Below, in pieces: positions 1 through 64,000 of a DNA stretch of 64,000 bases (its first letter is position 1; each line of letters opens with the position of its first letter). Under the pieces are notes generated by a model. That model did no database searches, was not told where the DNA came from, and worked only from the letters and a program-made list of their open reading frames with translations. The position numbers and the translations under genes were made by a program. Source of the DNA: Rubrivivax sp. Its GTDB lineage: Bacteria; Pseudomonadota; Gammaproteobacteria; Burkholderiales; Burkholderiaceae_C. The stretch spans positions 1 through 64,000 of the forward strand of contig JADCGP010000015.1 in assembly GCA_020248915.1 (NCBI GenBank). Direction: 5' to 3'.

Positions 1-2
1 CG

Positions 3-3000
3 GGAACGAACAACAGCGTGGGTGACTTCCAGGCGGACTTGTTCGGACCGCTTGGGTTGTCGGCGTGGCAAGTCTCGAATGCTGCCCTGGTGTATCAGCA
101 GACCAAGGAGAAGTACGGCCCGAACATCACGCTGTCGGGTCATTCTCTCGGTGGCGGGCTTGCCTCCGTAATGGCTACCTGGTTCGATCGACCCGCCGTC
201 GTATTCGATCAGGCGCCGTTTCAGCTCACTGCCGCGAACGTCGTAATGCTCGGGCTCGTCCGCACCCAGCTCGGTCTCCTGGGCTACAGCGATCCGGCAA
301 TGGACAATGCCATCAGCGACTTCACAGCCCGGGAGTCCCGGGTTGCGTCCCATCACGTGCAGGGTGAATTCCTGCAGTACCTGCGCTTCGGCTTCAACAC
401 GGTTGCCGGTAGCGAAATGGCGATCCACGTGAACGGCGGTCGAGCCAGCGGAATTCAGTTGCATTCGCAGGCGCTTCTCACGGCGGCCCGCATGAGCGAT
501 ACCTTCAGGCTGGCAACCTACGCCTCTGCGAGCGTCGTTCCGCTCGTGCTGGACGAGTCCCTCTACGCTTTCGATACGGGCAGCAGCCCGGAGAGGAACT
601 TCCTGATCGATCTGATCCGCAGCGAGCAGAGTTCACCCGTTGGGGCAGGCAAGCTGGGCAGCTTCGCGGCGGATCTGCAGGCTCTCGGTGCCAACTCGTC
701 GGGTTTGAACGGGGTAGCGCAAGACGCGCTGATTGCTCAGAGCATCGAGTGGTACTACTGGCAACCGACGATCCATGCAGGCCAGCGCTTCTTCGCGGTG
801 CCCAGCGGCAACACCCTGCAATACACCACGGCGCAGGGCGCCGCGTTGCCATTGGCCCAGAACCGGGCCCGCACCTTCGTCGAGAAGTGGCTGGCGCCGG
901 TGGCCAACGCGCACGGCGAGTTCTACTTCCCCGCCTTCGGCACCGCCTACGACCAGTGGAACGTGGCCACCGGCAGCGGCAACTCGGTGGCCAGCGCGGT
1001 GGACGCGGCCAAGACGCAGATCTTCATCGGCCAGGCCGGCGCCGACGATTACCAGGGCGGCACGCGCAACGACCTGTTCTTTGCCGGGGCGGGGTCGGAC
1101 CGGCTGCGGGGCGGCGCGGGCAACGACCGCCTGTACGGCGGCGCGGGCGCCGACACGCTGGAAGGCGGCGCCGGCGACGACTGGCTGTACGGCGGCGGCG
1201 TCGACTTCGACACCTACACCTTCGCGGGGGATTTCGGTGTCGACACCCTGGTCGAGCCCGACGGTTCGGGCGCCATCAGCGTGGCCGGGCTGGGGGTGTT
1301 CGGCGGCGCGACGGCGGTCATCAAGACCGCGGCCGATGCATGGCAGAGCCACGGCGGCCAGGTCACCTACGCCCGCGCGGTGACGGCGCCGGGCAAGGCC
1401 GACCTGACGATCCGCGTGGCGAGCCCCGGCGCCACCGGCAGCATCGTGGTGCGCGACTGGCAGGAGGGGTGGCTGGGCATCACGCTGGGCAACAACGTGG
1501 CACCGACACCGGTCGAGCGCGTGTACACGGGCGACTACCAGAAGAGCCAGGTCAACGGCCAGTACGAGTTCGACCCCGTCACCGGCAACATCGCCAGCGC
1601 GGGCGCGGAGCCCAACGCGCCGGACTGGCTGGTGGGCGGCTTCGACGACGACCTGCTGCAGGGGCTGGGCGGCAACGACTGGCTGTCGGGGCGGGATGGA
1701 GACGACTGGCTGCAGGGCGGCGACGGCAACGACCTGCTCTATGGCGCCCAGGGCAAGGACCTGCTCGAGGGTGGCGCCGGCAACGACTTCATCTGGGGCA
1801 GCGGCTGGGGCGGCGACTTTAGCTACATGCGCGATGCCGTGAACGGCAGCCCGGTGCCGCCGGGCCTGCCGGGCACGCTGCTGGCGAGCGGCTTCTTCTG
1901 GGCCGTCACCAGCGAGGCGGCGTGGAACGCGACCACCGGCAACCTGGCGGAGACCGACGGCAACGTCAGCAGCGGCGGCGCCGGCAACGACTTCATCGCC
2001 GCCGGCTGGGCCAACGACGTGGCGCACGGCGACGACGGCGACGACCGCATCTGGGGCATGGGTGGCAGCGACCTGCTGTTCGGCGATGTGGGCAACGACT
2101 ACCTCTTCGGTGACGGCGACCGGGGGCCGACGTCGTGGGTGTGGGCCGAAGACGCCGACCACGGCGACGACGTGCTGGACGGCGGCAGCGGCAACGACGA
2201 GCTCGTCGGCCAGGGTGGACGCGACACGCTCTACGGGGGCGTGGGCGATGACCGACTCTTCGGCGACGACGACCGCGCCGACCGGACGGCGGTGGCGCTG
2301 CACGATGCCGACTACCTCGAGGGGGGTGAGGGCAATGACCAGCTCACGGGCGGCGGTGGCGCCGACACCCTGATCGGCGGCGCCGGCGCCGACGTGCTGT
2401 GGGGCGACTCGGGCTATGCCGCGGCCGGCTCACCGGGCTACATCGCGCCGCAGTACGAGGGAGACGACTACCTCGACGGGGGCGACGGCGCCGACACCCT
2501 GCAAGGCGAAGGCGGCAACGACATCCTGCTGGGCGGGGCGGGCGCCGACCTGATCTTCGGCGATGACGGCCACGACCGCCTCGATGGCGGCACCGGGAAC
2601 GACCAGCTCGCGGGCGACGCCGGCAACGACGATCTTTTCGGCGGCGACGGCGACGACACCCTGGTCGGTGGCGGCGGCGCAGACCTGCTGGATGGCGGGG
2701 CCGGGGCCGACGCGCTTGCGGGCGGCGATGGGGACGACATCCTCTTCGGCGGCGACGGCAACGACAACCTGTTCGGGGGCACCGGCGCGGACGTGATGGC
2801 GGGCGGCGCGGGCATGGACAGCTACGAGGTCGATGACCCGGGCGACCGGATCATCGAGGACGACGACCTGCCCTACAACCAGACGACGGTGAACGCCAGC
2901 ATCGACTACGTCCTGCCCGACGCCTTCGAGATCCTGACGCTGAAGGGCATCGCCAGCCTGGCGGGCACCGGCAACGCACTGGGCAACACCATCTCCGGCA

Positions 3001-6000
3001 ATGCCGGCAGCAACCGGCTCGAGGGATTGGGCGGCAACGACTCGCTCAATGGCCGGGCGGGCCACGACACGCTGGTCGGCGGCGACGGCGACGACGACCT
3101 GCAGGGCGGCAAGGGCGACGATGTCCTGCAAGGCGGCGCCGGCAACGATCGACTGATCGGCTATGCCGCCTGGTGGGACGATGCGCTCGACGTGCTCGAC
3201 GAAGCCGGCGCCGACGTGCTGGATGGCGGCGCGGGCAACGACAGGGTCTTCGGCGGCAAGGGCAGCGACACCTACCTGTTCGGGCGCGGCGACGGGTCCG
3301 ACGTCATCGGCGAGAGTGCGGCTGCCTTGCCGGCCGACACCGACGTGCTGCGCTTCAAGGCCGGCGTGCTGCCGGGCCAGGTGAGCCTGCACAAGGTGGG
3401 CGGCTCTCTGGTGGCCTTGCTCGATGCCGGTGGCGGGCAGGTGGAGATGACCGGGTACTACGGGTCGACCCCCGGCGCCTCGATCGAGAGGATCGAGTTC
3501 GCGGACGGCACGGTGTGGTCGGCGCCCGACATCGCCGCCCGGGTGAGCGCAGGCGCGCCGTCCAGTGCCTCGGGCACGGCCGGCAACGACGTGTTCGCGG
3601 TGGACGACGAGCAGGACACCATCGCCGAGGCCGCCGGCGGAGGCATCGACACCGCCGTGGCCTCGCGCAGCTACGCGCTGCCGGCGAACGTGGAGAACCT
3701 GACCCTGGTGGGGTCGCTCGCCCTCGACGGCACCGGCAACGACCTCAACAACGTGCTGCGCGGCAACGATGCCGACAACGTGCTCGACGGCAGGGGCGGC
3801 ATCGGCAACGTCGTCTTCGGTGTCGATCTGGGTTGGGACGTGGCCTACGGCGGCAAGGGCAACGACCGCTACGTGAACATCGAGACGATCGTCGAGCTGC
3901 CGGGCGAAGGCGTGGACACGCTGGCCACCATCTACAGCGCAACCCTGCCGGCCGAAGTGGAGAACTACGACCTGAACGACGGCACGGGCCGGCACCTGGC
4001 CGTCGCCGTCACCGCCACCGGCAACGCGCTCGACAACACGATGTGGAGCAGCGGGCTGGGCTTCCAGGGCGACACCCTGGACGGCGGGGTCGGCGCCGAC
4101 ACGATGATCGCCCGCGGCTGGGACAGCGTGATCTTCGTCGTGGACAACCCCGGCGACGTGGTGGTGGCGTCGCCGCAGGGTGGCCTGTTCGACGAGGTGA
4201 GGAGTTCGATCGACTATGCGCTCGGCCGCCACGTCGAGAACCTGAAGCTCACGGGCACCGAGGCCCTGCTCGGCATGGGCAACGAGCTGAACAACGTGAT
4301 CACCGGCAACGCCGGCTCGAACGTGCTGCTGGGCCTGGACGGGAACGACACGCTCGACGGCGGGGCCGGCGACGACACCCTGGTCGGCGGCGCGGGCAAC
4401 GACACGTACCGCTTCAACGTCCTGTCGGCCACCTCCACCGGGCACGACGTCATCGACAACTTCGATGCCGGCCCGGAACGCAACGATGCCGTCGTCTTCA
4501 ACACCACGGCGAGCAACCTGCGGATCATCCGACGCGGGGAGGACCTGTCCATCGGCTGGACCACGGGGTGGTCGAACGTCTCGTCGGTGACGCTGAAGTC
4601 GTTCTTCGCCGCCGTCGACGCGCGCGATCACCGGATCGACAGGATCGGCTTCTCCGACGGCACGATCTGGAACGCCGACCAGCTCGCGGCGGTCGCCGAG
4701 CTCAACTTGCTGCCCAACGTCATCAACGGCACCGCCGGTTCCGACATGAACCTGCGGGCCACCTGGCGCAACGACTGGATCCACGGCTTCGCCGGCGACG
4801 ACTGGATCTTCCTGGGCGGTGGCGAAGACACGGCGGTGCCCGGTGCCGGCGCCGACTACATCTCTGCCAGCGACGGGCGGGACACGGTCGTGTTCGGCCG
4901 CGGCGACGGGACGGACCGGTTCCTCCGCGGCGACGAGCAGGACGTGCTGCGCTTTGCCGCCGGCGTGGCGCCTTCCGACGTGCAGGTCCGCACGCTGGCG
5001 CCGGACGCCGAGGGTCGCGTGGACCTGCTGTTCACCATCGTCGGCACGTCGGACAGCCTGCAGGTCACCAGCGCCACGGGCGACTACACGCCGCATGCGG
5101 TGACCGTGCAGTTCGCGGAGTCGACGACCGTCTGGTCGCCGGCCGACGTGATCGCGAGGACGCGGCTGGGCACGCCCGGCGCGGACTCGCTGGTGGGCTC
5201 GGCGCAGGCGGATTCGCTGTCGGGCGGCGGAGGCAACGACTCGCTGTACGGACTCGGCGGGGCCGACACGCTCGACGGGGGTGACGGCGACGACCTGCTC
5301 GAGGGCGGCGCCGGTGCCGACCGGCTCGTCGGCGGCACCGGCAACGACACCTACGTCGTCGACGACGCGGCCGACGTGGTCGTCGAGGCTCCCGCGGCCG
5401 GCGTGGACACCGTGCAGTCCTGGGTGACCTACGCCTTGGGCGCGGACCTCGAGAACCTGACGCTGCTGGGCAGCGCGGCGATCGACGCCACCGGCAATGC
5501 GCTGGCCAACTCGCTCACGGGCAACGGCGCAGACAACCTCCTGGACGGCGGCGCCGGAGCCGACACCATGGCCGGTGGCGCGGGGAACGACACCTACGTC
5601 GTGGACAACGTCGGCGACAGCCTGACCGAGGCCGCCGGCGCCGGCACGGACACGGTGCGCTCGAGCGTCACGTGGACGCTCGGACCGAACTTCGAGCACC
5701 TCACGCTCACGGGCGCGGCGGCCATCAACGCCACCGGCAACTCGGCGAGCAACACCCTGCGCGGAAACGCGGGGGCGAACGTGCTCAACGGCGGCAGCGG
5801 GGCGGACACGATGATCGGCGGCGCCGGCGACGACACCTACGTCGTCGATGTCGCGACCGACGTCGTCACCGAGCTGGCCGGGCAGGGCGTGGACACGGTG
5901 CAGGCCTCGATCGGCTACACGCTCGGCGCCGAGCTCGAGAACCTGACGCTCACCGGCTCCGGGGCCATCAGCGGAACCGGCAATGCCGCGAACAACGTCC

Positions 6001-7238
6001 TCACGGGCAACGCGGCGGCGAACGTGCTGGTCGGCGGCGCAGGCAACGACACGCTGGACGGCGGCGGCGGCGCCGACACGCTGAGCGGCGGTACCGGCGA
6101 CGACATCTATGTGGTCGATGCGGCGGGCGACGTGGTCAACGAGCTTGCAGGGGCGGGGACGGACCTGGTCCGCTCGGCGGTCTCCTACACCCTGGGCGCG
6201 CAGGTCGAGAACCTGACGCTCACCGGCGCGGCGGCGATCAACGGCACCGGCAACGCCGCGGCGAACGTCATCAACGGCAATGCGGCCGCCAACGTGCTCG
6301 ACGGCGGCGCCGGCGCCGACACGATGGCGGGAGGCGCCGGCAACGACACGTACGTGGTGGACAACGCCGGCGACATGATCAACGAGGCGGCCTCCGCCGG
6401 CACCGACCTGGTGCTGTCGGCGATCACCCTGACGCTCGGCAGCAACCTCGAGAACCTGACGCTCACCGGAACCGCGGCCATCAGCGCGACGGGCAACGCG
6501 CTCGACAACGTGCTGCGCGGCAATGCGGCAGCCAATGTGCTCGACGGAGCGGCCGGCAGCGACACGATGATCGGCGGCGCGGGCAACGACACCTATGTCG
6601 TCGATGCCGCGGGGGACCTGATCACCGAGCTCTTGAACGAGGGCATCGACCTGGTGCAGAGCTCGATCACGCTGACGCTGGGCAGCAACGTCGAGAACCT
6701 GACCCTGACCGGAGCCTCGGCCATCGGCGGCACCGGAAACGCCCTCGACAACGTGATCACCGGCAACGGCGCGAGCAACGCGCTGGGCGGCGGCGCCGGC
6801 AACGACACGCTGGACGGCGGCGCGGGCAACGACACGCTGGCCGGCGGAACGGGTGCCGACAGCTACGTGTTCGGGCGCGGCTGGGGCCTCGACACCATCC
6901 AAGAGAACGACGGCACCGCGGGCATCCTGGACCAGGTGCGCTTCGGTGCGAACATCGTCGTTGCCGACACGGCCTACGCTCGTGTCGGCAACAACCTGGA
7001 GGTGTCGATCCGGAACACGGGCGACAAGCTGGTCATCCAGAACTGGTACGCCGGCGCACAGCACCAGGTCGAACTGTTCCGTTACTCGAATGGCACGGTG
7101 CTCAGCGCGTCCCAGGCCGCGGGGCTGGTGGCGTCGATGGCCGCCTTCACGGGGCCGCTCGACGAGCCGGCGATGGAGTCTCGGGGGCCGATGCGGACCA
7201 CGCAGTGGAGATTGGGCGATCTGGCGCTTCCGGTGTAG
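3..7238 (+). CDS. Giant RTX (hemolysin-type calcium-binding) protein with lipase-like N-terminal part, 5'-truncated by the window edge
   Basis: The frame is open to the left edge (G-T-N-N-S precedes the first GTG at 18), so the true start lies outside; about 2,411 residues are visible. Near the start is a lipase-type nucleophile elbow, GHSLGG, with the Ser at about residue 43 counted from the GTG at 18, in a class-3-lipase-like context. From about position 1040 onward the protein is dominated by nonapeptide repeats of the GGxGxDxLx type, which bind calcium and fold as parallel beta rolls in proteins secreted by type I systems. Blocks such as [10 protein letters not shown] and [10 protein letters not shown] resemble the hemolysin-related repeat domain, and a similar block ([11 protein letters not shown]) lies near the C-terminus, where a type I secretion signal is expected. 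Role inferred: secreted Ca-dependent lipase/esterase or surface protein. No T1SS genes are in the window. Base use is as GC-rich as its neighbours. Confidence 0.9.
5308..6800 (+). repeat. Six tandem ~80-residue RTX modules inside the giant gene
   Basis: Six consecutive modules share the order [18 protein letters not shown], a short acidic stretch, TLG...[15 protein letters not shown], then N.LDGG. They are alike at DNA level too (for example the repeated gagaacctgacgctcac). More diverged copies occur earlier, near 2820-3030, 3600-3790 and 4130-4330. The array probably grew by unequal recombination. Boundaries are approximate. Confidence 0.85.
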
Positions 7239-7463
7239 TCCGAAGCGGGTGGACCGGTCGGCTCTGGGCCGGGGGCGCTCCCCTGGCGCAGAGGTGGCTC
7301 CCCAGGTGCCGACCATCCGATCGCCTGGGATGCCGGCCTGCGCAGGCGCGCGCGGATGGGGGGTCGCCTTGGTGATCCGTCGCCAGAGCCGGGCCGCCGC
7401 GCGCAGCGCAGCCGCGCCACGGTTCACGTTCCCGGGGCGACGCATGGACCCCCATCCGGGCGC
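7239..7463. other. Gene-free stretch after the RTX gene
   Basis: The space between the RTX gene and the next promoter holds no convincing coding frame: the frames here are short, arginine/proline-rich and have no ribosome-binding site. No clear intrinsic terminator (stem followed by T-run) was seen. Confidence 0.5.
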
Positions 7464-7505
7464 TTGCAGGTCTTTGCGGGACTGGTGTATTATTGTACTA
7501 ATACA
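7464..7505 (+). promoter_or_regulatory. Sigma-70-like promoter overlapped by a perfect 20-bp operator palindrome
   Basis: A -35 element TTGCAG (7464-7469) and a -10 element TATTAT (7488-7493) are separated by 18 bp. The palindrome TGTATTATTGTACTAATACA (7486-7505; arms TGTATTA/TAATACA, spacer TTGTAC) covers the -10. It stands out as AT-rich in GC-rich DNA. It precedes the TraB - GntR - ABC genes, so the GntR regulator encoded at 8565 is the likely ligand-responsive repressor that binds here (inference). Confidence 0.65.
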
Positions 7506-7573
7506 GCATACGCAGAGACGCGCGCAGGGCCTGCCACCGCGGCACCGGCGTCGGCTGCGCGAGGAGTTCCGCG

Positions 7574-8524
7574 ATGAAGCTCTTGTTCCGGCGACTCGGT
7601 CTGATGTTCGGCCTGGCCATCGGCAGCCTGGTGAGCGCGCAGGCGCGCAGCGACTGCCCCCCGGTGCCCCAGGAGCCCAGCCAGCAGCAGCTGGCGCAGG
7701 GCTTGCGCGAGGCGCGCGATCGCGGCGCCCTGTGGACGCTCGCTCGCGACGGCCGCACGAGCTACCTGTACGGCACCCTGCATGTCGGCCGGATGGCCTG
7801 GGCTTTCCCGGGCCCGAAGCTGCTGCAGGCCCTGCGGGAGACCCACACGCTGGCCCTCGAGATCGACCCGACCGACCCTTCGCTGCAGGCCCAGATGCAG
7901 GCCGCCTCTGGCCAGGCGGGCCGGGTCGTGCTCAGCGCCGCGGAGCAGTCGCGGCTGGACGCCCAGATCGACGCTGCCTGCCTGCCCAGGGACGCGCTGC
8001 GCCAGATGCACCCCGTGATGAAGGCCATCACGGTCGGCGTGTTGTCGGGGCGGCGCGACGGCCTCGATCCGGCCTACGGCCAGGAGTTCACGCTGGTCGG
8101 CTTCGCGCGCGCCCAGCAGCGCCCGGTCGTGTCGCTCGAGTCGATGTCGTTGCAGATGTCGGTGCTGTTGCCGCGCGACGCGGCGGGCGCGCGGGCACGC
8201 TTCGAGAGCCTGCTCGGCGACCTGGAGAGCGGCAAGGGGCGCTCGCAACTGCTGCGCGTCAGCGAGGCCTGGGCCCTGGGCGACCTGGATGCGCTGGGCA
8301 GCCTGGAGACCCTGTGTGCCTGCCAGCCCACGGCCGAGGAGCGCGAGTTCTCGCGCCTCGTCAACGACGAGCGCAACCCGCAGCTGGCGAGGCGGATCGC
8401 CGAGGAGCACGCGAAAGGCAGGCCGGTGCTCGCGGCCGTGGGCATCGTGCACATGACCGGGCCCAAGGCCGTCACCACCTTGCTCGCGGAGCAGGGGTTC
8501 GAGGTGCGGCGGGTTCCGTTCTGA
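7574..8524 (+). CDS. TraB/GumN family protein, exported
   Basis: A 316-residue protein with an N-terminal signal peptide (positive MKLLFRR, hydrophobic core to about residue 22, likely cleavage after AQA near residue 24). The TraB/GumN hallmark GTLH lies at 67-70, and the conserved C-terminal VGIVHMTGP near the end carries the second family histidine. The family has a Tiki-like metalloprotease fold and is usually periplasmic or lipid-anchored; the substrate is unknown here. The ATG is preceded by a purine-rich GAGGAG-like site (gcgaggag). First gene after the 7464-7505 promoter and 40 bp ahead of the GntR regulator, so probably co-transcribed with it. Confidence 0.88.
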   Translation: MKLLFRRLGLMFGLAIGSLVSAQARSDCPPVPQEPSQQQLAQGLREARDRGALWTLARDGRTSYLYGTLHVGRMAWAFPGPKLLQALRETHTLALEIDPTDPSLQAQMQAASGQAGRVVLSAAEQSRLDAQIDAACLPRDALRQMHPVMKAITVGVLSGRRDGLDPAYGQEFTLVGFARAQQRPVVSLESMSLQMSVLLPRDAAGARARFESLLGDLESGKGRSQLLRVSEAWALGDLDALGSLETLCACQPTAEEREFSRLVNDERNPQLARRIAEEHAKGRPVLAAVGIVHMTGPKAVTTLLAEQGFEVRRVPF

Positions 8525-8564
8525 TGCGCGCGCCGCGACGGCGGCCACTCCCTGGTACCCGGTC

Positions 8565-8978
8565 TTGAGCATCGACTTCGACATCCTGCCCTCCGACCCG
8601 GTGCCGATCTACCGGCAGATCGTCGACCAGGTGCGGCGCCGCGTGGCCAGCGGCAGCCTCGCCGCAGGCGACGAACTGCCCAGCGTGCGCGCGCTGGCCC
8701 AGGCGCACGCGATCAACCCGATGACCGTCTCCAAGGCCTACAGCCTGCTCGAGAGCGAGGGCCTGCTCGAGCGCCGGCGGGGCATGGGGATGTTCGTCGC
8801 TGCGCTGCGGCCTGCGCGTTCCGTGGCGCAGCGGCTGGCGCTTCTCGAGCCTGCGCTGCAGGCCGCCGCGCAGCAGGCACGCGAACTCGGCCTGAGCGCC
8901 GGGCAGGCCCTGGAGGCCTTCGAACGTTGTCTGGACCGCGCCGCTGGCGACGCAGCGCGGTCCCCGGAGGAACCATGA
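8565..8978 (+). CDS. GntR-family transcriptional regulator, YtrA subfamily
   Basis: 137 residues, the short length of YtrA-type GntR regulators: a winged-helix domain (about residues 10-75, including QIVDQVRRRVASG, LPSVRALAQ, NPMTVSKAY and RRRGMGMFV) followed by only a short helical tail. The start appears to be TTG at 8565; no ATG in frame would keep the conserved N-terminus FDILPSDPVPIYRQI. The stop overlaps the start of the ABC ATPase gene by four bases (ATGA), and YtrA regulators are typically encoded with ABC transporters they repress. Likely autoregulates the operon through the palindrome at 7486-7505 (inference). Confidence 0.9.
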   Translation: MSIDFDILPSDPVPIYRQIVDQVRRRVASGSLAAGDELPSVRALAQAHAINPMTVSKAYSLLESEGLLERRRGMGMFVAALRPARSVAQRLALLEPALQAAAQQARELGLSAGQALEAFERCLDRAAGDAARSPEEP

Positions 8979-9883
8979 CGCAACCTCTTCCCGACGATCG
9001 TCCCGACGATCGTCCCGACGAAGTGGCCCCAGCCCTCGAGGCCCGCGGCGTGACCGTGCGCCTGGGCACCGGCCGCGGCGCGCGCACCATCGTGCATGCG
9101 CTCGACATGACCGTGCCCGCGGGTGCCGTCGTGGGTCTGGTCGGTCGCAACGGCGCCGGCAAGACGACGCTGCTGGACACGCTGGTGGGCCGGCTCGCAC
9201 CGCACGCGGGTGCGAGCCGGCTGCTCGGCTGCCCGTCGATGGACCTGACCGACGCCGTGCGCGAGCGGCTCGGCTACGTCGCCCAGACGCCCGACCTCTT
9301 CGACGGGCTCGACGGCCGCCAGCACCTGGCGCGCATCGGCCGGCTGTACGCCGGCTGGAACGAGGCGCGCGCCGAAGCCCTGGCCGCGAAGTTCGGGCTC
9401 GACCTCGGCACGCAGGCCTCGAGGCTGTCGCTGGGCGACCAGCAGAAGCTCTCGCTCGTGCTCGCGCTCGGCCACGACCCCGACCTGCTGCTGCTCGACG
9501 AGCCGGTGGCGAGCCTGGACCCGATGACGCGGCGCGAATTCATGCGCACGCTGTTCGAACGCCGCTGGATCAACCAGCCGGCACGCACCGTGCTCGTCAG
9601 CAGCCACCTGCTCACGGACCTGGAGCGTGTGGTCAGCCACGTGGCCTTCCTGCGCGAGGGGCGGCTGCAGCTGTTCGACGAGTGGGACGCCGTCGCCGAG
9701 CACGTGCGGCTGCTCGAACTGCCCGCGGACTCGAGTGCGCGGCCGCAGGGGCCCGGGGTCATCGCCAGCGCCGAGCGCGACGGCCGGGTGCGCATCGTGT
9801 TCGATGCCCGACGCGCCGCGGCCCCGCCGGCCAGCGGCCGCGCGCTGAGCCTGGAAGACCTGTTCGTGGAGCTCAACACGTGA
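8975..9883 (+). CDS. ABC transporter ATP-binding protein
   Basis: 302 residues from the ATG that overlaps the GntR stop. Walker A GRNGAGKTT at 57-65, Q-loop YVAQTPDLFD near 101-110, ABC signature LSLGDQQ at 151-157, Walker B LLLLDE at 171-176, and the H-loop in SSHLLTDLE. The architecture matches the CcmA/YtrB type of ATPases encoded next to GntR regulators. Its product pairs with the membrane protein encoded immediately downstream (GTGA overlap). The substrate is not deducible; YtrA-linked transporters are often implicated in antibiotic or envelope-stress response. Confidence 0.92.
   Translation: MTQPLPDDRPDDRPDEVAPALEARGVTVRLGTGRGARTIVHALDMTVPAGAVVGLVGRNGAGKTTLLDTLVGRLAPHAGASRLLGCPSMDLTDAVRERLGYVAQTPDLFDGLDGRQHLARIGRLYAGWNEARAEALAAKFGLDLGTQASRLSLGDQQKLSLVLALGHDPDLLLLDEPVASLDPMTRREFMRTLFERRWINQPARTVLVSSHLLTDLERVVSHVAFLREGRLQLFDEWDAVAEHVRLLELPADSSARPQGPGVIASAERDGRVRIVFDARRAAAPPASGRALSLEDLFVELNT
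8989..9021 (+). repeat. 12-bp tandem repeat near the ATPase start
   Basis: The unit tcccgacgatcg occurs twice and is followed by a third partial copy (tcccgacga). It encodes a repeated P-D-D-R at the N-terminus. Unit length is a multiple of three, so copy number can change without a frameshift. Confidence 0.85.
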
Positions 9884-11358
9884 CGCGCGCTCCGGTCTCG
9901 CTGGCCGCGGCCGGCGGCGTGGCGTGTGCGAGCACGATCTTCGGGCTCTTCGCCTTGCCGGGCCCGGCGGCGCCGGAGCGGGCCTTCGTGGTCCTGCTCA
10001 CGGGGCTGGCGTGGCTGGGCGTGGCGCTGGCGCTGGCCGTCGCCGCCGGCCAGGTTCGCGGCATCGTCGACGAGCAGCGCGTGCTGGGCGCGCGCGTGTC
10101 GCCCCGCCCGCATTGGGCGGCGCAGCGGCGCGCCAGCCTGGGCGTGATCGCGTGGGCCGCAGTCGCACTGGTGGTCACTCTCGGCTGGCAGGCCCTGGTG
10201 GCCGCGGCCGACGTGGCCCCGGGCATGCCGGCCGGGCCGTGGCCCGGCGCGCTCGCGGCCGCGCTGACGGCAGCCGGCGTGCTGCACGCGCTGATGTGGC
10301 TGGGCGTGCTCGCCTGGTGGGGTCGCGCGCACCCGGCATGGCTGGCAGGCGCGTGCGCAGCGCTGTCGGGTCTGCTCGCCGTCGGCTGGGACGCCGCACT
10401 CGGCGCGCTGGCGCAGGCGCCGTGGCTCGCCCTGCCGGCCCTGGCGGCGGCCGTCGGGGCCACGCACCGCGCCCAGCGGCTGCTGTGGCCGGGCACGGCC
10501 GCGGCCGCCATGGGGGCCGCGGCAACCGCGGCCAGGGCACCCAGCCCGCGCATGCGGGCGACCGGGGTGATGGGGAGGCTGCGGGGAGGATTCGCCCGGG
10601 TCGATCCGGCCGCGCTGCCGCTGGGGGGCATCGTGGCGGGGCAACTGCCGTCGACCTTCATGCACCACCCGCCGCGGGACGGCCTGTTCCTCGTCTCCTG
10701 GGGGAGCCCGTTCGACCTCCTCAGCGTCATGCGCCTGGCGCTGCTGGCAGCAGGGATGTGCCTGTGCCTGCGCACGGGTGCGCTGCATTGGCGGCTGCTG
10801 CTGGCGCCGGGCGGACGCTCGCGGCGGGGGCTCGTGGCCGACCTCGTGCTGCGGTCCTGGCTGGGCGCCGTGGCGGGCCTGCTGCTGATGTGCGGCATCG
10901 CCATTCCGATCGGACTTGCGGTGGCCGACGGGCCGGTTCCCGGAGCACCGACGCCGCCGGCCTGGCTGGCCGAGGTGGCGCTGCGCTTCGGGCCGACGCT
11001 GCTGTGCGAGATGCTGCTGGCCACCGCGCTGGCGGTCTTGGTGCGGCCGTTCGTGCGCAGCGCCCTGGCGGCCTGCGCGATCCTGCTGGCGGCGTCCTTC
11101 GCCGCAGCCGCCTGCGCAGGCGTGCTGAGCGTGCTCGCCGGGATCGACCCGCTGCCCGGCTGGCCGCGCGAGGGGGCGCACCATCTCGGCGTGATCGCGC
11201 TCGCCGTCGTCGTCACGTGGCTGGCACGGCTGGGCTGGAACCGCGCCGACCTGCGCCAGATCCTCGGCCCGCGGGCGGCCACGAGCGCGTGGAGCGCATC
11301 GTGGCGAGCTCGCCTCGAGCTCAGGTCTGCCGGCGCCGCGACCCGCCGCAGGCCCTGA
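9880..11358 (+). CDS. Integral membrane partner (permease) of the GntR-linked ABC transporter
   Basis: 492 residues from a GTG start that overlaps the ATPase stop (GTGA). It is strongly hydrophobic, with roughly ten to twelve predicted membrane segments, first at residues 5-22 and 30-50, and a soluble loop near residues 215-270. No enzymatic motif is recognised. Position and coupling indicate the transmembrane subunit. The C-terminal ~30 residues are basic and cytoplasmic. Confidence 0.75.
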   Translation: MTRAPVSLAAAGGVACASTIFGLFALPGPAAPERAFVVLLTGLAWLGVALALAVAAGQVRGIVDEQRVLGARVSPRPHWAAQRRASLGVIAWAAVALVVTLGWQALVAAADVAPGMPAGPWPGALAAALTAAGVLHALMWLGVLAWWGRAHPAWLAGACAALSGLLAVGWDAALGALAQAPWLALPALAAAVGATHRAQRLLWPGTAAAAMGAAATAARAPSPRMRATGVMGRLRGGFARVDPAALPLGGIVAGQLPSTFMHHPPRDGLFLVSWGSPFDLLSVMRLALLAAGMCLCLRTGALHWRLLLAPGGRSRRGLVADLVLRSWLGAVAGLLLMCGIAIPIGLAVADGPVPGAPTPPAWLAEVALRFGPTLLCEMLLATALAVLVRPFVRSALAACAILLAASFAAAACAGVLSVLAGIDPLPGWPREGAHHLGVIALAVVVTWLARLGWNRADLRQILGPRAATSAWSASWRARLELRSAGAATRRRP

Positions 11359-11417
11359 GCCCGGCGGCGCGGCGGCCGGCACCACGGCCTGGCGGCGGCC
11401 CGGCCCACAATCACGCC

Positions 11418-12740
11418 ATGACCCTGCCGCCTTCCCCCCATGCCGACCCCGCGGGCTTCCTGCGCGCCCTCTACGACGCCGCCGTCGAGCGCGCGCTGCC
11501 GGCGGCGCAGATGGCCGCGCTGCTGCCGGCGCCGCCGCGCGGGCGCACGCTGGTGCTGGGCGCGGGCAAGGCGGGCGGCTCGATGGCTGCGGCGCTGGAC
11601 GCGCTGTGGCCGGCCGACGCGCCGCTGTCGGGGCTGGTGGTCACGCGCTACGGCCACGTGCCGGCGGCGTGGCGCGCGCGGCCCGGGCGCATCGAGGTGG
11701 TGGAGGCCGCGCACCCGGTGCCCAACGACGCCGGCCGGGCAGCGGCCGGGCGCATCGCGGCGCTGGCGCGCGGGCTCACGGCCGACGACCTGGTGATCGC
11801 GCTGGTCTCGGGCGGGGGGTCGGCCCTGCTCGCGCTGCCCGCGCCGGGCCTCACGCTCGAGGACAAGCAGGCGGTCAACAAGGCGCTGCTGAGGAGCGGC
11901 GCGGCCATCGACGAGATGAACTGCGTGCGCAAGCACCTGTCGGCCATCAAGGGCGGACGGCTCGCGGCGCTGTGCGCGCCCGCGCGCGTGGTCACGATCC
12001 TGATCAGCGACGTGCCCGGGGACGACCCCGCCATCATCGCCAGCGGCCCCACCGTGCCCGACGCCACCACCTGCGCCGACGCGCTGGCCATCTGCCGGCG
12101 CCACGGCATCGAACTGCCGCCGGCGGCGCGGGCCGGGCTCGAGAGCGGGGCCTTCGAGACGCCCAAGCCCGGCGACGCCGCCTTCGCCGGCCACGAGGTG
12201 CGGATGCTGGCCACGCCGCAGCAGAGCCTGGAGGCGGCGGCCGAGCTGGCGCGCGCGGCGGGCATCGCGGCGCACGTGCTCAGCGACGAGATCGAGGGCG
12301 AGAGCCGCGAGGTGGGCAAGGTGCACGCGGCGCTGGCGCGCGCCGTGGCGCGGCGCGGCACCGCCGGCGGCCCGTTCGCAGCGCCCTGCGTCATCCTGTC
12401 GGGCGGCGAGACCACGGTCACCGTGCGCGGCGACGCGTCCACGCTCGGCCGCGGCGGCCGCGCCGGCGAGTTCGCGCTCGGCTGCGCGATCGCGCTGCAG
12501 GGGCAGCCGCGGGTGTGGGGCCTGGCGGCCGACACCGACGGCATCGACGGCGTCGAAGACAACGCCGGCGCCCGCTTCGGCCCCGACACGCTGGCGCGCG
12601 CCGCGGCCGCGGGCGTCGCGCCTCAGGCCCACCTCGACCGGCATGACAGCTACGGCTTCTTCGCCGCGCTCGGCGACCTGGTCGTCACCGGGCCGACCTA
12701 CACCAACGTCAACGACTTCCGCGCGCTGCTGGTGGGCTGA
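11418..12740 (+). CDS. Glycerate 2-kinase (MOFRL/GckA-TtuD family)
   Basis: 440 residues, the family's normal size. N-terminal glycerate-kinase region with LGAGKAGGSM near 46-55, the central SGGGSALLALP (nucleotide binding) and the conserved NCVRKHLSAIKGGRLA, then the MOFRL region ILSGGETTVTVRG and GLAADTDGIDG with GPTYTNVNDFRALLV at the end. It phosphorylates D-glycerate to 2-phosphoglycerate, feeding glyoxylate/tartrate-derived carbon into glycolysis. The start ATG at 11418 follows a 59-bp gap and matches the usual N-terminus. Next to pgi, forming a small central-carbon group. Confidence 0.93.
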   Translation: MTLPPSPHADPAGFLRALYDAAVERALPAAQMAALLPAPPRGRTLVLGAGKAGGSMAAALDALWPADAPLSGLVVTRYGHVPAAWRARPGRIEVVEAAHPVPNDAGRAAAGRIAALARGLTADDLVIALVSGGGSALLALPAPGLTLEDKQAVNKALLRSGAAIDEMNCVRKHLSAIKGGRLAALCAPARVVTILISDVPGDDPAIIASGPTVPDATTCADALAICRRHGIELPPAARAGLESGAFETPKPGDAAFAGHEVRMLATPQQSLEAAAELARAAGIAAHVLSDEIEGESREVGKVHAALARAVARRGTAGGPFAAPCVILSGGETTVTVRGDASTLGRGGRAGEFALGCAIALQGQPRVWGLAADTDGIDGVEDNAGARFGPDTLARAAAAGVAPQAHLDRHDSYGFFAALGDLVVTGPTYTNVNDFRALLVG

Positions 12741-12772
12741 CGGGCCGCGGGCGCTCGGGTGTAATCGGGGCC

Positions 12773-14367
<1,595 letters not shown>

Positions 14368-14371
<4 letters not shown>

Positions 14372-15021
14372 TCGCGATGCAGCCGCAGACCCTCTCCGAC
14401 GACCGTCCCGCCATCGTCTTCGACTTCGGCGGGGTGCTGTTCCGCTGGCACCCGCCCTCGATGCTGCGGCGCGTGGTGCCGCACCTGGCGCACGACGAGG
14501 CCAGCGCCGCGCACTGGGTGCGTGAGATCTTCCAGGGCTACGGCGGCGACTGGCAGGCCTTCGACCAGGGCCGCGTCGAGGTGCCCGACCTGGTGCGCCG
14601 CATCGCGCGCCGCACCGGTGCCGGCGAGGCCGACGTGCAGGCCGTGGTGGACGCGGTGCCGCACGAGTTGCAGCCGATCGAGCCGGCGGTGGCGCTGCTG
14701 GCGCGGCTGAAGGCCGCGGGCCGGCGCCTGTACTTCCTGTCGAACATGCCCGCGCCGTACAGCGACCACCTCGAGCGCACGCACGGCTTCGTGCGCTGGT
14801 TCGACGACGGCATCTTCTCGGCGCGCGTGCTCGAGGCCAAGCCCGACCGCGCCATCTTCGAGATCGCGCAGCGCCGCTTCGGGCGCGCGCCGCACGAGCT
14901 GGTGTTCCTCGACGACCACGTGCCCAACGTGGACGCGGCGCGCACGCTAGGCTGGCAGGCCATCCACTTCGTCGACGCGGCGCAGGCCGAGGCCGAACTG
15001 AAGGCGCACGGGCTGGCCTGA
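14368..15021 (+). CDS. HAD-family phosphatase, YihX-like
   Basis: 217 residues from the ATG overlapping the pgi stop. Motif I is VFDFGGVLF (nucleophile Asp at about 19), motif II FLSNMPA, the conserved Lys lies in ARVLEAKPD, and motif III/IV is VFLDDHVPNVDAAR. This pattern (DFGGV plus DDH.PNV) is that of the YihX-type alpha-D-glucose-1-phosphate phosphatases. Coupling to pgi fits a hexose-phosphate substrate (inference). Confidence 0.88.
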
Positions 15022-15068
15022 GTGCCTGCGACGCGTCACAGGCGCCCGGCCAGCCCGCAAACGAACCG

Positions 15069-15854
15069 ATGCCACCGATCCGCTCCGTCCTGCTCGCGTG
15101 TGCCGTCACGGGTGCCGCCACGGCAGCCGCTGCCAACCCCGCCGGCATCGCCTGGGTCCCGATCGGGCAGGGCTTCGAGATCGCGCGCACCGAGACCACG
15201 ATCGGCCAGTTCCGCCGCTTCGCGCAGGCCGCGGGCCTGGTCACGGAGGCCGAGCGCCGCGGCGGCGGCCAGGTCTACGAGGCGGGCTGGGTCACCAAGC
15301 CTGGCTGGACCTGGCGCGCGCCCTTCGGCAACCCCGCGGTGCACGACGACGAGCCGGCGGTGCACGTGACGTTCGACGAGGCGGCGGCGTTTTGCCGCTG
15401 GGCCGGGGGCCGGCTGCCGAGCGACGCCGAGTGGCTGCTGGCCGCCTACACCGAGCAGCGCACCGACCCGCCGCCGCCGCTGGCGCGCGGCCGCGCCTAC
15501 CCGTACCCGACCGGCGAGAGCCCGGTCGGCGCACAGTGCCTCGGCGACTGCGGCCCCGAGGCCGCGCGGCGCGCGGTGCGGCACGGCGCCACGCTGCTGC
15601 GCGGCGATGGCCATGCCCGCGCCGGCACCACGGTGCCGGGCGTCAACGGGCTGTTCGACATGGGGGCCAACGCCTGGGAGTGGGTGGACGAGCCGCGCAC
15701 CCCGCCCGGCTCGGATGCGGGCCGCGCCGAGCGCCGCACGCGCGGCGGCTCGTGGTGGTACGGCGCGGCGCAGATGCGCGCCGAGTTCGAGCAGGGCAAG
15801 CCGGCGGACACGGCGGTGGTCTACATCGGGTTCCGCTGCGTGCGCCCGCGCTGA
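15069..15854 (+). CDS. Formylglycine-generating-enzyme-like (SUMF1 domain) secreted protein lacking the catalytic cysteines
   Basis: 261 residues with a signal peptide (MPPIRSVLLACAVTGAATAAAA). The FGE-sulfatase fold is supported by IARTETTIGQFRRFAQAAG, EPAVHVTFDEAAAFCRWAG, RLPSDAEWLLAAY, GLFDMGANAWEWVDE, TRGGSWW and the terminal GFRCVR. In true formylglycine-generating enzymes the segment after GGSW carries two Cys that bind copper; here it reads GGSWWYGAAQMRAEF, so catalysis is unlikely. Probably a periplasmic binding or structural SUMF1 protein. Confidence 0.85.
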   Translation: MPPIRSVLLACAVTGAATAAAANPAGIAWVPIGQGFEIARTETTIGQFRRFAQAAGLVTEAERRGGGQVYEAGWVTKPGWTWRAPFGNPAVHDDEPAVHVTFDEAAAFCRWAGGRLPSDAEWLLAAYTEQRTDPPPPLARGRAYPYPTGESPVGAQCLGDCGPEAARRAVRHGATLLRGDGHARAGTTVPGVNGLFDMGANAWEWVDEPRTPPGSDAGRAERRTRGGSWWYGAAQMRAEFEQGKPADTAVVYIGFRCVRPR

Positions 15855-15911
15855 GCCCACGCCGACGCGCGCCGGTGCGGCCGGGCCCGGCCGGGCGCGC
15901 GTCGATGGCGC

Positions 15912-17063
15912 TCAGTCGCGCCAGTCGGGTGGAGGTTGCCGCTGAGCAGCGGCCTCGCCGTCGGCCAGCCAGGCCTCGAGCAGCGTCCAGGCCACCGCCA
16001 GCACCACCGGGCCGACGAAGATCCCCACCAGGCCGAAGGCGAACAGGCCGCCGATCACGCCGGCGAAGATCAGCAGCAGCGGCAGGTCGGCACCCATGCG
16101 GATCAGCACCGGGCGCAGCACGTTGTCGAGCGTGGCCACGACGGCGGTGAGCGCGAGCAGGAAGATGCCCCAGCCGGTGTCGCCGTTCCAGAACGCCCAC
16201 AGCGCCGCCGGCACCAGCACGGGCACCGGACCCACCTGCGCGATGCACAGCATGAACACGAGCGCCGTCAGCAGCCCCGCGAACGGCACGCCGGCCAGCG
16301 CCAGGCCCGCGCCCGACAGCAGCGACTGCACGATCGCCGTCACGCCGACGCCGAGCGCCACGCCGCGGATCGCATCGCCCGCCAGCTGCACGACCCCCGC
16401 GCCGCGCGTGCCGGCCAGGCGGCTGCCGATGCGGCGCGCCAGCCGCGCGGCCTCGTCGCCGTGCGCGTACATCACCGCGGCGATCACCACCGTCAGCAGG
16501 AACTGCAGCAGCAGCACACCGATGCCGCCCACCTCGGCGACGAACCAGCGCGTCAGGTTGCCGGCGTAGGGCGACACCTTGGGCAGCAGCTCCGACAGCC
16601 CGAGCGCCCGCAGCTGCGCCCAGGCGCCTTCGAGCGCCGGGCCGACCAGCGGCAGCGTGCGCAGCACCTCGGGCAACTGCTCCGGCGGCCGCCAGGACGC
16701 GGCCAGCCGGGCCCAGTCGGCGAGCCGGTCGGCGTTGTCGACGATGGTGACGATGGCGCCCACCAGCGGCAGCACGAAGAGCAGGAACAGCAGCAGCGTC
16801 ATCACCGCCACCGCCAGCCCGCGCCGGCCCCACAGCCAGCCCTGCAGCCGCAGCAGCAGCGGCCAGGTGGCCACGACCACCATCGCCGCCCAGACCAGCG
16901 GGCCGAGGAAGGGGCGTGCGATCCAGAACGAGGCCGCCAGCAGGCCGCCGAGGGCCAGCACGGTGAAGGTGGTGCGCGCGAGGTCGCGCCCGCCGGGTCG
17001 GGCATCGACCGGCCCGGCGGCGGATGCATCGGCCGGCGGGCCGCCGCCCGGCGCCGATGCCAT
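15912..17063 (-). CDS. AI-2E family transporter (PerM/YdiK-like)
   Basis: 383 residues. About eight membrane helices in the AI-2E exporter pattern: two at the N-terminus (LALGGLLAASFWIA, WAAMVVVATWPLLL), two around residues 65-95, a large soluble region, then the conserved C-terminal helical block with GPVPVLVPAALWAFWNGD and the DNVLRPVLI motif. The ATG shares its first base with the last base of the DUF3299 stop (TGATG), so it is translated as the last gene of the minus-strand ABC cluster. The substrate is unknown; family members export AI-2, other small molecules or act as Na+/H+ antiporters. Confidence 0.9.
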   Translation of the reverse strand: MASAPGGGPPADASAAGPVDARPGGRDLARTTFTVLALGGLLAASFWIARPFLGPLVWAAMVVVATWPLLLRLQGWLWGRRGLAVAVMTLLLFLLFVLPLVGAIVTIVDNADRLADWARLAASWRPPEQLPEVLRTLPLVGPALEGAWAQLRALGLSELLPKVSPYAGNLTRWFVAEVGGIGVLLLQFLLTVVIAAVMYAHGDEAARLARRIGSRLAGTRGAGVVQLAGDAIRGVALGVGVTAIVQSLLSGAGLALAGVPFAGLLTALVFMLCIAQVGPVPVLVPAALWAFWNGDTGWGIFLLALTAVVATLDNVLRPVLIRMGADLPLLLIFAGVIGGLFAFGLVGIFVGPVVLAVAWTLLEAWLADGEAAAQRQPPPDWRD

Positions 17064-17749
17064 CAGCGCCTCTTCTCCTCGTAGGGCGCCACCTGCACGG
17101 CCTCGATGCGGTAGCCCGACATGCCCATGTAGGAGTCGGTGCGGACGGCCCTGATCGGGCCGCTGACCCACACCGTGTCCATCGAGCGCAGGCCCTTGGC
17201 CGGCGTGCGCGGCAGCACGTGGATGATCTGGTTGGCCGGCGGCGGCGGGCTGTGGATGCAGGCGCCGAAATAGGGCACGAGCAGGAACTCCTTCAGCCCT
17301 TCCTTGCTGTCCTCCAGCGGCACGACGAAGCCGGGGATGCGCACGCTCTGGCCCTCGATGGCCGGGTTGGCGGGCGCGCTGTCCCAGACCTCGCGCATGC
17401 GCTTGAGCATCTTGACGGCGCGCGGGTCGCCGTCGTCGAGCAGCTGGAAGTTCAGGTCCTTGAAGTCCTTGAACGGATCCCAGTTCGGGGGCACCAGCGC
17501 CTCCCACTGGATCGTGCGCGGGGCGGCCGGGGAGGCAGGCGTGGCGGGGGTCGTGGCGGGGGGCGCTGCGCCCTGCAGCGGCGGCTTCATCAGCGGCACG
17601 CCGTCGCGGGCCTGGGCCTGGGCCTGGGCAGCGGCAGGCAGCAGCAGCGCACCGGCCAGCGCGACCAGCGCGGCCGGCAAGGCCGGCAAGGCCAGCGCAG
17701 CGCCGGCGGCGAGGGCGCGGGCCGGCAAGGTGGCGAAGGCGTTCTTCAC
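17063..17749 (-). CDS. DUF3299 domain-containing exported protein
   Basis: 228 residues from a GTG that overlaps the permease stop by four bases. It has a signal peptide (hydrophobic stretch ending AAAQAQA near residue 45), a proline/alanine-rich linker, then the DUF3299 core: IQWEALVPPNW, VRIPGFVVPLE, LKEFLLVPYFGACIHSPPPPANQIIHV and MDTVWVSGPI. The Cys-His-Ser-Pro-Pro-Pro-Pro segment is the hallmark and may bind metal. DUF3299 genes are typically found beside DUF2796 and LolD-like ABC genes in zinc-uptake (Zrg-type) loci, which fits its position here. Confidence 0.9.
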   Translation of the reverse strand: MKNAFATLPARALAAGAALALPALPAALVALAGALLLPAAAQAQAQARDGVPLMKPPLQGAAPPATTPATPASPAAPRTIQWEALVPPNWDPFKDFKDLNFQLLDDGDPRAVKMLKRMREVWDSAPANPAIEGQSVRIPGFVVPLEDSKEGLKEFLLVPYFGACIHSPPPPANQIIHVLPRTPAKGLRSMDTVWVSGPIRAVRTDSYMGMSGYRIEAVQVAPYEEKRR

Positions 17750-19023
17750 AGGCGGGGCGAGAGCCCGTCGGCCAGCGACAGGCGATAGGCGCGCCATCCG
17801 GGCACAAGGCTGGCAAGCATACCCGCCGCCAGCACGGCACCGAACAGCGCCCACTGCGCCGCCGTCGGCGCGCCCGGCTGCAGCGTGATGCCGAAGCTCT
17901 GCTGCACCCAGGGCTGCGTGGCCACCACCGCGGCCGCCGCCGCGGCGGCGCCGAGCAGCGCTCCGGCGCCGGTGACGAGCGCGCCCTCCAGCGCCAGCAG
18001 TGCCAGCACGTGGCGCGGGCCGGCGCCCACCGCGCGCAGCACGGCCAGCTCGCGCCGGCGCTCGTTGAGCCCGGCCAGCACCACCGCCACCAGGCCCGCG
18101 AGGCTGACCAGCGCCACCAGGCCCGACAGCGCGAGCAGCGCGCGCTCGCCCAGGCCCACCGCCTGCCACAGCTCGTCCAGCGCCACGCCGGGCAGCACCG
18201 CGAGCAGCGGCTCGGCCTCGTAGTCGGCCACGAAGCGCTGCACGTTGAAGACCGCCACGCGGTTCTTCAGGCCCACCAGTGCCGCGGTCACGGCCTTGGG
18301 CTCGAGGTCGAACTTGCGTGCCGCCTCGGCCGGGATCGCGAGGCCCGGGATCGGCGCCCCGCCGGCCCAGTCGAGGTGGATGGCCTCGATGGCCTGCAGG
18401 CTGACATGCACCGTGCGGTCCACCGGCGTGCCGGTGCGGGCCAGCACGCCGACGACGGTGAAGGGCTTGTCGGCGTGCTCGGCGGCCAGGCCGCTCGCCT
18501 CCAGGCCATGGGTGAGCGTGATGCGCTGGCCGAGCCCGTAGCCCAGCGCGTCGGCGACCTCGGCGCCGAGCACGGCCTCGTACAGGCCGTCCAGCGTGCC
18601 CGCGAAGGCCCGGCCCTGGGCCAGCACCAGCGGCTGGCGCTCGCCGTACAGGAAGCGCTGGAAGTACTCCGTGCTGGTGCCCAGCACCGGGAAGCCGCGG
18701 TGCGAGTCGCCCAGGGCGAGCGGCACCACCCAGGCCACGGCCCGGTGCGCCGCGACCGCGCGCACGCCGTCCATCGAGATCTGGTTGGTGGCGCCGCCGA
18801 CACGGAACACCGCATACAGCATCAGCTGCACCGGGCCCGTGCGGGCGCCGATGACGAGATCGGTGCCGCTGACGGCCTGGCTGAAGCTCGAGCGGATGTC
18901 GGTGCGCAGGCGCTCCAGCGCCAGCAGCAGCGCGGTGGCCAGCGCGATGGACAGCACGACGAGCGCGAGCGTGCCGCGCCGGTTCCACGCGCTGGCCGCG
19001 GCGATGCCGAGCAGGGCCTTCAT
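17746..19023 (-). CDS. ABC transporter permease, FtsX/MacB type
   Basis: 425 residues. One N-terminal membrane helix (ALVVLSIALATALLLALERL), a large periplasmic domain (about residues 45-280) and three C-terminal helices (ALLALSGLVALVSLAGLVAVVLAG, the LALLALEGALVTGAGALLGAAAAAA stretch, and one near residue 390), the FtsX topology. ATGA overlap with the upstream ATPase gene and GTGA overlap with the downstream DUF3299 gene show a coupled operon. Inferred role: mechanical coupling of ATP hydrolysis to a periplasmic zinc-related function. Confidence 0.92.
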   Translation of the reverse strand: MKALLGIAAASAWNRRGTLALVVLSIALATALLLALERLRTDIRSSFSQAVSGTDLVIGARTGPVQLMLYAVFRVGGATNQISMDGVRAVAAHRAVAWVVPLALGDSHRGFPVLGTSTEYFQRFLYGERQPLVLAQGRAFAGTLDGLYEAVLGAEVADALGYGLGQRITLTHGLEASGLAAEHADKPFTVVGVLARTGTPVDRTVHVSLQAIEAIHLDWAGGAPIPGLAIPAEAARKFDLEPKAVTAALVGLKNRVAVFNVQRFVADYEAEPLLAVLPGVALDELWQAVGLGERALLALSGLVALVSLAGLVAVVLAGLNERRRELAVLRAVGAGPRHVLALLALEGALVTGAGALLGAAAAAAAVVATQPWVQQSFGITLQPGAPTAAQWALFGAVLAAGMLASLVPGWRAYRLSLADGLSPRL

Positions 19024-19763
19024 GCCGACGCCCCCGCGGTCGCCGTTTCCGTGGCCGTCGCGTCCGTGTCTGCCCTGGCGCGGTTGAGCGCCGGCAGCGA
19101 CAGCCGCTCGTCGAAGCGGCCGGCCAGCCGCTCGTCGTGGCTGACGAAGACGAGCGTGCTGCCGCGCGCGGCGCAGGCCTCGAGCAGCAGGGTCATGAAG
19201 TCGTCGCGGCGTGCGGCGTCCAGCGCCGAGGTGGGCTCGTCGGCGATCACGAGCTCGGGCGCACCGAGCAGCGCCCGCGCCGCGGCCACGCGCTGCTGCT
19301 GGCCCACCGACAGCGCCAGCGCGCGCCGGTCGTGCAGAGCCGCGGGCAGGCCCATGCGCTCGAGCAGTTCGCGCGCCGCCGCCGGCGGGCCGCCCGTGCA
19401 GCGCGCGGCGCGGTGCGCCGAGAAGCGCGCCGGCAGCAGCACGTTGCCGAGCACGCTCAGGTAGGGCAGCAGGTTGAACTGCTGGAAGATCACGCCGACG
19501 TGATCGGCACGGCGCGCGTCGCGGCGCGCCGCGGGCAGCGCGGCCCAGTCCTGGCCGAGCAGCGCGACGCGTCCCGCGTTGGGTGCCGGCCGCGCCACGA
19601 GCACGCCGGCCAGCAGTGCCAGCAGCGTGCTCTTGCCGCAGCCGCTCGGCCCGTGCAGGAATACGCTGCGGCCGGCGGCGACTTCCAGCGTGCCGATGTC
19701 CAGCAGCAGCGTGCCGGCCGGGCTGCCGGGCCAGGCGAACCGCAGGTCGCGGATCTCGATCAC
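19020..19763 (-). CDS. ABC transporter ATP-binding protein, LolD/MacB type
   Basis: 247 residues from a GTG start (an upstream ATG is out of frame). Walker A GPSGCGKS at 38-45, Q-loop VGVIFQQFNLLPYL, signature LSVGQQQR, Walker B LVIADE followed by PTSALD, and the H-loop VFVSHDERLAG. It energises the FtsX-type permease encoded four bases downstream. The gene lies 96 bp after the DUF2796 gene. Confidence 0.94.
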   Translation of the reverse strand: MIEIRDLRFAWPGSPAGTLLLDIGTLEVAAGRSVFLHGPSGCGKSTLLALLAGVLVARPAPNAGRVALLGQDWAALPAARRDARRADHVGVIFQQFNLLPYLSVLGNVLLPARFSAHRAARCTGGPPAAARELLERMGLPAALHDRRALALSVGQQQRVAAARALLGAPELVIADEPTSALDAARRDDFMTLLLEACAARGSTLVFVSHDERLAGRFDERLSLPALNRARADTDATATETATAGASA

Positions 19764-19859
19764 GGGGCTTCGGTCATCGGGTCTCGATCCTGCCGCCTCG
19801 GTGCGCCGCGCCCGCTGCGCGGCCCTGAGCGGCTGGGCCCGGGCATGCGGTGCGCGTGC

Positions 19860-20438
19860 TCAGCGCGGCAGCGTGATGCGCGCGTTCGGCCGCCGCAGCG
19901 TGGCCTTGGCCTGGCCGCGCGGCGTGGCGACCTGGACCTCGAGCCGCTTCAGGCGCGGGAAGGCCTCGAACAGCCCCACCTCGACGAAACCCGCCTGCGC
20001 GCCCGCCGTGCAGCCGAACTCGAAACTGCCTTCGAGGTCGGCGTGCGCGCTGCCCTGGGCCGGGGCCGGCGCCTTGCCCAGCCCGAGCGGGGCCGAGGCC
20101 AGCTCCACCTTGCCGGCCGTGCAGCCGGCCGCGCCGTCGATGCGGAACAGCGTGGCCGCATCGCGCAGCCGGGCCACCGCCGCGGCCACCGCGGCGCGCT
20201 CGGCGTCGGTGCGCGGCGCGCGCTCGAAGCCGACCAGGTTGTCCAGTGGCGTGTCCAGCTCGATCACCACGCGAGCGGCCTCGACGGCGATGTCCAGCCG
20301 CGCGACCCCGTGCTCGTGGGCCTTTCCGGCATGGGCGATGCCGAGGGCTGTGCTGCCGGCCAGGGCGAGCAGCAGCATGGCCGGCAAGCCGCGGCGGACG
20401 CGGGAGGGAAGGAACGGGTCGAGAGGAAGCAGGTGCAT
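19860..20438 (-). CDS. DUF2796 (ZrgA-like) exported protein
   Basis: 192 residues with a signal peptide (LPAMLLLALAGSTALGIAHA). After cleavage comes GKAHEHGVARLDIAVEAARVVIEL, the histidine-containing N-terminus typical of DUF2796 proteins, then LDNLVGFERAP, FRIDGAAGCTAGKVEL and a C-terminal beta-rich part with FEFGC. In Vibrio the homologue ZrgA is a periplasmic component of a second zinc-uptake system encoded with an ABC ATPase and permease. First gene of the minus-strand cluster. The 150-bp upstream shows no recognisable Zur box. Confidence 0.87.
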   Translation of the reverse strand: MHLLPLDPFLPSRVRRGLPAMLLLALAGSTALGIAHAGKAHEHGVARLDIAVEAARVVIELDTPLDNLVGFERAPRTDAERAAVAAAVARLRDAATLFRIDGAAGCTAGKVELASAPLGLGKAPAPAQGSAHADLEGSFEFGCTAGAQAGFVEVGLFEAFPRLKRLEVQVATPRGQAKATLRRPNARITLPR

Positions 20439-20587
20439 GCGCGGGCGGATTGGCGTGCTTAACGGCGCGGGAGTGGGATTGTCGCCGCGTCCCGTCGGCC
20501 GCGCATGCCCCCACGTCGCCGCGGCTTCGTCCGGCCCGGCGTGCAGGGTTCGCCGGCGCCGGGCCCGGGTGCCGGGTGCAGCGCCAG

Positions 20588-20764
20588 TCAGGCCGGCTCG
20601 GGCGCCGGCTGGCGCCGCGGCGCCGGCGGCCGCCAGGCCTGCGGCGCCGGCACCTCGGGCAGGTCCTCGGCGAAGGCTTCGCTGCGGAACCACGCCGGCA
20701 CCGTGTCGGCGAAGGCGGGCGGCTCGGGACGGCGGCGATCGGCGGTGAAGTCGAACGGGAACAT
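20588..20764 (-). CDS. Small hypothetical protein, 58 residues, proline-rich
   Basis: The ATG has a GGAG ribosome-binding site about seven bases upstream. The product (MFPFDFTADRRRPEPPAFAD...) has a folded-looking start and a Pro/Ala/Arg-rich end, no signal peptide and no known domain. It is divergent from the 5'-nucleotidase gene and sits between two annotated genes. Supported only by the ribosome-binding site and position. Confidence 0.5.
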   Translation of the reverse strand: MFPFDFTADRRRPEPPAFADTVPAWFRSEAFAEDLPEVPAPQAWRPPAPRRQPAPEPA

Positions 20765-20881
20765 CGCGGCTCCAGCAGGGGGCGGCCGCGTGGGCGTGGA
20801 TGCGCGGCCGGACGGAAATGCATGCTCGCACCCGCATGTGGCAGCCGTGTGTCGGGCCGGCCGCGGCGTAGCATCGGCGCC

Positions 20882-21781
20882 ATGCCCGCCACGCTCGAAG
20901 GCCAGCTCGTCGTCGCCATCTCCTCGCGCGCGCTGTTCGACTTCGAGGAGGAGAACCGCGTCTTCGAAGCCGCCGACGACCGCGCCTACATGCGGCTGCA
21001 GCTCGAGCGGCTGGAGCAGCCGGCGCAGCCGGGCGTGGCGTTCTCGCTCGTCAACAAGCTGCTCGCCTTCAACCAGGATGGCCAGCCCCGCGTGGAGGTG
21101 GTGATCCTGAGCCGCAACGACCCCGTCTCCGGCATGCGGGTGTTCCGTTCCGCCCGCCGCTACGGGCTGCCGGTGCAGCGCGGGGTGTTCACCCGCGGCC
21201 AGAGCCCGTGGCGCTACCTGGAGCCGCTGGCGGCCAACCTGTTCCTCAGCACCAACGAGGCCGACGTGCGCTCGGCCCTGGCCGCGGGCGTGCCGGCGGC
21301 GCGCGTGTTCCCGCAGAGCGCGCGTGCCTCCGAGGCCCACCCCGACGAAGTGCGCATCGCCTTCGACGGCGACGCGGTGCTGTTCTCCGACGAGGCCGAG
21401 CGCGTGTACCAGCGCGAGGGCCTGGCCGCCTTCCAGGACCACGAGCACGCGCGCGCCGCCACGCCGCTGGCGCCCGGCCCCTTCAAGCCGCTGCTGGAGG
21501 CGCTGCACCGCCTGCAGCAGCAGCCGGCCGCTGCCATGCGGCTGCGCACCGCGCTCGTCACCGCCCGCAGCGCACCGGCCCACGAGCGCGCGATCCGCAC
21601 GCTGATGGCCTGGCAGATCGACGTCGACGAGGCCATGTTCCTCGGCGGCCTGCCCAAGGGCCGCTTCCTGCGCGAGTTCGAGCCCGACTTCTTCTTCGAC
21701 GACCAGACGGGTCATGTCGAGAATGCGGCGCCGCACGTGCCGGCGGGGCATGTGGCTTCGGGGGTCGTGAACGACGGGTAG
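20882..21781 (+). CDS. 5'-nucleotidase (cytosolic 5'-nucleotidase family, PF06189)
   Basis: 299 residues covering the family from its conserved start (LVVAISSRALFDFEEENRVF, like the family's D/EN region) through EVVILSRNDPVSGMRVF, LFLSTNEADVR, the catalytic-site-like IAFDGDAVLFSDEAE and the C-terminal RTLMAWQIDVDEAMFLGG with FDDQ. It dephosphorylates nucleoside 5'-monophosphates. The start at 20882 matches the family N-terminus; longer upstream frames are shadow sequence. Confidence 0.9.
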   Translation: MPATLEGQLVVAISSRALFDFEEENRVFEAADDRAYMRLQLERLEQPAQPGVAFSLVNKLLAFNQDGQPRVEVVILSRNDPVSGMRVFRSARRYGLPVQRGVFTRGQSPWRYLEPLAANLFLSTNEADVRSALAAGVPAARVFPQSARASEAHPDEVRIAFDGDAVLFSDEAERVYQREGLAAFQDHEHARAATPLAPGPFKPLLEALHRLQQQPAAAMRLRTALVTARSAPAHERAIRTLMAWQIDVDEAMFLGGLPKGRFLREFEPDFFFDDQTGHVENAAPHVPAGHVASGVVNDG

Positions 21782-21878
21782 GGGCCGGGTGGGGCCCCGG
21801 TCTGGCCCTGGTCTGGCCCTGTCTTGCCGTGGGCGGGCCGGGCTTGTGGTCGCTGCGGTCTCGGTGCTTGGGCTGCGG

Positions 21879-22072
21879 GCCGCGCGGCCGGGTCTCGCCC
21901 CGGCGGGCGACCCCCTTTCTTTGCTCGTGCAAAGAAAGGGGGCAAAGAAACACGTGGATGCCCGGATGCGATGGCGCGCTGCGGAGGCGGTCCGCATGGC
22001 GCCTGCACGCCTGGGCAACGGACACCCTCGAACCCGCAGCCCGCTTCGGGTTGCGCTCGACAGTTCGGCGCC
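21879..22072 (+). repeat. Left copy of a ~195-bp inverted repeat with a 14-bp hairpin
   Basis: This stretch matches the reverse complement of 26961-27155 over its whole length at an estimated 80-85% identity, starting at gccgcgcggccgggtctcg and ending near cggcgccg. It contains a perfect stem (21911-21924 and 21929-21942, loop TCGT) built on CTTTCTTTGC/GCAAAGAAAG, followed by the conserved gcaaagaaacacgtggatg. The rest of the 21782-22280 gap holds no credible gene. Together with the right copy it brackets the defence islet. Confidence 0.9.
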
Positions 22073-22280
22073 GGCGCCGGCGCCGGCCGAGGCGGCAGGG
22101 GCTGTGCTGGCACATGAGGCCTCCGACCCGGTCGCTTGCCGTGTTCGGTGGATCGACGTGTGCGCCAGGGTTGCCACCTCCCCAGCGCTTGCCATGTCCG
22201 CAGCCCGGCCGACCCGCACTGCCCCGTTGTCCCGGTGGCCAGGATCGTCGATGCCAAGGACGACGCGACGGCCGCGCGGG

Positions 22281-22493
22281 CTACAGGTCGCCGGGCTTCA
22301 GGCCGGTGTGCTTGGCCACACGGGCCGGCATCTTCGGGCCGATCTCGTCGCCATCATGGAAGGCGAACACCACGTCGGGCCAGCCGGCACGCTCCAGCGT
22401 CTTGTGCGAACCGGTCTGCCGCTTGATCCGCCAGCCCACGCGCTGCAGCGCCGCCAGCACCTGCCGTGCCTTGGCTGCCGGCCAGGCGCTCAC
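22281..22493 (-). CDS. hicA: HicA-family toxin (mRNA interferase)
   Basis: 70 residues with the HicA double-stranded-RNA-binding-like fold: KARQVLAALQRVGW, the catalytic histidine in RQTGSHKTLER (GSH motif), and PDVVFAFHDGDEIGPKMPARVAKHTGL. HicA toxins cleave mRNA and tmRNA. The ATG overlaps the hicB stop by four bases. The antitoxin is encoded first, the reverse of the classic hicAB order, an arrangement also known. Confidence 0.9.
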   Translation of the reverse strand: MSAWPAAKARQVLAALQRVGWRIKRQTGSHKTLERAGWPDVVFAFHDGDEIGPKMPARVAKHTGLKPGDL

Positions 22494-22699
22494 GCGGCGC
22501 TGGGGAGGCTGAAGCGGATCTCCAGCGGCTGGGCCTCGCCGTGTTCCAGCCGGTCGGCCAGCACGCGCAAGGCCAGGATCTCTGCCTTGGCCATGGCTTC
22601 AGCCGCGCTGGCGCCGTACGCCAGCACGCCGGGCAGCTGCGGCACCTCGGCCAGCCACCGGCCATCGTCTTCAAGCTCGCATTCCAGTTCGAAGTTCAT
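22490..22699 (-). CDS. hicB: HicB-family antitoxin (short form)
   Basis: 69 residues with the HicB partial RNase-H-like fold: ELECELEDDGRWLAEVPQLPGVLAYGASAAEAMAKAEILALRV. It ends soon after the core and has no C-terminal ribbon-helix-helix or HTH domain, so DNA-binding autoregulation is not evident. Neutralises the toxin encoded directly downstream. It is divergent from the methyltransferase relic at 22768. Confidence 0.88.
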   Translation of the reverse strand: MNFELECELEDDGRWLAEVPQLPGVLAYGASAAEAMAKAEILALRVLADRLEHGEAQPLEIRFSLPSAA

Positions 22700-22767
22700 G
22701 GCTGCGCCCCAGGTCCGCTGGCAGTGTACCGGCCGGGCCCGCTGAAGCCACCACAGGGAGGGCCCGC

Positions 22768-23190
22768 ATGGCCACCATGAAGTCCAAGAAGACAGGCAGC
22801 ACCTTCGTCTGCGTCGATGCGCTCGAGCACGCCGACGACAAGCGCAAGAGCATCCCGACGGCCGAGCACCAGAGCCTGACGACCGGCGCCGCGCGCAAGC
22901 CCATGCAGGTCAGCCATTCGCGCAGCGTGTCGAACGCCGATCGCCTGAAGGCCGAGAACGAGGCCCGAACCACGACCGGGGCCCGCGCAGCTCGTCTGGC
23001 GCGGCAGGGATCCACAGGAGTGGATGGACCGCGTCGTCAACCCACCGCCGCCCTGCATCCCGGCCGGCGCCGACGAGACCGATTCCCGCGCGCACGAACA
23101 GAACCGGCCCAATCCCATGATCCTGGGCGACGGCCTGCCGGTGAGGGCGAGCCTGGCGGAGCGCGAGGGTCTTCGAGCTTGGGTTCGCGG
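22768..23190 (+). pseudogene. Broken 5' end of a type III-like (Mod) site-specific DNA methyltransferase
   Basis: Remains in two frames match the conserved N-terminus of a widespread Mod-like adenine methyltransferase family. From the ATG at 22768: VDALEHADDKRKSIPTAEHQ and then KPMQVSHSR. After a frame change, at 22982-23080: AQLVWRGRDPQEWMDRVV followed by GADETDSRAHEQN, and at 23117-23170 ILGDGLPVRASLAEREGL. In the intact family the last block (consensus close to ILGDSLQVMASLAEREGL) directly precedes the FDPPYG catalytic motif; that and everything after it are missing. The frame then runs into the restriction-modification gene at 23303. Family consensus is from memory. Confidence 0.75.
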
Positions 23191-23302
23191 AGCGAGGAGA
23201 TTCAGGGGGCAAGAGCGGCTGCAGGACGACTGCAGGCGGCATGCGGCGTTCAGGTCGAGCCGATGCGGCGTGGTTCCCAACGGGCGCGGCCCGGAGTGCA
23301 CC

Positions 23303-26300
23303 ATGTCCAATCCCTATCATGAACTCATGGAGACAACGACAACAGCGGTTCAGGCGTTCATCGAACGCTGGCAGGGAGTGACGGCGAGCGAGCTGGCCAC
23401 CGCCCAGACCTTCGTGATGGACCTGTGCGAGCTGCTGGGCGTGTCCAAGCCGCACCCCACGCCGGCGCAGGACTACATGTTCGAGCGCCCCGTGACCTTC
23501 AGCCACGGCGACGGCTCCAGCAGCGCCGGCCGCATCGACTGCTACCGGCGCGGCCACTTCGTGCTGGAGGCCAAGAAGCTGAAGGCCGGCGCCCACACCA
23601 AGGGATTCGACGACGGCCTGCTGCGTGCCCGCAGCCAGGGCGAGAGCTACGCCCGTGCGCTGCCGGCCGAGGAAGGCCGCCCGCCCTTCGTCATGGTGGT
23701 GGACGTCGGCACCGTCATCGAGGTCTACGCCGAGTTCAGCCGCAGCGGCGGCACCTACACGCCCTTCCCCGACCCGCGCAGCCATCGCATCCTGCTCGCC
23801 GACCTGGCCAAGCCCGAGGTGCTGGAGCGGCTGCGCAAGATATGGACACGACCGGATGACCTGAACCCGGCGTCGATCGCCGCCAAGGTCACCCGGGATG
23901 TGTCCAACAAGCTGGCCCTGCTCGCCCGCTCGCTCGAACAGGCGGGGCACGCGCCGCAGACCGTGGCCGCGTACCTCTCGCGCTGCCTGTTCAGCATGTT
24001 CGCGGAGGACGTCGAACTGCTGCCCAAGGGCTCTTTCCAGGCGCTGCTGCTGCAGCACCGCGAGAACCCCGTCACGCTGCAGCTGATGCTGCGCAGCCTG
24101 TGGGCCGACATGGACCGGGGCGGCTTCTCGGTGGCGCTGGTGCAGTCGGTGCTGAAGTTCAACGGCAAGCTGTTCAAGGGCGGCAGTGCCGACGGCTACA
24201 GCCTGCTGCTCACGCCCGAGCAAGTCGACCTGCTGGTGCAGGCCGCCCGCGCCAACTGGCGCGAGGTCGAGCCCGCCATCTTCGGCACCCTGCTGGAACG
24301 CGCGCTGGACCCCGACGAACGCCACGCCCTGGGCGCCCACTACACGCCGCGCGCCTACGTGGAACGGCTGGTGCTGCCCACCATCATCGAGCCCCTGCGC
24401 GCCGAGTGGGCCAACGCCCAGGCCGCCGCGCTGCTGCTGGCGCACGAGGCCGCCGAGCTGGAGGCCCACCCGCCCGAGGTCAAGACCAAGAAGGACTTCG
24501 CCGCGCTCGACCGGCACAAGGCCGCCGTGCGCGCCAAGTGGGCCGAGGCCCGCCGGCAGGTGGGTGTCTTCCTGCACCGCCTGTGCACCCTGCGCGTGCT
24601 GGACCCGGCCTGCGGCAGCGCCAACTTCCTGTACGTGACGCTGGAGCACCTGAAGCGCCTGGAAGGCGAGGTGCTGAACCAGCTCAGCGCCCTGGGCGAC
24701 ACCCAGGACGCGCTGGACCTGGCCGGCGAGACCGTCACCCTGCAGCAACTGCGCGGCGTGGAGCTGAACGAGCGCGCCGCCGCGCTGGCCGAGCTGGTGC
24801 TGTGGATCGGCTTCCTGCAGTGGCACATCCGCACCCAGGGGCGCGCCAACGTGGCCGAGCCCGTGGTGCACGACTACGGCAACATCGAGCACCGCGACGC
24901 CGTGCTGGCCTACGACCGCCAGGAGCCGATGCTTGATGCCGCCGGCAAGGTGCTGACCCGCTGGGACGGCGAGACCGTCAAGCCGCACCCCGTGACGGGC
25001 CAACCCGTGCCCGACGAAGCCGCCCGGGTGGTGCAGTGGCACTACGTGAACCCCCGGCAGGCCGCCTGGCCGAAGGCCGACTTCATCGTCGGCAACCCGC
25101 CCTTCATCGGCAACAAGCGCATGCGGGTGGCCCTGGGCGACGGCTACGCCGACGCCCTGCGCGCCGCATGGCCCGAGGTGCCCGAGAGCGCCGATTTCGT
25201 CATGTACTGGTGGCACAAGGCCGCCGAGACGGTGCGCCAGGGCCAGGCCGAGCGCTTCGGCCTGATCACCACCAACAGCCTGACGATGATCTTCAACCGG
25301 CGGGTGATCGAGGCGCACCAGACCGCCACCCCGCCGCTGAGCCTGGCCTACGCCGTGCCCGACCACCCGTGGGTCGACAGCGCCGACGGCGCGGCGGTGC
25401 GCATCTCCATGTCCGTGGGCGTGCGCGGCAGCGCCGAGGGCAGGCTGCAGACCGTCACCCAGGAGCGGGAGGCCGACGGCGGCGAGGTGGCCGTCGAGCT
25501 GCTGACCCGGCAGGGCGTCATCCATGCCGACCTCAAGGTCGGCGCCAACGTCGCCGGGGCGAGGCGGCTGCAGGCCAATGACCGGCTGTCGAACCGTGGC
25601 GTGATACCCCACGGGGCGGGGTTCACCGTCACCCCAGACGAGGCTCGGAGCCTGGGCCTTGGCACCGTGCCGGGCCTGGAGAAGCACATCCGCCCCTACC
25701 GCAACGGCCGCGACCTGACCGGCACGCCCCGGGGCGTGCTTGTCATCGACCTGTTCGGGCTCCAGGCCGACGAGGTGCGGCAGCGTTTCCCGGCGGTCTA
25801 TCAGTGGCTGCTGGAGCGGGTCAAACCCGAGCGGGACCAGAACCCCCGCCCGAAGCGGCGCAACTTCTGGTGGCGGTTCGCGGAGGACCAGCCCCGGATG
25901 CGGGAGTCCATCGAGGGCTTGCCGCGCTACATCGTCACCGGGCAGGTGGCGAAGCACCGGGTGTTCCAGTGGCTGGACGCCTCCATCCTGCCGGACGACA
26001 AGCTCATCGCCGTGGCCAGCGCCGACGCCCTGCACCTGGGAGTGCTGTCCAGCGGAGTGCATGGCGCCTGGGCGCTGACGGCTGGTGGGCGCTTGGGGGT
26101 CGGCAACGACCCGGTTTACAGCAAGTCCACCTGCTTCGAGGCGTTCCCCTTCCCCGACCTGGACGCCGCCGGGGCGCTGGCCGAGCGCATCCGCACGCTG
26201 GCCGAGCAAATCGACGCCCACCGCAAGGCCCAGCTCGCGGCCCACCCGGACGCCACGCTCACGGCCACCTACAACGTGCTGGAGAAGCTGCGCAGCGGCG

Positions 26301-26842
26301 ATGCGCTGACCGCCAAGGAGAAGGTGGTCCACGAACACGGCCTGGTCGGCGTGCTCAAGAGCCTGCACGATGAGCTGGACGCTGCCGTGCTGCAGGCCTA
26401 CGGCTGGGCCGACCTGACCCTGCCGGCCGACACCGACACGCTGCTGCTGCGGCTGGTGGAGCTGAACGCCAAGCGCGCGGCCGAGGAAGCGGCCGGCACG
26501 GTGCGCTGGCTGCGCCCGGAGTTCCAGCAGGCGGGGCAAGGCGAGCAGGCGGCGCTGGAGACCGGGGCGGAGGACGAGGGCGAGGAAGAGACCACCGACG
26601 TGAAGCCTACCCAGGCCGCCGTGGTGCAGCGCCCGTGGCCCACGGGGCTGACCGAGCAAATCAAGGCCGTCGCCGAGGTGCTGGCCAGTGCCGGGCGCAG
26701 CCTGGACCTCGAAGGGCTGGCCGGGCACTTCAACGCCCGGGGTCGCTGGCGCGACCGCCTGCCCACGCTGCTGGACACCCTGGTGGCCTTGGGCCGCGCC
26801 CGCGTGGTGGACGGTGGCCGCTGGGTTGACGCCGGGGTGTAG
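23303..26842 (+). CDS. MmeI-like (type IIL/IIG) single-chain restriction-modification enzyme
   Basis: 1,179 residues from ATG 23303 (GGAG six bases upstream; ATG 23327 is an alternative). N-terminal nuclease motif D79-X9-E89-A-K91 (in RIDCYRRGHFVLEAKK), the spacing seen in MmeI. A helical spacer (about 180-340), GAHYTP at 344-349, adenine-methyltransferase motif I LDPACGSAN at 433-441 and motif IV NPPF at 598-601. Then a target-recognition region with the family's PRYIVTGQVAKHRVF and STCFEAFPFPD, and an acidic linker (about 1075-1100) leading to a C-terminal winged-helix-like domain absent from the shorter MmeI (about 920 residues). It is predicted to methylate and cut the same asymmetric site. 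No BREX or DISARM partner genes are present. Confidence 0.88.
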   Translation: MSNPYHELMETTTTAVQAFIERWQGVTASELATAQTFVMDLCELLGVSKPHPTPAQDYMFERPVTFSHGDGSSSAGRIDCYRRGHFVLEAKKLKAGAHTKGFDDGLLRARSQGESYARALPAEEGRPPFVMVVDVGTVIEVYAEFSRSGGTYTPFPDPRSHRILLADLAKPEVLERLRKIWTRPDDLNPASIAAKVTRDVSNKLALLARSLEQAGHAPQTVAAYLSRCLFSMFAEDVELLPKGSFQALLLQHRENPVTLQLMLRSLWADMDRGGFSVALVQSVLKFNGKLFKGGSADGYSLLLTPEQVDLLVQAARANWREVEPAIFGTLLERALDPDERHALGAHYTPRAYVERLVLPTIIEPLRAEWANAQAAALLLAHEAAELEAHPPEVKTKKDFAALDRHKAAVRAKWAEARRQVGVFLHRLCTLRVLDPACGSANFLYVTLEHLKRLEGEVLNQLSALGDTQDALDLAGETVTLQQLRGVELNERAAALAELVLWIGFLQWHIRTQGRANVAEPVVHDYGNIEHRDAVLAYDRQEPMLDAAGKVLTRWDGETVKPHPVTGQPVPDEAARVVQWHYVNPRQAAWPKADFIVGNPPFIGNKRMRVALGDGYADALRAAWPEVPESADFVMYWWHKAAETVRQGQAERFGLITTNSLTMIFNRRVIEAHQTATPPLSLAYAVPDHPWVDSADGAAVRISMSVGVRGSAEGRLQTVTQEREADGGEVAVELLTRQGVIHADLKVGANVAGARRLQANDRLSNRGVIPHGAGFTVTPDEARSLGLGTVPGLEKHIRPYRNGRDLTGTPRGVLVIDLFGLQADEVRQRFPAVYQWLLERVKPERDQNPRPKRRNFWWRFAEDQPRMRESIEGLPRYIVTGQVAKHRVFQWLDASILPDDKLIAVASADALHLGVLSSGVHGAWALTAGGRLGVGNDPVYSKSTCFEAFPFPDLDAAGALAERIRTLAEQIDAHRKAQLAAHPDATLTATYNVLEKLRSGDALTAKEKVVHEHGLVGVLKSLHDELDAAVLQAYGWADLTLPADTDTLLLRLVELNAKRAAEEAAGTVRWLRPEFQQAGQGEQAALETGAEDEGEEETTDVKPTQAAVVQRPWPTGLTEQIKAVAEVLASAGRSLDLEGLAGHFNARGRWRDRLPTLLDTLVALGRARVVDGGRWVDAGV

Positions 26843-26960
26843 CCGACGCAGCCCGACTGCCGATGGGTGGCAGTGCTGAGCATCAGGCCCGGCAGAACTT
26901 CACCCGGGCTTCGGCGCCCCTGGGAGCCAGACCCATGAAGACCAACCGGCTGGCGCGCTG

Positions 26961-27155
26961 CGGCGCCGAGCCATCGAGCGCCACTCGAAGCGCGCCGTGC
27001 GCGCGCGGGTGTTGCGAGCCCAAGCGCGCCCATGCCATGCGGCCCGCCTCCGCAGCGCGCTGCCCTCCCAAGACATCCACGTGTTTCTTTGCCTCCTTTC
27101 TTTGCACGAGCAAAGAAAGGAGGTCGCCTGCCGGGGCGAGACCCGGCCGCGCGGC
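26961..27155 (-). repeat. Right copy of the ~195-bp inverted repeat
   Basis: Reverse-complement partner of 21879-22072. The stem is 27092-27105 and 27110-27123 with loop ACGA (TCGT on the other strand). Compared with the left copy one stem pair is C-G on the left and T-A here, a compensatory change. The remainder of the 26843-27226 gap shows no gene. Confidence 0.9.
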
Positions 27156-27226
27156 ACCCCGCCGAAGCCCCGCCGAAGCCCCTCCAGACGGGCCACGAGA
27201 GGCTCGGGCCGCCAGGGGCAGCCACC

Positions 27227-27766
27227 TCACGCCGCCGAGAACTCCTTCTCGTGCATCCAGGCCGCGTGCCTGGGCGCGCGCCGCGTGCGGCTCCACTCCT
27301 CCAGCATCGCCCACTTCACCTCGTCGAGCCGGCGCGACATCTCCGGCGTCGCCGTGTCCGCCGCCAGCTCGATGCGATGCCCGTTGGGGTCGAAGAAGTA
27401 GATCGACCGGAAGATCGTGTGGTCGGTGGGGCCCACCACGTCGACACCGGCCGCCTGCAGCCGCTTCTGCGTCGCCTCGAGCGTCTTCACGCTGTCGACC
27501 TTGAAGGCGATGTGCTGCACCCAGTCCGGCGTGTTCGGGTCCTTGCCCATGCCGGGCGAGTTCGGCAGCTCGAAGAAGGCGAGGATGTTGCCGCCGCCGG
27601 CGTCGAGGAAGACGTGCATGTAGGGGTCGGGCGCGTGCGTGCTCGGCACCTGGTCCTCGGCGATCGCGAGCACGAACTCCATGCCCAGCATCTCGCGGTA
27701 CCAGTCGACGGTCTCCTTGGCGTCGCGGCAGCGGTAGGCGACGTGGTGGATGCGCTCGATCTTCAT
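27227..27766 (-). CDS. VOC (glyoxalase/dioxygenase superfamily) protein
   Basis: 179 residues from the ATG with GGAG upstream. Two beta-alpha-beta-beta-beta modules: MKIERIHHVAYRCRDAKETVDWYREMLGM with a first metal-ligand His and YMHVFLDAGGGNILAFFEL, then WVQHIAFKVDS, VVGPTDHTIFRSIYFFDPNGHRIELA with a terminal Glu ligand. The resemblance is to ring-cleavage and isomerase-type VOC proteins rather than small GlxA. Substrate not deducible. Divergent from the YbaN gene. Confidence 0.88.
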   Translation of the reverse strand: MKIERIHHVAYRCRDAKETVDWYREMLGMEFVLAIAEDQVPSTHAPDPYMHVFLDAGGGNILAFFELPNSPGMGKDPNTPDWVQHIAFKVDSVKTLEATQKRLQAAGVDVVGPTDHTIFRSIYFFDPNGHRIELAADTATPEMSRRLDEVKWAMLEEWSRTRRAPRHAAWMHEKEFSAA

Positions 27767-27871
27767 GTCCGGGTCTCCGGCAGGGCGCGTGGGCGCAGAA
27801 GGGCGGGGCGCCGACGGGCGCCGACGGGCGCCCGGGCCGGTGATGATGCGCCGCCGGCGCGTGGCGGCGCG

Positions 27872-27885
27872 TTGACCCCGGTCAA
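27872..27885. promoter_or_regulatory. FNR/Anr-type palindrome TTGACCCCGGTCAA
   Basis: It matches the TTGAY-N4-RTCAA form used by FNR/Anr/Dnr proteins in betaproteobacteria, with 6-bp perfect arms. It lies in the divergent region between the VOC gene and the YbaN-like gene, centred 55 bp before the latter's ATG. A universal stress protein gene follows. Oxygen control is an inference. Confidence 0.45.
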
Positions 27886-27933
27886 GGCCGGGGCGGCGCG
27901 GCACCTGCCCGAAGGTCGTGCGACCATCGCGGC

Positions 27934-28305
27934 ATGGTGCGGCGCGTGCTCGGTCTGCTGCTGTGGCGGCTGCTGGCCGCCACCAGTCTGCTGCTGGGGC
28001 TGGTCGGCGTGTTCGTGCCGGGCCTGCCCACGGTGCCGTTCCTGCTGCTGGCGGCGTGGGCGGGTGGCAAGGGCTGGCCTGCGCTCGAGGCCTGGCTGCT
28101 CGCGCACCCGCGCCACGGCCCGGCCATCCGCCGCTGGCGCGACCACCGGGCGGTGCCGCGCCGCGCCAAGTGGCTGGCCAGCGCGACGATGCTCGCCAGT
28201 GCCGCGCTGGTCGGCCTGTCGTCCGCCCCGGCCTGGCTCAAGCTCGGGATGGTGCTGCTGCTGGCCTGCGTGGCCACGTGGCTGTGGCGGCGGCCCGAGC
28301 TCTGA
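27934..28305 (+). CDS. YbaN/DUF454 inner-membrane protein
   Basis: 123 residues with the family's signature LLGLVGVFVPGLPTVPFLLLAAWA near the start, a cytoplasmic basic stretch (HPRHGPAIRRWRDHRAVPRRAK) and two C-terminal membrane helices. The function of DUF454 is unknown; it is often near oxygen-responsive or heme genes. It lies downstream of the FNR-like palindrome. Confidence 0.92.
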   Translation: MVRRVLGLLLWRLLAATSLLLGLVGVFVPGLPTVPFLLLAAWAGGKGWPALEAWLLAHPRHGPAIRRWRDHRAVPRRAKWLASATMLASAALVGLSSAPAWLKLGMVLLLACVATWLWRRPEL

Positions 28306-28359
28306 TGGCTGTGATGGCACGGCCGGCGCGTGGGCCGCGCCGCGATCACGTTGCGCGCG

Positions 28360-28377
28360 CTTTGCGTCAGAGCAAAG
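28360..28377. promoter_or_regulatory. Palindrome CTTTGC-N6-GCAAAG upstream of the universal stress gene
   Basis: Six-base perfect arms around gtcaga, located 84 bp before the ATG of the universal stress protein. Binding factor unknown. Confidence 0.35.
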
Positions 28378-28460
28378 TCGCCCGCCGCCGGCCGCTCTAG
28401 ATTGCGCTTCGGCGGCGGTGCGGGGCATCGGGCCCAGGCTGCCGGCCGCGGGAGCCTTGC

Positions 28461-28904
28461 ATGTACCGACATCTCCTCGTCCCCATCGACGGCTCCGACC
28501 TCAGCGACCGGGCCATCCGCGAGAGCATCGAGCTGGCCCGGCAGCTGGGTGCGTCGATCACCGGCTTCGTGGCCGAGCCGCTGGCGCCGCTGCCCGCGCC
28601 CGGGCAGCCGCAGAGCCTGATGCGCAAGGAGGCGCTCGACCACGACGCGCTGACCGAGTCGCACGCGCGCGAGATCCTGACGCGCTTCGAGGCCCAGGCG
28701 CGGGCGGCCGGCGTGCCGTTCGTCGGGCGGCACTCGCAGGCGCCGCGCGTCGACCGCGCGATCGTCGCCGAGGCCGAGGCCCAGGGCTGCGACATGATCG
28801 TGATGGTGACCCACGGCCGCGGTGCGTTCGGCGAGTTCCTGTTCGGCTCGCAGACCAAGGCCGTGCTGTCGGGGAGCAACCTGCCGCTGCTGGTGCTGCA
28901 CTGA
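28461..28904 (+). CDS. Universal stress protein (UspA family)
   Basis: 147 residues with the Usp fold: MYRHLLVPIDGSDLSDRAIRES at the start, with the first-strand Asp that contacts ATP, and the C-terminal nucleotide loop DMIVMVTHGRGAFGEFLFGSQTKAVL (G-x2-G-x9-G-S/T form) ending LPLLVLH. Likely an ATP-binding Usp that supports survival under stress or low oxygen. Confidence 0.95.
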   Translation: MYRHLLVPIDGSDLSDRAIRESIELARQLGASITGFVAEPLAPLPAPGQPQSLMRKEALDHDALTESHAREILTRFEAQARAAGVPFVGRHSQAPRVDRAIVAEAEAQGCDMIVMVTHGRGAFGEFLFGSQTKAVLSGSNLPLLVLH

Positions 28905-29007
28905 GGCGCGCCGCGGCGGGGCGGCGCATCCGGGGGGCCGGTCTGCGGCCGGGTCTGCGGGTACGATGGGCTCCGCGTCGATCCCGGCGCGCCTTCGAGC
29001 CCACCCG

Positions 29008-30225
29008 ATGTCGTCCGGCAAGATCCTCGTCGCCCAGGGCGGCGGTCCCACCGCGGTCATCAACCAGAGCCTGGCCGGCGTCGTGCTCGAGGCGCGACGC
29101 CACCAGGGCGTGCGTCTGGTCTACGGTGCCCGCCACGGCGTGCGCGGCATCGTCAACGAGGACCTGGTCGACCTGACGCGCGAGACCAGCCACAACCTCG
29201 AGCTGGTCGCCGGCACGCCCGCCTCGGCGCTGGGCAGCACGCGCGACAAGCCGGACCTGAAGTACTGCCACGAGATCTTCCGCGTGCTGCAGGCGCACGC
29301 GATCGAGCACTTCTTCTACATCGGCGGCAACGACAGCGCCGACACCGTGCGCATCGTCGCCGAAGAGGCCACGAAGGCCGGCTACCCGCTGCGCGCGATC
29401 CACATCCCCAAGACGATCGACAACGACCTGGTCGGCAACGACCACACGCCGGGCTTTCCGAGTGCGGCACGCTTCGTGGCCCAGGCCTTCGCCGGGGCCA
29501 ACCTCGACAACGCGGCGCTGCCGGGGGTCTATGTCGGTGTCGTGATGGGCCGCCACGCGGGCTTCCTCACCGCCGCCAGCGCACTGGGTAAGAAGTTCCC
29601 GGACGACGGCCCGCACCTGATCTACCTGCCCGAGCGCGTGTTCGACGTCGGGCGCTTCCTCGCCGACGTGAAGGCGACGCACGAGCGCCACGGCCGCTGC
29701 GTGATCGCCGTGAGCGAGGGCATCCACGACGCCGGCGGGCAGCCGATCATCACGACGCTGGCCAAGGACATCGAGAAGGACGCCCACGGCAACGTGCAGC
29801 TGTCGGGCACCGGCGCGCTGGCCGACCTGCTGTGCGAGGAGATCAAGCAGAAGCTGAAGATCAAGCGCGTGCGCGGCGACACCTTCGGCTACCTGCAGCG
29901 CAGCTTCGTCGGCTGCGTCAGCGACGTCGACGCCCGCGAGGCGCGCGAGGTCGGCGAGAAGGCGGTCCAGTACGCGATGTGGGGCGACCGCAACGGCAGC
30001 GTCGCGATCCGCCGCACCGGCTTCTACTCGGTGGACTACGAGCTGCAGCCGCTCGAGGCCGTGGCCGGCCGGACGCGCGTGATGGAGGACGAGTTCATCG
30101 ACGCCGCCGGCACCGGCGTGACCGACGCGTTCCGCCTGTACCTGCGGCCGCTGCTCGGCTCGGGCATGCTCGACGCCTACCGGCTGCGGCCCAACGCGGT
30201 GCCCAAGGTGCTGCACCGCGGCTGA
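29008..30225 (+). CDS. 6-phosphofructokinase, probably pyrophosphate-dependent
   Basis: 405 residues. GGGPTAVINQS near the N-terminus, YIGGNDSADT at the donor site, IPKTIDNDLVGNDHTPGFPSAARF and GVVMGRHAGFLTAASAL. ATP-specific enzymes carry Gly at two donor-site positions (GGDGS and PGTID). Here the second Gly is Lys (PKTIDND) and the first loop reads GGNDS, the pattern of PPi-using or reversible enzymes. Phosphorylates fructose 6-phosphate. The start ATG at 29008 fits the family N-terminus. A second PFK gene follows 23 bp later. Confidence 0.9.
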   Translation: MSSGKILVAQGGGPTAVINQSLAGVVLEARRHQGVRLVYGARHGVRGIVNEDLVDLTRETSHNLELVAGTPASALGSTRDKPDLKYCHEIFRVLQAHAIEHFFYIGGNDSADTVRIVAEEATKAGYPLRAIHIPKTIDNDLVGNDHTPGFPSAARFVAQAFAGANLDNAALPGVYVGVVMGRHAGFLTAASALGKKFPDDGPHLIYLPERVFDVGRFLADVKATHERHGRCVIAVSEGIHDAGGQPIITTLAKDIEKDAHGNVQLSGTGALADLLCEEIKQKLKIKRVRGDTFGYLQRSFVGCVSDVDAREAREVGEKAVQYAMWGDRNGSVAIRRTGFYSVDYELQPLEAVAGRTRVMEDEFIDAAGTGVTDAFRLYLRPLLGSGMLDAYRLRPNAVPKVLHRG

Positions 30226-30248
30226 CCCGCGCGCGCACCGGTCCGGCC

Positions 30249-31301
30249 ATGCACGTGGGCATCCTCACCGGCGGGGGCGACTGCCCCGGCCTCAACGCGG
30301 TGATCCGCGCCGTGACGCTGTCGCTCGTGCGCCAGTGCGGGGCGCGCGTCACGGGCATCGAGCGCGGTTTCCACGGCCTGGTCGAGCGGCGCTCGCGGCC
30401 GCTGGCGCCGGCCGACGTGGCGCACATCCTGGCCGAGGGCGGCACCATCCTCGGCACGCACAACGCCTGCGACCCGTTCCGCTGGCAGGGCGCCGACCGC
30501 TCGGCCGACGCGCTCGACTACGCGCGCAGCCTCGGCCTCGACGCGCTGGTCGTCATCGGCGGCGACGGCACGATGGACATCGCCCACCGCATCGGGCAGC
30601 TCGGGCTGCCGGTGGTCGGCGTGCCCAAGACGATCGACAACGACCTGCCGGCCACCGAGCGCACCTTCGGCTTCGACAGCGCGGTGGCGGTGGTGGCCGA
30701 GGCGCTGGACCGCGTGGCCACGACGGCCCGCAGCCACGGCCGCGTGATGATCGTCGAGACGATGGGGCGCTACGCCGGCTGGATCGCGCTGGCCGGCGGC
30801 ATGGCCGGCGGCGCCGATGCGATCCTGCTGCCCGAGCTGCCGTTCTCGGTGGACGCGGTGGCCACTTTCGCCAAGGCGCGCGAGCGCGACAACGGCTGCA
30901 CGCTGGTTTGCATCGCCGAAGGGGCGCGGGCCGAGGGGCAGGGGCTGGTGGTGCGCGAGACGATCGCCTCGAGCCCCGACCCGCTGCGCCTGGGCGGGGT
31001 GGGCGGCTGGCTGCAGCAGCAGCTGCAGCCGCGCCTGGACAGCGAGGTGCGCAGCACGCTGCTCGGCCACACGCAGCGCGGCGGCACGCCGACGGCCTAC
31101 GACCGCGTGCTGGCCACGCGCTTCGGCTGGGCCGCCGCCGAGCTGGTGCGCGAAGGCCGCTTCGGCCGCATGGTGGTGCTGCGCGGCGAGGAGATCGACA
31201 GCGTCGAGATCGCCGGCATCGCCGGCCGCAGCCGCCCGGTGCCGCCCGACCACCCGCTGCTGCGCGCCGCGCGCGACACCGGCGTGATGCTCGGCCACTG
31301 A
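30249..31301 (+). CDS. 6-phosphofructokinase, group III, GGDG-type donor site
   Basis: 350 residues: MHVGILTGGGDCPGLNAVIRA, VVIGGDGTMDIAHRI, VPKTIDNDLPATERTFGFDSA, METMGRYAGWIA in the form VETMGRYAGW and HTQRGGTPTAYDRVLATRFG. Gly is kept in the first donor loop (GGDG, ATP type) but Lys is present in PKTID, the mixed signature of group III enzymes such as those of actinobacteria, where some use ATP and some PPi. Encoded directly after the first PFK and probably co-transcribed. Confidence 0.9.
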   Translation: MHVGILTGGGDCPGLNAVIRAVTLSLVRQCGARVTGIERGFHGLVERRSRPLAPADVAHILAEGGTILGTHNACDPFRWQGADRSADALDYARSLGLDALVVIGGDGTMDIAHRIGQLGLPVVGVPKTIDNDLPATERTFGFDSAVAVVAEALDRVATTARSHGRVMIVETMGRYAGWIALAGGMAGGADAILLPELPFSVDAVATFAKARERDNGCTLVCIAEGARAEGQGLVVRETIASSPDPLRLGGVGGWLQQQLQPRLDSEVRSTLLGHTQRGGTPTAYDRVLATRFGWAAAELVREGRFGRMVVLRGEEIDSVEIAGIAGRSRPVPPDHPLLRAARDTGVMLGH

Positions 31302-31332
31302 ACCGCCACGCCCGGCCACGCCGCCGCATGCC

Positions 31333-32199
31333 ATGACCCTGCCCCCGCCCGTGCCCGGAACCCGCCTCGACATCGGCGGGCTGGCCTGCTGGACCGCCGG
31401 CAGCGGCCCGCCGCTGGTGCTGGTGCACAGCGTCAACGCCGCCGCGTCGGCCGCCGAGGTTCGGCCGCTGTTCGAGGACGGCCTGGCGACGAACACCGTG
31501 TACGCGCCCGACCTGCCCGGCTTCGGCAGCTCGCCGCGCGAGCCGCGCGAGTACACGCCGCGCCTGATGACGGACGCGGTGCTCGCCGTCGTGCGCGCGG
31601 TGCGCGAGCGCCACGGCCCCGCCCCGCTGCCGGCGCTGGCGGTCTCGCTCGGCAGCGAGTTCCTCGCGCGGGCGGCGAGCGAGCAGCCGGGCTGGTTCGA
31701 GCGCATCGCCCTGGTCAGCCCCACCGGGCTCGACGGCACCGCGCTGCGCCGCGGCGCGGCCGGCTCCACGCGGCAGGTGCCCGGCGTGCTGCCGCTGGTG
31801 TCGCTGCCGCTGTGGTCGCAGGCGCTGTTCGGCGGCCTCACGCGGCCCGGCGTCGTGCGCTACTTCCTCGAGCGCACCTGGGGCGGCAAGGCGATCGACG
31901 AGGCGATGTGGGACTACGCGGTGCGCACCGCGCGCGAACCGGGGGCCCGCTTCGCGCCCCTGGCCTTCCTGTCGGGCAAGCTGTTCAGCGCCGACATCGG
32001 CACGGTGTACGAGTCGCTCGCGCTGCCGGTGTGGGCGAGCCACGGCACGCGCGGCGACTTCACCGACTACCGCGCCAAGCGGCTCTTCGAGGGCCGGCCG
32101 AACTGGCGCTTCGACGTGTTCGAGGGCGGCGCGTTGCCGTATTTCGAGCACCGCGCCGAATTCGCGGCGCGCTGGCGCGGGTTCCTGGGCGGCGGCTGA
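31333..32199 (+). CDS. Alpha/beta hydrolase
   Basis: 288 residues. Alpha/beta-hydrolase core: PPLVLVHSVNAAASAAEVRPLF (oxyanion-hole region), VYAPDLPGFGSS, and the nucleophile elbow ALAVSLGSEFLARA (S-x-G-S). The distal Asp is probably in the HGTRGDFTDY stretch and the His in PYFEHRAEFA. The substrate is unknown. Follows the PFK pair by 31 bp. Confidence 0.82.
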   Translation: MTLPPPVPGTRLDIGGLACWTAGSGPPLVLVHSVNAAASAAEVRPLFEDGLATNTVYAPDLPGFGSSPREPREYTPRLMTDAVLAVVRAVRERHGPAPLPALAVSLGSEFLARAASEQPGWFERIALVSPTGLDGTALRRGAAGSTRQVPGVLPLVSLPLWSQALFGGLTRPGVVRYFLERTWGGKAIDEAMWDYAVRTAREPGARFAPLAFLSGKLFSADIGTVYESLALPVWASHGTRGDFTDYRAKRLFEGRPNWRFDVFEGGALPYFEHRAEFAARWRGFLGGG

Positions 32200-32247
32200 G
32201 AGGGCGAGAGGCACCAAGGGCCTGCTGCGGGCCCCGCGCGCCGCGCC

Positions 32248-34887
32248 TCAGAGCGCCTTCACGGCGAGCTTGAAGTCGGGGTCCTCGGGGAACGGCCGGA
32301 TCGCGAAGCCGAGCCGCGTCATCAGGCGCAGCATGCCGGCGTTCTCGGCCAGGATCAGCCCGACGATCTCGGCCAGGCCGCGCGCGCGCGCCGCGTCGAC
32401 GATCGCGAGCATCAGGCGTGTGCCGAGGCCGCGGCCCGTCATGTCGTCGGCGACGACGAGCGAGAACTCGCAGCTCGTGCCGTCGGGGTTGATGATGTAG
32501 CGGCTGACGCCGACGATCCGCTCGCGGCCGGGTGGGTCGCCGTCGGCGCCGGCCGGGCGGTCGCGCACCACCGCCACCAGCGCCATCTCGCGGTCGTAGT
32601 CGATCAGCGTGTAGCGCGCCAGCATCCGCGCCGGCAGCTCGGGCATGTGGCTGGCGAAGCGGAAGTAGCGGCTCTCGGGCGACAGCTCGCGCACGAAGGC
32701 CTGCAGCATCTCGGCGTCGTCGGGGTGGATGGGTCGCAGCGTGTACACGCCACCGCCTTCCAGGGGCCACTGCTGCTCGCGGCTCGCCGGGTAGGGCAGG
32801 ATCGCCAGGTGCGGGTAGCCGTCGTGGCCCGCGGCACCCGGCTCGACGACGATGCGGGCATCGACCGCCACCGCGCCCGTGGCGTCGACGACGATCGGGT
32901 TGATGTCCATCTCGCGCAGCTGGGGCAGCGCGCAGACCATCTCGCTCACCCGCAGCAGCACGCGCTCCAGCGCGTCGGTGTCGGCCGCCGGCGCGCCGCG
33001 CCAGGGGCCCAGGATCGTGGCCGCGCGGGCCCGCTCGATCAGGCGGCGCGCCAGGAACTGGTTGAGCGGCGGCAGCTCCATCGCGCGGTCGGCGATCAGC
33101 TCGACCATCGTGCCGCCGGCGCCGAAGGTGATCACGGGCCCGAACGGGTCGTCGGTGGTCACGCCGACGTAGACCTCGCGCGCCGCACCTCCCGGCGTGC
33201 CGCGGCCGCCCGCGGCCATCGGCTGCACCGTCACGCCGTGGATGCGTGCCTGCGGTGCGGCGCGGCGCACCGCGGCGAGCAGCTCGTCATGGCGCTCGCG
33301 CACCTGCGCGGCGGTGGCCACGTCGAGCGCGACGCCGTGCACGTCGCTCTTGTGCACGATGTCGGGAGAGTCGATCTTCAGCGCCACCGGGTAGCCGAGC
33401 TGGCTGGCGATCAGCATCGCCTCGTTGGCGCTGCGCGCCAGCATCGTCCGTGTCACCGGGATGTGGAAGGCCGCCAGCAGCGCCTTGCTCTCCATCTCGG
33501 TCAGCACCCTGCGCCGCTCGGCGAGCACGCCCTCCACCAGCAGCCGCGCGCCCTCGGTGTCGGGCGCCGGACCGCCGGCCAGCGGCGGCGGCGTCTGCTG
33601 CAGAAGCTGCTGGTTGCGGTAGTAGCTGGCGATGCCATGGAAGGCATCGACCGCGCTCTCGGGCGTGCGGAACACCGGCAGGCCGCGCGCCGACAGGCGC
33701 TCGCGCGCCGGCCGGGTGGACGCCTCGCCGAGCCAGCAGGCGAGCGTGGGCTTGGCCGCGGGCGAGAACACCTCCAGCACGGCGTCGGCCACGGCCGACG
33801 GGTCGCCGCCGGCCTTGGGCGAGTGGATCAGCAGCACGCCGTCGGCGGCGGGGTCGGCGATGGCCCGCTCGAGGGCCTGCTGGTAGGCCGGGCCGTCGGC
33901 CTCCTCGCCCAGGTCGGCGACCTCGCCCACGTCGAGCCCGAGCTGCCCGGCCCAGTCGGCGGCCAGCACCGCCGGGCCGCCGCCGTTGGTGACGATGGCC
34001 AGCCGCGTGCCCACCGGCCGGTAGCGCGAGGCCAGGCACTGCGCTGCCGAGACCAGCTGCGTGAACTGCCGCACGCGCACCGCGCCGGCGCGGCGCAGCG
34101 CGGTGTCGAACACCTCGTCGGCCCCGACGATGGACGCCGAGTGCGTCAGTGCCACGCGGGACCCGGCGGCGCGCCGGCCGGCCTTCATCACGACCACCGG
34201 CTTGGCGCAGGCCGCCGCGCGCAGCGCGCTCATGAACGGCCGCGCCTGGCGGATGCCCTCGAGGTAGACCAGGATGCCCTGCGTGGACGCATCGGCGGCG
34301 AGGTAGTCGAGCACCTGCGGCAGCTCGACCGCCGTGTTGGGCCCGAGCGAGACCACCGCCGAGAAGCCCACCCCTTGCGCACGCGCCCAGTCCAGCATCG
34401 AGGCGGTCAGCGCGCCGGACTGCGACACCAGTGCCAGCGGCCCCTTGGCGGCGCAGCCGCCCAGCGTGCTGGCGTCGAAGTGCAGCGCGGGCCGCTGCAG
34501 CCCCATGCTGTTGGGGCCCAGCAGGTGCACCCCGTGTCGCTGCGCGATGCGGTGCAGTTCGGCGCAAGCGTCCAGCGGCAGGTTCGAAGACAGCACCAGC
34601 GCCGCCCGGCAGCGGACCCGGCCGGCGATCTCCAGCGCCGCTGCCGCCGTCTGCGGCGGCAGGGCGATCAGCGCCAGGTCGGCCCGCGCGGTGGCCAGGT
34701 CGGCGAGCGTGCCGCTCATGCCGACGTCGAGCCAGGTCAGCTGGCCGCCATAGCCGGCCGCCACGCTCGCGGCGAGCGCCTCGCGCAGCTGGCGCGCCAT
34801 CGGCGTCGGCGGTGCGGCCTGCGGGTCGCCGGCGAAGACGACCAGGGAGCGCGGCTCGAACAGCGGGGTCAGGTAGTGGCGGTCCAT
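32248..34887 (-). CDS. Pat-like protein acetyltransferase: NDP-forming acyl-CoA-synthetase-like domain fused to GNAT
   Basis: 879 residues, close to the 886 of E. coli Pka/YfiQ. N-terminal CoA-binding domain (FEPRSLVVFAGDP...), succinyl-CoA-ligase-like domain (LVSQSGALTASMLDWA, LEGIRQARPFMSALR, ALTHSASIVGADEVF), ATP-grasp domain (ESKALLAAFHIPVTRT, VALKIDSPDIVHKSDVHGV, EMDINPIVVD), and a C-terminal GNAT domain with the acetyl-CoA loop TGRGLGTRLM and FSLVVADDM. Acetylates lysines of metabolic enzymes such as acetyl-CoA synthetase. Divergent from the unknown gene at 35068. Confidence 0.92.
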   Translation of the reverse strand: MDRHYLTPLFEPRSLVVFAGDPQAAPPTPMARQLREALAASVAAGYGGQLTWLDVGMSGTLADLATARADLALIALPPQTAAAALEIAGRVRCRAALVLSSNLPLDACAELHRIAQRHGVHLLGPNSMGLQRPALHFDASTLGGCAAKGPLALVSQSGALTASMLDWARAQGVGFSAVVSLGPNTAVELPQVLDYLAADASTQGILVYLEGIRQARPFMSALRAAACAKPVVVMKAGRRAAGSRVALTHSASIVGADEVFDTALRRAGAVRVRQFTQLVSAAQCLASRYRPVGTRLAIVTNGGGPAVLAADWAGQLGLDVGEVADLGEEADGPAYQQALERAIADPAADGVLLIHSPKAGGDPSAVADAVLEVFSPAAKPTLACWLGEASTRPARERLSARGLPVFRTPESAVDAFHGIASYYRNQQLLQQTPPPLAGGPAPDTEGARLLVEGVLAERRRVLTEMESKALLAAFHIPVTRTMLARSANEAMLIASQLGYPVALKIDSPDIVHKSDVHGVALDVATAAQVRERHDELLAAVRRAAPQARIHGVTVQPMAAGGRGTPGGAAREVYVGVTTDDPFGPVITFGAGGTMVELIADRAMELPPLNQFLARRLIERARAATILGPWRGAPAADTDALERVLLRVSEMVCALPQLREMDINPIVVDATGAVAVDARIVVEPGAAGHDGYPHLAILPYPASREQQWPLEGGGVYTLRPIHPDDAEMLQAFVRELSPESRYFRFASHMPELPARMLARYTLIDYDREMALVAVVRDRPAGADGDPPGRERIVGVSRYIINPDGTSCEFSLVVADDMTGRGLGTRLMLAIVDAARARGLAEIVGLILAENAGMLRLMTRLGFAIRPFPEDPDFKLAVKAL

Positions 34888-35067
34888 CGGGAAGGGGCGG
34901 CGCCCGCTGGGTGGGGACGGGAGGCAGCTCGGCGACGAGCCCGACGCAGCATAGGCCGGCAAGCCTTGCGCCGGCATGAAATGGGGCAGGCCGGGGCGGC
35001 CTTCATGGGTGCACTGAACGCGCGCCGCGTGACGCAACGGAGCGTGGTCCGGCCGTGAAGGTGAAGC

Positions 35068-35721
35068 ATGAAGCCCGGCCCGGCCGTCTTCCGTGCCGGT
35101 AGTGCCCTGCTGTCGGCGCTGGCCCCGGCCCCTGCGAGCGCGCAGCCCGCGCGCGTGCCGAAGTGGCTGCTGTTGGACCTGTCGGGCGAATCGCTGGTCG
35201 ACGCCGAGTCCGCGAAGGCGGTGGTCAGGGAGGACGTACCGGCGAAGGTGTGGAAGCTCGATCCGCAAGGCAAGTGGACCTGCCTCGGCCAGGTCGAGGG
35301 CGGGCTCACCCGCGAGGGCACCTGCGTGGTCACGCCGCGCGTCGTGCCGCTGCCGCGCACCGGCACCGTGCGTGCGGTGCCGTGGCGGCCCGAGAAGGCG
35401 GCGCCCACCTTCGATGCCAGGCCGGGTGCGACCGCCGACCCGTGCCAGGCGCTGGCGCGCGACGGGCTGAAGGAAGCCGCCGGCGCCGTGGCGTCGGCGC
35501 TGGTCAAGACCTGGCCGTGGCCGGCCCGCTGCCGCCGGCGGCGGCCGCATCGGCGGGATAGAGCCCGCGCTGGCGCGCCATCAGCCGTGTCAGGCCGAAC
35601 AGCGCGTCGAGGTTCGGCGTCGGCTGGCCGAGGCGCAGGCCGATCTCGCGCACCGCGCCCACCAGCGCGTCCAGCTCCAGCGGCCGGCCGGCCTCGAGGT
35701 CGTGCTGCATCGAGGTCCTGA
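35068..35721 (+). CDS. Hypothetical exported protein whose natural stop seems lost
   Basis: Signal peptide (to about ASAQ, residue 25), then a compact sequence (PKWLLLDLSGESLVDAESAK, then WKLDPQGKWTCLGQVEGG and TREGTCVVTPRVVP, and DPCQALARDGLKEAAGAVAS). No family recognised. From about position 35505 the frame enters the convergent panE-like gene and becomes a run of Arg/Pro/Ala, the typical antisense shadow. The +1 frame ends at 35561 (PLPPAAAASAG), so a one-base change near 35500 may have removed the real end. Residues up to about 145 are probably genuine. Confidence 0.55.
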   Translation: MKPGPAVFRAGSALLSALAPAPASAQPARVPKWLLLDLSGESLVDAESAKAVVREDVPAKVWKLDPQGKWTCLGQVEGGLTREGTCVVTPRVVPLPRTGTVRAVPWRPEKAAPTFDARPGATADPCQALARDGLKEAAGAVASALVKTWPWPARCRRRRPHRRDRARAGAPSAVSGRTARRGSASAGRGAGRSRAPRPPARPAPAAGRPRGRAASRS

Positions 35722-36544
35722 ACGCGCCGAGCCGGCGCGTGACCTCGTGGCGCTGCTCGGGCGTCTGCCCGATCGGCAGGCCGATCGCGGCGCCGATGGC
35801 CTGGGCCTCGAGCATCACCGCGCTGGCCAGGCCCCGCACCAGCGGGTCGTCGAGCACGCGGTCGACCGTGGCCCCGGTGAGCGCCGAGATCGGGTTCATG
35901 GTCATGTTGCCCCAGAGCTTGAACCAGACGTCGCGCTGGACGCGGTCCGAGCGCGTGACGTCGAAGCCGGCGCGCTCCAGCAGCGCCGCGATGCGGCCGA
36001 GGGCGTCGTCGGGCGCGCCTACGGCGTTGCCGACGATCAGGCCGCGGCCGTTGACGTGGCGCACGACGCCCGGCTCGGGCGTGGCGGCCGACAGGTGCAC
36101 GACGCAGCCGACCGTGCGCGCGGGCGGCAGCAGCGCCGCGACGCCGCCGCCGGGATCGACGGCGTCGAGCCGGGCGCCGTGCAGCGGGCCGTCGAGACCG
36201 TCGAGGCCGTCGAAGAACCACCAGGGCACGCCGTTCATCGCCGACAGCACGCGCGTGTGCGGCCCGCACAGCGCCGCCACCGCCGGCGCGGCCGCGGCCA
36301 GCGCCGGCCCCTTGACCGCGAGGACGACCAGGTCCTGCACGCCGAGCGCGGCCGGGTCGTCGCTCGCCCGCAGCGCGACGGTCTCGCGGCCCTCGGCCGA
36401 CTCGAGCACCAGGCCCCGCGTGCGCACGGCCGCGAGCGTGGCGCCGCGCGCCAGCGCGCTCAGCGTGACCTCCGGCCCGAGCCGTCCGAGCCAGCCGGCG
36501 AACACGCCGCCGATGGCACCCAGGCCCACGATCGCGATCTTCAT
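35504..36544 (-). CDS. 2-dehydropantoate 2-reductase family protein
   Basis: 346 residues. Rossmann start MKIAIVGLGAIGGVFAGWLG, the family's VKGPALAAAAPAVAALCGPHTRVLSAMNGVPWWF, HLSAATPEPGVVRH, the Lys-Asn/Asn region FKLWGNMTMNPISALTGA and the C-terminal helical domain with TSMQHDLEAGRPLELDALVGAV. It would reduce ketopantoate (or another 2-oxo acid) with NADPH in pantothenate synthesis; several paralogues act in other pathways, so no symbol is given. Its last ~200 bp overlap the neighbour on the other strand. Confidence 0.92.
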   Translation of the reverse strand: MKIAIVGLGAIGGVFAGWLGRLGPEVTLSALARGATLAAVRTRGLVLESAEGRETVALRASDDPAALGVQDLVVLAVKGPALAAAAPAVAALCGPHTRVLSAMNGVPWWFFDGLDGLDGPLHGARLDAVDPGGGVAALLPPARTVGCVVHLSAATPEPGVVRHVNGRGLIVGNAVGAPDDALGRIAALLERAGFDVTRSDRVQRDVWFKLWGNMTMNPISALTGATVDRVLDDPLVRGLASAVMLEAQAIGAAIGLPIGQTPEQRHEVTRRLGAFRTSMQHDLEAGRPLELDALVGAVREIGLRLGQPTPNLDALFGLTRLMARQRGLYPADAAAAGGSGPATARS

Positions 36545-36647
36545 GCCGCGGCAGTCTACGCGGCGCGCGGCCGTGCCCGGCGCCTTGCCAAGGGCAGGGC
36601 TGCCCGGCTGTAATCGGCCCTCGATTCACGCCGCAGGAGAGCCGCCG

Positions 36648-37346
36648 ATGGGCAAGACCGTCACCTACCATCGCCCCGACGGGGGCAGCGTCAACGCCTA
36701 CCTTGCCGAGCCCGCGGGAGCCACCGGCGCGCCGGCCGTCGTCGTCATCCAGGAGTGGTGGGGCCTGAACGACCAGATCCGCGGCGTGGCCGACCGCTTC
36801 GCCCAGGCCGGCTACCGCGCGCTGGTGCCCGACCTCTACCGCGGCAGGAGCACGCTCGACGCCGAGGAGGCGCACCACCTGATGACGAACCTGAACTTCG
36901 GCGACGCGGCCGGGCAGGACATCGCCGGCGCGGTGGCCTACCTGAAGGGCAGCGGCAGCGCCAAGGTCGGCGTCACCGGCTTCTGCATGGGCGGCGCGCT
37001 GACCACGCTGTCGGCGGTGCACGTCCCGGCGATGGACGCCGGCGTGATCTGGTACGGCTACCCGCCGCTCGAGTACGTCGACGCCGGCAGGATCAAGGCG
37101 CCGCTGATGGGCCACTGGGCGATCCACGACGCCCCGTTCCCGATCGCCGGCGTCGACGCGCTGGAGGCCAAGCTGAAGGCGGCCGGCGTGAAGCTCGAGT
37201 TCTTCCGCTACGACGCGCAGCACGCCTTCTTCAACGAGACGCAGGTGGGCGAGAAGAAGCTGCTGCCGGTGCTCGAGTACAACCCCGCCCTCGCGGCGCA
37301 GGCCTGGCAGCGCACGCTGGAGTTCTTCGGGCGCACGCTGCGCTGA
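36648..37346 (+). CDS. Dienelactone hydrolase family protein
   Basis: 232 residues, the usual size. Conserved Glu36 in VVIQEWWGL, nucleophile Cys113 in VGVTGFCMGG, Asp in WAIHDAPFP and His in DAQHAFFNE complete the DLH triad. It hydrolyses dienelactone-type or related esters. The ATG follows GGAGA closely. Divergent from the panE-like gene, and lies before the LysR gene without being part of the aromatic operon. Confidence 0.93.
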   Translation: MGKTVTYHRPDGGSVNAYLAEPAGATGAPAVVVIQEWWGLNDQIRGVADRFAQAGYRALVPDLYRGRSTLDAEEAHHLMTNLNFGDAAGQDIAGAVAYLKGSGSAKVGVTGFCMGGALTTLSAVHVPAMDAGVIWYGYPPLEYVDAGRIKAPLMGHWAIHDAPFPIAGVDALEAKLKAAGVKLEFFRYDAQHAFFNETQVGEKKLLPVLEYNPALAAQAWQRTLEFFGRTLR

Positions 37347-37392
37347 CCGGGCGGGCGGATCGCCTGCCCCGCGCGGCGAGGCGGCCCGGCGC

Positions 37393-38313
37393 TCAGCGGG
37401 CGCGCGCGGCGAGGCGCTCGAGCAGCAACTCGTGCACCAGCGCCTGCGCCTGCGTCAGCAGCGCGCCGCGCGGACGCTGGGCCGAGGTGGCCAGCCAGAG
37501 CGTGGCCGCCAGCGGCCGGCCGGCCTTGCCGGTGATCGGGCGCGCGAGCAGCGCGCCCGCGGACGCGCCGGCGCGCACGGCGTTGAGCGACAGCACGGCG
37601 TGCAGGTCGTGGCGCTGCACCAGGTCCAGGATCGCCGGCACGCTCTCGATCTCCAGCCCGATGCGGGCCTTCGCCCCGGTCTCGGCCAGCGCGGTCTCGA
37701 TCTGCATCCGAATCGCGTGCGGCCGGGTCGGGATGACGAGCGGCCGCGCGGCCACCTCCGCCAGCGACACCGGCGGCCCGACGGCCGGGCGCGCCTTGCC
37801 CCGCGCCGAGACCAGGTACAGGCGCTCCTCCAGCACCGGCTGCAGCTCGACCGCCGGGGACGGGGTGGCGTTGTAGACCGCGGCGCAGTCGACGCGGCCC
37901 TGCACCAGCCACTCCACCATGTAGGTGGACAGGCCCTCGACCACGGTCAGCGTGGCCGCCGGCAGCCGCGCGCGGAAGGCCTCCACCAGCGGCGCGGTCA
38001 GGCTGCGCGACAGGCTCGGCGGCAGCCCGAGGGCCAGCGCGCCGGCGGCCGTGCCGCGCAGCGCCTCGAGCTCCTGCCGGGCGCGCTGCACCTGCTGCAG
38101 GATGCCGCGGCCGTGTGCCAGCAGCCGGCTGCCGGCGTCGGTGAGCGTCACGCCGCGGCCGTTGCGCTCGAACAGGTTCTGGCGCAGCTCCACCTCGAGC
38201 GACCGCACCTGGCGGCTGAGCGCCGGCTGCGCGACCCGCAGCACGCCGGCTGCGCGCGTGAAGCTGCCGAGCTCGGCCACCTGCACGAAGTACTCGATCT
38301 GCTTGAGGTCCAT
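37393..38313 (-). CDS. LysR-type regulator, divergent from the protocatechuate operon
   Basis: 306 residues. Winged HTH at about 3-60 (LKQIEYFVQVAELGSFTRAAGVLRVAQPALSRQVRSLE) and the effector domain from about 90 (LALGLPPSLSRSLTAPLVEAF). It is transcribed away from the aromatic operon with a 99-bp shared control region holding a long inverted repeat. By position it is the probable activator of the 4,5-cleavage operon, like PmdR/LigR (inference); the effector in such systems is a pathway intermediate such as pyrone dicarboxylate. Confidence 0.92.
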   Translation of the reverse strand: MDLKQIEYFVQVAELGSFTRAAGVLRVAQPALSRQVRSLEVELRQNLFERNGRGVTLTDAGSRLLAHGRGILQQVQRARQELEALRGTAAGALALGLPPSLSRSLTAPLVEAFRARLPAATLTVVEGLSTYMVEWLVQGRVDCAAVYNATPSPAVELQPVLEERLYLVSARGKARPAVGPPVSLAEVAARPLVIPTRPHAIRMQIETALAETGAKARIGLEIESVPAILDLVQRHDLHAVLSLNAVRAGASAGALLARPITGKAGRPLAATLWLATSAQRPRGALLTQAQALVHELLLERLAARAR

Positions 38314-38333
38314 CGCGCCCGCATTGTGCCTCC

Positions 38334-38387
38334 GGCCATGCCGCAACGGCCTAGCAGCTAGAGGGGCGATCGCATTGCCGCATGGCC
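38334..38387. promoter_or_regulatory. Inverted repeat in the LysR/aromatic-operon divergent promoter
   Basis: Arms GGCCATGCCGCAA (38334-38346) and TTGCCGCATGGCC (38375-38387) pair at 12 of 13 positions around a core containing the palindrome CTAGCAGCTAG (38351-38361). It lies 21 bp upstream of the LysR start and 25 bp before the operon's first ATG, the place of a LysR recognition/activation site. Confidence 0.6.
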
Positions 38388-38412
38388 GGCCGCGGCGAAG
38401 AATCCGCACCCG

Positions 38413-39105
38413 ATGAACGCTGCGATCACCGGCATCTCCTCGATGGCCACGCGCGCCGTACTGGCCGAGCTGGCCGCCGCCTGGGCCGCCCGGGGCGGCG
38501 GCGAGGTGCGCATCGAGTCGGTGGGTGGCGTCGATGCCGCCCGGCGTGTGGCCGGCGGCGAGGCCTTCGACCACGTGCTGCTCGCGCGCGACGCGATCGA
38601 CCGGCTGGCGGCGGCCGGGCACGTGGTGGCCGGCAGCGTCGTCGACCTGGTCCGCTCGCCGATGGCGGTGGCCGTGCGGGCCGGCGCCCCGCGGCCCGAC
38701 ATCGGCAGCGAGGCCGCGTTTCGAGCCGCGCTGGAGGCGGCCGCGACGGTGGGCTATTCCACCGGCCCGAGCGGCCAGCACCTGCTGCGCCTGTTCGAGC
38801 GCTGGGGCCTGCCCGCCGGGCCGGGCGGCCGGCTCGTGCAGGCGCCGGCCGGGGTGCCGGTGGCGCGGCTCGTGGCCGAAGGCGGCTGCGACCTCGGGCT
38901 GCAGCAGCTGAGCGAGTTGCTCGGCCAGCCCGGCATCGAGGTGCTCGGCCTGCTGCCGCCGGGCGCCGACTTCGTCACCACGTTCTCGGCCGGCCTGTGC
39001 GCCGGCTCGAGCCGGGCCGCGGCGGTGGGCGACTGGCTGCGGTTCGCGGCCGGCCCGGCCGCCGACGACGTCAAGCGACGCCACGGCATGGAGCCGGCGC
39101 GCTGA
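38413..39105 (+). CDS. ModA-like periplasmic-binding-fold protein without a signal peptide
   Basis: 230 residues of the type II substrate-binding fold: [97 protein letters not shown] and a C-terminal [21 protein letters not shown]. This is how molybdate-binding ModA relatives look, but the protein begins directly with the first strand: no signal peptide, so it should be cytoplasmic. First gene of the catabolic operon; no ABC partner nearby. Function unknown. Confidence 0.8.
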
Positions 39106-39125
39106 ACTCCGGGGGGCACCCGAGC

Positions 39126-40163
39126 ATGATCATCGACATCCACGGCCACTACACCACCGCGCCCAAGGCGCTCGAGACCTGGCGCAACGCGCAGGTCGCC
39201 GCGTTCGGCGCGGCGGTCGGCGGCGCGGCGATGCCGCGCGCGGCCGACCTGCGCATCTCCGACGACGAGATCCGCGAGACCATCGAGACCAACCAGCTCG
39301 CGAAGATGCGCGAGCGCGGCAGCGACCTGACGATCTTCAGCCCGCGCGCCAGCTTCATGGCCCACCACATCGGCGACTTCGAGGTCTCGAGCACGTGGGC
39401 CGCGATCTGCAACGAGCTCTGCCACCGCGTCGCGCAGCTGTTCCCCGAGCACTTCATCCCGGCGGCGATGCTGCCGCAGAGCCCGGGCGTCGACCCGAGG
39501 ACCTGCATCCCCGAGCTGGTGAAGTGCGTCGAGCAGTACGGCAACGTCGCCATCAACCTGAACCCCGACCCGTCGGGCGGCCACTGGAGGGAGCCGCCTC
39601 TCACCGACCGCCACTGGTACCCCATCTACGAGAAGATGGTCGAGTACGAGATCCCGGCGATGATCCACGTCAGCACCAGCTGCAACGCATGCTTCCACAC
39701 CACCGGCGCGCACTACATCAACGCCGACACCGCGGCGGTGATGCAGCTGATCCAGGGCGACCTGTTCAAGGACTTCCCGACGCTGAAGTTCGTCGTGCCG
39801 CATGGCGGCGGGGCCGCGCCCTACCACTGGGGCCGCTACCGCGGCCTCGCGCAGGAGCTGAAGAAGCCGCTGCTGGCCGACCACCTGCTGAACAACCTGT
39901 TCTTCGACACCTGCGTCTACCACCAGCCGGGCATCGACCTGCTGACGCGCGTGATCCCGGTGGCCAACATCCTGTTCGCCAGCGAGATGATCGGCGCCGT
40001 GCGCGGCATCGACCCCGAGACCGGCTTCCACTTCGACGACACGAAGCGCTACATCGAGGCCAGCACGCGGCTGTCGGCCGCCGACCGGCACGCGATCTAC
40101 GAAGGCAACGCTCGGCGCGTGTACCCGCGGCTCGACCGCGCGCTGAAGGCCCGCGGCCGCTGA
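39126..40163 (+). CDS. ligJ: 4-oxalomesaconate hydratase (amidohydrolase family)
   Basis: 345 residues (Sphingobium LigJ about 341). Metal site MIIDIHGHY (HxH), catalytic region [30 protein letters not shown] and [17 protein letters not shown] at the C-terminus. It adds water to 4-oxalomesaconate, giving 4-carboxy-4-hydroxy-2-oxoadipate, the substrate of the next gene product. The ATG at 39126 keeps the canonical start. Confidence 0.93.
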
Positions 40164-40192
40164 GCCGCGGCAACCCGAACCAGGAGCAGGGC

Positions 40193-40876
40193 ATGTACGA
40201 ACTGGGCGTCGTCCACCGCAACATCCAGCGCACCGAGCCGCACGTGGCCGACGCGCTGGCGCACTTCGGCAGCGCCACCGTGCACGAGGCGATGGGCCGG
40301 GTCGGGCTGCTGCAGCCCTGCCTGCGCCCGATCTACGCCGGCGCGCAGGTGAGCGGCACCGCGGTCACCGTGCTGCTGCACCCGGGCGACAACTGGATGA
40401 TGCACGTCGTGGCCGAGCAGATCCGCCCGGGCGACGTGGTCGTGGCCGCCATCACCGCGCCGTGCACCGACGGCTACTTCGGCGACCTGCTGGCCACCAG
40501 CTTCCAGGCCCGCGGCGCGCGCGCGCTCGTCATCGACGCCGGCGTGCGCGACGTGAAGACGCTCACCGAGATGCGCTTCCCGGTCTGGAGCAGGGCCGTC
40601 AGCGCCAAGGGCACGATCAAGGCCACGCTCGGCAGCGTCAACGTGCCGGTGGTGTGCGCGGGCCAGCTCGTCACGCCCGGCGACGTGATCGTGGCCGACG
40701 ACGACGGCGTCGTCTGCGTCCCGCGGGCGATGGCGGCCGCCGCGCTCGGGGCGGCGACCGCGCGCGAGGCCAAAGAGGGCGAGAAGCGGGCCCGGCTGGC
40801 CAGCGGCGTGCTGGGCCTGGACATGTACGACATGCGCGGGCCCCTCGAGAAGGCCGGTCTGCGCTACGTGGACTGA
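40193..40876 (+). CDS. ligK: 4-carboxy-4-hydroxy-2-oxoadipate aldolase / oxaloacetate decarboxylase
   Basis: 227 residues, the RraA-like class II aldolase size. Conserved [35 protein letters not shown], the active-site loop [28 protein letters not shown] (Arg, Asp of the divalent-metal site) and [13 protein letters not shown]. It splits the hydrated intermediate to pyruvate and oxaloacetate. GGAG ribosome-binding site; 29 bp after ligJ. Confidence 0.94.
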
Positions 40877-40881
40877 CGGCC

Positions 40882-41799
40882 GTGGCGGCAGCCGCCGAGG
40901 TCGCGCTGATCGGGTACGGCGAGGTCGGCCGGATCCTCGCCGAGGACCTGCGCGCCGGTGGCGCGGCGGTGCGGGCCTTCGACCTGGCGCTGCGCGGCAC
41001 GGCCGCCGGCCCGATGCGCGAGCACGCGCAGCGGCACGGCGTGACGCTGACCGGCGACCACGGGCAGGCCGTGCGCGGCGCGGAGCTCGTCGTCAGCGCC
41101 GTCACCGCCAGCCAGGCGGTGGCCGTGGCCGACGCGGTGCGCCCGGGACTCGGCCACGGCGCCTTCTTCCTCGACCTCAACTCGGCCTCGCCCGGCGCCA
41201 AGCAGCAGGCCGGCGCCCTCGTCGACGGTGCCGGCGGCCGCTACGTCGAGGGCGCGGTGATGACGTCGGTGCCGCCCTACCGCATCCGCGTGCCGCTGCT
41301 GCTGGGCGGCCCGCACGCCGAGGCGCTGCGCCCGCGCCTCGAGGCGCTCGGCTTCGAGCCCCGCGTGGCGAGCGACCGGCTCGGCGTGGCCAGCGCCACC
41401 AAGATGTGCCGCAGCGTGATGATCAAGGGCCTGGAGGCCATGGTCATCGAGAGCTTCACGGCCGCCCGCGCCCATGGCGTGGAGGACGCGGTGATCGCCT
41501 CGCTGCGCGAGACCTTCCCGGGCATCGACTGGGAGCGGCAGGCCGCCTACTTCTTCCAGCGCGTCATCGAGCACGGCCGCCGGCGCGCCGAGGAGGTGAG
41601 CGAGGTGGCCGTCACCGTGCGCGAGGCCGGCCTCGAGCCCTGGAGCGCCGCCGGCACCGCCGAGCGCCAGGCCTGGATGGCTGACCTGGCCGACCGCGGC
41701 GTGTTCGGACCGCGCGGCGCGCCCGGATTCGCCCGCAGCGGCGACTGGCGGCTGGAGGCCGACCGCATCCTCGCCGCATCGAACCAGGAGAAGGCATGA
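40882..41799 (+). CDS. DUF1932-type NAD(P)-dependent dehydrogenase
   Basis: 305 residues from a GTG start five bases after ligK. N-terminal Rossmann fold VALIGYGEVGRILAEDL and LDLNSASPGAKQ, and the C-terminal DUF1932 helical domain with KMCRSVMIKGLEAMVIES (the Lys corresponds to the catalytic Lys of beta-hydroxyacid dehydrogenases). It is coupled to pobA by an ATGA overlap. Its step in protocatechuate degradation is not established. It could act on a hydroxy-acid intermediate. Confidence 0.82.
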   Translation: MAAAAEVALIGYGEVGRILAEDLRAGGAAVRAFDLALRGTAAGPMREHAQRHGVTLTGDHGQAVRGAELVVSAVTASQAVAVADAVRPGLGHGAFFLDLNSASPGAKQQAGALVDGAGGRYVEGAVMTSVPPYRIRVPLLLGGPHAEALRPRLEALGFEPRVASDRLGVASATKMCRSVMIKGLEAMVIESFTAARAHGVEDAVIASLRETFPGIDWERQAAYFFQRVIEHGRRRAEEVSEVAVTVREAGLEPWSAAGTAERQAWMADLADRGVFGPRGAPGFARSGDWRLEADRILAASNQEKA

Positions 41800-42986
41800 A
41801 GACGCAGGTCGTCATCGTCGGCAGCGGGCCGGCCGGGCTGATGCTGTCGCAGCTGCTGCACACGCACGGCATCGACAGCGTCGTGCTCGAGCGGCAGACG
41901 CGCGAACACGTGCTGTCGCGCATCCGCGCCGGCGTCCTCGAGAGCACCACGGTGGACGTGCTGCGGCAGATCGGCGTGGCCGAGCGCATGGACCGCGAGG
42001 GCCACGCGCACGACGGCGTGCGCATCGCCTGGGCCGGCCGCGACACCTTCTTCGTCGACACCCACAAGGCGCTCGGCCGCCGCTTCGTCGTCTACGGCCA
42101 GACCTCGATCCAGGAGGACCTCTACGCCGCCGCCGACCGCCGCGGGCAGCCCGTGCTCGACCGCTGCGAGGACGTGGTGCTGCACGGCTTCGACGGCGGC
42201 CCGGGCGCCCGCCCCCACGTCACCTTCGTGCGCGACGGCCGCAGCCAGCGCGTCGACTGCGAGTTCATCGCCGGCTGCGACGGCTTCCACGGCGTGTCGC
42301 GGCGCTCGATCCCCGAGGGCGTGCGGCGCGAGTACGAGAAGGTCTACCCCTTCGGCTGGCTGGGCGTGATGGCGCGGGTCAGGCCGCTGCCCGACGTGAC
42401 GTATGCGAACCACCCGCGCGGATTCGCGCTCGCCAGCTACCGCAGCCAGGTGCTGTCGCGCTTCTACATCCAGGTGCCGCTGGAGCACAAGGTGGAGGAC
42501 TGGCCCGACGAGCGCTTCTGGCCCGAGCTGAAGGCGCGCTTCCCGGCCGACCTGGCGGCGGCCATCACCGAGGGGCCGAGCATCGAGAAGAGCGTCGCGC
42601 CGCTGCGCAGCTTCGTCAGCGAGCCGATGCGCCACGGCGCGCTGTTCCTGTGCGGAGACGCCGCGCACATCGTGCCGCCCACCGGCGCCAAGGGGCTGAA
42701 CCTGGCGGCCAGCGACGTGTTCTACCTCGGCCGGGCGCTGGCGCGCTGGTACGGGCGGCGCGACGCCTCGCAGCTCGACGGCTACAGCGCCATGGCGCTG
42801 CGGCGCGTGTGGAGCAGCGTGCGCACCTCGTGGTATCTGACCAACCTGCTGCACCGCTTCCCGCACTTCAGCGAGTTCGACCAGAAGGCCCAGGAGGTGG
42901 AGCTCGACTACCTGAAGTCCTCGGCCTACGCGCAGGCGGCGCTGGCCGAGCAGTACGCCGGGCTGCCCTTCGAGGCCGCCGACTGA
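41796..42986 (+). CDS. pobA: 4-hydroxybenzoate 3-monooxygenase
   Basis: 396 residues (Pseudomonas PobA 394). FAD-binding GxGxxG in VVIVGSGPAGLMLSQLL, the PobA-specific RIRAGVLESTTVD, substrate region with Tyr/Ser in QVLSRFYIQVPL, DG motif GCDGFHGVSR and the second FAD motif FLCGDAAHIVPPTGAKGLNLA. Hydroxylates 4-hydroxybenzoate to protocatechuate with NADPH and O2, supplying the operon's ring-cleavage enzyme. Confidence 0.96.
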   Translation: MKTQVVIVGSGPAGLMLSQLLHTHGIDSVVLERQTREHVLSRIRAGVLESTTVDVLRQIGVAERMDREGHAHDGVRIAWAGRDTFFVDTHKALGRRFVVYGQTSIQEDLYAAADRRGQPVLDRCEDVVLHGFDGGPGARPHVTFVRDGRSQRVDCEFIAGCDGFHGVSRRSIPEGVRREYEKVYPFGWLGVMARVRPLPDVTYANHPRGFALASYRSQVLSRFYIQVPLEHKVEDWPDERFWPELKARFPADLAAAITEGPSIEKSVAPLRSFVSEPMRHGALFLCGDAAHIVPPTGAKGLNLAASDVFYLGRALARWYGRRDASQLDGYSAMALRRVWSSVRTSWYLTNLLHRFPHFSEFDQKAQEVELDYLKSSAYAQAALAEQYAGLPFEAAD

Positions 42987-43007
42987 ACCTGCCCCGAATC
43001 CATCGCG

Positions 43008-46310
<3,303 letters not shown>

Positions 46311-46312
46311 GC

Positions 46313-47341
46313 ATGGGCGACACGGCCGCGATGAAGCCCGCCCCCCGCCGCCTCGGCCCCTGGAGCGTGCCGCCGGTCGCGCTCGGGTGCATGAACCTGA
46401 GCCACGCCTACGGCGCGCCGCCGCCCGCGGCCGACGCCGAGCGGCTGCTGCTGGCGGCGCTCGACGCCGGCGTCACCGTGTTCGACACCGCGGCGCTGTA
46501 CGGCTTCGGTGCCAACGAGAAGCTCGTCGGCCGCGTGCTGAAGCCGCACCGGGACCGCATCGTGCTGTGCACGAAGGGCGGCATGGCCGGCGAGCCCGTG
46601 GGCCCGGGCGGCGCGCTGCAGCGCGTCATCGACGGCCGCCCGGCGACGATCCGCCGCCACTGCGACGAAAGCCTCGCGCGGCTGGGCACCGACGTCATCG
46701 ACCTCTGGTACCTGCACCGCTGGGACAAGGCCGTGCCCATCGAGGACAGCGTCGGCGCGATGGTCGACCTGGTGCGCGCGGGCAAGGTGCGCGCGCTCGG
46801 CCTGTCGGAAGTGTCGGCGGCCACGCTGCGGCGCGCGCATGCCGTGCACCCGATCGCGGCGGTGCAGAGCGAATACTCGCCCTGGACGCGCAACCCCGAG
46901 ATCGCGGTGCTCGACGCCTGCCGCACGATCGGCGCAGCCTTCGTCGCCTTCAGCCCGACCGGGCGCGGCCTGTTCACCGATGCGCCGCCCGACCCGTCGC
47001 GGTTCGACCCGAAGGACATCCGCCTGACGATGCCGCGCTTCGGCGCTGCGCACTGGACGTCCAACCTGACGCTGCGCGCGGCGCTGGCCACGCTGGCCGG
47101 CGAGGCCGGACTGACGCTGGTGCAGCTGGTGCTGGCCTGGGGGCTGGCGCGCGGCGAGCACGTGGTGTCGCTGCCGGGCACGACGAGCCTGGCGCACCTG
47201 CACGAGAACCTGGGCGCCGCCGCAGTGCGGCTGGACCCCGGCCTGGTGGCGCGCATCGACGCGCTCGTCAACGAGCGCACGGTGTCGGGCGAGCGCTACT
47301 CCGAGCAGAGCTCGCGCGAGGTCGACACCGAGACGTTCTGA
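46313..47341 (+). CDS. Aldo/keto reductase
   Basis: 342 residues (start ATG 46313; ATG 46331 is also possible). (beta/alpha)8 AKR motifs: LGCMNLSHAYG, GVTVFDTAALYGFGANEKLVGRVL with the Asp and Tyr, LCTKGGM with the Lys, LWYLHRWD with the His, and the cofactor region LPGTTSLAHLHENLGA. Last gene of the aromatic operon, three bases after ligC. It may reduce an aldehyde funnelled into the pathway (for example a lignin-type benzaldehyde or a semialdehyde). Role not established. Confidence 0.88.
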   Translation: MGDTAAMKPAPRRLGPWSVPPVALGCMNLSHAYGAPPPAADAERLLLAALDAGVTVFDTAALYGFGANEKLVGRVLKPHRDRIVLCTKGGMAGEPVGPGGALQRVIDGRPATIRRHCDESLARLGTDVIDLWYLHRWDKAVPIEDSVGAMVDLVRAGKVRALGLSEVSAATLRRAHAVHPIAAVQSEYSPWTRNPEIAVLDACRTIGAAFVAFSPTGRGLFTDAPPDPSRFDPKDIRLTMPRFGAAHWTSNLTLRAALATLAGEAGLTLVQLVLAWGLARGEHVVSLPGTTSLAHLHENLGAAAVRLDPGLVARIDALVNERTVSGERYSEQSSREVDTETF

Positions 47342-47389
47342 CCGCGCCGCGCCGGCCGCGGACGACAGCCGAACCACCGCACCTCGGGT

Positions 47390-47470
47390 CCTGCCGGGGC
47401 AGGTCCGCCTGCACTCCGGGCTGCGACGCCGGCCTTACAGCCGGCGGTTGTCGGGCCGCTCTCGCGGCCC
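47390..47470. terminator. Cluster of GC hairpins between convergent genes
   Basis: CCTGCC-GG-GGCAGG (47390-47403) and GGGCCGC-TCTC-GCGGCCC (47453-47470) can form stems in the gap after the aldo/keto reductase gene and before the convergent DUF5329 gene. There is no T-run, so these may support Rho-dependent or two-way termination only. The same gap also holds a TTGA-N6-TCAA palindrome at 47553-47566. Confidence 0.35.
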
Positions 47471-47579
47471 CCACTCGCGCCCTTGCCGCTTCAGCGGACG
47501 ACGCCTCTGGTGCGGTGGCGAATGAAGCGTAGCGCGGTGGGCGCGGGGTGGGTTGAGCACGCTCAAGGCCGGCGCGTGC

Positions 47580-48086
47580 TCAGGGGCGACCGGCGACGCG
47601 GGACAGCACCGCGCGCAGGTGCTCGCCGGCATCGACGCAGGCGCCCTCGGCTCGGCACACACGGTAGGGCCGGCCGGTGGTGCTGGAGCGGCTGGCGATG
47701 CGTTCGATGAAGTCCTCCGCGGTCTGCACCGACGCACCCTGCGCCTGCAGCTTGGCGCGCAGGAAGCGCGCGGCGTCCGCGCCGGAGTACTCGACGCCCG
47801 AGCGCACGAAGCGCGAGTGCCGGTCGGCCGCCACCGCATCGAGCAGCGCGTCGATCCGGCGCTGCTCGCCCGCCCCCGGGGCGGCCCGGGATGGCGTGGG
47901 GGTCGCCACCGTCATGGCAATCGTCACGAAGGCTGGCGTCGGGCCGGCGAGTCGCTGCGCGGCGCCCGGCAGCGACCCCGTGGCCGCTGTGGCCGCTGTG
48001 GCCGCCGTGGCCGCTATGGCAGTTGCAGCAGTTGCGGCTGCAGCAGCCACTGCGCGCCGCCGCGGCCGGCCGCCGGGCCCGCTCAC
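47580..48086 (-). CDS. DUF5329 family protein
   Basis: 168 residues from a GTG overlapping the MBL gene stop (GTGA). The conserved part is C-terminal: EQRRIDALLDAV, DRHSRFVRSGVEYSGADAARFLR, AQGASVQTAEDFIERIASRSSTTGRPYRV, typical of DUF5329. The N-terminus is a long Ala/Thr tract (AAAAATAATAIAATAATAA) followed by a hydrophobic stretch that may act as a signal/anchor. The exact start is uncertain; an internal ATG (MTVATPTPS) is an alternative. Confidence 0.72.
   Translation of the reverse strand: MSGPGGRPRRRAVAAAAATAATAIAATAATAATAATGSLPGAAQRLAGPTPAFVTIAMTVATPTPSRAAPGAGEQRRIDALLDAVAADRHSRFVRSGVEYSGADAARFLRAKLQAQGASVQTAEDFIERIASRSSTTGRPYRVCRAEGACVDAGEHLRAVLSRVAGRP
47980..48015 (+). repeat. Four 9-bp repeats (gtggccgct-like) in the DUF5329 gene
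   Basis: Units gtggccgct, gtggccgct, gtggccgcc, gtggccgct are consecutive and followed by a related atggcagtt. They encode the Ala/Thr tract on the minus strand. The period is a multiple of three, so copy changes alter length but not frame. Confidence 0.85.
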
Positions 48087-49234
48087 GGGCGCGCCGCCTT
48101 CAGCACGCGCGTCTCGCCCATCCGCGACAGCACGAACGCGTCGTCGGCCACACCGTGACGCGCGCGGGCGGCGGGCAGCCGGTCCAGCGGGGCGTGGATC
48201 GGCTCGTCGCAGAGACGGAACGTTCCCCAGTGGACGCCCATCGACAGGCGGCTGCGCACGTCGACGTGGATGCGCACGGCCTCCTCCTCGTCGACATGCA
48301 TGCTGCCGTGGAACCAGCGCGGCTCGTAGCAGCCGACCGGGATCAGCGCGAAGTCGAAGCCGCCGAAGCGCTCGCCGAGCGTCTTGAAGTCGGGGGAGTA
48401 GCCGGTGTCCCCCGTGAACAGCAGGCGGTAGGGCTGGCCGCCGACGGTGGCCTCGACGACGAAGCCACCCCACAGCGTGGCATTGCGGTCCCAGGGTGTG
48501 CGGCTCGACCAGTGCTGCACCGGCACGAAGTGCACGGCGAGCTCGCCGCCCGGGGCGGGCAGCGCGAGGCGGTCCCACCAGTCCATGCGCTGCACGCGGG
48601 TGATGCCGCGCTCCCGCATCCACAGGTCGACGCCGAGCGGCACGACGAACAGCGGCGGCCCCCCGGGCTGCGCGTTCAGCGCCTGCACCGTGCCGTGGTC
48701 CAGGTGGTCGTAGTGGTTGTGGCTGAGCAGCACGACGTCGATCCGCGGCAGCGACGACAGCGCCGTCGGCAGGGGCACCAGGCGCCGCGGTCCGGCGAAG
48801 GGCACGGGCGAGGCGCGCGGGCCGAAGTGCGGATCGGTCAGGATGTTCAGGCCGTTGGCCTGCCACAGCACCGTCGAGTGCGCGATCCAGGTCACCGTGA
48901 CGTCGGCGCGGTTGGCGTGAAGGCGCGCCAGGTCCGGCATCACGCGGCCGATGCGCTGCGGATCGTCGGCCGCGCGGTCGGCGCCCAGCCGCTCCCACTG
49001 CCATTTCCAGAAGCTCGGCGCGTCGGCGCGCCAGTTGTCCAGGTGCAGGTTGTTGAAGCCGTCCGGCCGGTGGTGCGGCCGGCTGGCGTCGTGGTACGGG
49101 TTGACGGTGGCGCATCCGGACAGCGCCAGGGCCAGCGCCAGCGCCAGCGCCAGCGTGCGAGGTTGCGTTCGCGCCTGCGCCCGTTCCGCCGCGGACCTCG
49201 GCGCGGGCGGGCGCCGGGCGCGACGGCTGGTCAC
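48083..49234 (-). CDS. Metallo-beta-lactamase-fold lipoprotein (RomA/UlaG-like)
   Basis: 383 residues from a GTG that overlaps the upstream gene's stop. After a basic start comes a Leu-Ala run ending in a lipobox (ALALSGC), then TVTWIAHSTVLWQANGLNILTDPHFGPRASP, the metal-binding LLSHNHYDHLDH (HxHxDH), HWSSRTPWDRN, LLFTGDTGYSPDF with the bridging Asp, and MGVHWGTFRL. This is the MBL subgroup of RomA and N-acylphosphatidylethanolamine phospholipase D-like hydrolases. Envelope-anchored hydrolase; substrate unknown. Confidence 0.88.
   Translation of the reverse strand: MTSRRARRPPAPRSAAERAQARTQPRTLALALALALALSGCATVNPYHDASRPHHRPDGFNNLHLDNWRADAPSFWKWQWERLGADRAADDPQRIGRVMPDLARLHANRADVTVTWIAHSTVLWQANGLNILTDPHFGPRASPVPFAGPRRLVPLPTALSSLPRIDVVLLSHNHYDHLDHGTVQALNAQPGGPPLFVVPLGVDLWMRERGITRVQRMDWWDRLALPAPGGELAVHFVPVQHWSSRTPWDRNATLWGGFVVEATVGGQPYRLLFTGDTGYSPDFKTLGERFGGFDFALIPVGCYEPRWFHGSMHVDEEEAVRIHVDVRSRLSMGVHWGTFRLCDEPIHAPLDRLPAARARHGVADDAFVLSRMGETRVLKAARP
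49121..49156 (+). repeat. Six-base repeat (gccagc) encoding the Leu-Ala signal run
   Basis: About six consecutive gccagc-type units encode alternating Leu and Ala in the hydrophobic core of the lipoprotein signal peptide on the minus strand. Copy number changes would lengthen or shorten the signal sequence in frame. Confidence 0.8.
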
Positions 49235-49443
49235 TGCGCCATCCCGCGGGCCGCGGCGCGGCGCGCCAGGCGCGGTCCGAGCCAAAGCAGGAGGCCGACG
49301 CCGGCCGCCAGCGGGAAGGCGACCCACTGCACGGCCGCGGCGAACGCCGGCATCTCGCGCAGCGCGCCGGAGTAGACGTAGGCACCGATCAGCGGCGTAG
49401 ACGCGAGGTGCAGGTTGCGGAGCAGGCGGTGGGGCGAGCGCAT
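49231..49443 (-). CDS. Small two-helix membrane protein
   Basis: 70 residues from the ATG at 49443, which has GAGGAG seven bases upstream; a start 21 bases further up is possible but lacks that site. Two hydrophobic segments (about 15-32 and 40-58) and a basic C-terminus. No family recognised. First gene of a three-gene minus-strand operon with GTGA overlaps (membrane protein, MBL lipoprotein, DUF5329). Confidence 0.7.
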   Translation of the reverse strand: MRSPHRLLRNLHLASTPLIGAYVYSGALREMPAFAAAVQWVAFPLAAGVGLLLWLGPRLARRAAARGMAQ

Positions 49444-49527
49444 GGAGGAACTCCTCGGTTGCAACGGGGCGGTGGCGGGGTCGGAGGCGTCACGACAGCG
49501 GATGCGCAGCGGGGTCTGCGGATCCGG

Positions 49528-50340
49528 TCACGAAGCCTGCTGCGTCGGGTCGAGCGGGCGCAACAGTCTCTTGGAGATCGAAGCCACCATGGCGCGCGGG
49601 GCGAAACGGTTGGAGAAGACCATCGCGCGGTTGCCGGCGCCGACCACCCGCGACAGGCCGCCGGAGAGCATCAGGTCCACGCCGGCCTGCGCCACCGCGC
49701 GCGGGTCGGCCCGACCGGACTTGCCGAGGTGGTGTCCGCCGCCAAGGCGCCCGGGTTCGACCGCGTCGAAGAACGCCGTGTCCGTCGGTCCGGGCGACAG
49801 GCAGCTGACGCTGACGCCGAAGTCCTCGAGCTCCTTGGCCAGGGCCTCGGAGAAGTTGAGCACGAAGGCCTTCGACGCGCCGTAGGCGCCGAAGTAGGGC
49901 GTGGGCTGGTAGGCGGCGGACGAAGCCACGTTCAGGATGCGGCCGGAGCGCCGGCGTTTCATGTCGGCCCCGAAGCGGTGGCACAGCTCGGCCAGGGTGA
50001 CGACGTTGAGCTGCAGCATGCGCTGCAGCCGCTCCGCATCGATGGCCACGTGCTCCTCGAGCATGCCGAAGCCTGCGTTGTTGACGAGCATGTCGACCTG
50101 CAGCCCCGCCCTGCGGGTGAGGTCGTACAGCCGCTGGGCGGCGCCGGCCTCCGACAGGTCGATCGGGGTGGTGTGCACCTCGACGCCGTGGTCGTGCCGC
50201 AGCGCTGCGGCCACTTCGTGCAGCCTGTGCGCTCCACGGCTCGCCAGCACGAGCCGGTGTCCGCGGGCGGCCAGCAGGCGCGCCATTTCCAGGCCGATGC
50301 CGCTGGTGGCGCCGGTGAGCAGGGTGGTGGATCGGCTCAT
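49528..50340 (-). CDS. Short-chain dehydrogenase/reductase
   Basis: 270 residues. Classical SDR: cofactor motif LLTGATSGIGLEMAR, LASRG (NADP-type Arg), NNAGFGML, catalytic Ser in NVASSAAYQ and Tyr-x3-Lys in YGASKAF, then SPGPTDTAFF. ATG 50340 has AGGA seven bases upstream. Thirty-four bases further up is a palindrome shared with the TetR gene promoter, so TetR repression is likely. Confidence 0.93.
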   Translation of the reverse strand: MSRSTTLLTGATSGIGLEMARLLAARGHRLVLASRGAHRLHEVAAALRHDHGVEVHTTPIDLSEAGAAQRLYDLTRRAGLQVDMLVNNAGFGMLEEHVAIDAERLQRMLQLNVVTLAELCHRFGADMKRRRSGRILNVASSAAYQPTPYFGAYGASKAFVLNFSEALAKELEDFGVSVSCLSPGPTDTAFFDAVEPGRLGGGHHLGKSGRADPRAVAQAGVDLMLSGGLSRVVGAGNRAMVFSNRFAPRAMVASISKRLLRPLDPTQQAS

Positions 50341-50373
50341 GATCGAATCCTGGTTGAAAACATCGTGGTCAAC

Positions 50374-50388
50374 AGAAACATTGTTACC
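50374..50388. promoter_or_regulatory. TetR-type operator copy 2, before the SDR gene
   Basis: AGAAACATTGTTACC matches the operator ahead of tetR (GGCAACACTGTTACC) at 12 of 15 positions, including the AACA-N-TGTT core. Confidence 0.6.
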
Positions 50389-50455
50389 CAATGACCGAAG
50401 AAGAGACCTTGCTCGCTCCGGGCGATCGGGCTGGGTGCGGAGCCGGTGGCGTGCA

Positions 50456-50950
50456 TCAGTACCTCAGGTTGACGCGCAGGACCACGGGCTCGCCGGCGCC
50501 GACGGTGAACTTGGACTCGTCCCACTTCGGGCTCGACATCGCATAGGTCCTGTTGTTCGACACCCCGTAGCCCTCTCTGGGCACGCCGAGGAGGTTCTTG
50601 TCGAGGCGGCCGTTGCCGTTCTCGTCGTGCACGACCGCCACCGCATAGGTGCCCGGCGGCAGGTTCGGGAACGCGCACGACGCCTGCGCGCCCTCGATCG
50701 GGGCGCGCACGGTGCGCGCGCCATCGCCGTCGGGGAAGCTGGCCGCGTCGGTGAAGAGGCGGCAGCTGAGCGCGCCCTTGGCGTTGCGGAACGACGAGAC
50801 CTCCAGCCGGAGCTGCGGGCCGCCGTCGGCCGTGGCCGGCGGCGCGAGCAGCGCGAGCGGCATGCCGGCGGTGAAGAGGGCCAGGCCTGCAGCGGCCTGG
50901 CGGTGGAGCGCCAGCGCGGCGGGGCGCAGGGTGTCGGGGTGTCGCTTCAT
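50456..50950 (-). CDS. DUF2141 exported protein
   Basis: 164 residues with a long signal peptide (to about ATA, residue 41). DUF2141 core: LRLEVSSFRNAKGALSCRLF, ASCAFPNLPPGTYAVAVVHDENGNGRLDKNLLGVPREGYGVSNN in pieces, and KFTVGAGEPVVLRVNLRY. The DENGNGRLDKN segment is calcium-binding-like. A beta-sandwich protein of unknown function. It lies between the TetR and SDR genes on the same strand. Confidence 0.9.
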   Translation of the reverse strand: MKRHPDTLRPAALALHRQAAAGLALFTAGMPLALLAPPATADGGPQLRLEVSSFRNAKGALSCRLFTDAASFPDGDGARTVRAPIEGAQASCAFPNLPPGTYAVAVVHDENGNGRLDKNLLGVPREGYGVSNNRTYAMSSPKWDESKFTVGAGEPVVLRVNLRY

Positions 50951-50954
50951 GGTC

Positions 50955-51035
50955 GGGTCCTTGGGTGGGTCGGCCGGGGCCGGTGGGTGGGTGGGGTGTC
51001 CGGATGGACGGGCGGATGGATGGATGGGTCGAGCG
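50955..51035. repeat. Degenerate gggtgggt / ggatggatgg tract before the DUF2141 gene
   Basis: The gap between the TetR and DUF2141 genes is a G-rich low-complexity run (ggtgggtgggtgggg, then ggcggatggatggatggg). Four closely spaced G-runs on this strand could fold as a G-quadruplex. Confidence 0.5.
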
Positions 51036-51058
51036 GTGCGCGGCAGGACGGCGGGCGC

Positions 51059-51697
51059 TCAGGCCGTCGGCGGCGCCAGGCCGAGGCCCGCCAGCACGTC
51101 GGTCACGGCCAGGCGTGCCAGGCGCTCGCCGTCGCGGTCGAAGGGGGTGATGCCCTCGAGTTCGAGGCACACCGGCCCGTGGATCGAGGCCCACAGGCGC
51201 AGCGCCGCCTCGTAGGCATCGGCCGGCCCGGCGCCGCGCGCGGCCAGGGCCTGGGCCACGGCCTCCACCAGCGCGCCGAGCGCGAGCCGCGCCTGCTGGC
51301 GCGAGAAGTCGCTGGGCACGTGGTCCGGCAGCGCGTTGCCGAACATCACACCGAACAGGGCCCGGTTGCCGAGCGCGAACGTGCGGTACGACAGCATCAC
51401 CGGCAGCAGCGCGCGCAGCGGGTCGCGGTGCCGGCGCCGCTCGCGCTCGACCGTGAACCGCAGCAGCGCGAAGCCCTCGACCTTCAGCCCCTCGCTCAAG
51501 CCGTTCTTGCCGCCGAACAGGGTGTAGACCACCTTGGTCGAGCAGTTGGCCCGCTGCGCCAGCGTGCGCAGCGTCAGGGCCTGCGGCCCCTCCTCGGCGA
51601 GCAGCCGGTGCGCCAGGTCGAGCAGCCCGCGTCGCGCTGCCGCGTCGCCCTCGCGCCGGGCGGCCTGGTAGTCGAAGACGATCGCGGGAGCTTCCAT
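51059..51697 (-). CDS. TetR/AcrR-family regulator
   Basis: 212 residues. HTH at about 22-68: RRGLLDLAHRLLAEEGPQALTLRTLAQRANCSTKVVYTLFGGKNGL, with the TetR KVVYTLFGGK recognition/turn signature, and an all-helical ligand domain containing a WHG-like C-terminal half (ALRLWASIHGPVCLELEGI). A palindrome adjoins its start codon and recurs before the SDR gene. Confidence 0.93.
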   Translation of the reverse strand: MEAPAIVFDYQAARREGDAAARRGLLDLAHRLLAEEGPQALTLRTLAQRANCSTKVVYTLFGGKNGLSEGLKVEGFALLRFTVERERRRHRDPLRALLPVMLSYRTFALGNRALFGVMFGNALPDHVPSDFSRQQARLALGALVEAVAQALAARGAGPADAYEAALRLWASIHGPVCLELEGITPFDRDGERLARLAVTDVLAGLGLAPPTA

Positions 51698-51699
51698 GA

Positions 51700-51714
51700 G
51701 GCAACACTGTTACC
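51700..51714. promoter_or_regulatory. TetR-type operator copy 1, at the tetR start
   Basis: GGCAACACTGTTACC is a near-perfect palindrome (GG-AACA-TGTT-CC) beginning three bases upstream of the tetR ATG, in the divergent region with the carboxymuconolactone-decarboxylase-like gene, which could also be controlled. Confidence 0.6.
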
Positions 51715-51804
51715 AAGATGGCGCCGAGTGTCAAGCGTCGGCCGACCACGCGCGCCAGGCGGCGCCGGCCGCTATGCTGCGGCGAACCCTTCAAGGAGCC
51801 GCCG

Positions 51805-52182
51805 ATGAACCTCGACGACAAGGGCCTGGCCACGCGCCGGGCGGTGCTGGGCGATGCCTACGTCGATGCCGCGCTGGCGGCGGCGTCCCCGTTCACGGCG
51901 CCGCTGCAGGAACTGGTGACGCGCCACGCCTGGGGCAACACCTGGCAGCGTCCCGGCATCGACCTGCGCACCCGCAGTATCGTCACGGTGTCGATGCTGG
52001 TGGCGCTGGGCCGGATGCACGAGCTGAAGATCCACGTGCGCGGTGCGCTGAACAACGGCGTCACGGTCGGGGAGTTGCAGGAGATCCTCCTGCATGCCAG
52101 CGTCTACTGTGGCTTCCCGGCCGCGGTGGACGCCTTCCGGCATGCAGCCGAGGTCGTCGAGGCGGCGACTGCCGACCGCTGA
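51805..52182 (+). CDS. Carboxymuconolactone decarboxylase family protein (PcaC-like)
   Basis: 125 residues. CMD core: FTAPLQELVTRHAWGNTWQRPGIDLRTRSIVTVSMLVALGR in pieces, HVRGALNNGVTVGELQEILLHASVYCGFPAA. The HAWG.TW.RPGLD-like segment and size resemble PcaC of the ortho-cleavage pathway. No other pca genes are in the window, and the local protocatechuate route is 4,5-cleavage. Start chosen at the ATG after AAGGAG. Confidence 0.88.
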   Translation: MNLDDKGLATRRAVLGDAYVDAALAAASPFTAPLQELVTRHAWGNTWQRPGIDLRTRSIVTVSMLVALGRMHELKIHVRGALNNGVTVGELQEILLHASVYCGFPAAVDAFRHAAEVVEAATADR

Positions 52183-52197
52183 GGGGGTGAGAGGCGC

Positions 52198-53238
52198 TCA
52201 GGCCACGCGGCCGAACCACCGCACCGACAGCGTGGCCCCAGCGGCGAGCAGCACCGCGGCGGCCCCGGCCAGCAGCGCGGTGATCTCGGTGTCGCGTCGG
52301 CTGACCTGCAGCCGCGACCCGAGCCCGAGATAGACGCGGCGCAGCGCCTCGGCACTGGCGGCGTGGTGGTACTCGCCGCCGGTCATCTCGGCCACGCGGC
52401 GCAGCGTGGGCTCGTCGAGCTGGAGGTAGATCGCCATGCCCTCGCCCGCAGCCAGGTGGCCGTCGGGCGTGCCGAGGCCGACCACGTGGATGCGCACACC
52501 GCGGTCGGCGGCCATCTTCGCGGCCTCGAGGGTGTCGACGCCCATCGTGCGCCGACCATCGCTCAGAAGGATGATCGCCGCCGAGCCGTGGGAGCCGGGC
52601 GCGACGGGGATGAAGGCCTTGGCCTGGGGCGACTCGGGTGGCTGGCCCAGGACGCGGCCAGGATCCTGTCGCGGGCCAAAGGTCATCGCGCCGAGATCGA
52701 GCCCGTGGTCCGGGAACAGCTCGGCCAAGCACAGCACGATCGCGTTGCCGATGGCCGTGCCGAGCTGCATCTGGATCGCGTCGATCGCCGCGGCCAGCGC
52801 GGCGCGGTCGAGCGTGGCCTGCTGGGCGACCTGGGCCGTGCCCGCGAAGGTGACCAGCCCGACCTCGACGTGCCCGGGCACCTCGGCCAGGAACGCCTTG
52901 GCCGCTTCCTGCGCGGCCGCCATGCGCGTGGGCTGCACGTCCGTGACGCGCATGCTGCGCGACGCGTCCATCGCCAGCAGGACGGTCGAGCGCGACCAGG
53001 GCAGGGCGACCGGCGCCACCGGCCGAGCGAGCGCCAGCAGCAGCAGCCCGAGCACCAGCAGCAACAGCAGCGGCGGCACGTGACGCCGCCAGGCCCGGCC
53101 GGCCGCGGCCTGCGCAACGTCCAGCCGCGGCAGCGCGAGCGGTGTCCTCGTGCGGCGGCGCAGGAGCCACCGGTACAGCAGCACCAGCAGCGGCAGCGCC
53201 AGCATCCACCACAGGTTGTGAGGCCACCAGAAGTGCAT
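52198..53238 (-). CDS. VWA-domain membrane protein, BatA-like
   Basis: 346 residues. Two N-terminal membrane helices (WWMLALPLLVLLYRWLL and VPPLLLLLVLGLLLLALA), a von Willebrand A domain (about 90-300) with the metal site DASRSM (DxSxS), VGLVTFAGTAQVAQQ and ILLSDGRRTMG, and a C-terminal helix. Bat-type proteins are normally encoded with a MoxR ATPase; none is here. Confidence 0.87.
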   Translation of the reverse strand: MHFWWPHNLWWMLALPLLVLLYRWLLRRRTRTPLALPRLDVAQAAAGRAWRRHVPPLLLLLVLGLLLLALARPVAPVALPWSRSTVLLAMDASRSMRVTDVQPTRMAAAQEAAKAFLAEVPGHVEVGLVTFAGTAQVAQQATLDRAALAAAIDAIQMQLGTAIGNAIVLCLAELFPDHGLDLGAMTFGPRQDPGRVLGQPPESPQAKAFIPVAPGSHGSAAIILLSDGRRTMGVDTLEAAKMAADRGVRIHVVGLGTPDGHLAAGEGMAIYLQLDEPTLRRVAEMTGGEYHHAASAEALRRVYLGLGSRLQVSRRDTEITALLAGAAAVLLAAGATLSVRWFGRVA

Positions 53239-53433
53239 CGTCTCCACCCGGCGCGAAGGCACCCCCCCACCCTCGACCGCCAGGGCGTGGCGGCGAGATG
53301 CGGGGGGAGCGTCGCGTGGCGGAGATTCTGACGCCGGCGGCCGCAGCCGCGGGGGACGAGGCCGTGCGGCGCGGCCTGGTGACGGTGCCGACGTGCAGGC
53401 CGCGGCGCGGGCCGCGGCCTGCGCAGTCGCTGG

Positions 53434-53796
53434 TCAGCGCGCGACGGCCACGATGCGGGCGACCGGGGCGGCGTGCCCCGGAGCCGCTTCCTGACCGTAG
53501 TCTTCGGCCGTGCCGCGGCGCAGCTCGCCGCGTGCCGAGGCGGCCAGCGTCTCGGCGCGCACGTCCGCGCGGCTGCGCGCAGGGACGAAGGCGTCGTTGG
53601 CCTGGCGGTCGAACTCGCTCACCAGCAGCGTGCCGGCGGCGCGCGCCTGCATCAGCTGCGTCTGGACATCGGCCCGCGTCAGCGTCGACGCGACGGCCTG
53701 CGGGTACTCGTAGCTGGCTTCTTGCGCGGCGGCGGCGCCGGACAGGCCGGCGAGGATGGCGACGAGGACGGCGGCGCGGGTGGAGAAGTAGGTCAT
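53434..53796 (-). CDS. DUF4148 exported protein
   Basis: 120 residues: a signal peptide cleaved after AAAA (about residue 24), then the DUF4148 motif LTRADVQTQLMQARAAGTL with VSEFDRQAND and ADVRAETLAA. Members are small periplasmic proteins, abundant in Burkholderiales, of unknown function. Divergent from the two-component system. Confidence 0.92.
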   Translation of the reverse strand: MTYFSTRAAVLVAILAGLSGAAAAQEASYEYPQAVASTLTRADVQTQLMQARAAGTLLVSEFDRQANDAFVPARSRADVRAETLAASARGELRRGTAEDYGQEAAPGHAAPVARIVAVAR

Positions 53797-53908
53797 GACG
53801 GGCTCCTTGACGGCTGGGTTGGGTTGGCGGCCTGCACGCTCGGGTTTGTTCCGCAGGCCGTGGGAACGAATGGTGTGCCGCCGGGCCGAGCGACAACGAA
53901 CGTGGCGA

Positions 53909-53922
53909 TGACAATTTCGTAA
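53909..53922. promoter_or_regulatory. Possible response-regulator half-site/promoter TGACAATTTCGTAA
   Basis: An AT-rich island within GC-rich DNA, 48 bp before the response-regulator ATG. TGACA-N4-CGTAA resembles the TGACA/TGTAA half-sites of CusR/CopR-type regulators; assignment is tentative. Confidence 0.35.
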
Positions 53923-53969
53923 TCCGGCGGGGCGACCGGTCGTGCGACGATTCCGTCAGGAGAGCCAAC

Positions 53970-54656
53970 ATGAGACTGCTGGTCATCGAGGACGAGCCCA
54001 AGCTCGCGCAGTACCTGCACAAGGGGCTGAGCGAGAACGGCCATGTCGTCGACGTGGCGCACGACGGCATCGAAGGCCGGCGTCTGGCCACCGGCGGCGA
54101 TTACGACCTGGTGCTGCTCGACCTGATGCTGCCCGGCGTCGACGGCTTCGGCGTGCTCGCCGCCATCCGCGAGCGCAGCCGCCAGCTGCCGGTGTTGATG
54201 CTGACCGCCCGCGACAAGGTCGAGGATCGCGTCCGTGGCCTGGAGCAGGGCGCCGACGACTACCTGGTCAAGCCGTTCGCCTTCAGCGAGCTGCTGGCCC
54301 GGGTGGCAGCGCTGCTGCGGCGCGGCCACGGCGGCCAGTCGCAGGCGATCACAGAGCTGCGCCTGGGCGACCTGGAGCTCGACCTGATTGCGCGCAAGGC
54401 CCGACGGGCCGGCCAGCGGCTGGACCTGACGGCCAAGGAATTCAAGCTGCTGACGCTGCTGCTGCGGCGGCGCGGGCAGATCCTGTCGCGCACGACGCTG
54501 GCCGAGCAGGTCTGGGACATGAACTTCGACTCCGACACCAACGTGGTCGAGGTCGCCGTGCGCCGGCTGCGGGCCAAGCTCGACGATCCCTTCGAGCGCA
54601 AGCTGCTGCACACCGTGCGCGGCATGGGCTACGTGCTCGAGGAGCGTGCCGAATGA
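53970..54656 (+). CDS. OmpR/CusR-type response regulator
   Basis: 228 residues. Receiver domain with phospho-acceptor Asp51 in [10 protein letters not shown], acidic pair in VIEDEP, Thr79 and Lys101; then a winged-helix DNA-binding domain with [32 protein letters not shown] in pieces, and the C-terminal [24 protein letters not shown]. Closest in type to the heavy-metal and QseB groups. ATGA overlap with the kinase gene. Confidence 0.96.
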
Positions 54657-55993
54657 CCGTCTGCAGCCACTCCATCAGCAGAAGGCTGTCGAGGAAGCTG
54701 GCGCTGCTGACCGTGCTGGTGCTCGGCGCGCTGTCGATCGCGTCATGGGTGTCGGTCTACATGCTGATCGTGCAGCGCAATGCCGATGACCTGGTGCGGC
54801 GCGCCGAGCTCATCGGGTCGACGCTTAGGCTGGAAGCGCGCAGCGGCGGCGAACAGGCCGTCCGGCAGCGCCTGCGCAGCGACCAGTCGATGCGCGGCGA
54901 CTCGCGCCTCGAGGTCCGGGCTGCCGACGGCAGCCTGCTGCACGCCGACCCGGTCCCGCCGCGGATGGCCGACGCCGAGTACCTGCGCAGCCTGGACTTC
55001 GACATCGACGTGCCGGAAGTCCCGGGCGGACGGCTGCGGGCGCGCTACACCATCGACTACACGCCCGACGCCGAGATGGGCACGCGCTGGGCCTGGGTGC
55101 TGACGCTGGTGACGCTGGTGGCCGGCGCGCTGGTGGCGGCGGGTGCATCCTGGCATGTCCGGCGCCAGCTGCGCCCGCTGGAGTCGCTCGCGGCGCAGAC
55201 GCGGGCGATCTCCGCCAGCAGGCTCGACCAGCGGCTGGCCCTGGCCGACCCAGCCTCGGAGCTGCTGCCGTGGATCGAGCAGTTCAACGCGCTGATGGAG
55301 CGGCTGGAGCGCGCCTACACGCAGCTCGAGGCGTTCAACGCCGACGTCGCGCACGAGCTGCGCACCCCGCTCGCCAGCCTGATCGGCGAGACCGAGGTCG
55401 CGCTCGCGCGCGAGCGGCCGGCGGCCGCGCTGCGCGAGACGCTGGCCTCCAACCTCGAGGAGATGCACCGGCTGTCGGCGCTGGTCAACGACATGCTGTT
55501 CCTGTCGCAGGCCGACCGTGGTGCCGTGGCGCGCCGCGGCCCTCCGGCCAGCCTGGCCGAGCTGGCCGCGCAGGTGCTGGAATTCCACGAGGCGCCGTTC
55601 GAGGACGCAGGCGTCCGCGTGCGCATCGAGGGCGATGCCCGGGTGGCCGTCGACGAGCCGCTGCTCAAGCGTGCGCTGTCCAACCTGCTGGGCAATGCCG
55701 CGCGCTTTGCCGAGCGCGGCTCCACCGTCGTCGTCCAGATCGATGCTGCTGCTGCCGACCGTGTGCGGGTGATGGTCGAGAACGCCGGCCCCTCGATCGA
55801 TCCGCAGGCGCTGCCCCGCGTGTTCGACCGCTTCTTCCGCGCCGACGAGTCGCGCGCCTGCTGCGACGGGCAGAGCCACCACGGACTCGGCCTGGCCATC
55901 GTGGCGGCGATCGCTCGCATGCACGCCGGGTCGACCCTGGCGGAGTCGGCGCAAGGGCGCACGCGCGTGGGATTCACGCTCGCGGCGGGCTGA
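54653..55993 (+). CDS. Heavy-metal-type sensor histidine kinase
   Basis: 446 residues. Membrane helix 1 at about 17-40, a periplasmic sensor (about 41-147), helix 2 at about 148-166, HAMP linker, H-box [16 protein letters not shown] with His234, N-box [14 protein letters not shown]-boxes [22 protein letters not shown]-like [19 protein letters not shown] segment just before the G2 box contains two Cys and two His, as seen in CusS-type kinases. The stimulus is unknown. Confidence 0.95.
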
Positions 55994-56113
55994 AGGCCGC
56001 CGCGGGTAGGATCCCGGTGCGCGCCGCCGCCGCGGTGCGCGCAGCGCTGCGGCCGCCAGAGCGCCCGGCCGCGGCGCGCGCTCGCCGACCCTGCAGACCC
56101 CAAGGAGACACCC

Positions 56114-56947
56114 ATGAAGCAGCACCGCGTCATCACCAGCGACGGCGTCGGCCTGAACGTGCTCGAGGCCGGGTCCGGCCCCGCGCTCGTGCTGATCCCC
56201 GGCTGGTCGCAGGCGGCCGAGCAGTTCCGGTTCCAGATCGAGGGCCTGTCCGACCGCTACCGCGTGATCGCCATCGACATGCGCGGCCACGGCGACTCCG
56301 ACAAGCCCGCGCACGGCTACCGGATCCAGCGCCTGGCCAAGGACGTCTGGGACGCGCTGCGCGCGCTGGACCTGCGGGACGTGACCATCCTCGGCCACAG
56401 CATGGGCTGCTCGGTGCTGTGGTGCTACTTCGACCTGTTCGGCGCCGAGCGCATCGGCAAGTTCGTGTTCTGCGACGAGCCTCCGTTCCTGACGTCGAAC
56501 CCGGCGTGGAGCGAGGAGGAGCTGGCGCAGGCCGGCGCGATCTTCGCTCCCGACGCCGTCACCGGGACGGCCAACGCGCTGGCCGGCCCCGACGGCGTGG
56601 CCACGTCCAAGGGTTTCGTCGGCGGCATGGTGACCTCGGCGATGCCCGCCGAACAGCTCGAGTGGATGATCGGCTGCAACCTGAAGTTCCCGCGCGCCCA
56701 CGCCGCCGCTCTGATCTACAACCACTGCCACCAGGACTGGCGCGACGTGATGCCGCGCATCGACCGGCCCGCGCTCTACATCGGCGGGCGGGTGAGCCTG
56801 GTGCCCTGGAAGGGCGTGGCGTGGTCCGCCTCGGCCACGCCGGGCGCGCGGCTCGAGATCTTCGAGGAGGCCGAGGGCGGCCAGCACTTCATGTTCGTCG
56901 AGAACCCGGGCAAGTTCAACCGCATCCTCGCCGACTTCATCGGCTGA
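56114..56947 (+). CDS. Alpha/beta hydrolase
   Basis: 277 residues. GPALVLIPGWSQAAEQFRFQ (oxyanion), AIDMRGHGDSDKP, nucleophile Ser in ILGHSMGCSVLW, terminal His in EAEGGQHFMFVENP. Resembles haloperoxidase/esterase-type AB hydrolases. GGAG ribosome-binding site. Stands alone between the kinase and the convergent marC gene. Confidence 0.9.
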   Translation: MKQHRVITSDGVGLNVLEAGSGPALVLIPGWSQAAEQFRFQIEGLSDRYRVIAIDMRGHGDSDKPAHGYRIQRLAKDVWDALRALDLRDVTILGHSMGCSVLWCYFDLFGAERIGKFVFCDEPPFLTSNPAWSEEELAQAGAIFAPDAVTGTANALAGPDGVATSKGFVGGMVTSAMPAEQLEWMIGCNLKFPRAHAAALIYNHCHQDWRDVMPRIDRPALYIGGRVSLVPWKGVAWSASATPGARLEIFEEAEGGQHFMFVENPGKFNRILADFIG

Positions 56948-56993
56948 CAGACGTGGGGCCTCGCCGCCGCGGCGGGGCTGCACCGGTCCGCGC

Positions 56994-57674
56994 TCAGGGC
57001 GCCTGCCGCTGCAGCTCGGCCCAGCCGGTCCAGATGATCTCGATGCCGATGCACAGCAGCACGAAGGCCATGATGCGCATCAGCACCAGCATGCCGACCT
57101 CGCCGAGGCGGTCGAGCAGCCGCGCCGCGTGCCGGTACACCAGGTAGATCACCAGCACGGTCAGCGTGGCGCCCGCGACGGCGATGACGGCGCCGGCCAC
57201 GTACAGCGCCGGCGTGGAGGGCAGCTTGGCGCCAAGCGCGATCGACGCGGCGATCGTGCCCGGCCCGGCGGTCAGCGGGAAGGTGATCGGGAAGAAGCTG
57301 CGCTCGACGATCTGAGCCTCGGTCAGCGTGGCCGGCTGCGCCCGCACCACCGCCGAGCGCACCTCGTCGTCCGCCTGGCTCATCAGCATGCGCCAGGCCG
57401 AGGCCGCGACCAGCAGCCCGCCGGCCACGCGGACGATCGGCAGCGAGATGCCGAAGAAGTCGAGCACGTAGGTGCCCACCAGCATCGAGCCCACGAGGAT
57501 GAACCAGCAGTTGATGGCCACCTGGCGGGCCAGCTTCGCGATGGTCTGCGGGTCCCGGCCGGCGGTGGCCATGAAGACCGGCGCTCCCGACAGTGGGTTG
57601 ATGATCGGCAGCAGCGTGAGCGGCACGATCACGAGGGAAGGCAGCAGGCTGGCGAGCGACGTGGCCGTTGTCAT
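56994..57674 (-). CDS. MarC family integral membrane protein
   Basis: 226 residues with six membrane helices and family motifs LLPIINPLSGAPVFMATAG, SFFPITFPLTAGPGTIAASIALG and the C-terminal MRIMAFVLLCIGIEIIWTG. Function of MarC/UPF0056 proteins is unknown. Last gene of the minus-strand pirin - doxX - marC run. Confidence 0.93.
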   Translation of the reverse strand: MTTATSLASLLPSLVIVPLTLLPIINPLSGAPVFMATAGRDPQTIAKLARQVAINCWFILVGSMLVGTYVLDFFGISLPIVRVAGGLLVAASAWRMLMSQADDEVRSAVVRAQPATLTEAQIVERSFFPITFPLTAGPGTIAASIALGAKLPSTPALYVAGAVIAVAGATLTVLVIYLVYRHAARLLDRLGEVGMLVLMRIMAFVLLCIGIEIIWTGWAELQRQAP

Positions 57675-57730
57675 GGGTGTGGAGTGTCGCCGACCTCGGG
57701 GTTCCGGCACGCCCACGCGCCGGGCGGCGC

Positions 57731-58141
57731 TCAGCGCGCGCGGCGCGCGTCCACGCTGAAGCCGCCGGGGCCGAGGGCGAACACCATCAGCATGCCGCCG
57801 GCGACCGCCAGGTTCTTCATGAACATCAGCATCTCGGTGGTCTGCCGCTCCGGCGGCGCGGCCCAGTAGGCGTGGAACAGCACCGAGGCGAGCAGCGTGA
57901 ACGCGGCCAGGGCCAGCGCCGCCCAGCGCGCCCGGTAGCCGACCGCCAGGGCCAGCCCGGCGCCGATCTCCAGGGCGATCGTGCCGGCTGCCAGCAGCGC
58001 CGGCAGCGGCAGGCCCCCCGAGGCGACGTAGGCCGCGGTGCCGTCGAAGTTGCCGAGCTTGGAGAAGCCGGCCAGCACGAACATCAGCGCCAGCAGGAGG
58101 CGGCCGGCCAGTGCCGCGAAGTCGGTTGCCGTCGGTCTCAT
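57731..58141 (-). CDS. DoxX family membrane protein
   Basis: 136 residues (ATG 58141 preceded by GGGAG; ATG 58156 is possible). Four helices with LAGRLLLALMFVLAGFSKL at the start, ALEIGAGLALAVGY, and MFMKNLAVAGGMLMVFALGPG at the end, the DoxX pattern. Frequently encoded with pirin as here (21 bp gap); implicated in redox or thiol stress in other bacteria. Confidence 0.92.
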   Translation of the reverse strand: MRPTATDFAALAGRLLLALMFVLAGFSKLGNFDGTAAYVASGGLPLPALLAAGTIALEIGAGLALAVGYRARWAALALAAFTLLASVLFHAYWAAPPERQTTEMLMFMKNLAVAGGMLMVFALGPGGFSVDARRAR

Positions 58142-58161
58142 CGTCGTCGCTCCCATGGGTG

Positions 58162-58860
58162 TCAGGGCAGGTCGAACACCAGCACCTCGGCCGCCTCGCC
58201 GCGGTCGAGCCGCAGCAGGGCGGCGCCCGCCAGCTTCGCTGCGTCGCCCGTGCCGAGCCGCTCGCCGTCGAGGTGCACCGACCCGCGCGCCACGTGCACG
58301 TAGGCACGCCGGCCGGGGCCGAGCGCGAGCGAGGCCGCCTCGGCGCCGTCGAGCAGGCCGACGTACAGCCGCGCATCCTGGCGGATCGTCACCGAGCCGT
58401 CCGCGCCGTTGGGCGAGGCCACGAGCCGAAGCCGGCCGCGCTTGCCGGCTTCGTCGAAGTGCCTCTCCTCGTAGCCCGGCGGCCCGCCGCGCGTGTCGGG
58501 CTCGATCCAGACCTGCAGGAAGTGCGTGGTCCGCGAGGCCGAGTGGTTGAACTCCGAGTGCTGCACGCCGCTGCCGGCGCTCATCCGTTGCACGTCGCCG
58601 GGGCGGATCACCGAGCCGTTGCCCATGCTGTCGCGATGCGCGAGCTCGCCGTCGAGCACGTAGCTGATGATCTCCATGTCGCGGTGGCCGTGCGTGCCGA
58701 AGCCCTGCCCGGGCGCGATCCGGTCCTCGTTGATCACGCGCAGCGGGCCGAAGCCCATGTGCGCCGGGTCGTGGTAGCCGGCGAACGAGAACGAGTGGTA
58801 CGACTGCAGCCAGCCGTGGTCGGCGAAGCCGCGCTCGTGGCCGCGGCGCAGGGTCAGCAT
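58162..58860 (-). CDS. Pirin family protein
   Basis: 232 residues. Pirin N-terminal cupin with the metal-ligand stretch FGTHGHRDMEIISYVLDGELAHRDSMGN in pieces (three His and a Glu) and QRMSAGSGVQHSEFN, and the divergent C-terminal cupin. YhhW-like quercetinase or regulatory roles are known for the family. ATG 58860 keeps the conserved MLTLRRGHERG start. Confidence 0.94.
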   Translation of the reverse strand: MLTLRRGHERGFADHGWLQSYHSFSFAGYHDPAHMGFGPLRVINEDRIAPGQGFGTHGHRDMEIISYVLDGELAHRDSMGNGSVIRPGDVQRMSAGSGVQHSEFNHSASRTTHFLQVWIEPDTRGGPPGYEERHFDEAGKRGRLRLVASPNGADGSVTIRQDARLYVGLLDGAEAASLALGPGRRAYVHVARGSVHLDGERLGTGDAAKLAGAALLRLDRGEAAEVLVFDLP

Positions 58861-58938
58861 GGGGGACTCCGGGGGCATCGGACCGCGAGACGATAAGCGA
58901 CGCGGCCGCCGCCGCGGCCGCGCGGGCATACTGACGCG

Positions 58939-59853
58939 ATGAGCGAGGCACCGGGGTCGCTGCAGTCGTGGGTCGGACGCACCGAGGCGCGTGCCGACAC
59001 GATCGGGGCGACACCCGCGCGGGCGCTGGCCGCCACGCTCGACCGCGATGAGTCCGGCCCCGTGCCCGGCTCTGGATCAGGCTTCGGCCCCGGCACGCCG
59101 CTGCCTGCACTCTGGCACTGGCTCTACTTCCTGCCGCTGACCCGGGCCCGCGACATCGGCCCCGACGGCCACGCGCGCCGGGGCGGCTTCCTGCCGCCGG
59201 TGCCGCTGCCGCGCCGGATGTGGGCAGGCGGGCGCCTGCAGTACCGCGCGGCGCTGGCCATCGGCGACCGCGTCGAGCGCCGGTCGACGGTGGAGCGCGT
59301 CGAGGCCAAGCAGGGACGCAGCGGCGAACTCGTGTTCGTCACCGTGCGCCACGAGTTCCTGCGCGCGGGCGACGCGCTGCCGGCGCTGACCGAGTGGCAC
59401 GACATCGTCTACCGCGAGCCGCCGCGCCCGGGCGCGGCGGCGCCTGCGCCGCTGCCCGCGCCCGCCGAGGCGGCGTGGTCGCGCACCTGGCACCCGGACG
59501 ACGTGATGCTGTTCCGCTACAGCGCGCTCACCTTCAACGGCCACCGGATCCACTACGACCGCCGCTACGTCACCGAGGTCGAGGGCTACCCCGGGCTGGT
59601 CGTGCACGGACCGCTGATCGCGACGCTGCTGCTGGAGCTGTTGCAGTCGCAGCGGCCGCAAGCCCTGCTGGCCTCGTTCCGCTTCGACGCGCTGCGGCCC
59701 TGCTTCGACGGCAGGCCGCTCGCGGTGCACGGCCGGCCGCAGGACGACGGCGGGGTCGCGGGCAGGGTCGTGCTGTGGGCTTGCGACGATGCCGGCGCGT
59801 TGGCGATGCGCGCCGAGGCCGTGCTCGCGCCACCGGCATCCCCGGCACGCTGA
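58939..59853 (+). CDS. MaoC-like/FAS1-type acyl-CoA hydratase (mesaconyl-C4-CoA hydratase-like)
   Basis: 304 residues: an N-terminal FAS1-like dehydratase half (WVGRTEARADTIGATPARALAATLD, then LWHWLYFLPLTR and GGFLPPVPLPRRMWAGGR) and a C-terminal hot-dog half with FRYSALTFNGHRIHYDRRY and GLVVHGPLIATLLLELL, where the Asp/His-type hydratase site sits. Matches hydratases acting on mesaconyl- or beta-methylmalyl-CoA-type substrates. Divergent from pirin; no CoA-pathway partners adjoin it. Confidence 0.88.
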   Translation: MSEAPGSLQSWVGRTEARADTIGATPARALAATLDRDESGPVPGSGSGFGPGTPLPALWHWLYFLPLTRARDIGPDGHARRGGFLPPVPLPRRMWAGGRLQYRAALAIGDRVERRSTVERVEAKQGRSGELVFVTVRHEFLRAGDALPALTEWHDIVYREPPRPGAAAPAPLPAPAEAAWSRTWHPDDVMLFRYSALTFNGHRIHYDRRYVTEVEGYPGLVVHGPLIATLLLELLQSQRPQALLASFRFDALRPCFDGRPLAVHGRPQDDGGVAGRVVLWACDDAGALAMRAEAVLAPPASPAR

Positions 59854-59907
59854 CGCACCGCGGTCGCACCGCGATCCCGCCCGCGCCACCCGCGCGCCGC
59901 GGAGCGC

Positions 59908-60339
59908 TCAGCCGTCCTGCGTCAGCGGCGCCGCAGTGCCGCGGTCGGCCCACACGCCCTGCAGCCAGGCGCCCGCCAGCGCGCCGCCGATGACCCACAG
60001 CAGCTCGACGTTGCCGGTGCCCAGGCCCGCGATCGCCGGGCCCGGGCACACGCCCGACAGCCCCCAGCCGACGCCGAACAGCGCCGAGCCGATGAAGGTG
60101 TTGCGGTGCATGCGCGCGGTGTGGGTGTCGAAGCTGCCGCCCAGCAGCGGCGCGGCCTGCACGCGGGGCACCAGCTGGTAGGCCACCAGCGCCACCGCCA
60201 GCGCGCCGCCCATCACCAGCATCAGGCCCCAGTCGCGGAACTGCAGGAACGACAGCACCACCTCGGGCCGCACCATTCCCGACAGTGCCAGCCCGAAGCC
60301 GAACAGCGCCCCGGCCAGCACGACGATCGCGGCCGTCAT
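59908..60339 (-). CDS. YeeE/YedE sulfur transporter, C-terminal half-type subunit
   Basis: 143 residues, four helices. The conserved Cys lies in GWGLSGVCPGPAIAGLGTG, as in thiosulfate transporter TsuA/YeeE. With the preceding gene (ATGA overlap) it forms the two-polypeptide version of the single-chain transporter. Presumably imports a reduced sulfur species. Confidence 0.92.
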   Translation of the reverse strand: MTAAIVVLAGALFGFGLALSGMVRPEVVLSFLQFRDWGLMLVMGGALAVALVAYQLVPRVQAAPLLGGSFDTHTARMHRNTFIGSALFGVGWGLSGVCPGPAIAGLGTGNVELLWVIGGALAGAWLQGVWADRGTAAPLTQDG

Positions 60340-60806
60340 CGCGCGCCCCACGCCGCCAGCGCCTGCGCGGTGACGAAGCCGGTGCCCATGAAGGTCAGCA
60401 CCGCCAGCAGCGACGCGGGCCTGAGCGCCGCCAGCCCGCAGATGCCGTGACCCGAGGTGCAGCCGCCGGCCATCCGGGCGCCGAAGCCGACGAACAGGCC
60501 GCCGAGCGCGAGTCGCCACGCCGGCACGTCGGTGGCCAGCGGCTGTTGCGGCCCGAACAGCAGCCACCACAGGCCCGCGCCCAGCACCAGGCCCAGCGCC
60601 ATCTGCAGTCGCCAGGCGCGGCTCTGCAGCCAGCGCGGCTGGCGGAAATAGGGGCGGCGCGAGACGAAGCTCCAGGTGCTGCTGAAGACCGAGCTCATGC
60701 CGGCCATGCGGCCGGTGCCGATCCAGAGCAGCGCCACGCCGCAGCCGATCAGCAACCCGCCGCCGAGGTAGTGCTGCCAGCCGAGCGGGAACAGGGTGTC
60801 GATCAT
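60336..60806 (-). CDS. YeeE/YedE sulfur transporter, N-terminal half-type subunit
   Basis: 156 residues. Helices at about 14-30, 66-84, 97-115 and 128-150; GGLLIGCGVALLWIGTGRMAGMSS and the conserved Cys pair in GGCTSGHGICGLAALRPAS. Encoded directly upstream of its partner. Confidence 0.93.
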   Translation of the reverse strand: MIDTLFPLGWQHYLGGGLLIGCGVALLWIGTGRMAGMSSVFSSTWSFVSRRPYFRQPRWLQSRAWRLQMALGLVLGAGLWWLLFGPQQPLATDVPAWRLALGGLFVGFGARMAGGCTSGHGICGLAALRPASLLAVLTFMGTGFVTAQALAAWGAR

Positions 60807-60944
60807 GGGGGACGGTCCGGGGGATCAGGGAAGGCCCGCATTCTGAAGGCAGCGGGCCCGGGCAGCGGGTCCGGGCAGCGGGTCCGCCCTGCGGCGCCGC
60901 TACGTTGCACGGTCGACCCACGCCTCATCTCCCACGCATGGGCC

Positions 60945-61500
60945 GTCGACCTGCCGGCCGCCGTGCTGACCGGCCTGGACGTCGTCGACATCCCGGTCAA
61001 CAATGCGGGCGGCTCGCGCAGCTTCAAGGAGCTTCACGTGCCCGAAGCCGCGTGGCAGGAGGCGATCACGCTCAACTTCCACCGCGCGCGCCAGCTCGGT
61101 AATGCGCTGATCGACGGCGTGGTCGTGCAGCGCTGGAGCCGCGTCGTCAACATCACCGGCAAGAGCGAGCCCGAGCGCGTCAACGGCGCGTTCTGCGCCC
61201 AGGCCGCGCTGCACGGCTGCGCCAAGGGGCTGAGCCGGATGGGGGCCGCACGGCGTCACGGTGCACTGCACTCCCCCGGGCGCATCCACAGCGAGCAGAT
61301 CCTGCGCAACCACACGCCCGGCTATCGCCGGTGGCAGGTCGGGCACCAGATCCCGACGGGCCGCTATGGCGAGCCGGAGCACATCGCGGACCTGGTGTGT
61401 TTCCTGGCCAGCCCGCTGGCCGGCTGCATCACCTGCGCCGTGATCCCGGTCGATGGCGGGCTGCGCCTCTATCGGTTCCCGTGCCCGTTGCCGGGCGCGA
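60945..61500 (+). pseudogene. Decayed SDR gene (N-terminus missing, two compensating frameshifts)
   Basis: The translation is recognisable as an SDR: VDIPVNNAGGSRSFKEL, WQEAITLNFHRARQL, RVVNITGKSEPE (catalytic Ser replaced or shifted), a Tyr-Lys region now AALHGCAKGLS, GRIHSEQILRNHTPGYRRW, GRYGEPEHIADLVCFLASPLAG, VIPVDGGL. The Rossmann cofactor motif at the front is absent. Near 61242-61282 the expected GPHGVTVHCTPPG can be read only in another frame, with the original frame regained at GRIHSE: an inserted G in a G-run and a base lost at the following C/G run. Confidence 0.8.
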
Positions 61501-61538
61501 CGGGCGGCCGGCCCCGAACCGGCAGGAGGAGGCACCCC

Positions 61539-62134
61539 ATGACTCCGCAACGCCGAACCCTGCTGGCCGCTGCTGCGCTGGCAAAGCCAGCGCAGCCCGC
61601 CTGAGCATGGAGTACCTGAAGGTGGTGACCGGGATGTTCATCACCCAGATCCCCTACCGCGCCACCGGCCCGATGCCCACCGATCTGCTGGCCGGCCGCA
61701 CCCAGGCCGCCAGTGCCAGCCTGCCCGCGCTGATCGGCCACATCCGCAGTGGCAAGCTGCGCCCGATCGCGGTGGACACCGCGCAGCACCTGCCGCAACT
61801 GCCCGAGGTGCCCAGGTTGGCCGAGCACGGCTACAAGGACTTCGAGACCTCGCAGTGGTACGGCACCCTGGCCCCGGCCGGCACGCCGCGCGACATCGTC
61901 GGCAGACTGCAGGAGGAGTCGCTGAAGGCGCTGAAGAGCAACGCGGTCACCGAGCCCTTCGCCAGCGACGGTGCCGTCGGCGACGGCGGCCCGCCGTGGG
62001 AGGTCGCCGCCTTCATCGGGCAGCAGGAGATCTGGAAGGACATCGTGCTGCGCGCGGGCATCAAGCCGGACCAGCCCGACCGGGGCGGCCGCGCATGCGC
62101 GGCTCCGCGGACCGGTCCGTTGCCGATGCTCTAG
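61539..62134 (+). pseudogene. Internally deleted Bug-family (tripartite tricarboxylate) solute receptor
   Basis: The start is intact: AGGAGG, ATG, MTPQRRTLLAAAALA, a twin-charged signal peptide. The frame then ends at 61604. From 61607, in another frame, comes the C-terminal half of a Bug receptor: TQIPYRATGPMPTDLLAGRTQ, LPALIGHIRSGKLRPIAV, LPEVPRLAEHGY, WYGTLAPAGTPRDIV, VLRAGIKPD. Roughly 150 residues between the signal and the hinge are missing, and the protein overruns its normal end by about 20 residues. With the SDR relic this was probably a catabolic operon. Confidence 0.8.
61572..61596. repeat. Perfect 11-bp hairpin at the Bug-gene deletion point
   Basis: GCTGCGCTGGC-AAA-GCCAGCGCAGC: arms 61572-61582 and 61586-61596 with a three-base loop, exactly where the receptor's interior is missing. 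Confidence 0.9.
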
Positions 62135-62187
62135 CATCAGGGAGAGCCGGCGTGTCGAGTGCCGGTGCCACTTCCAGGCCGCCAAGC

Positions 62188-62511
62188 ATGTTCCGCCGTC
62201 TCTTGGACACCAGCGAGATCGAGAGCCTCGCGACCTTCGTCGTCGATGGGTTGCGGCGAGAACTGCCGCCGGAGCGCCTCGGAAGGCGCACCGGCAAGGG
62301 CGACGAACGCCTCGCCGCCCATGAGCTGCAGGTCGCACGCCGCCTGTCGGCGCTGGCCGAGGCGGGCGGGCTCAACCTCTACAAGAAGGCCAAGCTGGGC
62401 GGCATCGTGAAGGAAGCTCTCGTCGGGGCGGGGTATCCGCAGGACTTCGTCGAGCGCTACGTCGGCGACCTGGTCGCGCTGGCAGCGACGGCCGGACTGC
62501 GCAAGCGCTGA
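62188..62511 (+). CDS. Hypothetical protein, 107 residues
   Basis: From ATG 62188: MFRRLLDTSEIESLATFVVDGLRRELPPE, a basic RRTGKGDERLAAHELQVARRL stretch and KAKLGGIVKEALVGAGYPQDFVERYVGDLVALAA. Predicted mostly helical and soluble; no family recognised with certainty. Longer upstream readings run through the Bug relic and are not credible. It lies eight bases before the glycosyltransferase gene and is probably co-transcribed. Confidence 0.72.
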   Translation: MFRRLLDTSEIESLATFVVDGLRRELPPERLGRRTGKGDERLAAHELQVARRLSALAEAGGLNLYKKAKLGGIVKEALVGAGYPQDFVERYVGDLVALAATAGLRKR

Positions 62512-62519
62512 CGGCGGCG

Positions 62520-64000
62520 ATGCTCGACTGGCTGCGCAAGCGCGCCGAGGCGGCGCAGCGACGTCTTGCGGCCGCCCCCGGCCGCGACCTGCCGCCTGGC
62601 GCGGCCTCGCCGCCGGCCTCCGGCGAGGCAGCCGCCCGGATCGCGACGCCGACACCCGCCGCCGTGCCGGACCGGCCGGCGCACGCCGCTGCGCTGGCCG
62701 CCGGCCGACCGGCCGAGGCCCAGGCCCTGGCGCAGCGCGCGGTCGAGTCCGCACCCGACGACATCGAAGCCTGGGTCACGATCGCCCGCGTGGCCGTCGA
62801 TCGCCGGCGCGCCGCCGACGCCAGGCGCGCGATCGAGCGCCTGCGCGCGCTGCCGGCAGCCGGCGGGCGCGCCGACTGGCTCGCGGGCCTGCTCGAGCAC
62901 CAGGCGGGGCGTCGCGAGGCCGCCGAGGCGGCCTATCGCACCGCGCTCGGGATCGACCCGATGCTCGCCGATGCGCGCTTCCAGCTGGCGCGGCTGCAGC
63001 GCGAGGCCGGCCGGTGGGAGGAGGCCATCGATTCCTGCCGCGCCGCGGTGGCGGCCGATCCGCTCCACGCCGAAGCCCAGGCCGACCTGGGCGCGATGCT
63101 GCGTGACCGCGGGCAGGGCGACGCAGCGCTGCCGCACCTGAGGGCGGCGGTCGACGCCGACCCGCGCCTTGCCCGTGCGTGGTTCAACCTGGCGCTGGCA
63201 CAGATCGACGCGGCGCAGTGGGCGCCGGCCGCGCAGTCGCTCGAGCGCCTCGTCGCCCTCGAACCGCGCCAGGCCGAGGCGCACCACTGGCTCGGGCATG
63301 CCCGCATGGCGCTCGGCGAGCCCGACGCAGCGCGCGCGGCCTATGCCGCGGCGCTCGCGGCCGACGCCGGCTTCCTGCGCGCGCGCTGGGCGCTGGCCAT
63401 GGCGCAGATCGATCCGGTGCCGGGCAGCCTGCAGGCCGAGGCCACCTCGCGGGCCGCATTCGCGCAGGCCCTCGAGCGGCTGACCACCTGGATGCGCACC
63501 CGCGCCCCGGCCGACGCCTTCGAGGCCGTGGCGGTCGCGCAGCCCTTCTACCTCGCGTACCAGGACGAGAACCCGCGCGAACTGCTGGCGCAGTACGGCC
63601 GGCTGTGCGCCACCGCGATGGCCGCCTGGGCGCGCAAGGCCGGGCTGGGCGCGCCGCCGGCCGGCGCGCCAGGGCGTCGCCCGCTGCGCGTGGGCATCGT
63701 TTCGGCGCACCTGCACGACCACTCGGTGTGGAACGCCATCGTGCGCGGCTGGGTCGAGCACGCGGACCGCTCGCGCGTGGAGTTCCACCTCTTCGCGCTC
63801 GGCGGGCACGAGGACGACGAGACCGCCTTCGCGCGGCGGCGAGCGGCGGGCTTCCATCGCCTCGGCGCCTGGCCCGACGCGGCACGCGCGCTGGCGGCGG
63901 CGCGCCTGGACGCGGTCATCTACCCCGAGATCGGCATGCACACGGCCACCGCGAAGCTCGCCGCGCTGCGCCTCGCGCCGCTGCAGCTCGCGAGCTGGGG
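62520..64000 (+). CDS. TPR-repeat protein with a SPINDLY/OGT-type (GT41) glycosyltransferase domain, 3'-truncated
   Basis: 493 codons visible and open at the right edge. After a Pro/Ala-rich N-terminus (to about residue 50) come six or so tetratricopeptide repeats (for example AAEAAYRTALGIDPMLADARFQLARLQ in pieces, PHLRAAVDADPRLARAWFNLA, EPRQAEAHHWLGHARMALGEP). From about residue 385 the GT41 catalytic region begins: LRVGIVSAHLHDHSVWNAI, HLFALGGHEDDE and the start of LDAVIYPEIGMHTATAKLAALRLAPLQLASWG in pieces. It would transfer a sugar to proteins, for example flagellin or adhesins. Substrate unknown. Confidence 0.9.
   Translation, partial: MLDWLRKRAEAAQRRLAAAPGRDLPPGAASPPASGEAAARIATPTPAAVPDRPAHAAALAAGRPAEAQALAQRAVESAPDDIEAWVTIARVAVDRRRAADARRAIERLRALPAAGGRADWLAGLLEHQAGRREAAEAAYRTALGIDPMLADARFQLARLQREAGRWEEAIDSCRAAVAADPLHAEAQADLGAMLRDRGQGDAALPHLRAAVDADPRLARAWFNLALAQIDAAQWAPAAQSLERLVALEPRQAEAHHWLGHARMALGEPDAARAAYAAALAADAGFLRARWALAMAQIDPVPGSLQAEATSRAAFAQALERLTTWMRTRAPADAFEAVAVAQPFYLAYQDENPRELLAQYGRLCATAMAAWARKAGLGAPPAGAPGRRPLRVGIVSAHLHDHSVWNAIVRGWVEHADRSRVEFHLFALGGHEDDETAFARRRAAGFHRLGAWPDAARALAAARLDAVIYPEIGMHTATAKLAALRLAPLQLASW

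Follow-up and report, generated by a model that had tools for sequence, protein, structure and literature searches.

Defence islands and integration hot spots gather accessory genes, some of them for defence, at one site. How a chromosome acquires single defence genes when neither a transposase nor an integrase is involved has yet to be explained. Intergenic repeats of several kinds are the closest described relatives of the element studied here. In Pseudomonas fluorescens, five families (R0, R2, R6 and others) consist of inverted repeats around a variable core, fold into hairpins and were called MITE-like in the portion of the source used here (PMC2718517). REP/BIME elements, according to the corresponding portion of PMC2817692, are palindromic and intergenic and lie in alternating orientations.

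The present element shares the inverted-repeat intergenic architecture of the P. fluorescens families. These families span 50-352 bp, however, and no gene-bearing copies are described in that portion of PMC2718517; they were set against our arms by description. The palindromic, intergenic and alternating arrangement of REP/BIME (PMC2817692) is also found, but the present arms measure about 200 bp. A search of titles and abstract starts in the open-licence literature returned no description of gene-bearing copies of such palindromic repeats, and the letters of the repeat matched nothing in that literature. As in defence islands, accessory genes, some for defence, are gathered at one site. In contrast to them, the present elements show no recombinase, hold few genes each and are bounded by a palindrome, and much of the cargo elsewhere is not for defence.

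Our preferred reading, which we hold at a probability of roughly 0.7, is that the two repeats around the islet are halves of one hairpin-forming intergenic element, and that the loop of this element is a recurrent site for foreign DNA of gene size, the islet included. If hairpin loops are such landing sites, the arms would offer a means of searching for small modules of accessory and defence genes.

Inverted arms and cargo of the islet

The window is the whole stretch of 64,000 nucleotides of Rubrivivax sp. DNA that was analysed (locus G000:C7). The first-pass annotation had described an islet in it between two inverted copies of a repeat of about 195 bp. Local alignment bore out the inverted pair, with 175 identities over 209 aligned bases and a score of 131, whereas slightly fewer than 500 stretches of 212 bp drawn at random from this sequence scored 32 at most. 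The length was somewhat underestimated, and the arms are 212-228 bp (Table 1). Two ungapped blocks, 21862-21960/27074-27172 and 21974-22073/26961-27060, are 92% and 76% complementary. Most likely, the two repeats are the halves of one palindromic element of about 420 bp.

The genes adjoining the islet, which the first-pass annotation took to be ordinary and for which we keep its names 5'-nucleotidase and VOC, stop 80 and 54 bp short of the arms, and every extra gene is located between the two arms. The G+C content in 500-bp windows is 0.68-0.74 across 22000 to 26999 and 0.70-0.77 in the windows either side. Other neighbouring genes (maiA, lrp, puuD, mmsA, era, queC, PFK and hydrolase) were named by eye from translations, not by family search.

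Table 1. Coordinates of the window element, its cargo and the other facing pairs of the same genome
Feature	Position	Strand	Evidence
Left arm of palindromic element	21862..22089	+	CM R1 73.6 bits at 21893-21958
Right arm of palindromic element	26947..27172	-	CM R1 76.4 bits at 27076-27141
Hairpin within left arm	21911..21942	.	Self-complementary match; pairing covaries across 51 arms, with controls
Hairpin within right arm	27092..27123	.	Self-complementary match; covariation across 51 arms
HicA toxin gene of toxin-antitoxin pair	22281..22493	-	Pfam HicA_toxin 44.6 bits
HicB-like antitoxin	22490..22699	-	UPF0150 21.1 bits, under Pfam cut-off 27.3; overlaps HicA start
Scrap resembling start of type III DNA methyltransferase	22768..22932	+	PADLOC MTase_III 20.4 bits, residues 1-55 only
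MmeI-like type IIL restriction-modification enzyme, 1179 aa	23303..26842	+	Pfam MmeI domains; PADLOC REase_MTase_IIG 1466 bits
Tight element	C8:63285-63703		Facing pair
Tight element, right end decayed	C7:94664-95063		Facing pair; right arm C7:94927-95063 without outer hairpin
Filled element, PDC-S11 gene inside	C2:54708-56973		Facing pair; PDC-S11 525 bits

The cargo had been listed as a HicB/HicA pair, a methyltransferase relic and a type IIL enzyme. The enzyme was recovered with PF20464, PF20465, PF20473 and PF20466 above cut-off in one chain. The MmeI N-terminal, helical spacer, methylase and target-recognition domains are all present, which on domain content would place it in the type IIL class. 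HicA also exceeded its cut-off, and the HicB-like gene beside it stayed below. The methylase scrap had no match in Pfam, and its likeness to type III methyltransferases is limited to their first ~55 residues; its putative identity as a methyltransferase relic is weakly supported.

Pfam and PADLOC scans of the cargo proteins detected no transposase or integrase among the islet genes, in agreement with the first-pass annotation. A composite or unit transposon has a transposase inside or at its ends, and the window cargo has none. An integron cassette array has an integrase and an attC site for each gene; the islet has several genes within one inverted pair and no integrase among them.

Related elements in the same genome

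The repeat had been called dispersed, and eight arms were indeed found in the genome of the window after 40 of the 164 first-look candidates were scored. They form four facing pairs, two of them tight and two filled. For eight single arms placed at random, the probability of at least one facing pair within 6 kb is 0.019, and four facing pairs arose in 0 of 20,000 simulations. One tight element (C8), folded as single-stranded DNA, gave z = -14 with 0 of 100 shuffles as good, as for any long inverted repeat.

The other filled element (C2) carries a gene of a PDC family, which we take to mean phage-defence candidate. Its left half is 90% and its right half 89% identical to those of C8, while left and right arms of the two are 71-76% identical to each other, giving two half-types. 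Because of this half-for-half match, C2 looks like an element of the C8 kind that holds the PDC-S11 gene between its halves.

The right arm of the window pair has 79% identity to the left arm of C8, 74% to that of C2 and 69-73% to right-type arms. Both window arms are thus somewhat nearer the left-half type, so the window element differs from a simple copy of the C2/C8 type, and there is room for a recombined pair. The first-pass annotation had favoured recombination, and in that explanation incoming DNA bearing arms would recombine homologously with a resident element and its loop content would be swapped. The dispersal of similar arms in this genome and the weakly left-like right arm of the window fit such a swap. 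On the further evidence given below, we hold it to be rather unlikely.

Covariation of the arm hairpin and relation to an Rfam family

Each arm contains a hairpin. Across 51 arms, 97.4% of cells were paired, and two-sided changes occurred in 8 of the 9 pairs. The number of cells changed on both sides was 51, versus 12.4 in shuffles and 3-12 when the pairing was slid. None of 500 shuffles was as high on any covariation measure, although related sequences can exceed such shuffles.

A relation to the Rfam family TwoAYGGAY (RF01731) was found in Pseudomonas. In the portion of PMC2864571 used here, this family is described as probably an RNA and probably not cis-regulatory. At one Pseudomonas mangrovi locus (L128), it matched above the gathering score at 5408-5474 on the minus strand and 5723-5790 on the plus strand, so that both halves of the palindrome match on opposite strands. 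Inner hairpins reached the gathering score at 6 of 18 further Pseudomonas loci (one match each) and, in the search that covered L128, in 2 of 12 sources, and matches in L296, L330, L334, L366 and L368 were below it. The match covers, however, only positions ~45-113 of 168, and at the window element (21500-27500) the family had no match at E up to 1. The L128 matches are inner hairpins of the palindrome, one per strand, so TwoAYGGAY may in part represent a repeat in the DNA and not an RNA.

The window locus in relatives

The 5'-nucleotidase gene was found in 72 of 81 genomes of the genus and the VOC gene in 39 of 58 genomes, the genome of the window being counted for the former. At 29 relative loci, VOC was not seen within up to 1.5 kb beside the 5'-nucleotidase (some contigs end sooner). 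The two genes are about 20 kb apart in one relative (G060), and the relative loci examined included no empty version of the window element. An arm 2.2 kb from VOC in another genome (G017) was considered as the same site and rejected, as it lies on the other side of VOC. Between the window (20882-32199) and G060 (C1:1095748-1116891), the block VOC-USP-PFK-hydrolase has opposite orientations with respect to the 5'-nucleotidase, and one breakpoint lies at the islet.

Filled and empty elements in Pseudomonas

Filled and empty elements, both halves retained, were found at the same loci in Pseudomonas. At the maiA locus, Pseudomonas subflava (G500) has 1.8 kb with two ORFs between the halves, and G517 has the same element with a loop of 135 bp. 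Homology between the two reaches the loop edges, at 88.6% identity for the left side, which includes maiA, and 88.4% for the right side. In Pseudomonas sp. BMS12 (G487), both inner halves are present around a loop of ~200 bp and the left outer hairpin is missing. At 28 of 30 maiA loci, no arm above 1 bit was detected within the 0.6-1.5 kb examined, a distance too short to reach the arm of G487.

The puuD-mmsA locus was examined in 16 genomes. Facing arms enclose a NERD gene in G487 and a DUF2059 gene in G621, two different cargoes in what appears to be one element. G500 has the left arm and a NERD gene of 71% identity, and its right arm is absent. Clear tight pairs are present in G668 (634 bp) and G517 (756 bp), and G656 has a tight pair of 797 bp whose right arm is weak. 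Weak or displaced pairs were seen in G578 and G572, a left arm only in G696, and no facing pair in the other seven. Only G487, G500, G517 and G696 were found to have acetT as left neighbour; in G621, G668 and G656 the site is therefore identified by its right-hand neighbours and by the element. The loops of G621 and G517 are common up to the junctions, where 645 bp replaces 10 bp with no obvious duplication. These two filled/empty loci make the route of entry testable at base resolution.

An empty site with a single repeat copy had been expected to support the earlier proposal, and the empty sites found in Pseudomonas retain both arms instead. Since they do, and since C2 matches C8 half for half, recombination between two independent repeat copies is unsupported. 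The parts of that proposal which held are the dispersal of the repeat and, in Pseudomonas, the difference in content between relatives.

Origin of the cargo

Homologues of the MmeI-like enzyme (E <= 1e-150) were found in 43 of 397 genomes of the family, own genome included. The best one, from another genus, is 94% identical in amino acids. Nucleotide homology with G437, of another genus, (92%) covers 23307-26814 only, i.e. the ORF alone. At the four best homologue loci, inverted repeats of at least 40 bp were absent and no arm scored above 7 bits. The idea that the arms carried the restriction enzyme was therefore rejected for these four, and the enzyme seems to have moved as a gene.

These results also bear on the swapping of loop content by homologous recombination. 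Different cargo at one element would be expected from it. But the four best enzyme homologues examined are without arms and have the ORF alone in common, and the homology between filled and empty maiA elements reaches the loop edge on both sides.

Cargo restricted to defence was rejected as well. NERD, DUF2059, Imm33, permease, TspO, pseudouridine synthase, sulfotransferase and transporter genes occur between or beside arms, together with ORFs without family matches.

Proposed entry of genes into the loop

In the reading that we prefer, the resident palindrome would be a large hairpin-forming intergenic element with a short variable loop, in which foreign DNA of gene size becomes established while both halves are kept. 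The window islet may have arisen in the same way as the filled elements of Pseudomonas. The differences between filled and empty elements would be gains rather than losses; cargo differences could, however, possibly also be losses. Entry would probably be by illegitimate or break-linked capture in the loop, not through the arms, and a non-coding loop may help cargo to persist.

Palindromes are known to be prone to breakage at the centre of the hairpin. A bolder form of this reading is that large chromosomal palindromes are capture sites that need no recombinase: the hairpin centre would be broken (e.g. by cleavage of the SbcCD type), repair would capture gene-sized DNA, and the result would be a swappable and nestable port across Beta- and Gammaproteobacteria. 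We regard this as doubtful.

The palindrome may also be irrelevant. MITE-like repeats and accessory genes could collect wherever an intergenic insertion is harmless, with their nesting partly due to chance. This explanation is a serious rival because genes outside the arms, including ones just outside, vary too at the two Pseudomonas loci (p524, p333, p285). Loops contain other small inverted repeats, which also fits. On the other hand, the genes next to the window element end within 80 bp of the arms with all extra genes inside, the left neighbour of C2 likewise ends ~70 bp from its arm, and what appears to be one element at puuD-mmsA holds two different genes. We consider that harmless insertion could well be the whole explanation, though we lean against it.

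Distribution of the arms

The exact core of the repeat occurs in 6 of 81 genomes of the genus and 3 of 397 sampled genomes of the family, own genome included in both. A scan of named genomes gave at least 118 stretches with related arms, in Pseudomonas, Lysobacter, Pseudoxanthomonas, Marinobacterium, Testudinibacter, Rubrivivax, Thiobacillus, a Chitinivibrionales metagenome bin and others. A tight facing pair was present at 66 of the 118 named loci listed and a wide one at 2. The other 50 showed no facing pair, and at 24 of them the room was less than 800 bp. An inner-half partner was sought for 24 lone arms: it was tight for 6 and distant for 1, and no clear partner was seen for 17.

Three R1 searches of 9, 9 and 12 genomes (30 other genomes) contributed 150, 130 and 65 matches, after 20 of 150 in the second were dropped as partial or self-overlapping. 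Facing neighbours within 15 kb among the matches listed numbered 38, 23 and 14, of which 32, 22 and 13 were tight, i.e. at least 75 facing pairs with 67 tight; the limit for tight was 750 bp in one count and 800 bp in the other. Another 26 neighbours within 15 kb among the matches listed were not facing, and more than half of the arms among these matches had no facing partner among them. The eight wide facing pairs comprise five that hold genes and three with only longer loops, to which no gene was assigned from the ORF list. Four of the five gene-bearing pairs have family matches, and the G500 pair has two ORFs matching none. The predominance of tight pairs would also be expected if insertions simply collect where they do no harm.

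Tight copies are ~350-800 bp long, and their loop is short and variable. They have the terminal inverted repeats and short core of MITEs, in two of the four pairs of this genome as well as in the tight pairs counted above. The arms could accordingly be terminal inverted repeats of a transposon-like unit with cargo, and tight copies its internal deletions moved in trans. Long inverted ends, the existence of tight copies and the MITE-like label given to similar repeats in the portion of PMC2718517 used here all suit this explanation. At one locus (L190), an ORF that by eye resembles a transposase is located at ~0.9 kb from two arms, and not between a detected pair. No transposase, however, was found among the window cargo or the other cargo proteins scanned, and elements that keep their place next to the same genes vary in content. 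We consider a transposon-like unit quite improbable and retain the reading of a resident element with a receptive loop.

Plasmids were considered as carriers. A query with one Pseudomonas arm matched 7 plasmid records, all of them of large, non-mobilizable plasmids, and a plasmid-borne element was rejected.

Several further arrangements were observed. In the Chitinivibrionales metagenome bin (G499), there were 45 arm matches, those listed being mostly single, on the minus strand and several at contig ends; its phylum is far from Pseudomonadota, which could mean real spread or a binning error. Variable genes just outside the arms at L334:6281-7138 and L296:6277-7851 encode a trypsin-like protein of LmuA/PDC-S45-like character and one that matches HEC-02B weakly. 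Proteins at L335:4992-5828 (G572:C24, Pseudomonas) and L189:10541-11293 (G488:C8, Marinobacterium) are 66% identical over 240 residues; each follows a plus arm, in different genera, with no right-hand arm seen, and the latter has weak PDC-S69 and DrmC matches.

In two Testudinibacter species, a permease common to both lies between an arm and a pair. In Marinobacterium sedimentorum, locus L187 (G488:C3:72000-91000) has arms at 6008+, 7009+, 8849+, 12375-, 12864- and 13390- and another minus arm at 4899. This concentric nest encloses a transporter gene and a RelA/SpoT-domain gene (PDC-S33), a defence candidate. Lysobacter sp. M2-1 (G491) has, besides the usual facing pairs, four outward arm pairs ~180-240 bp apart, e.g. 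C1:1914552-1914788.
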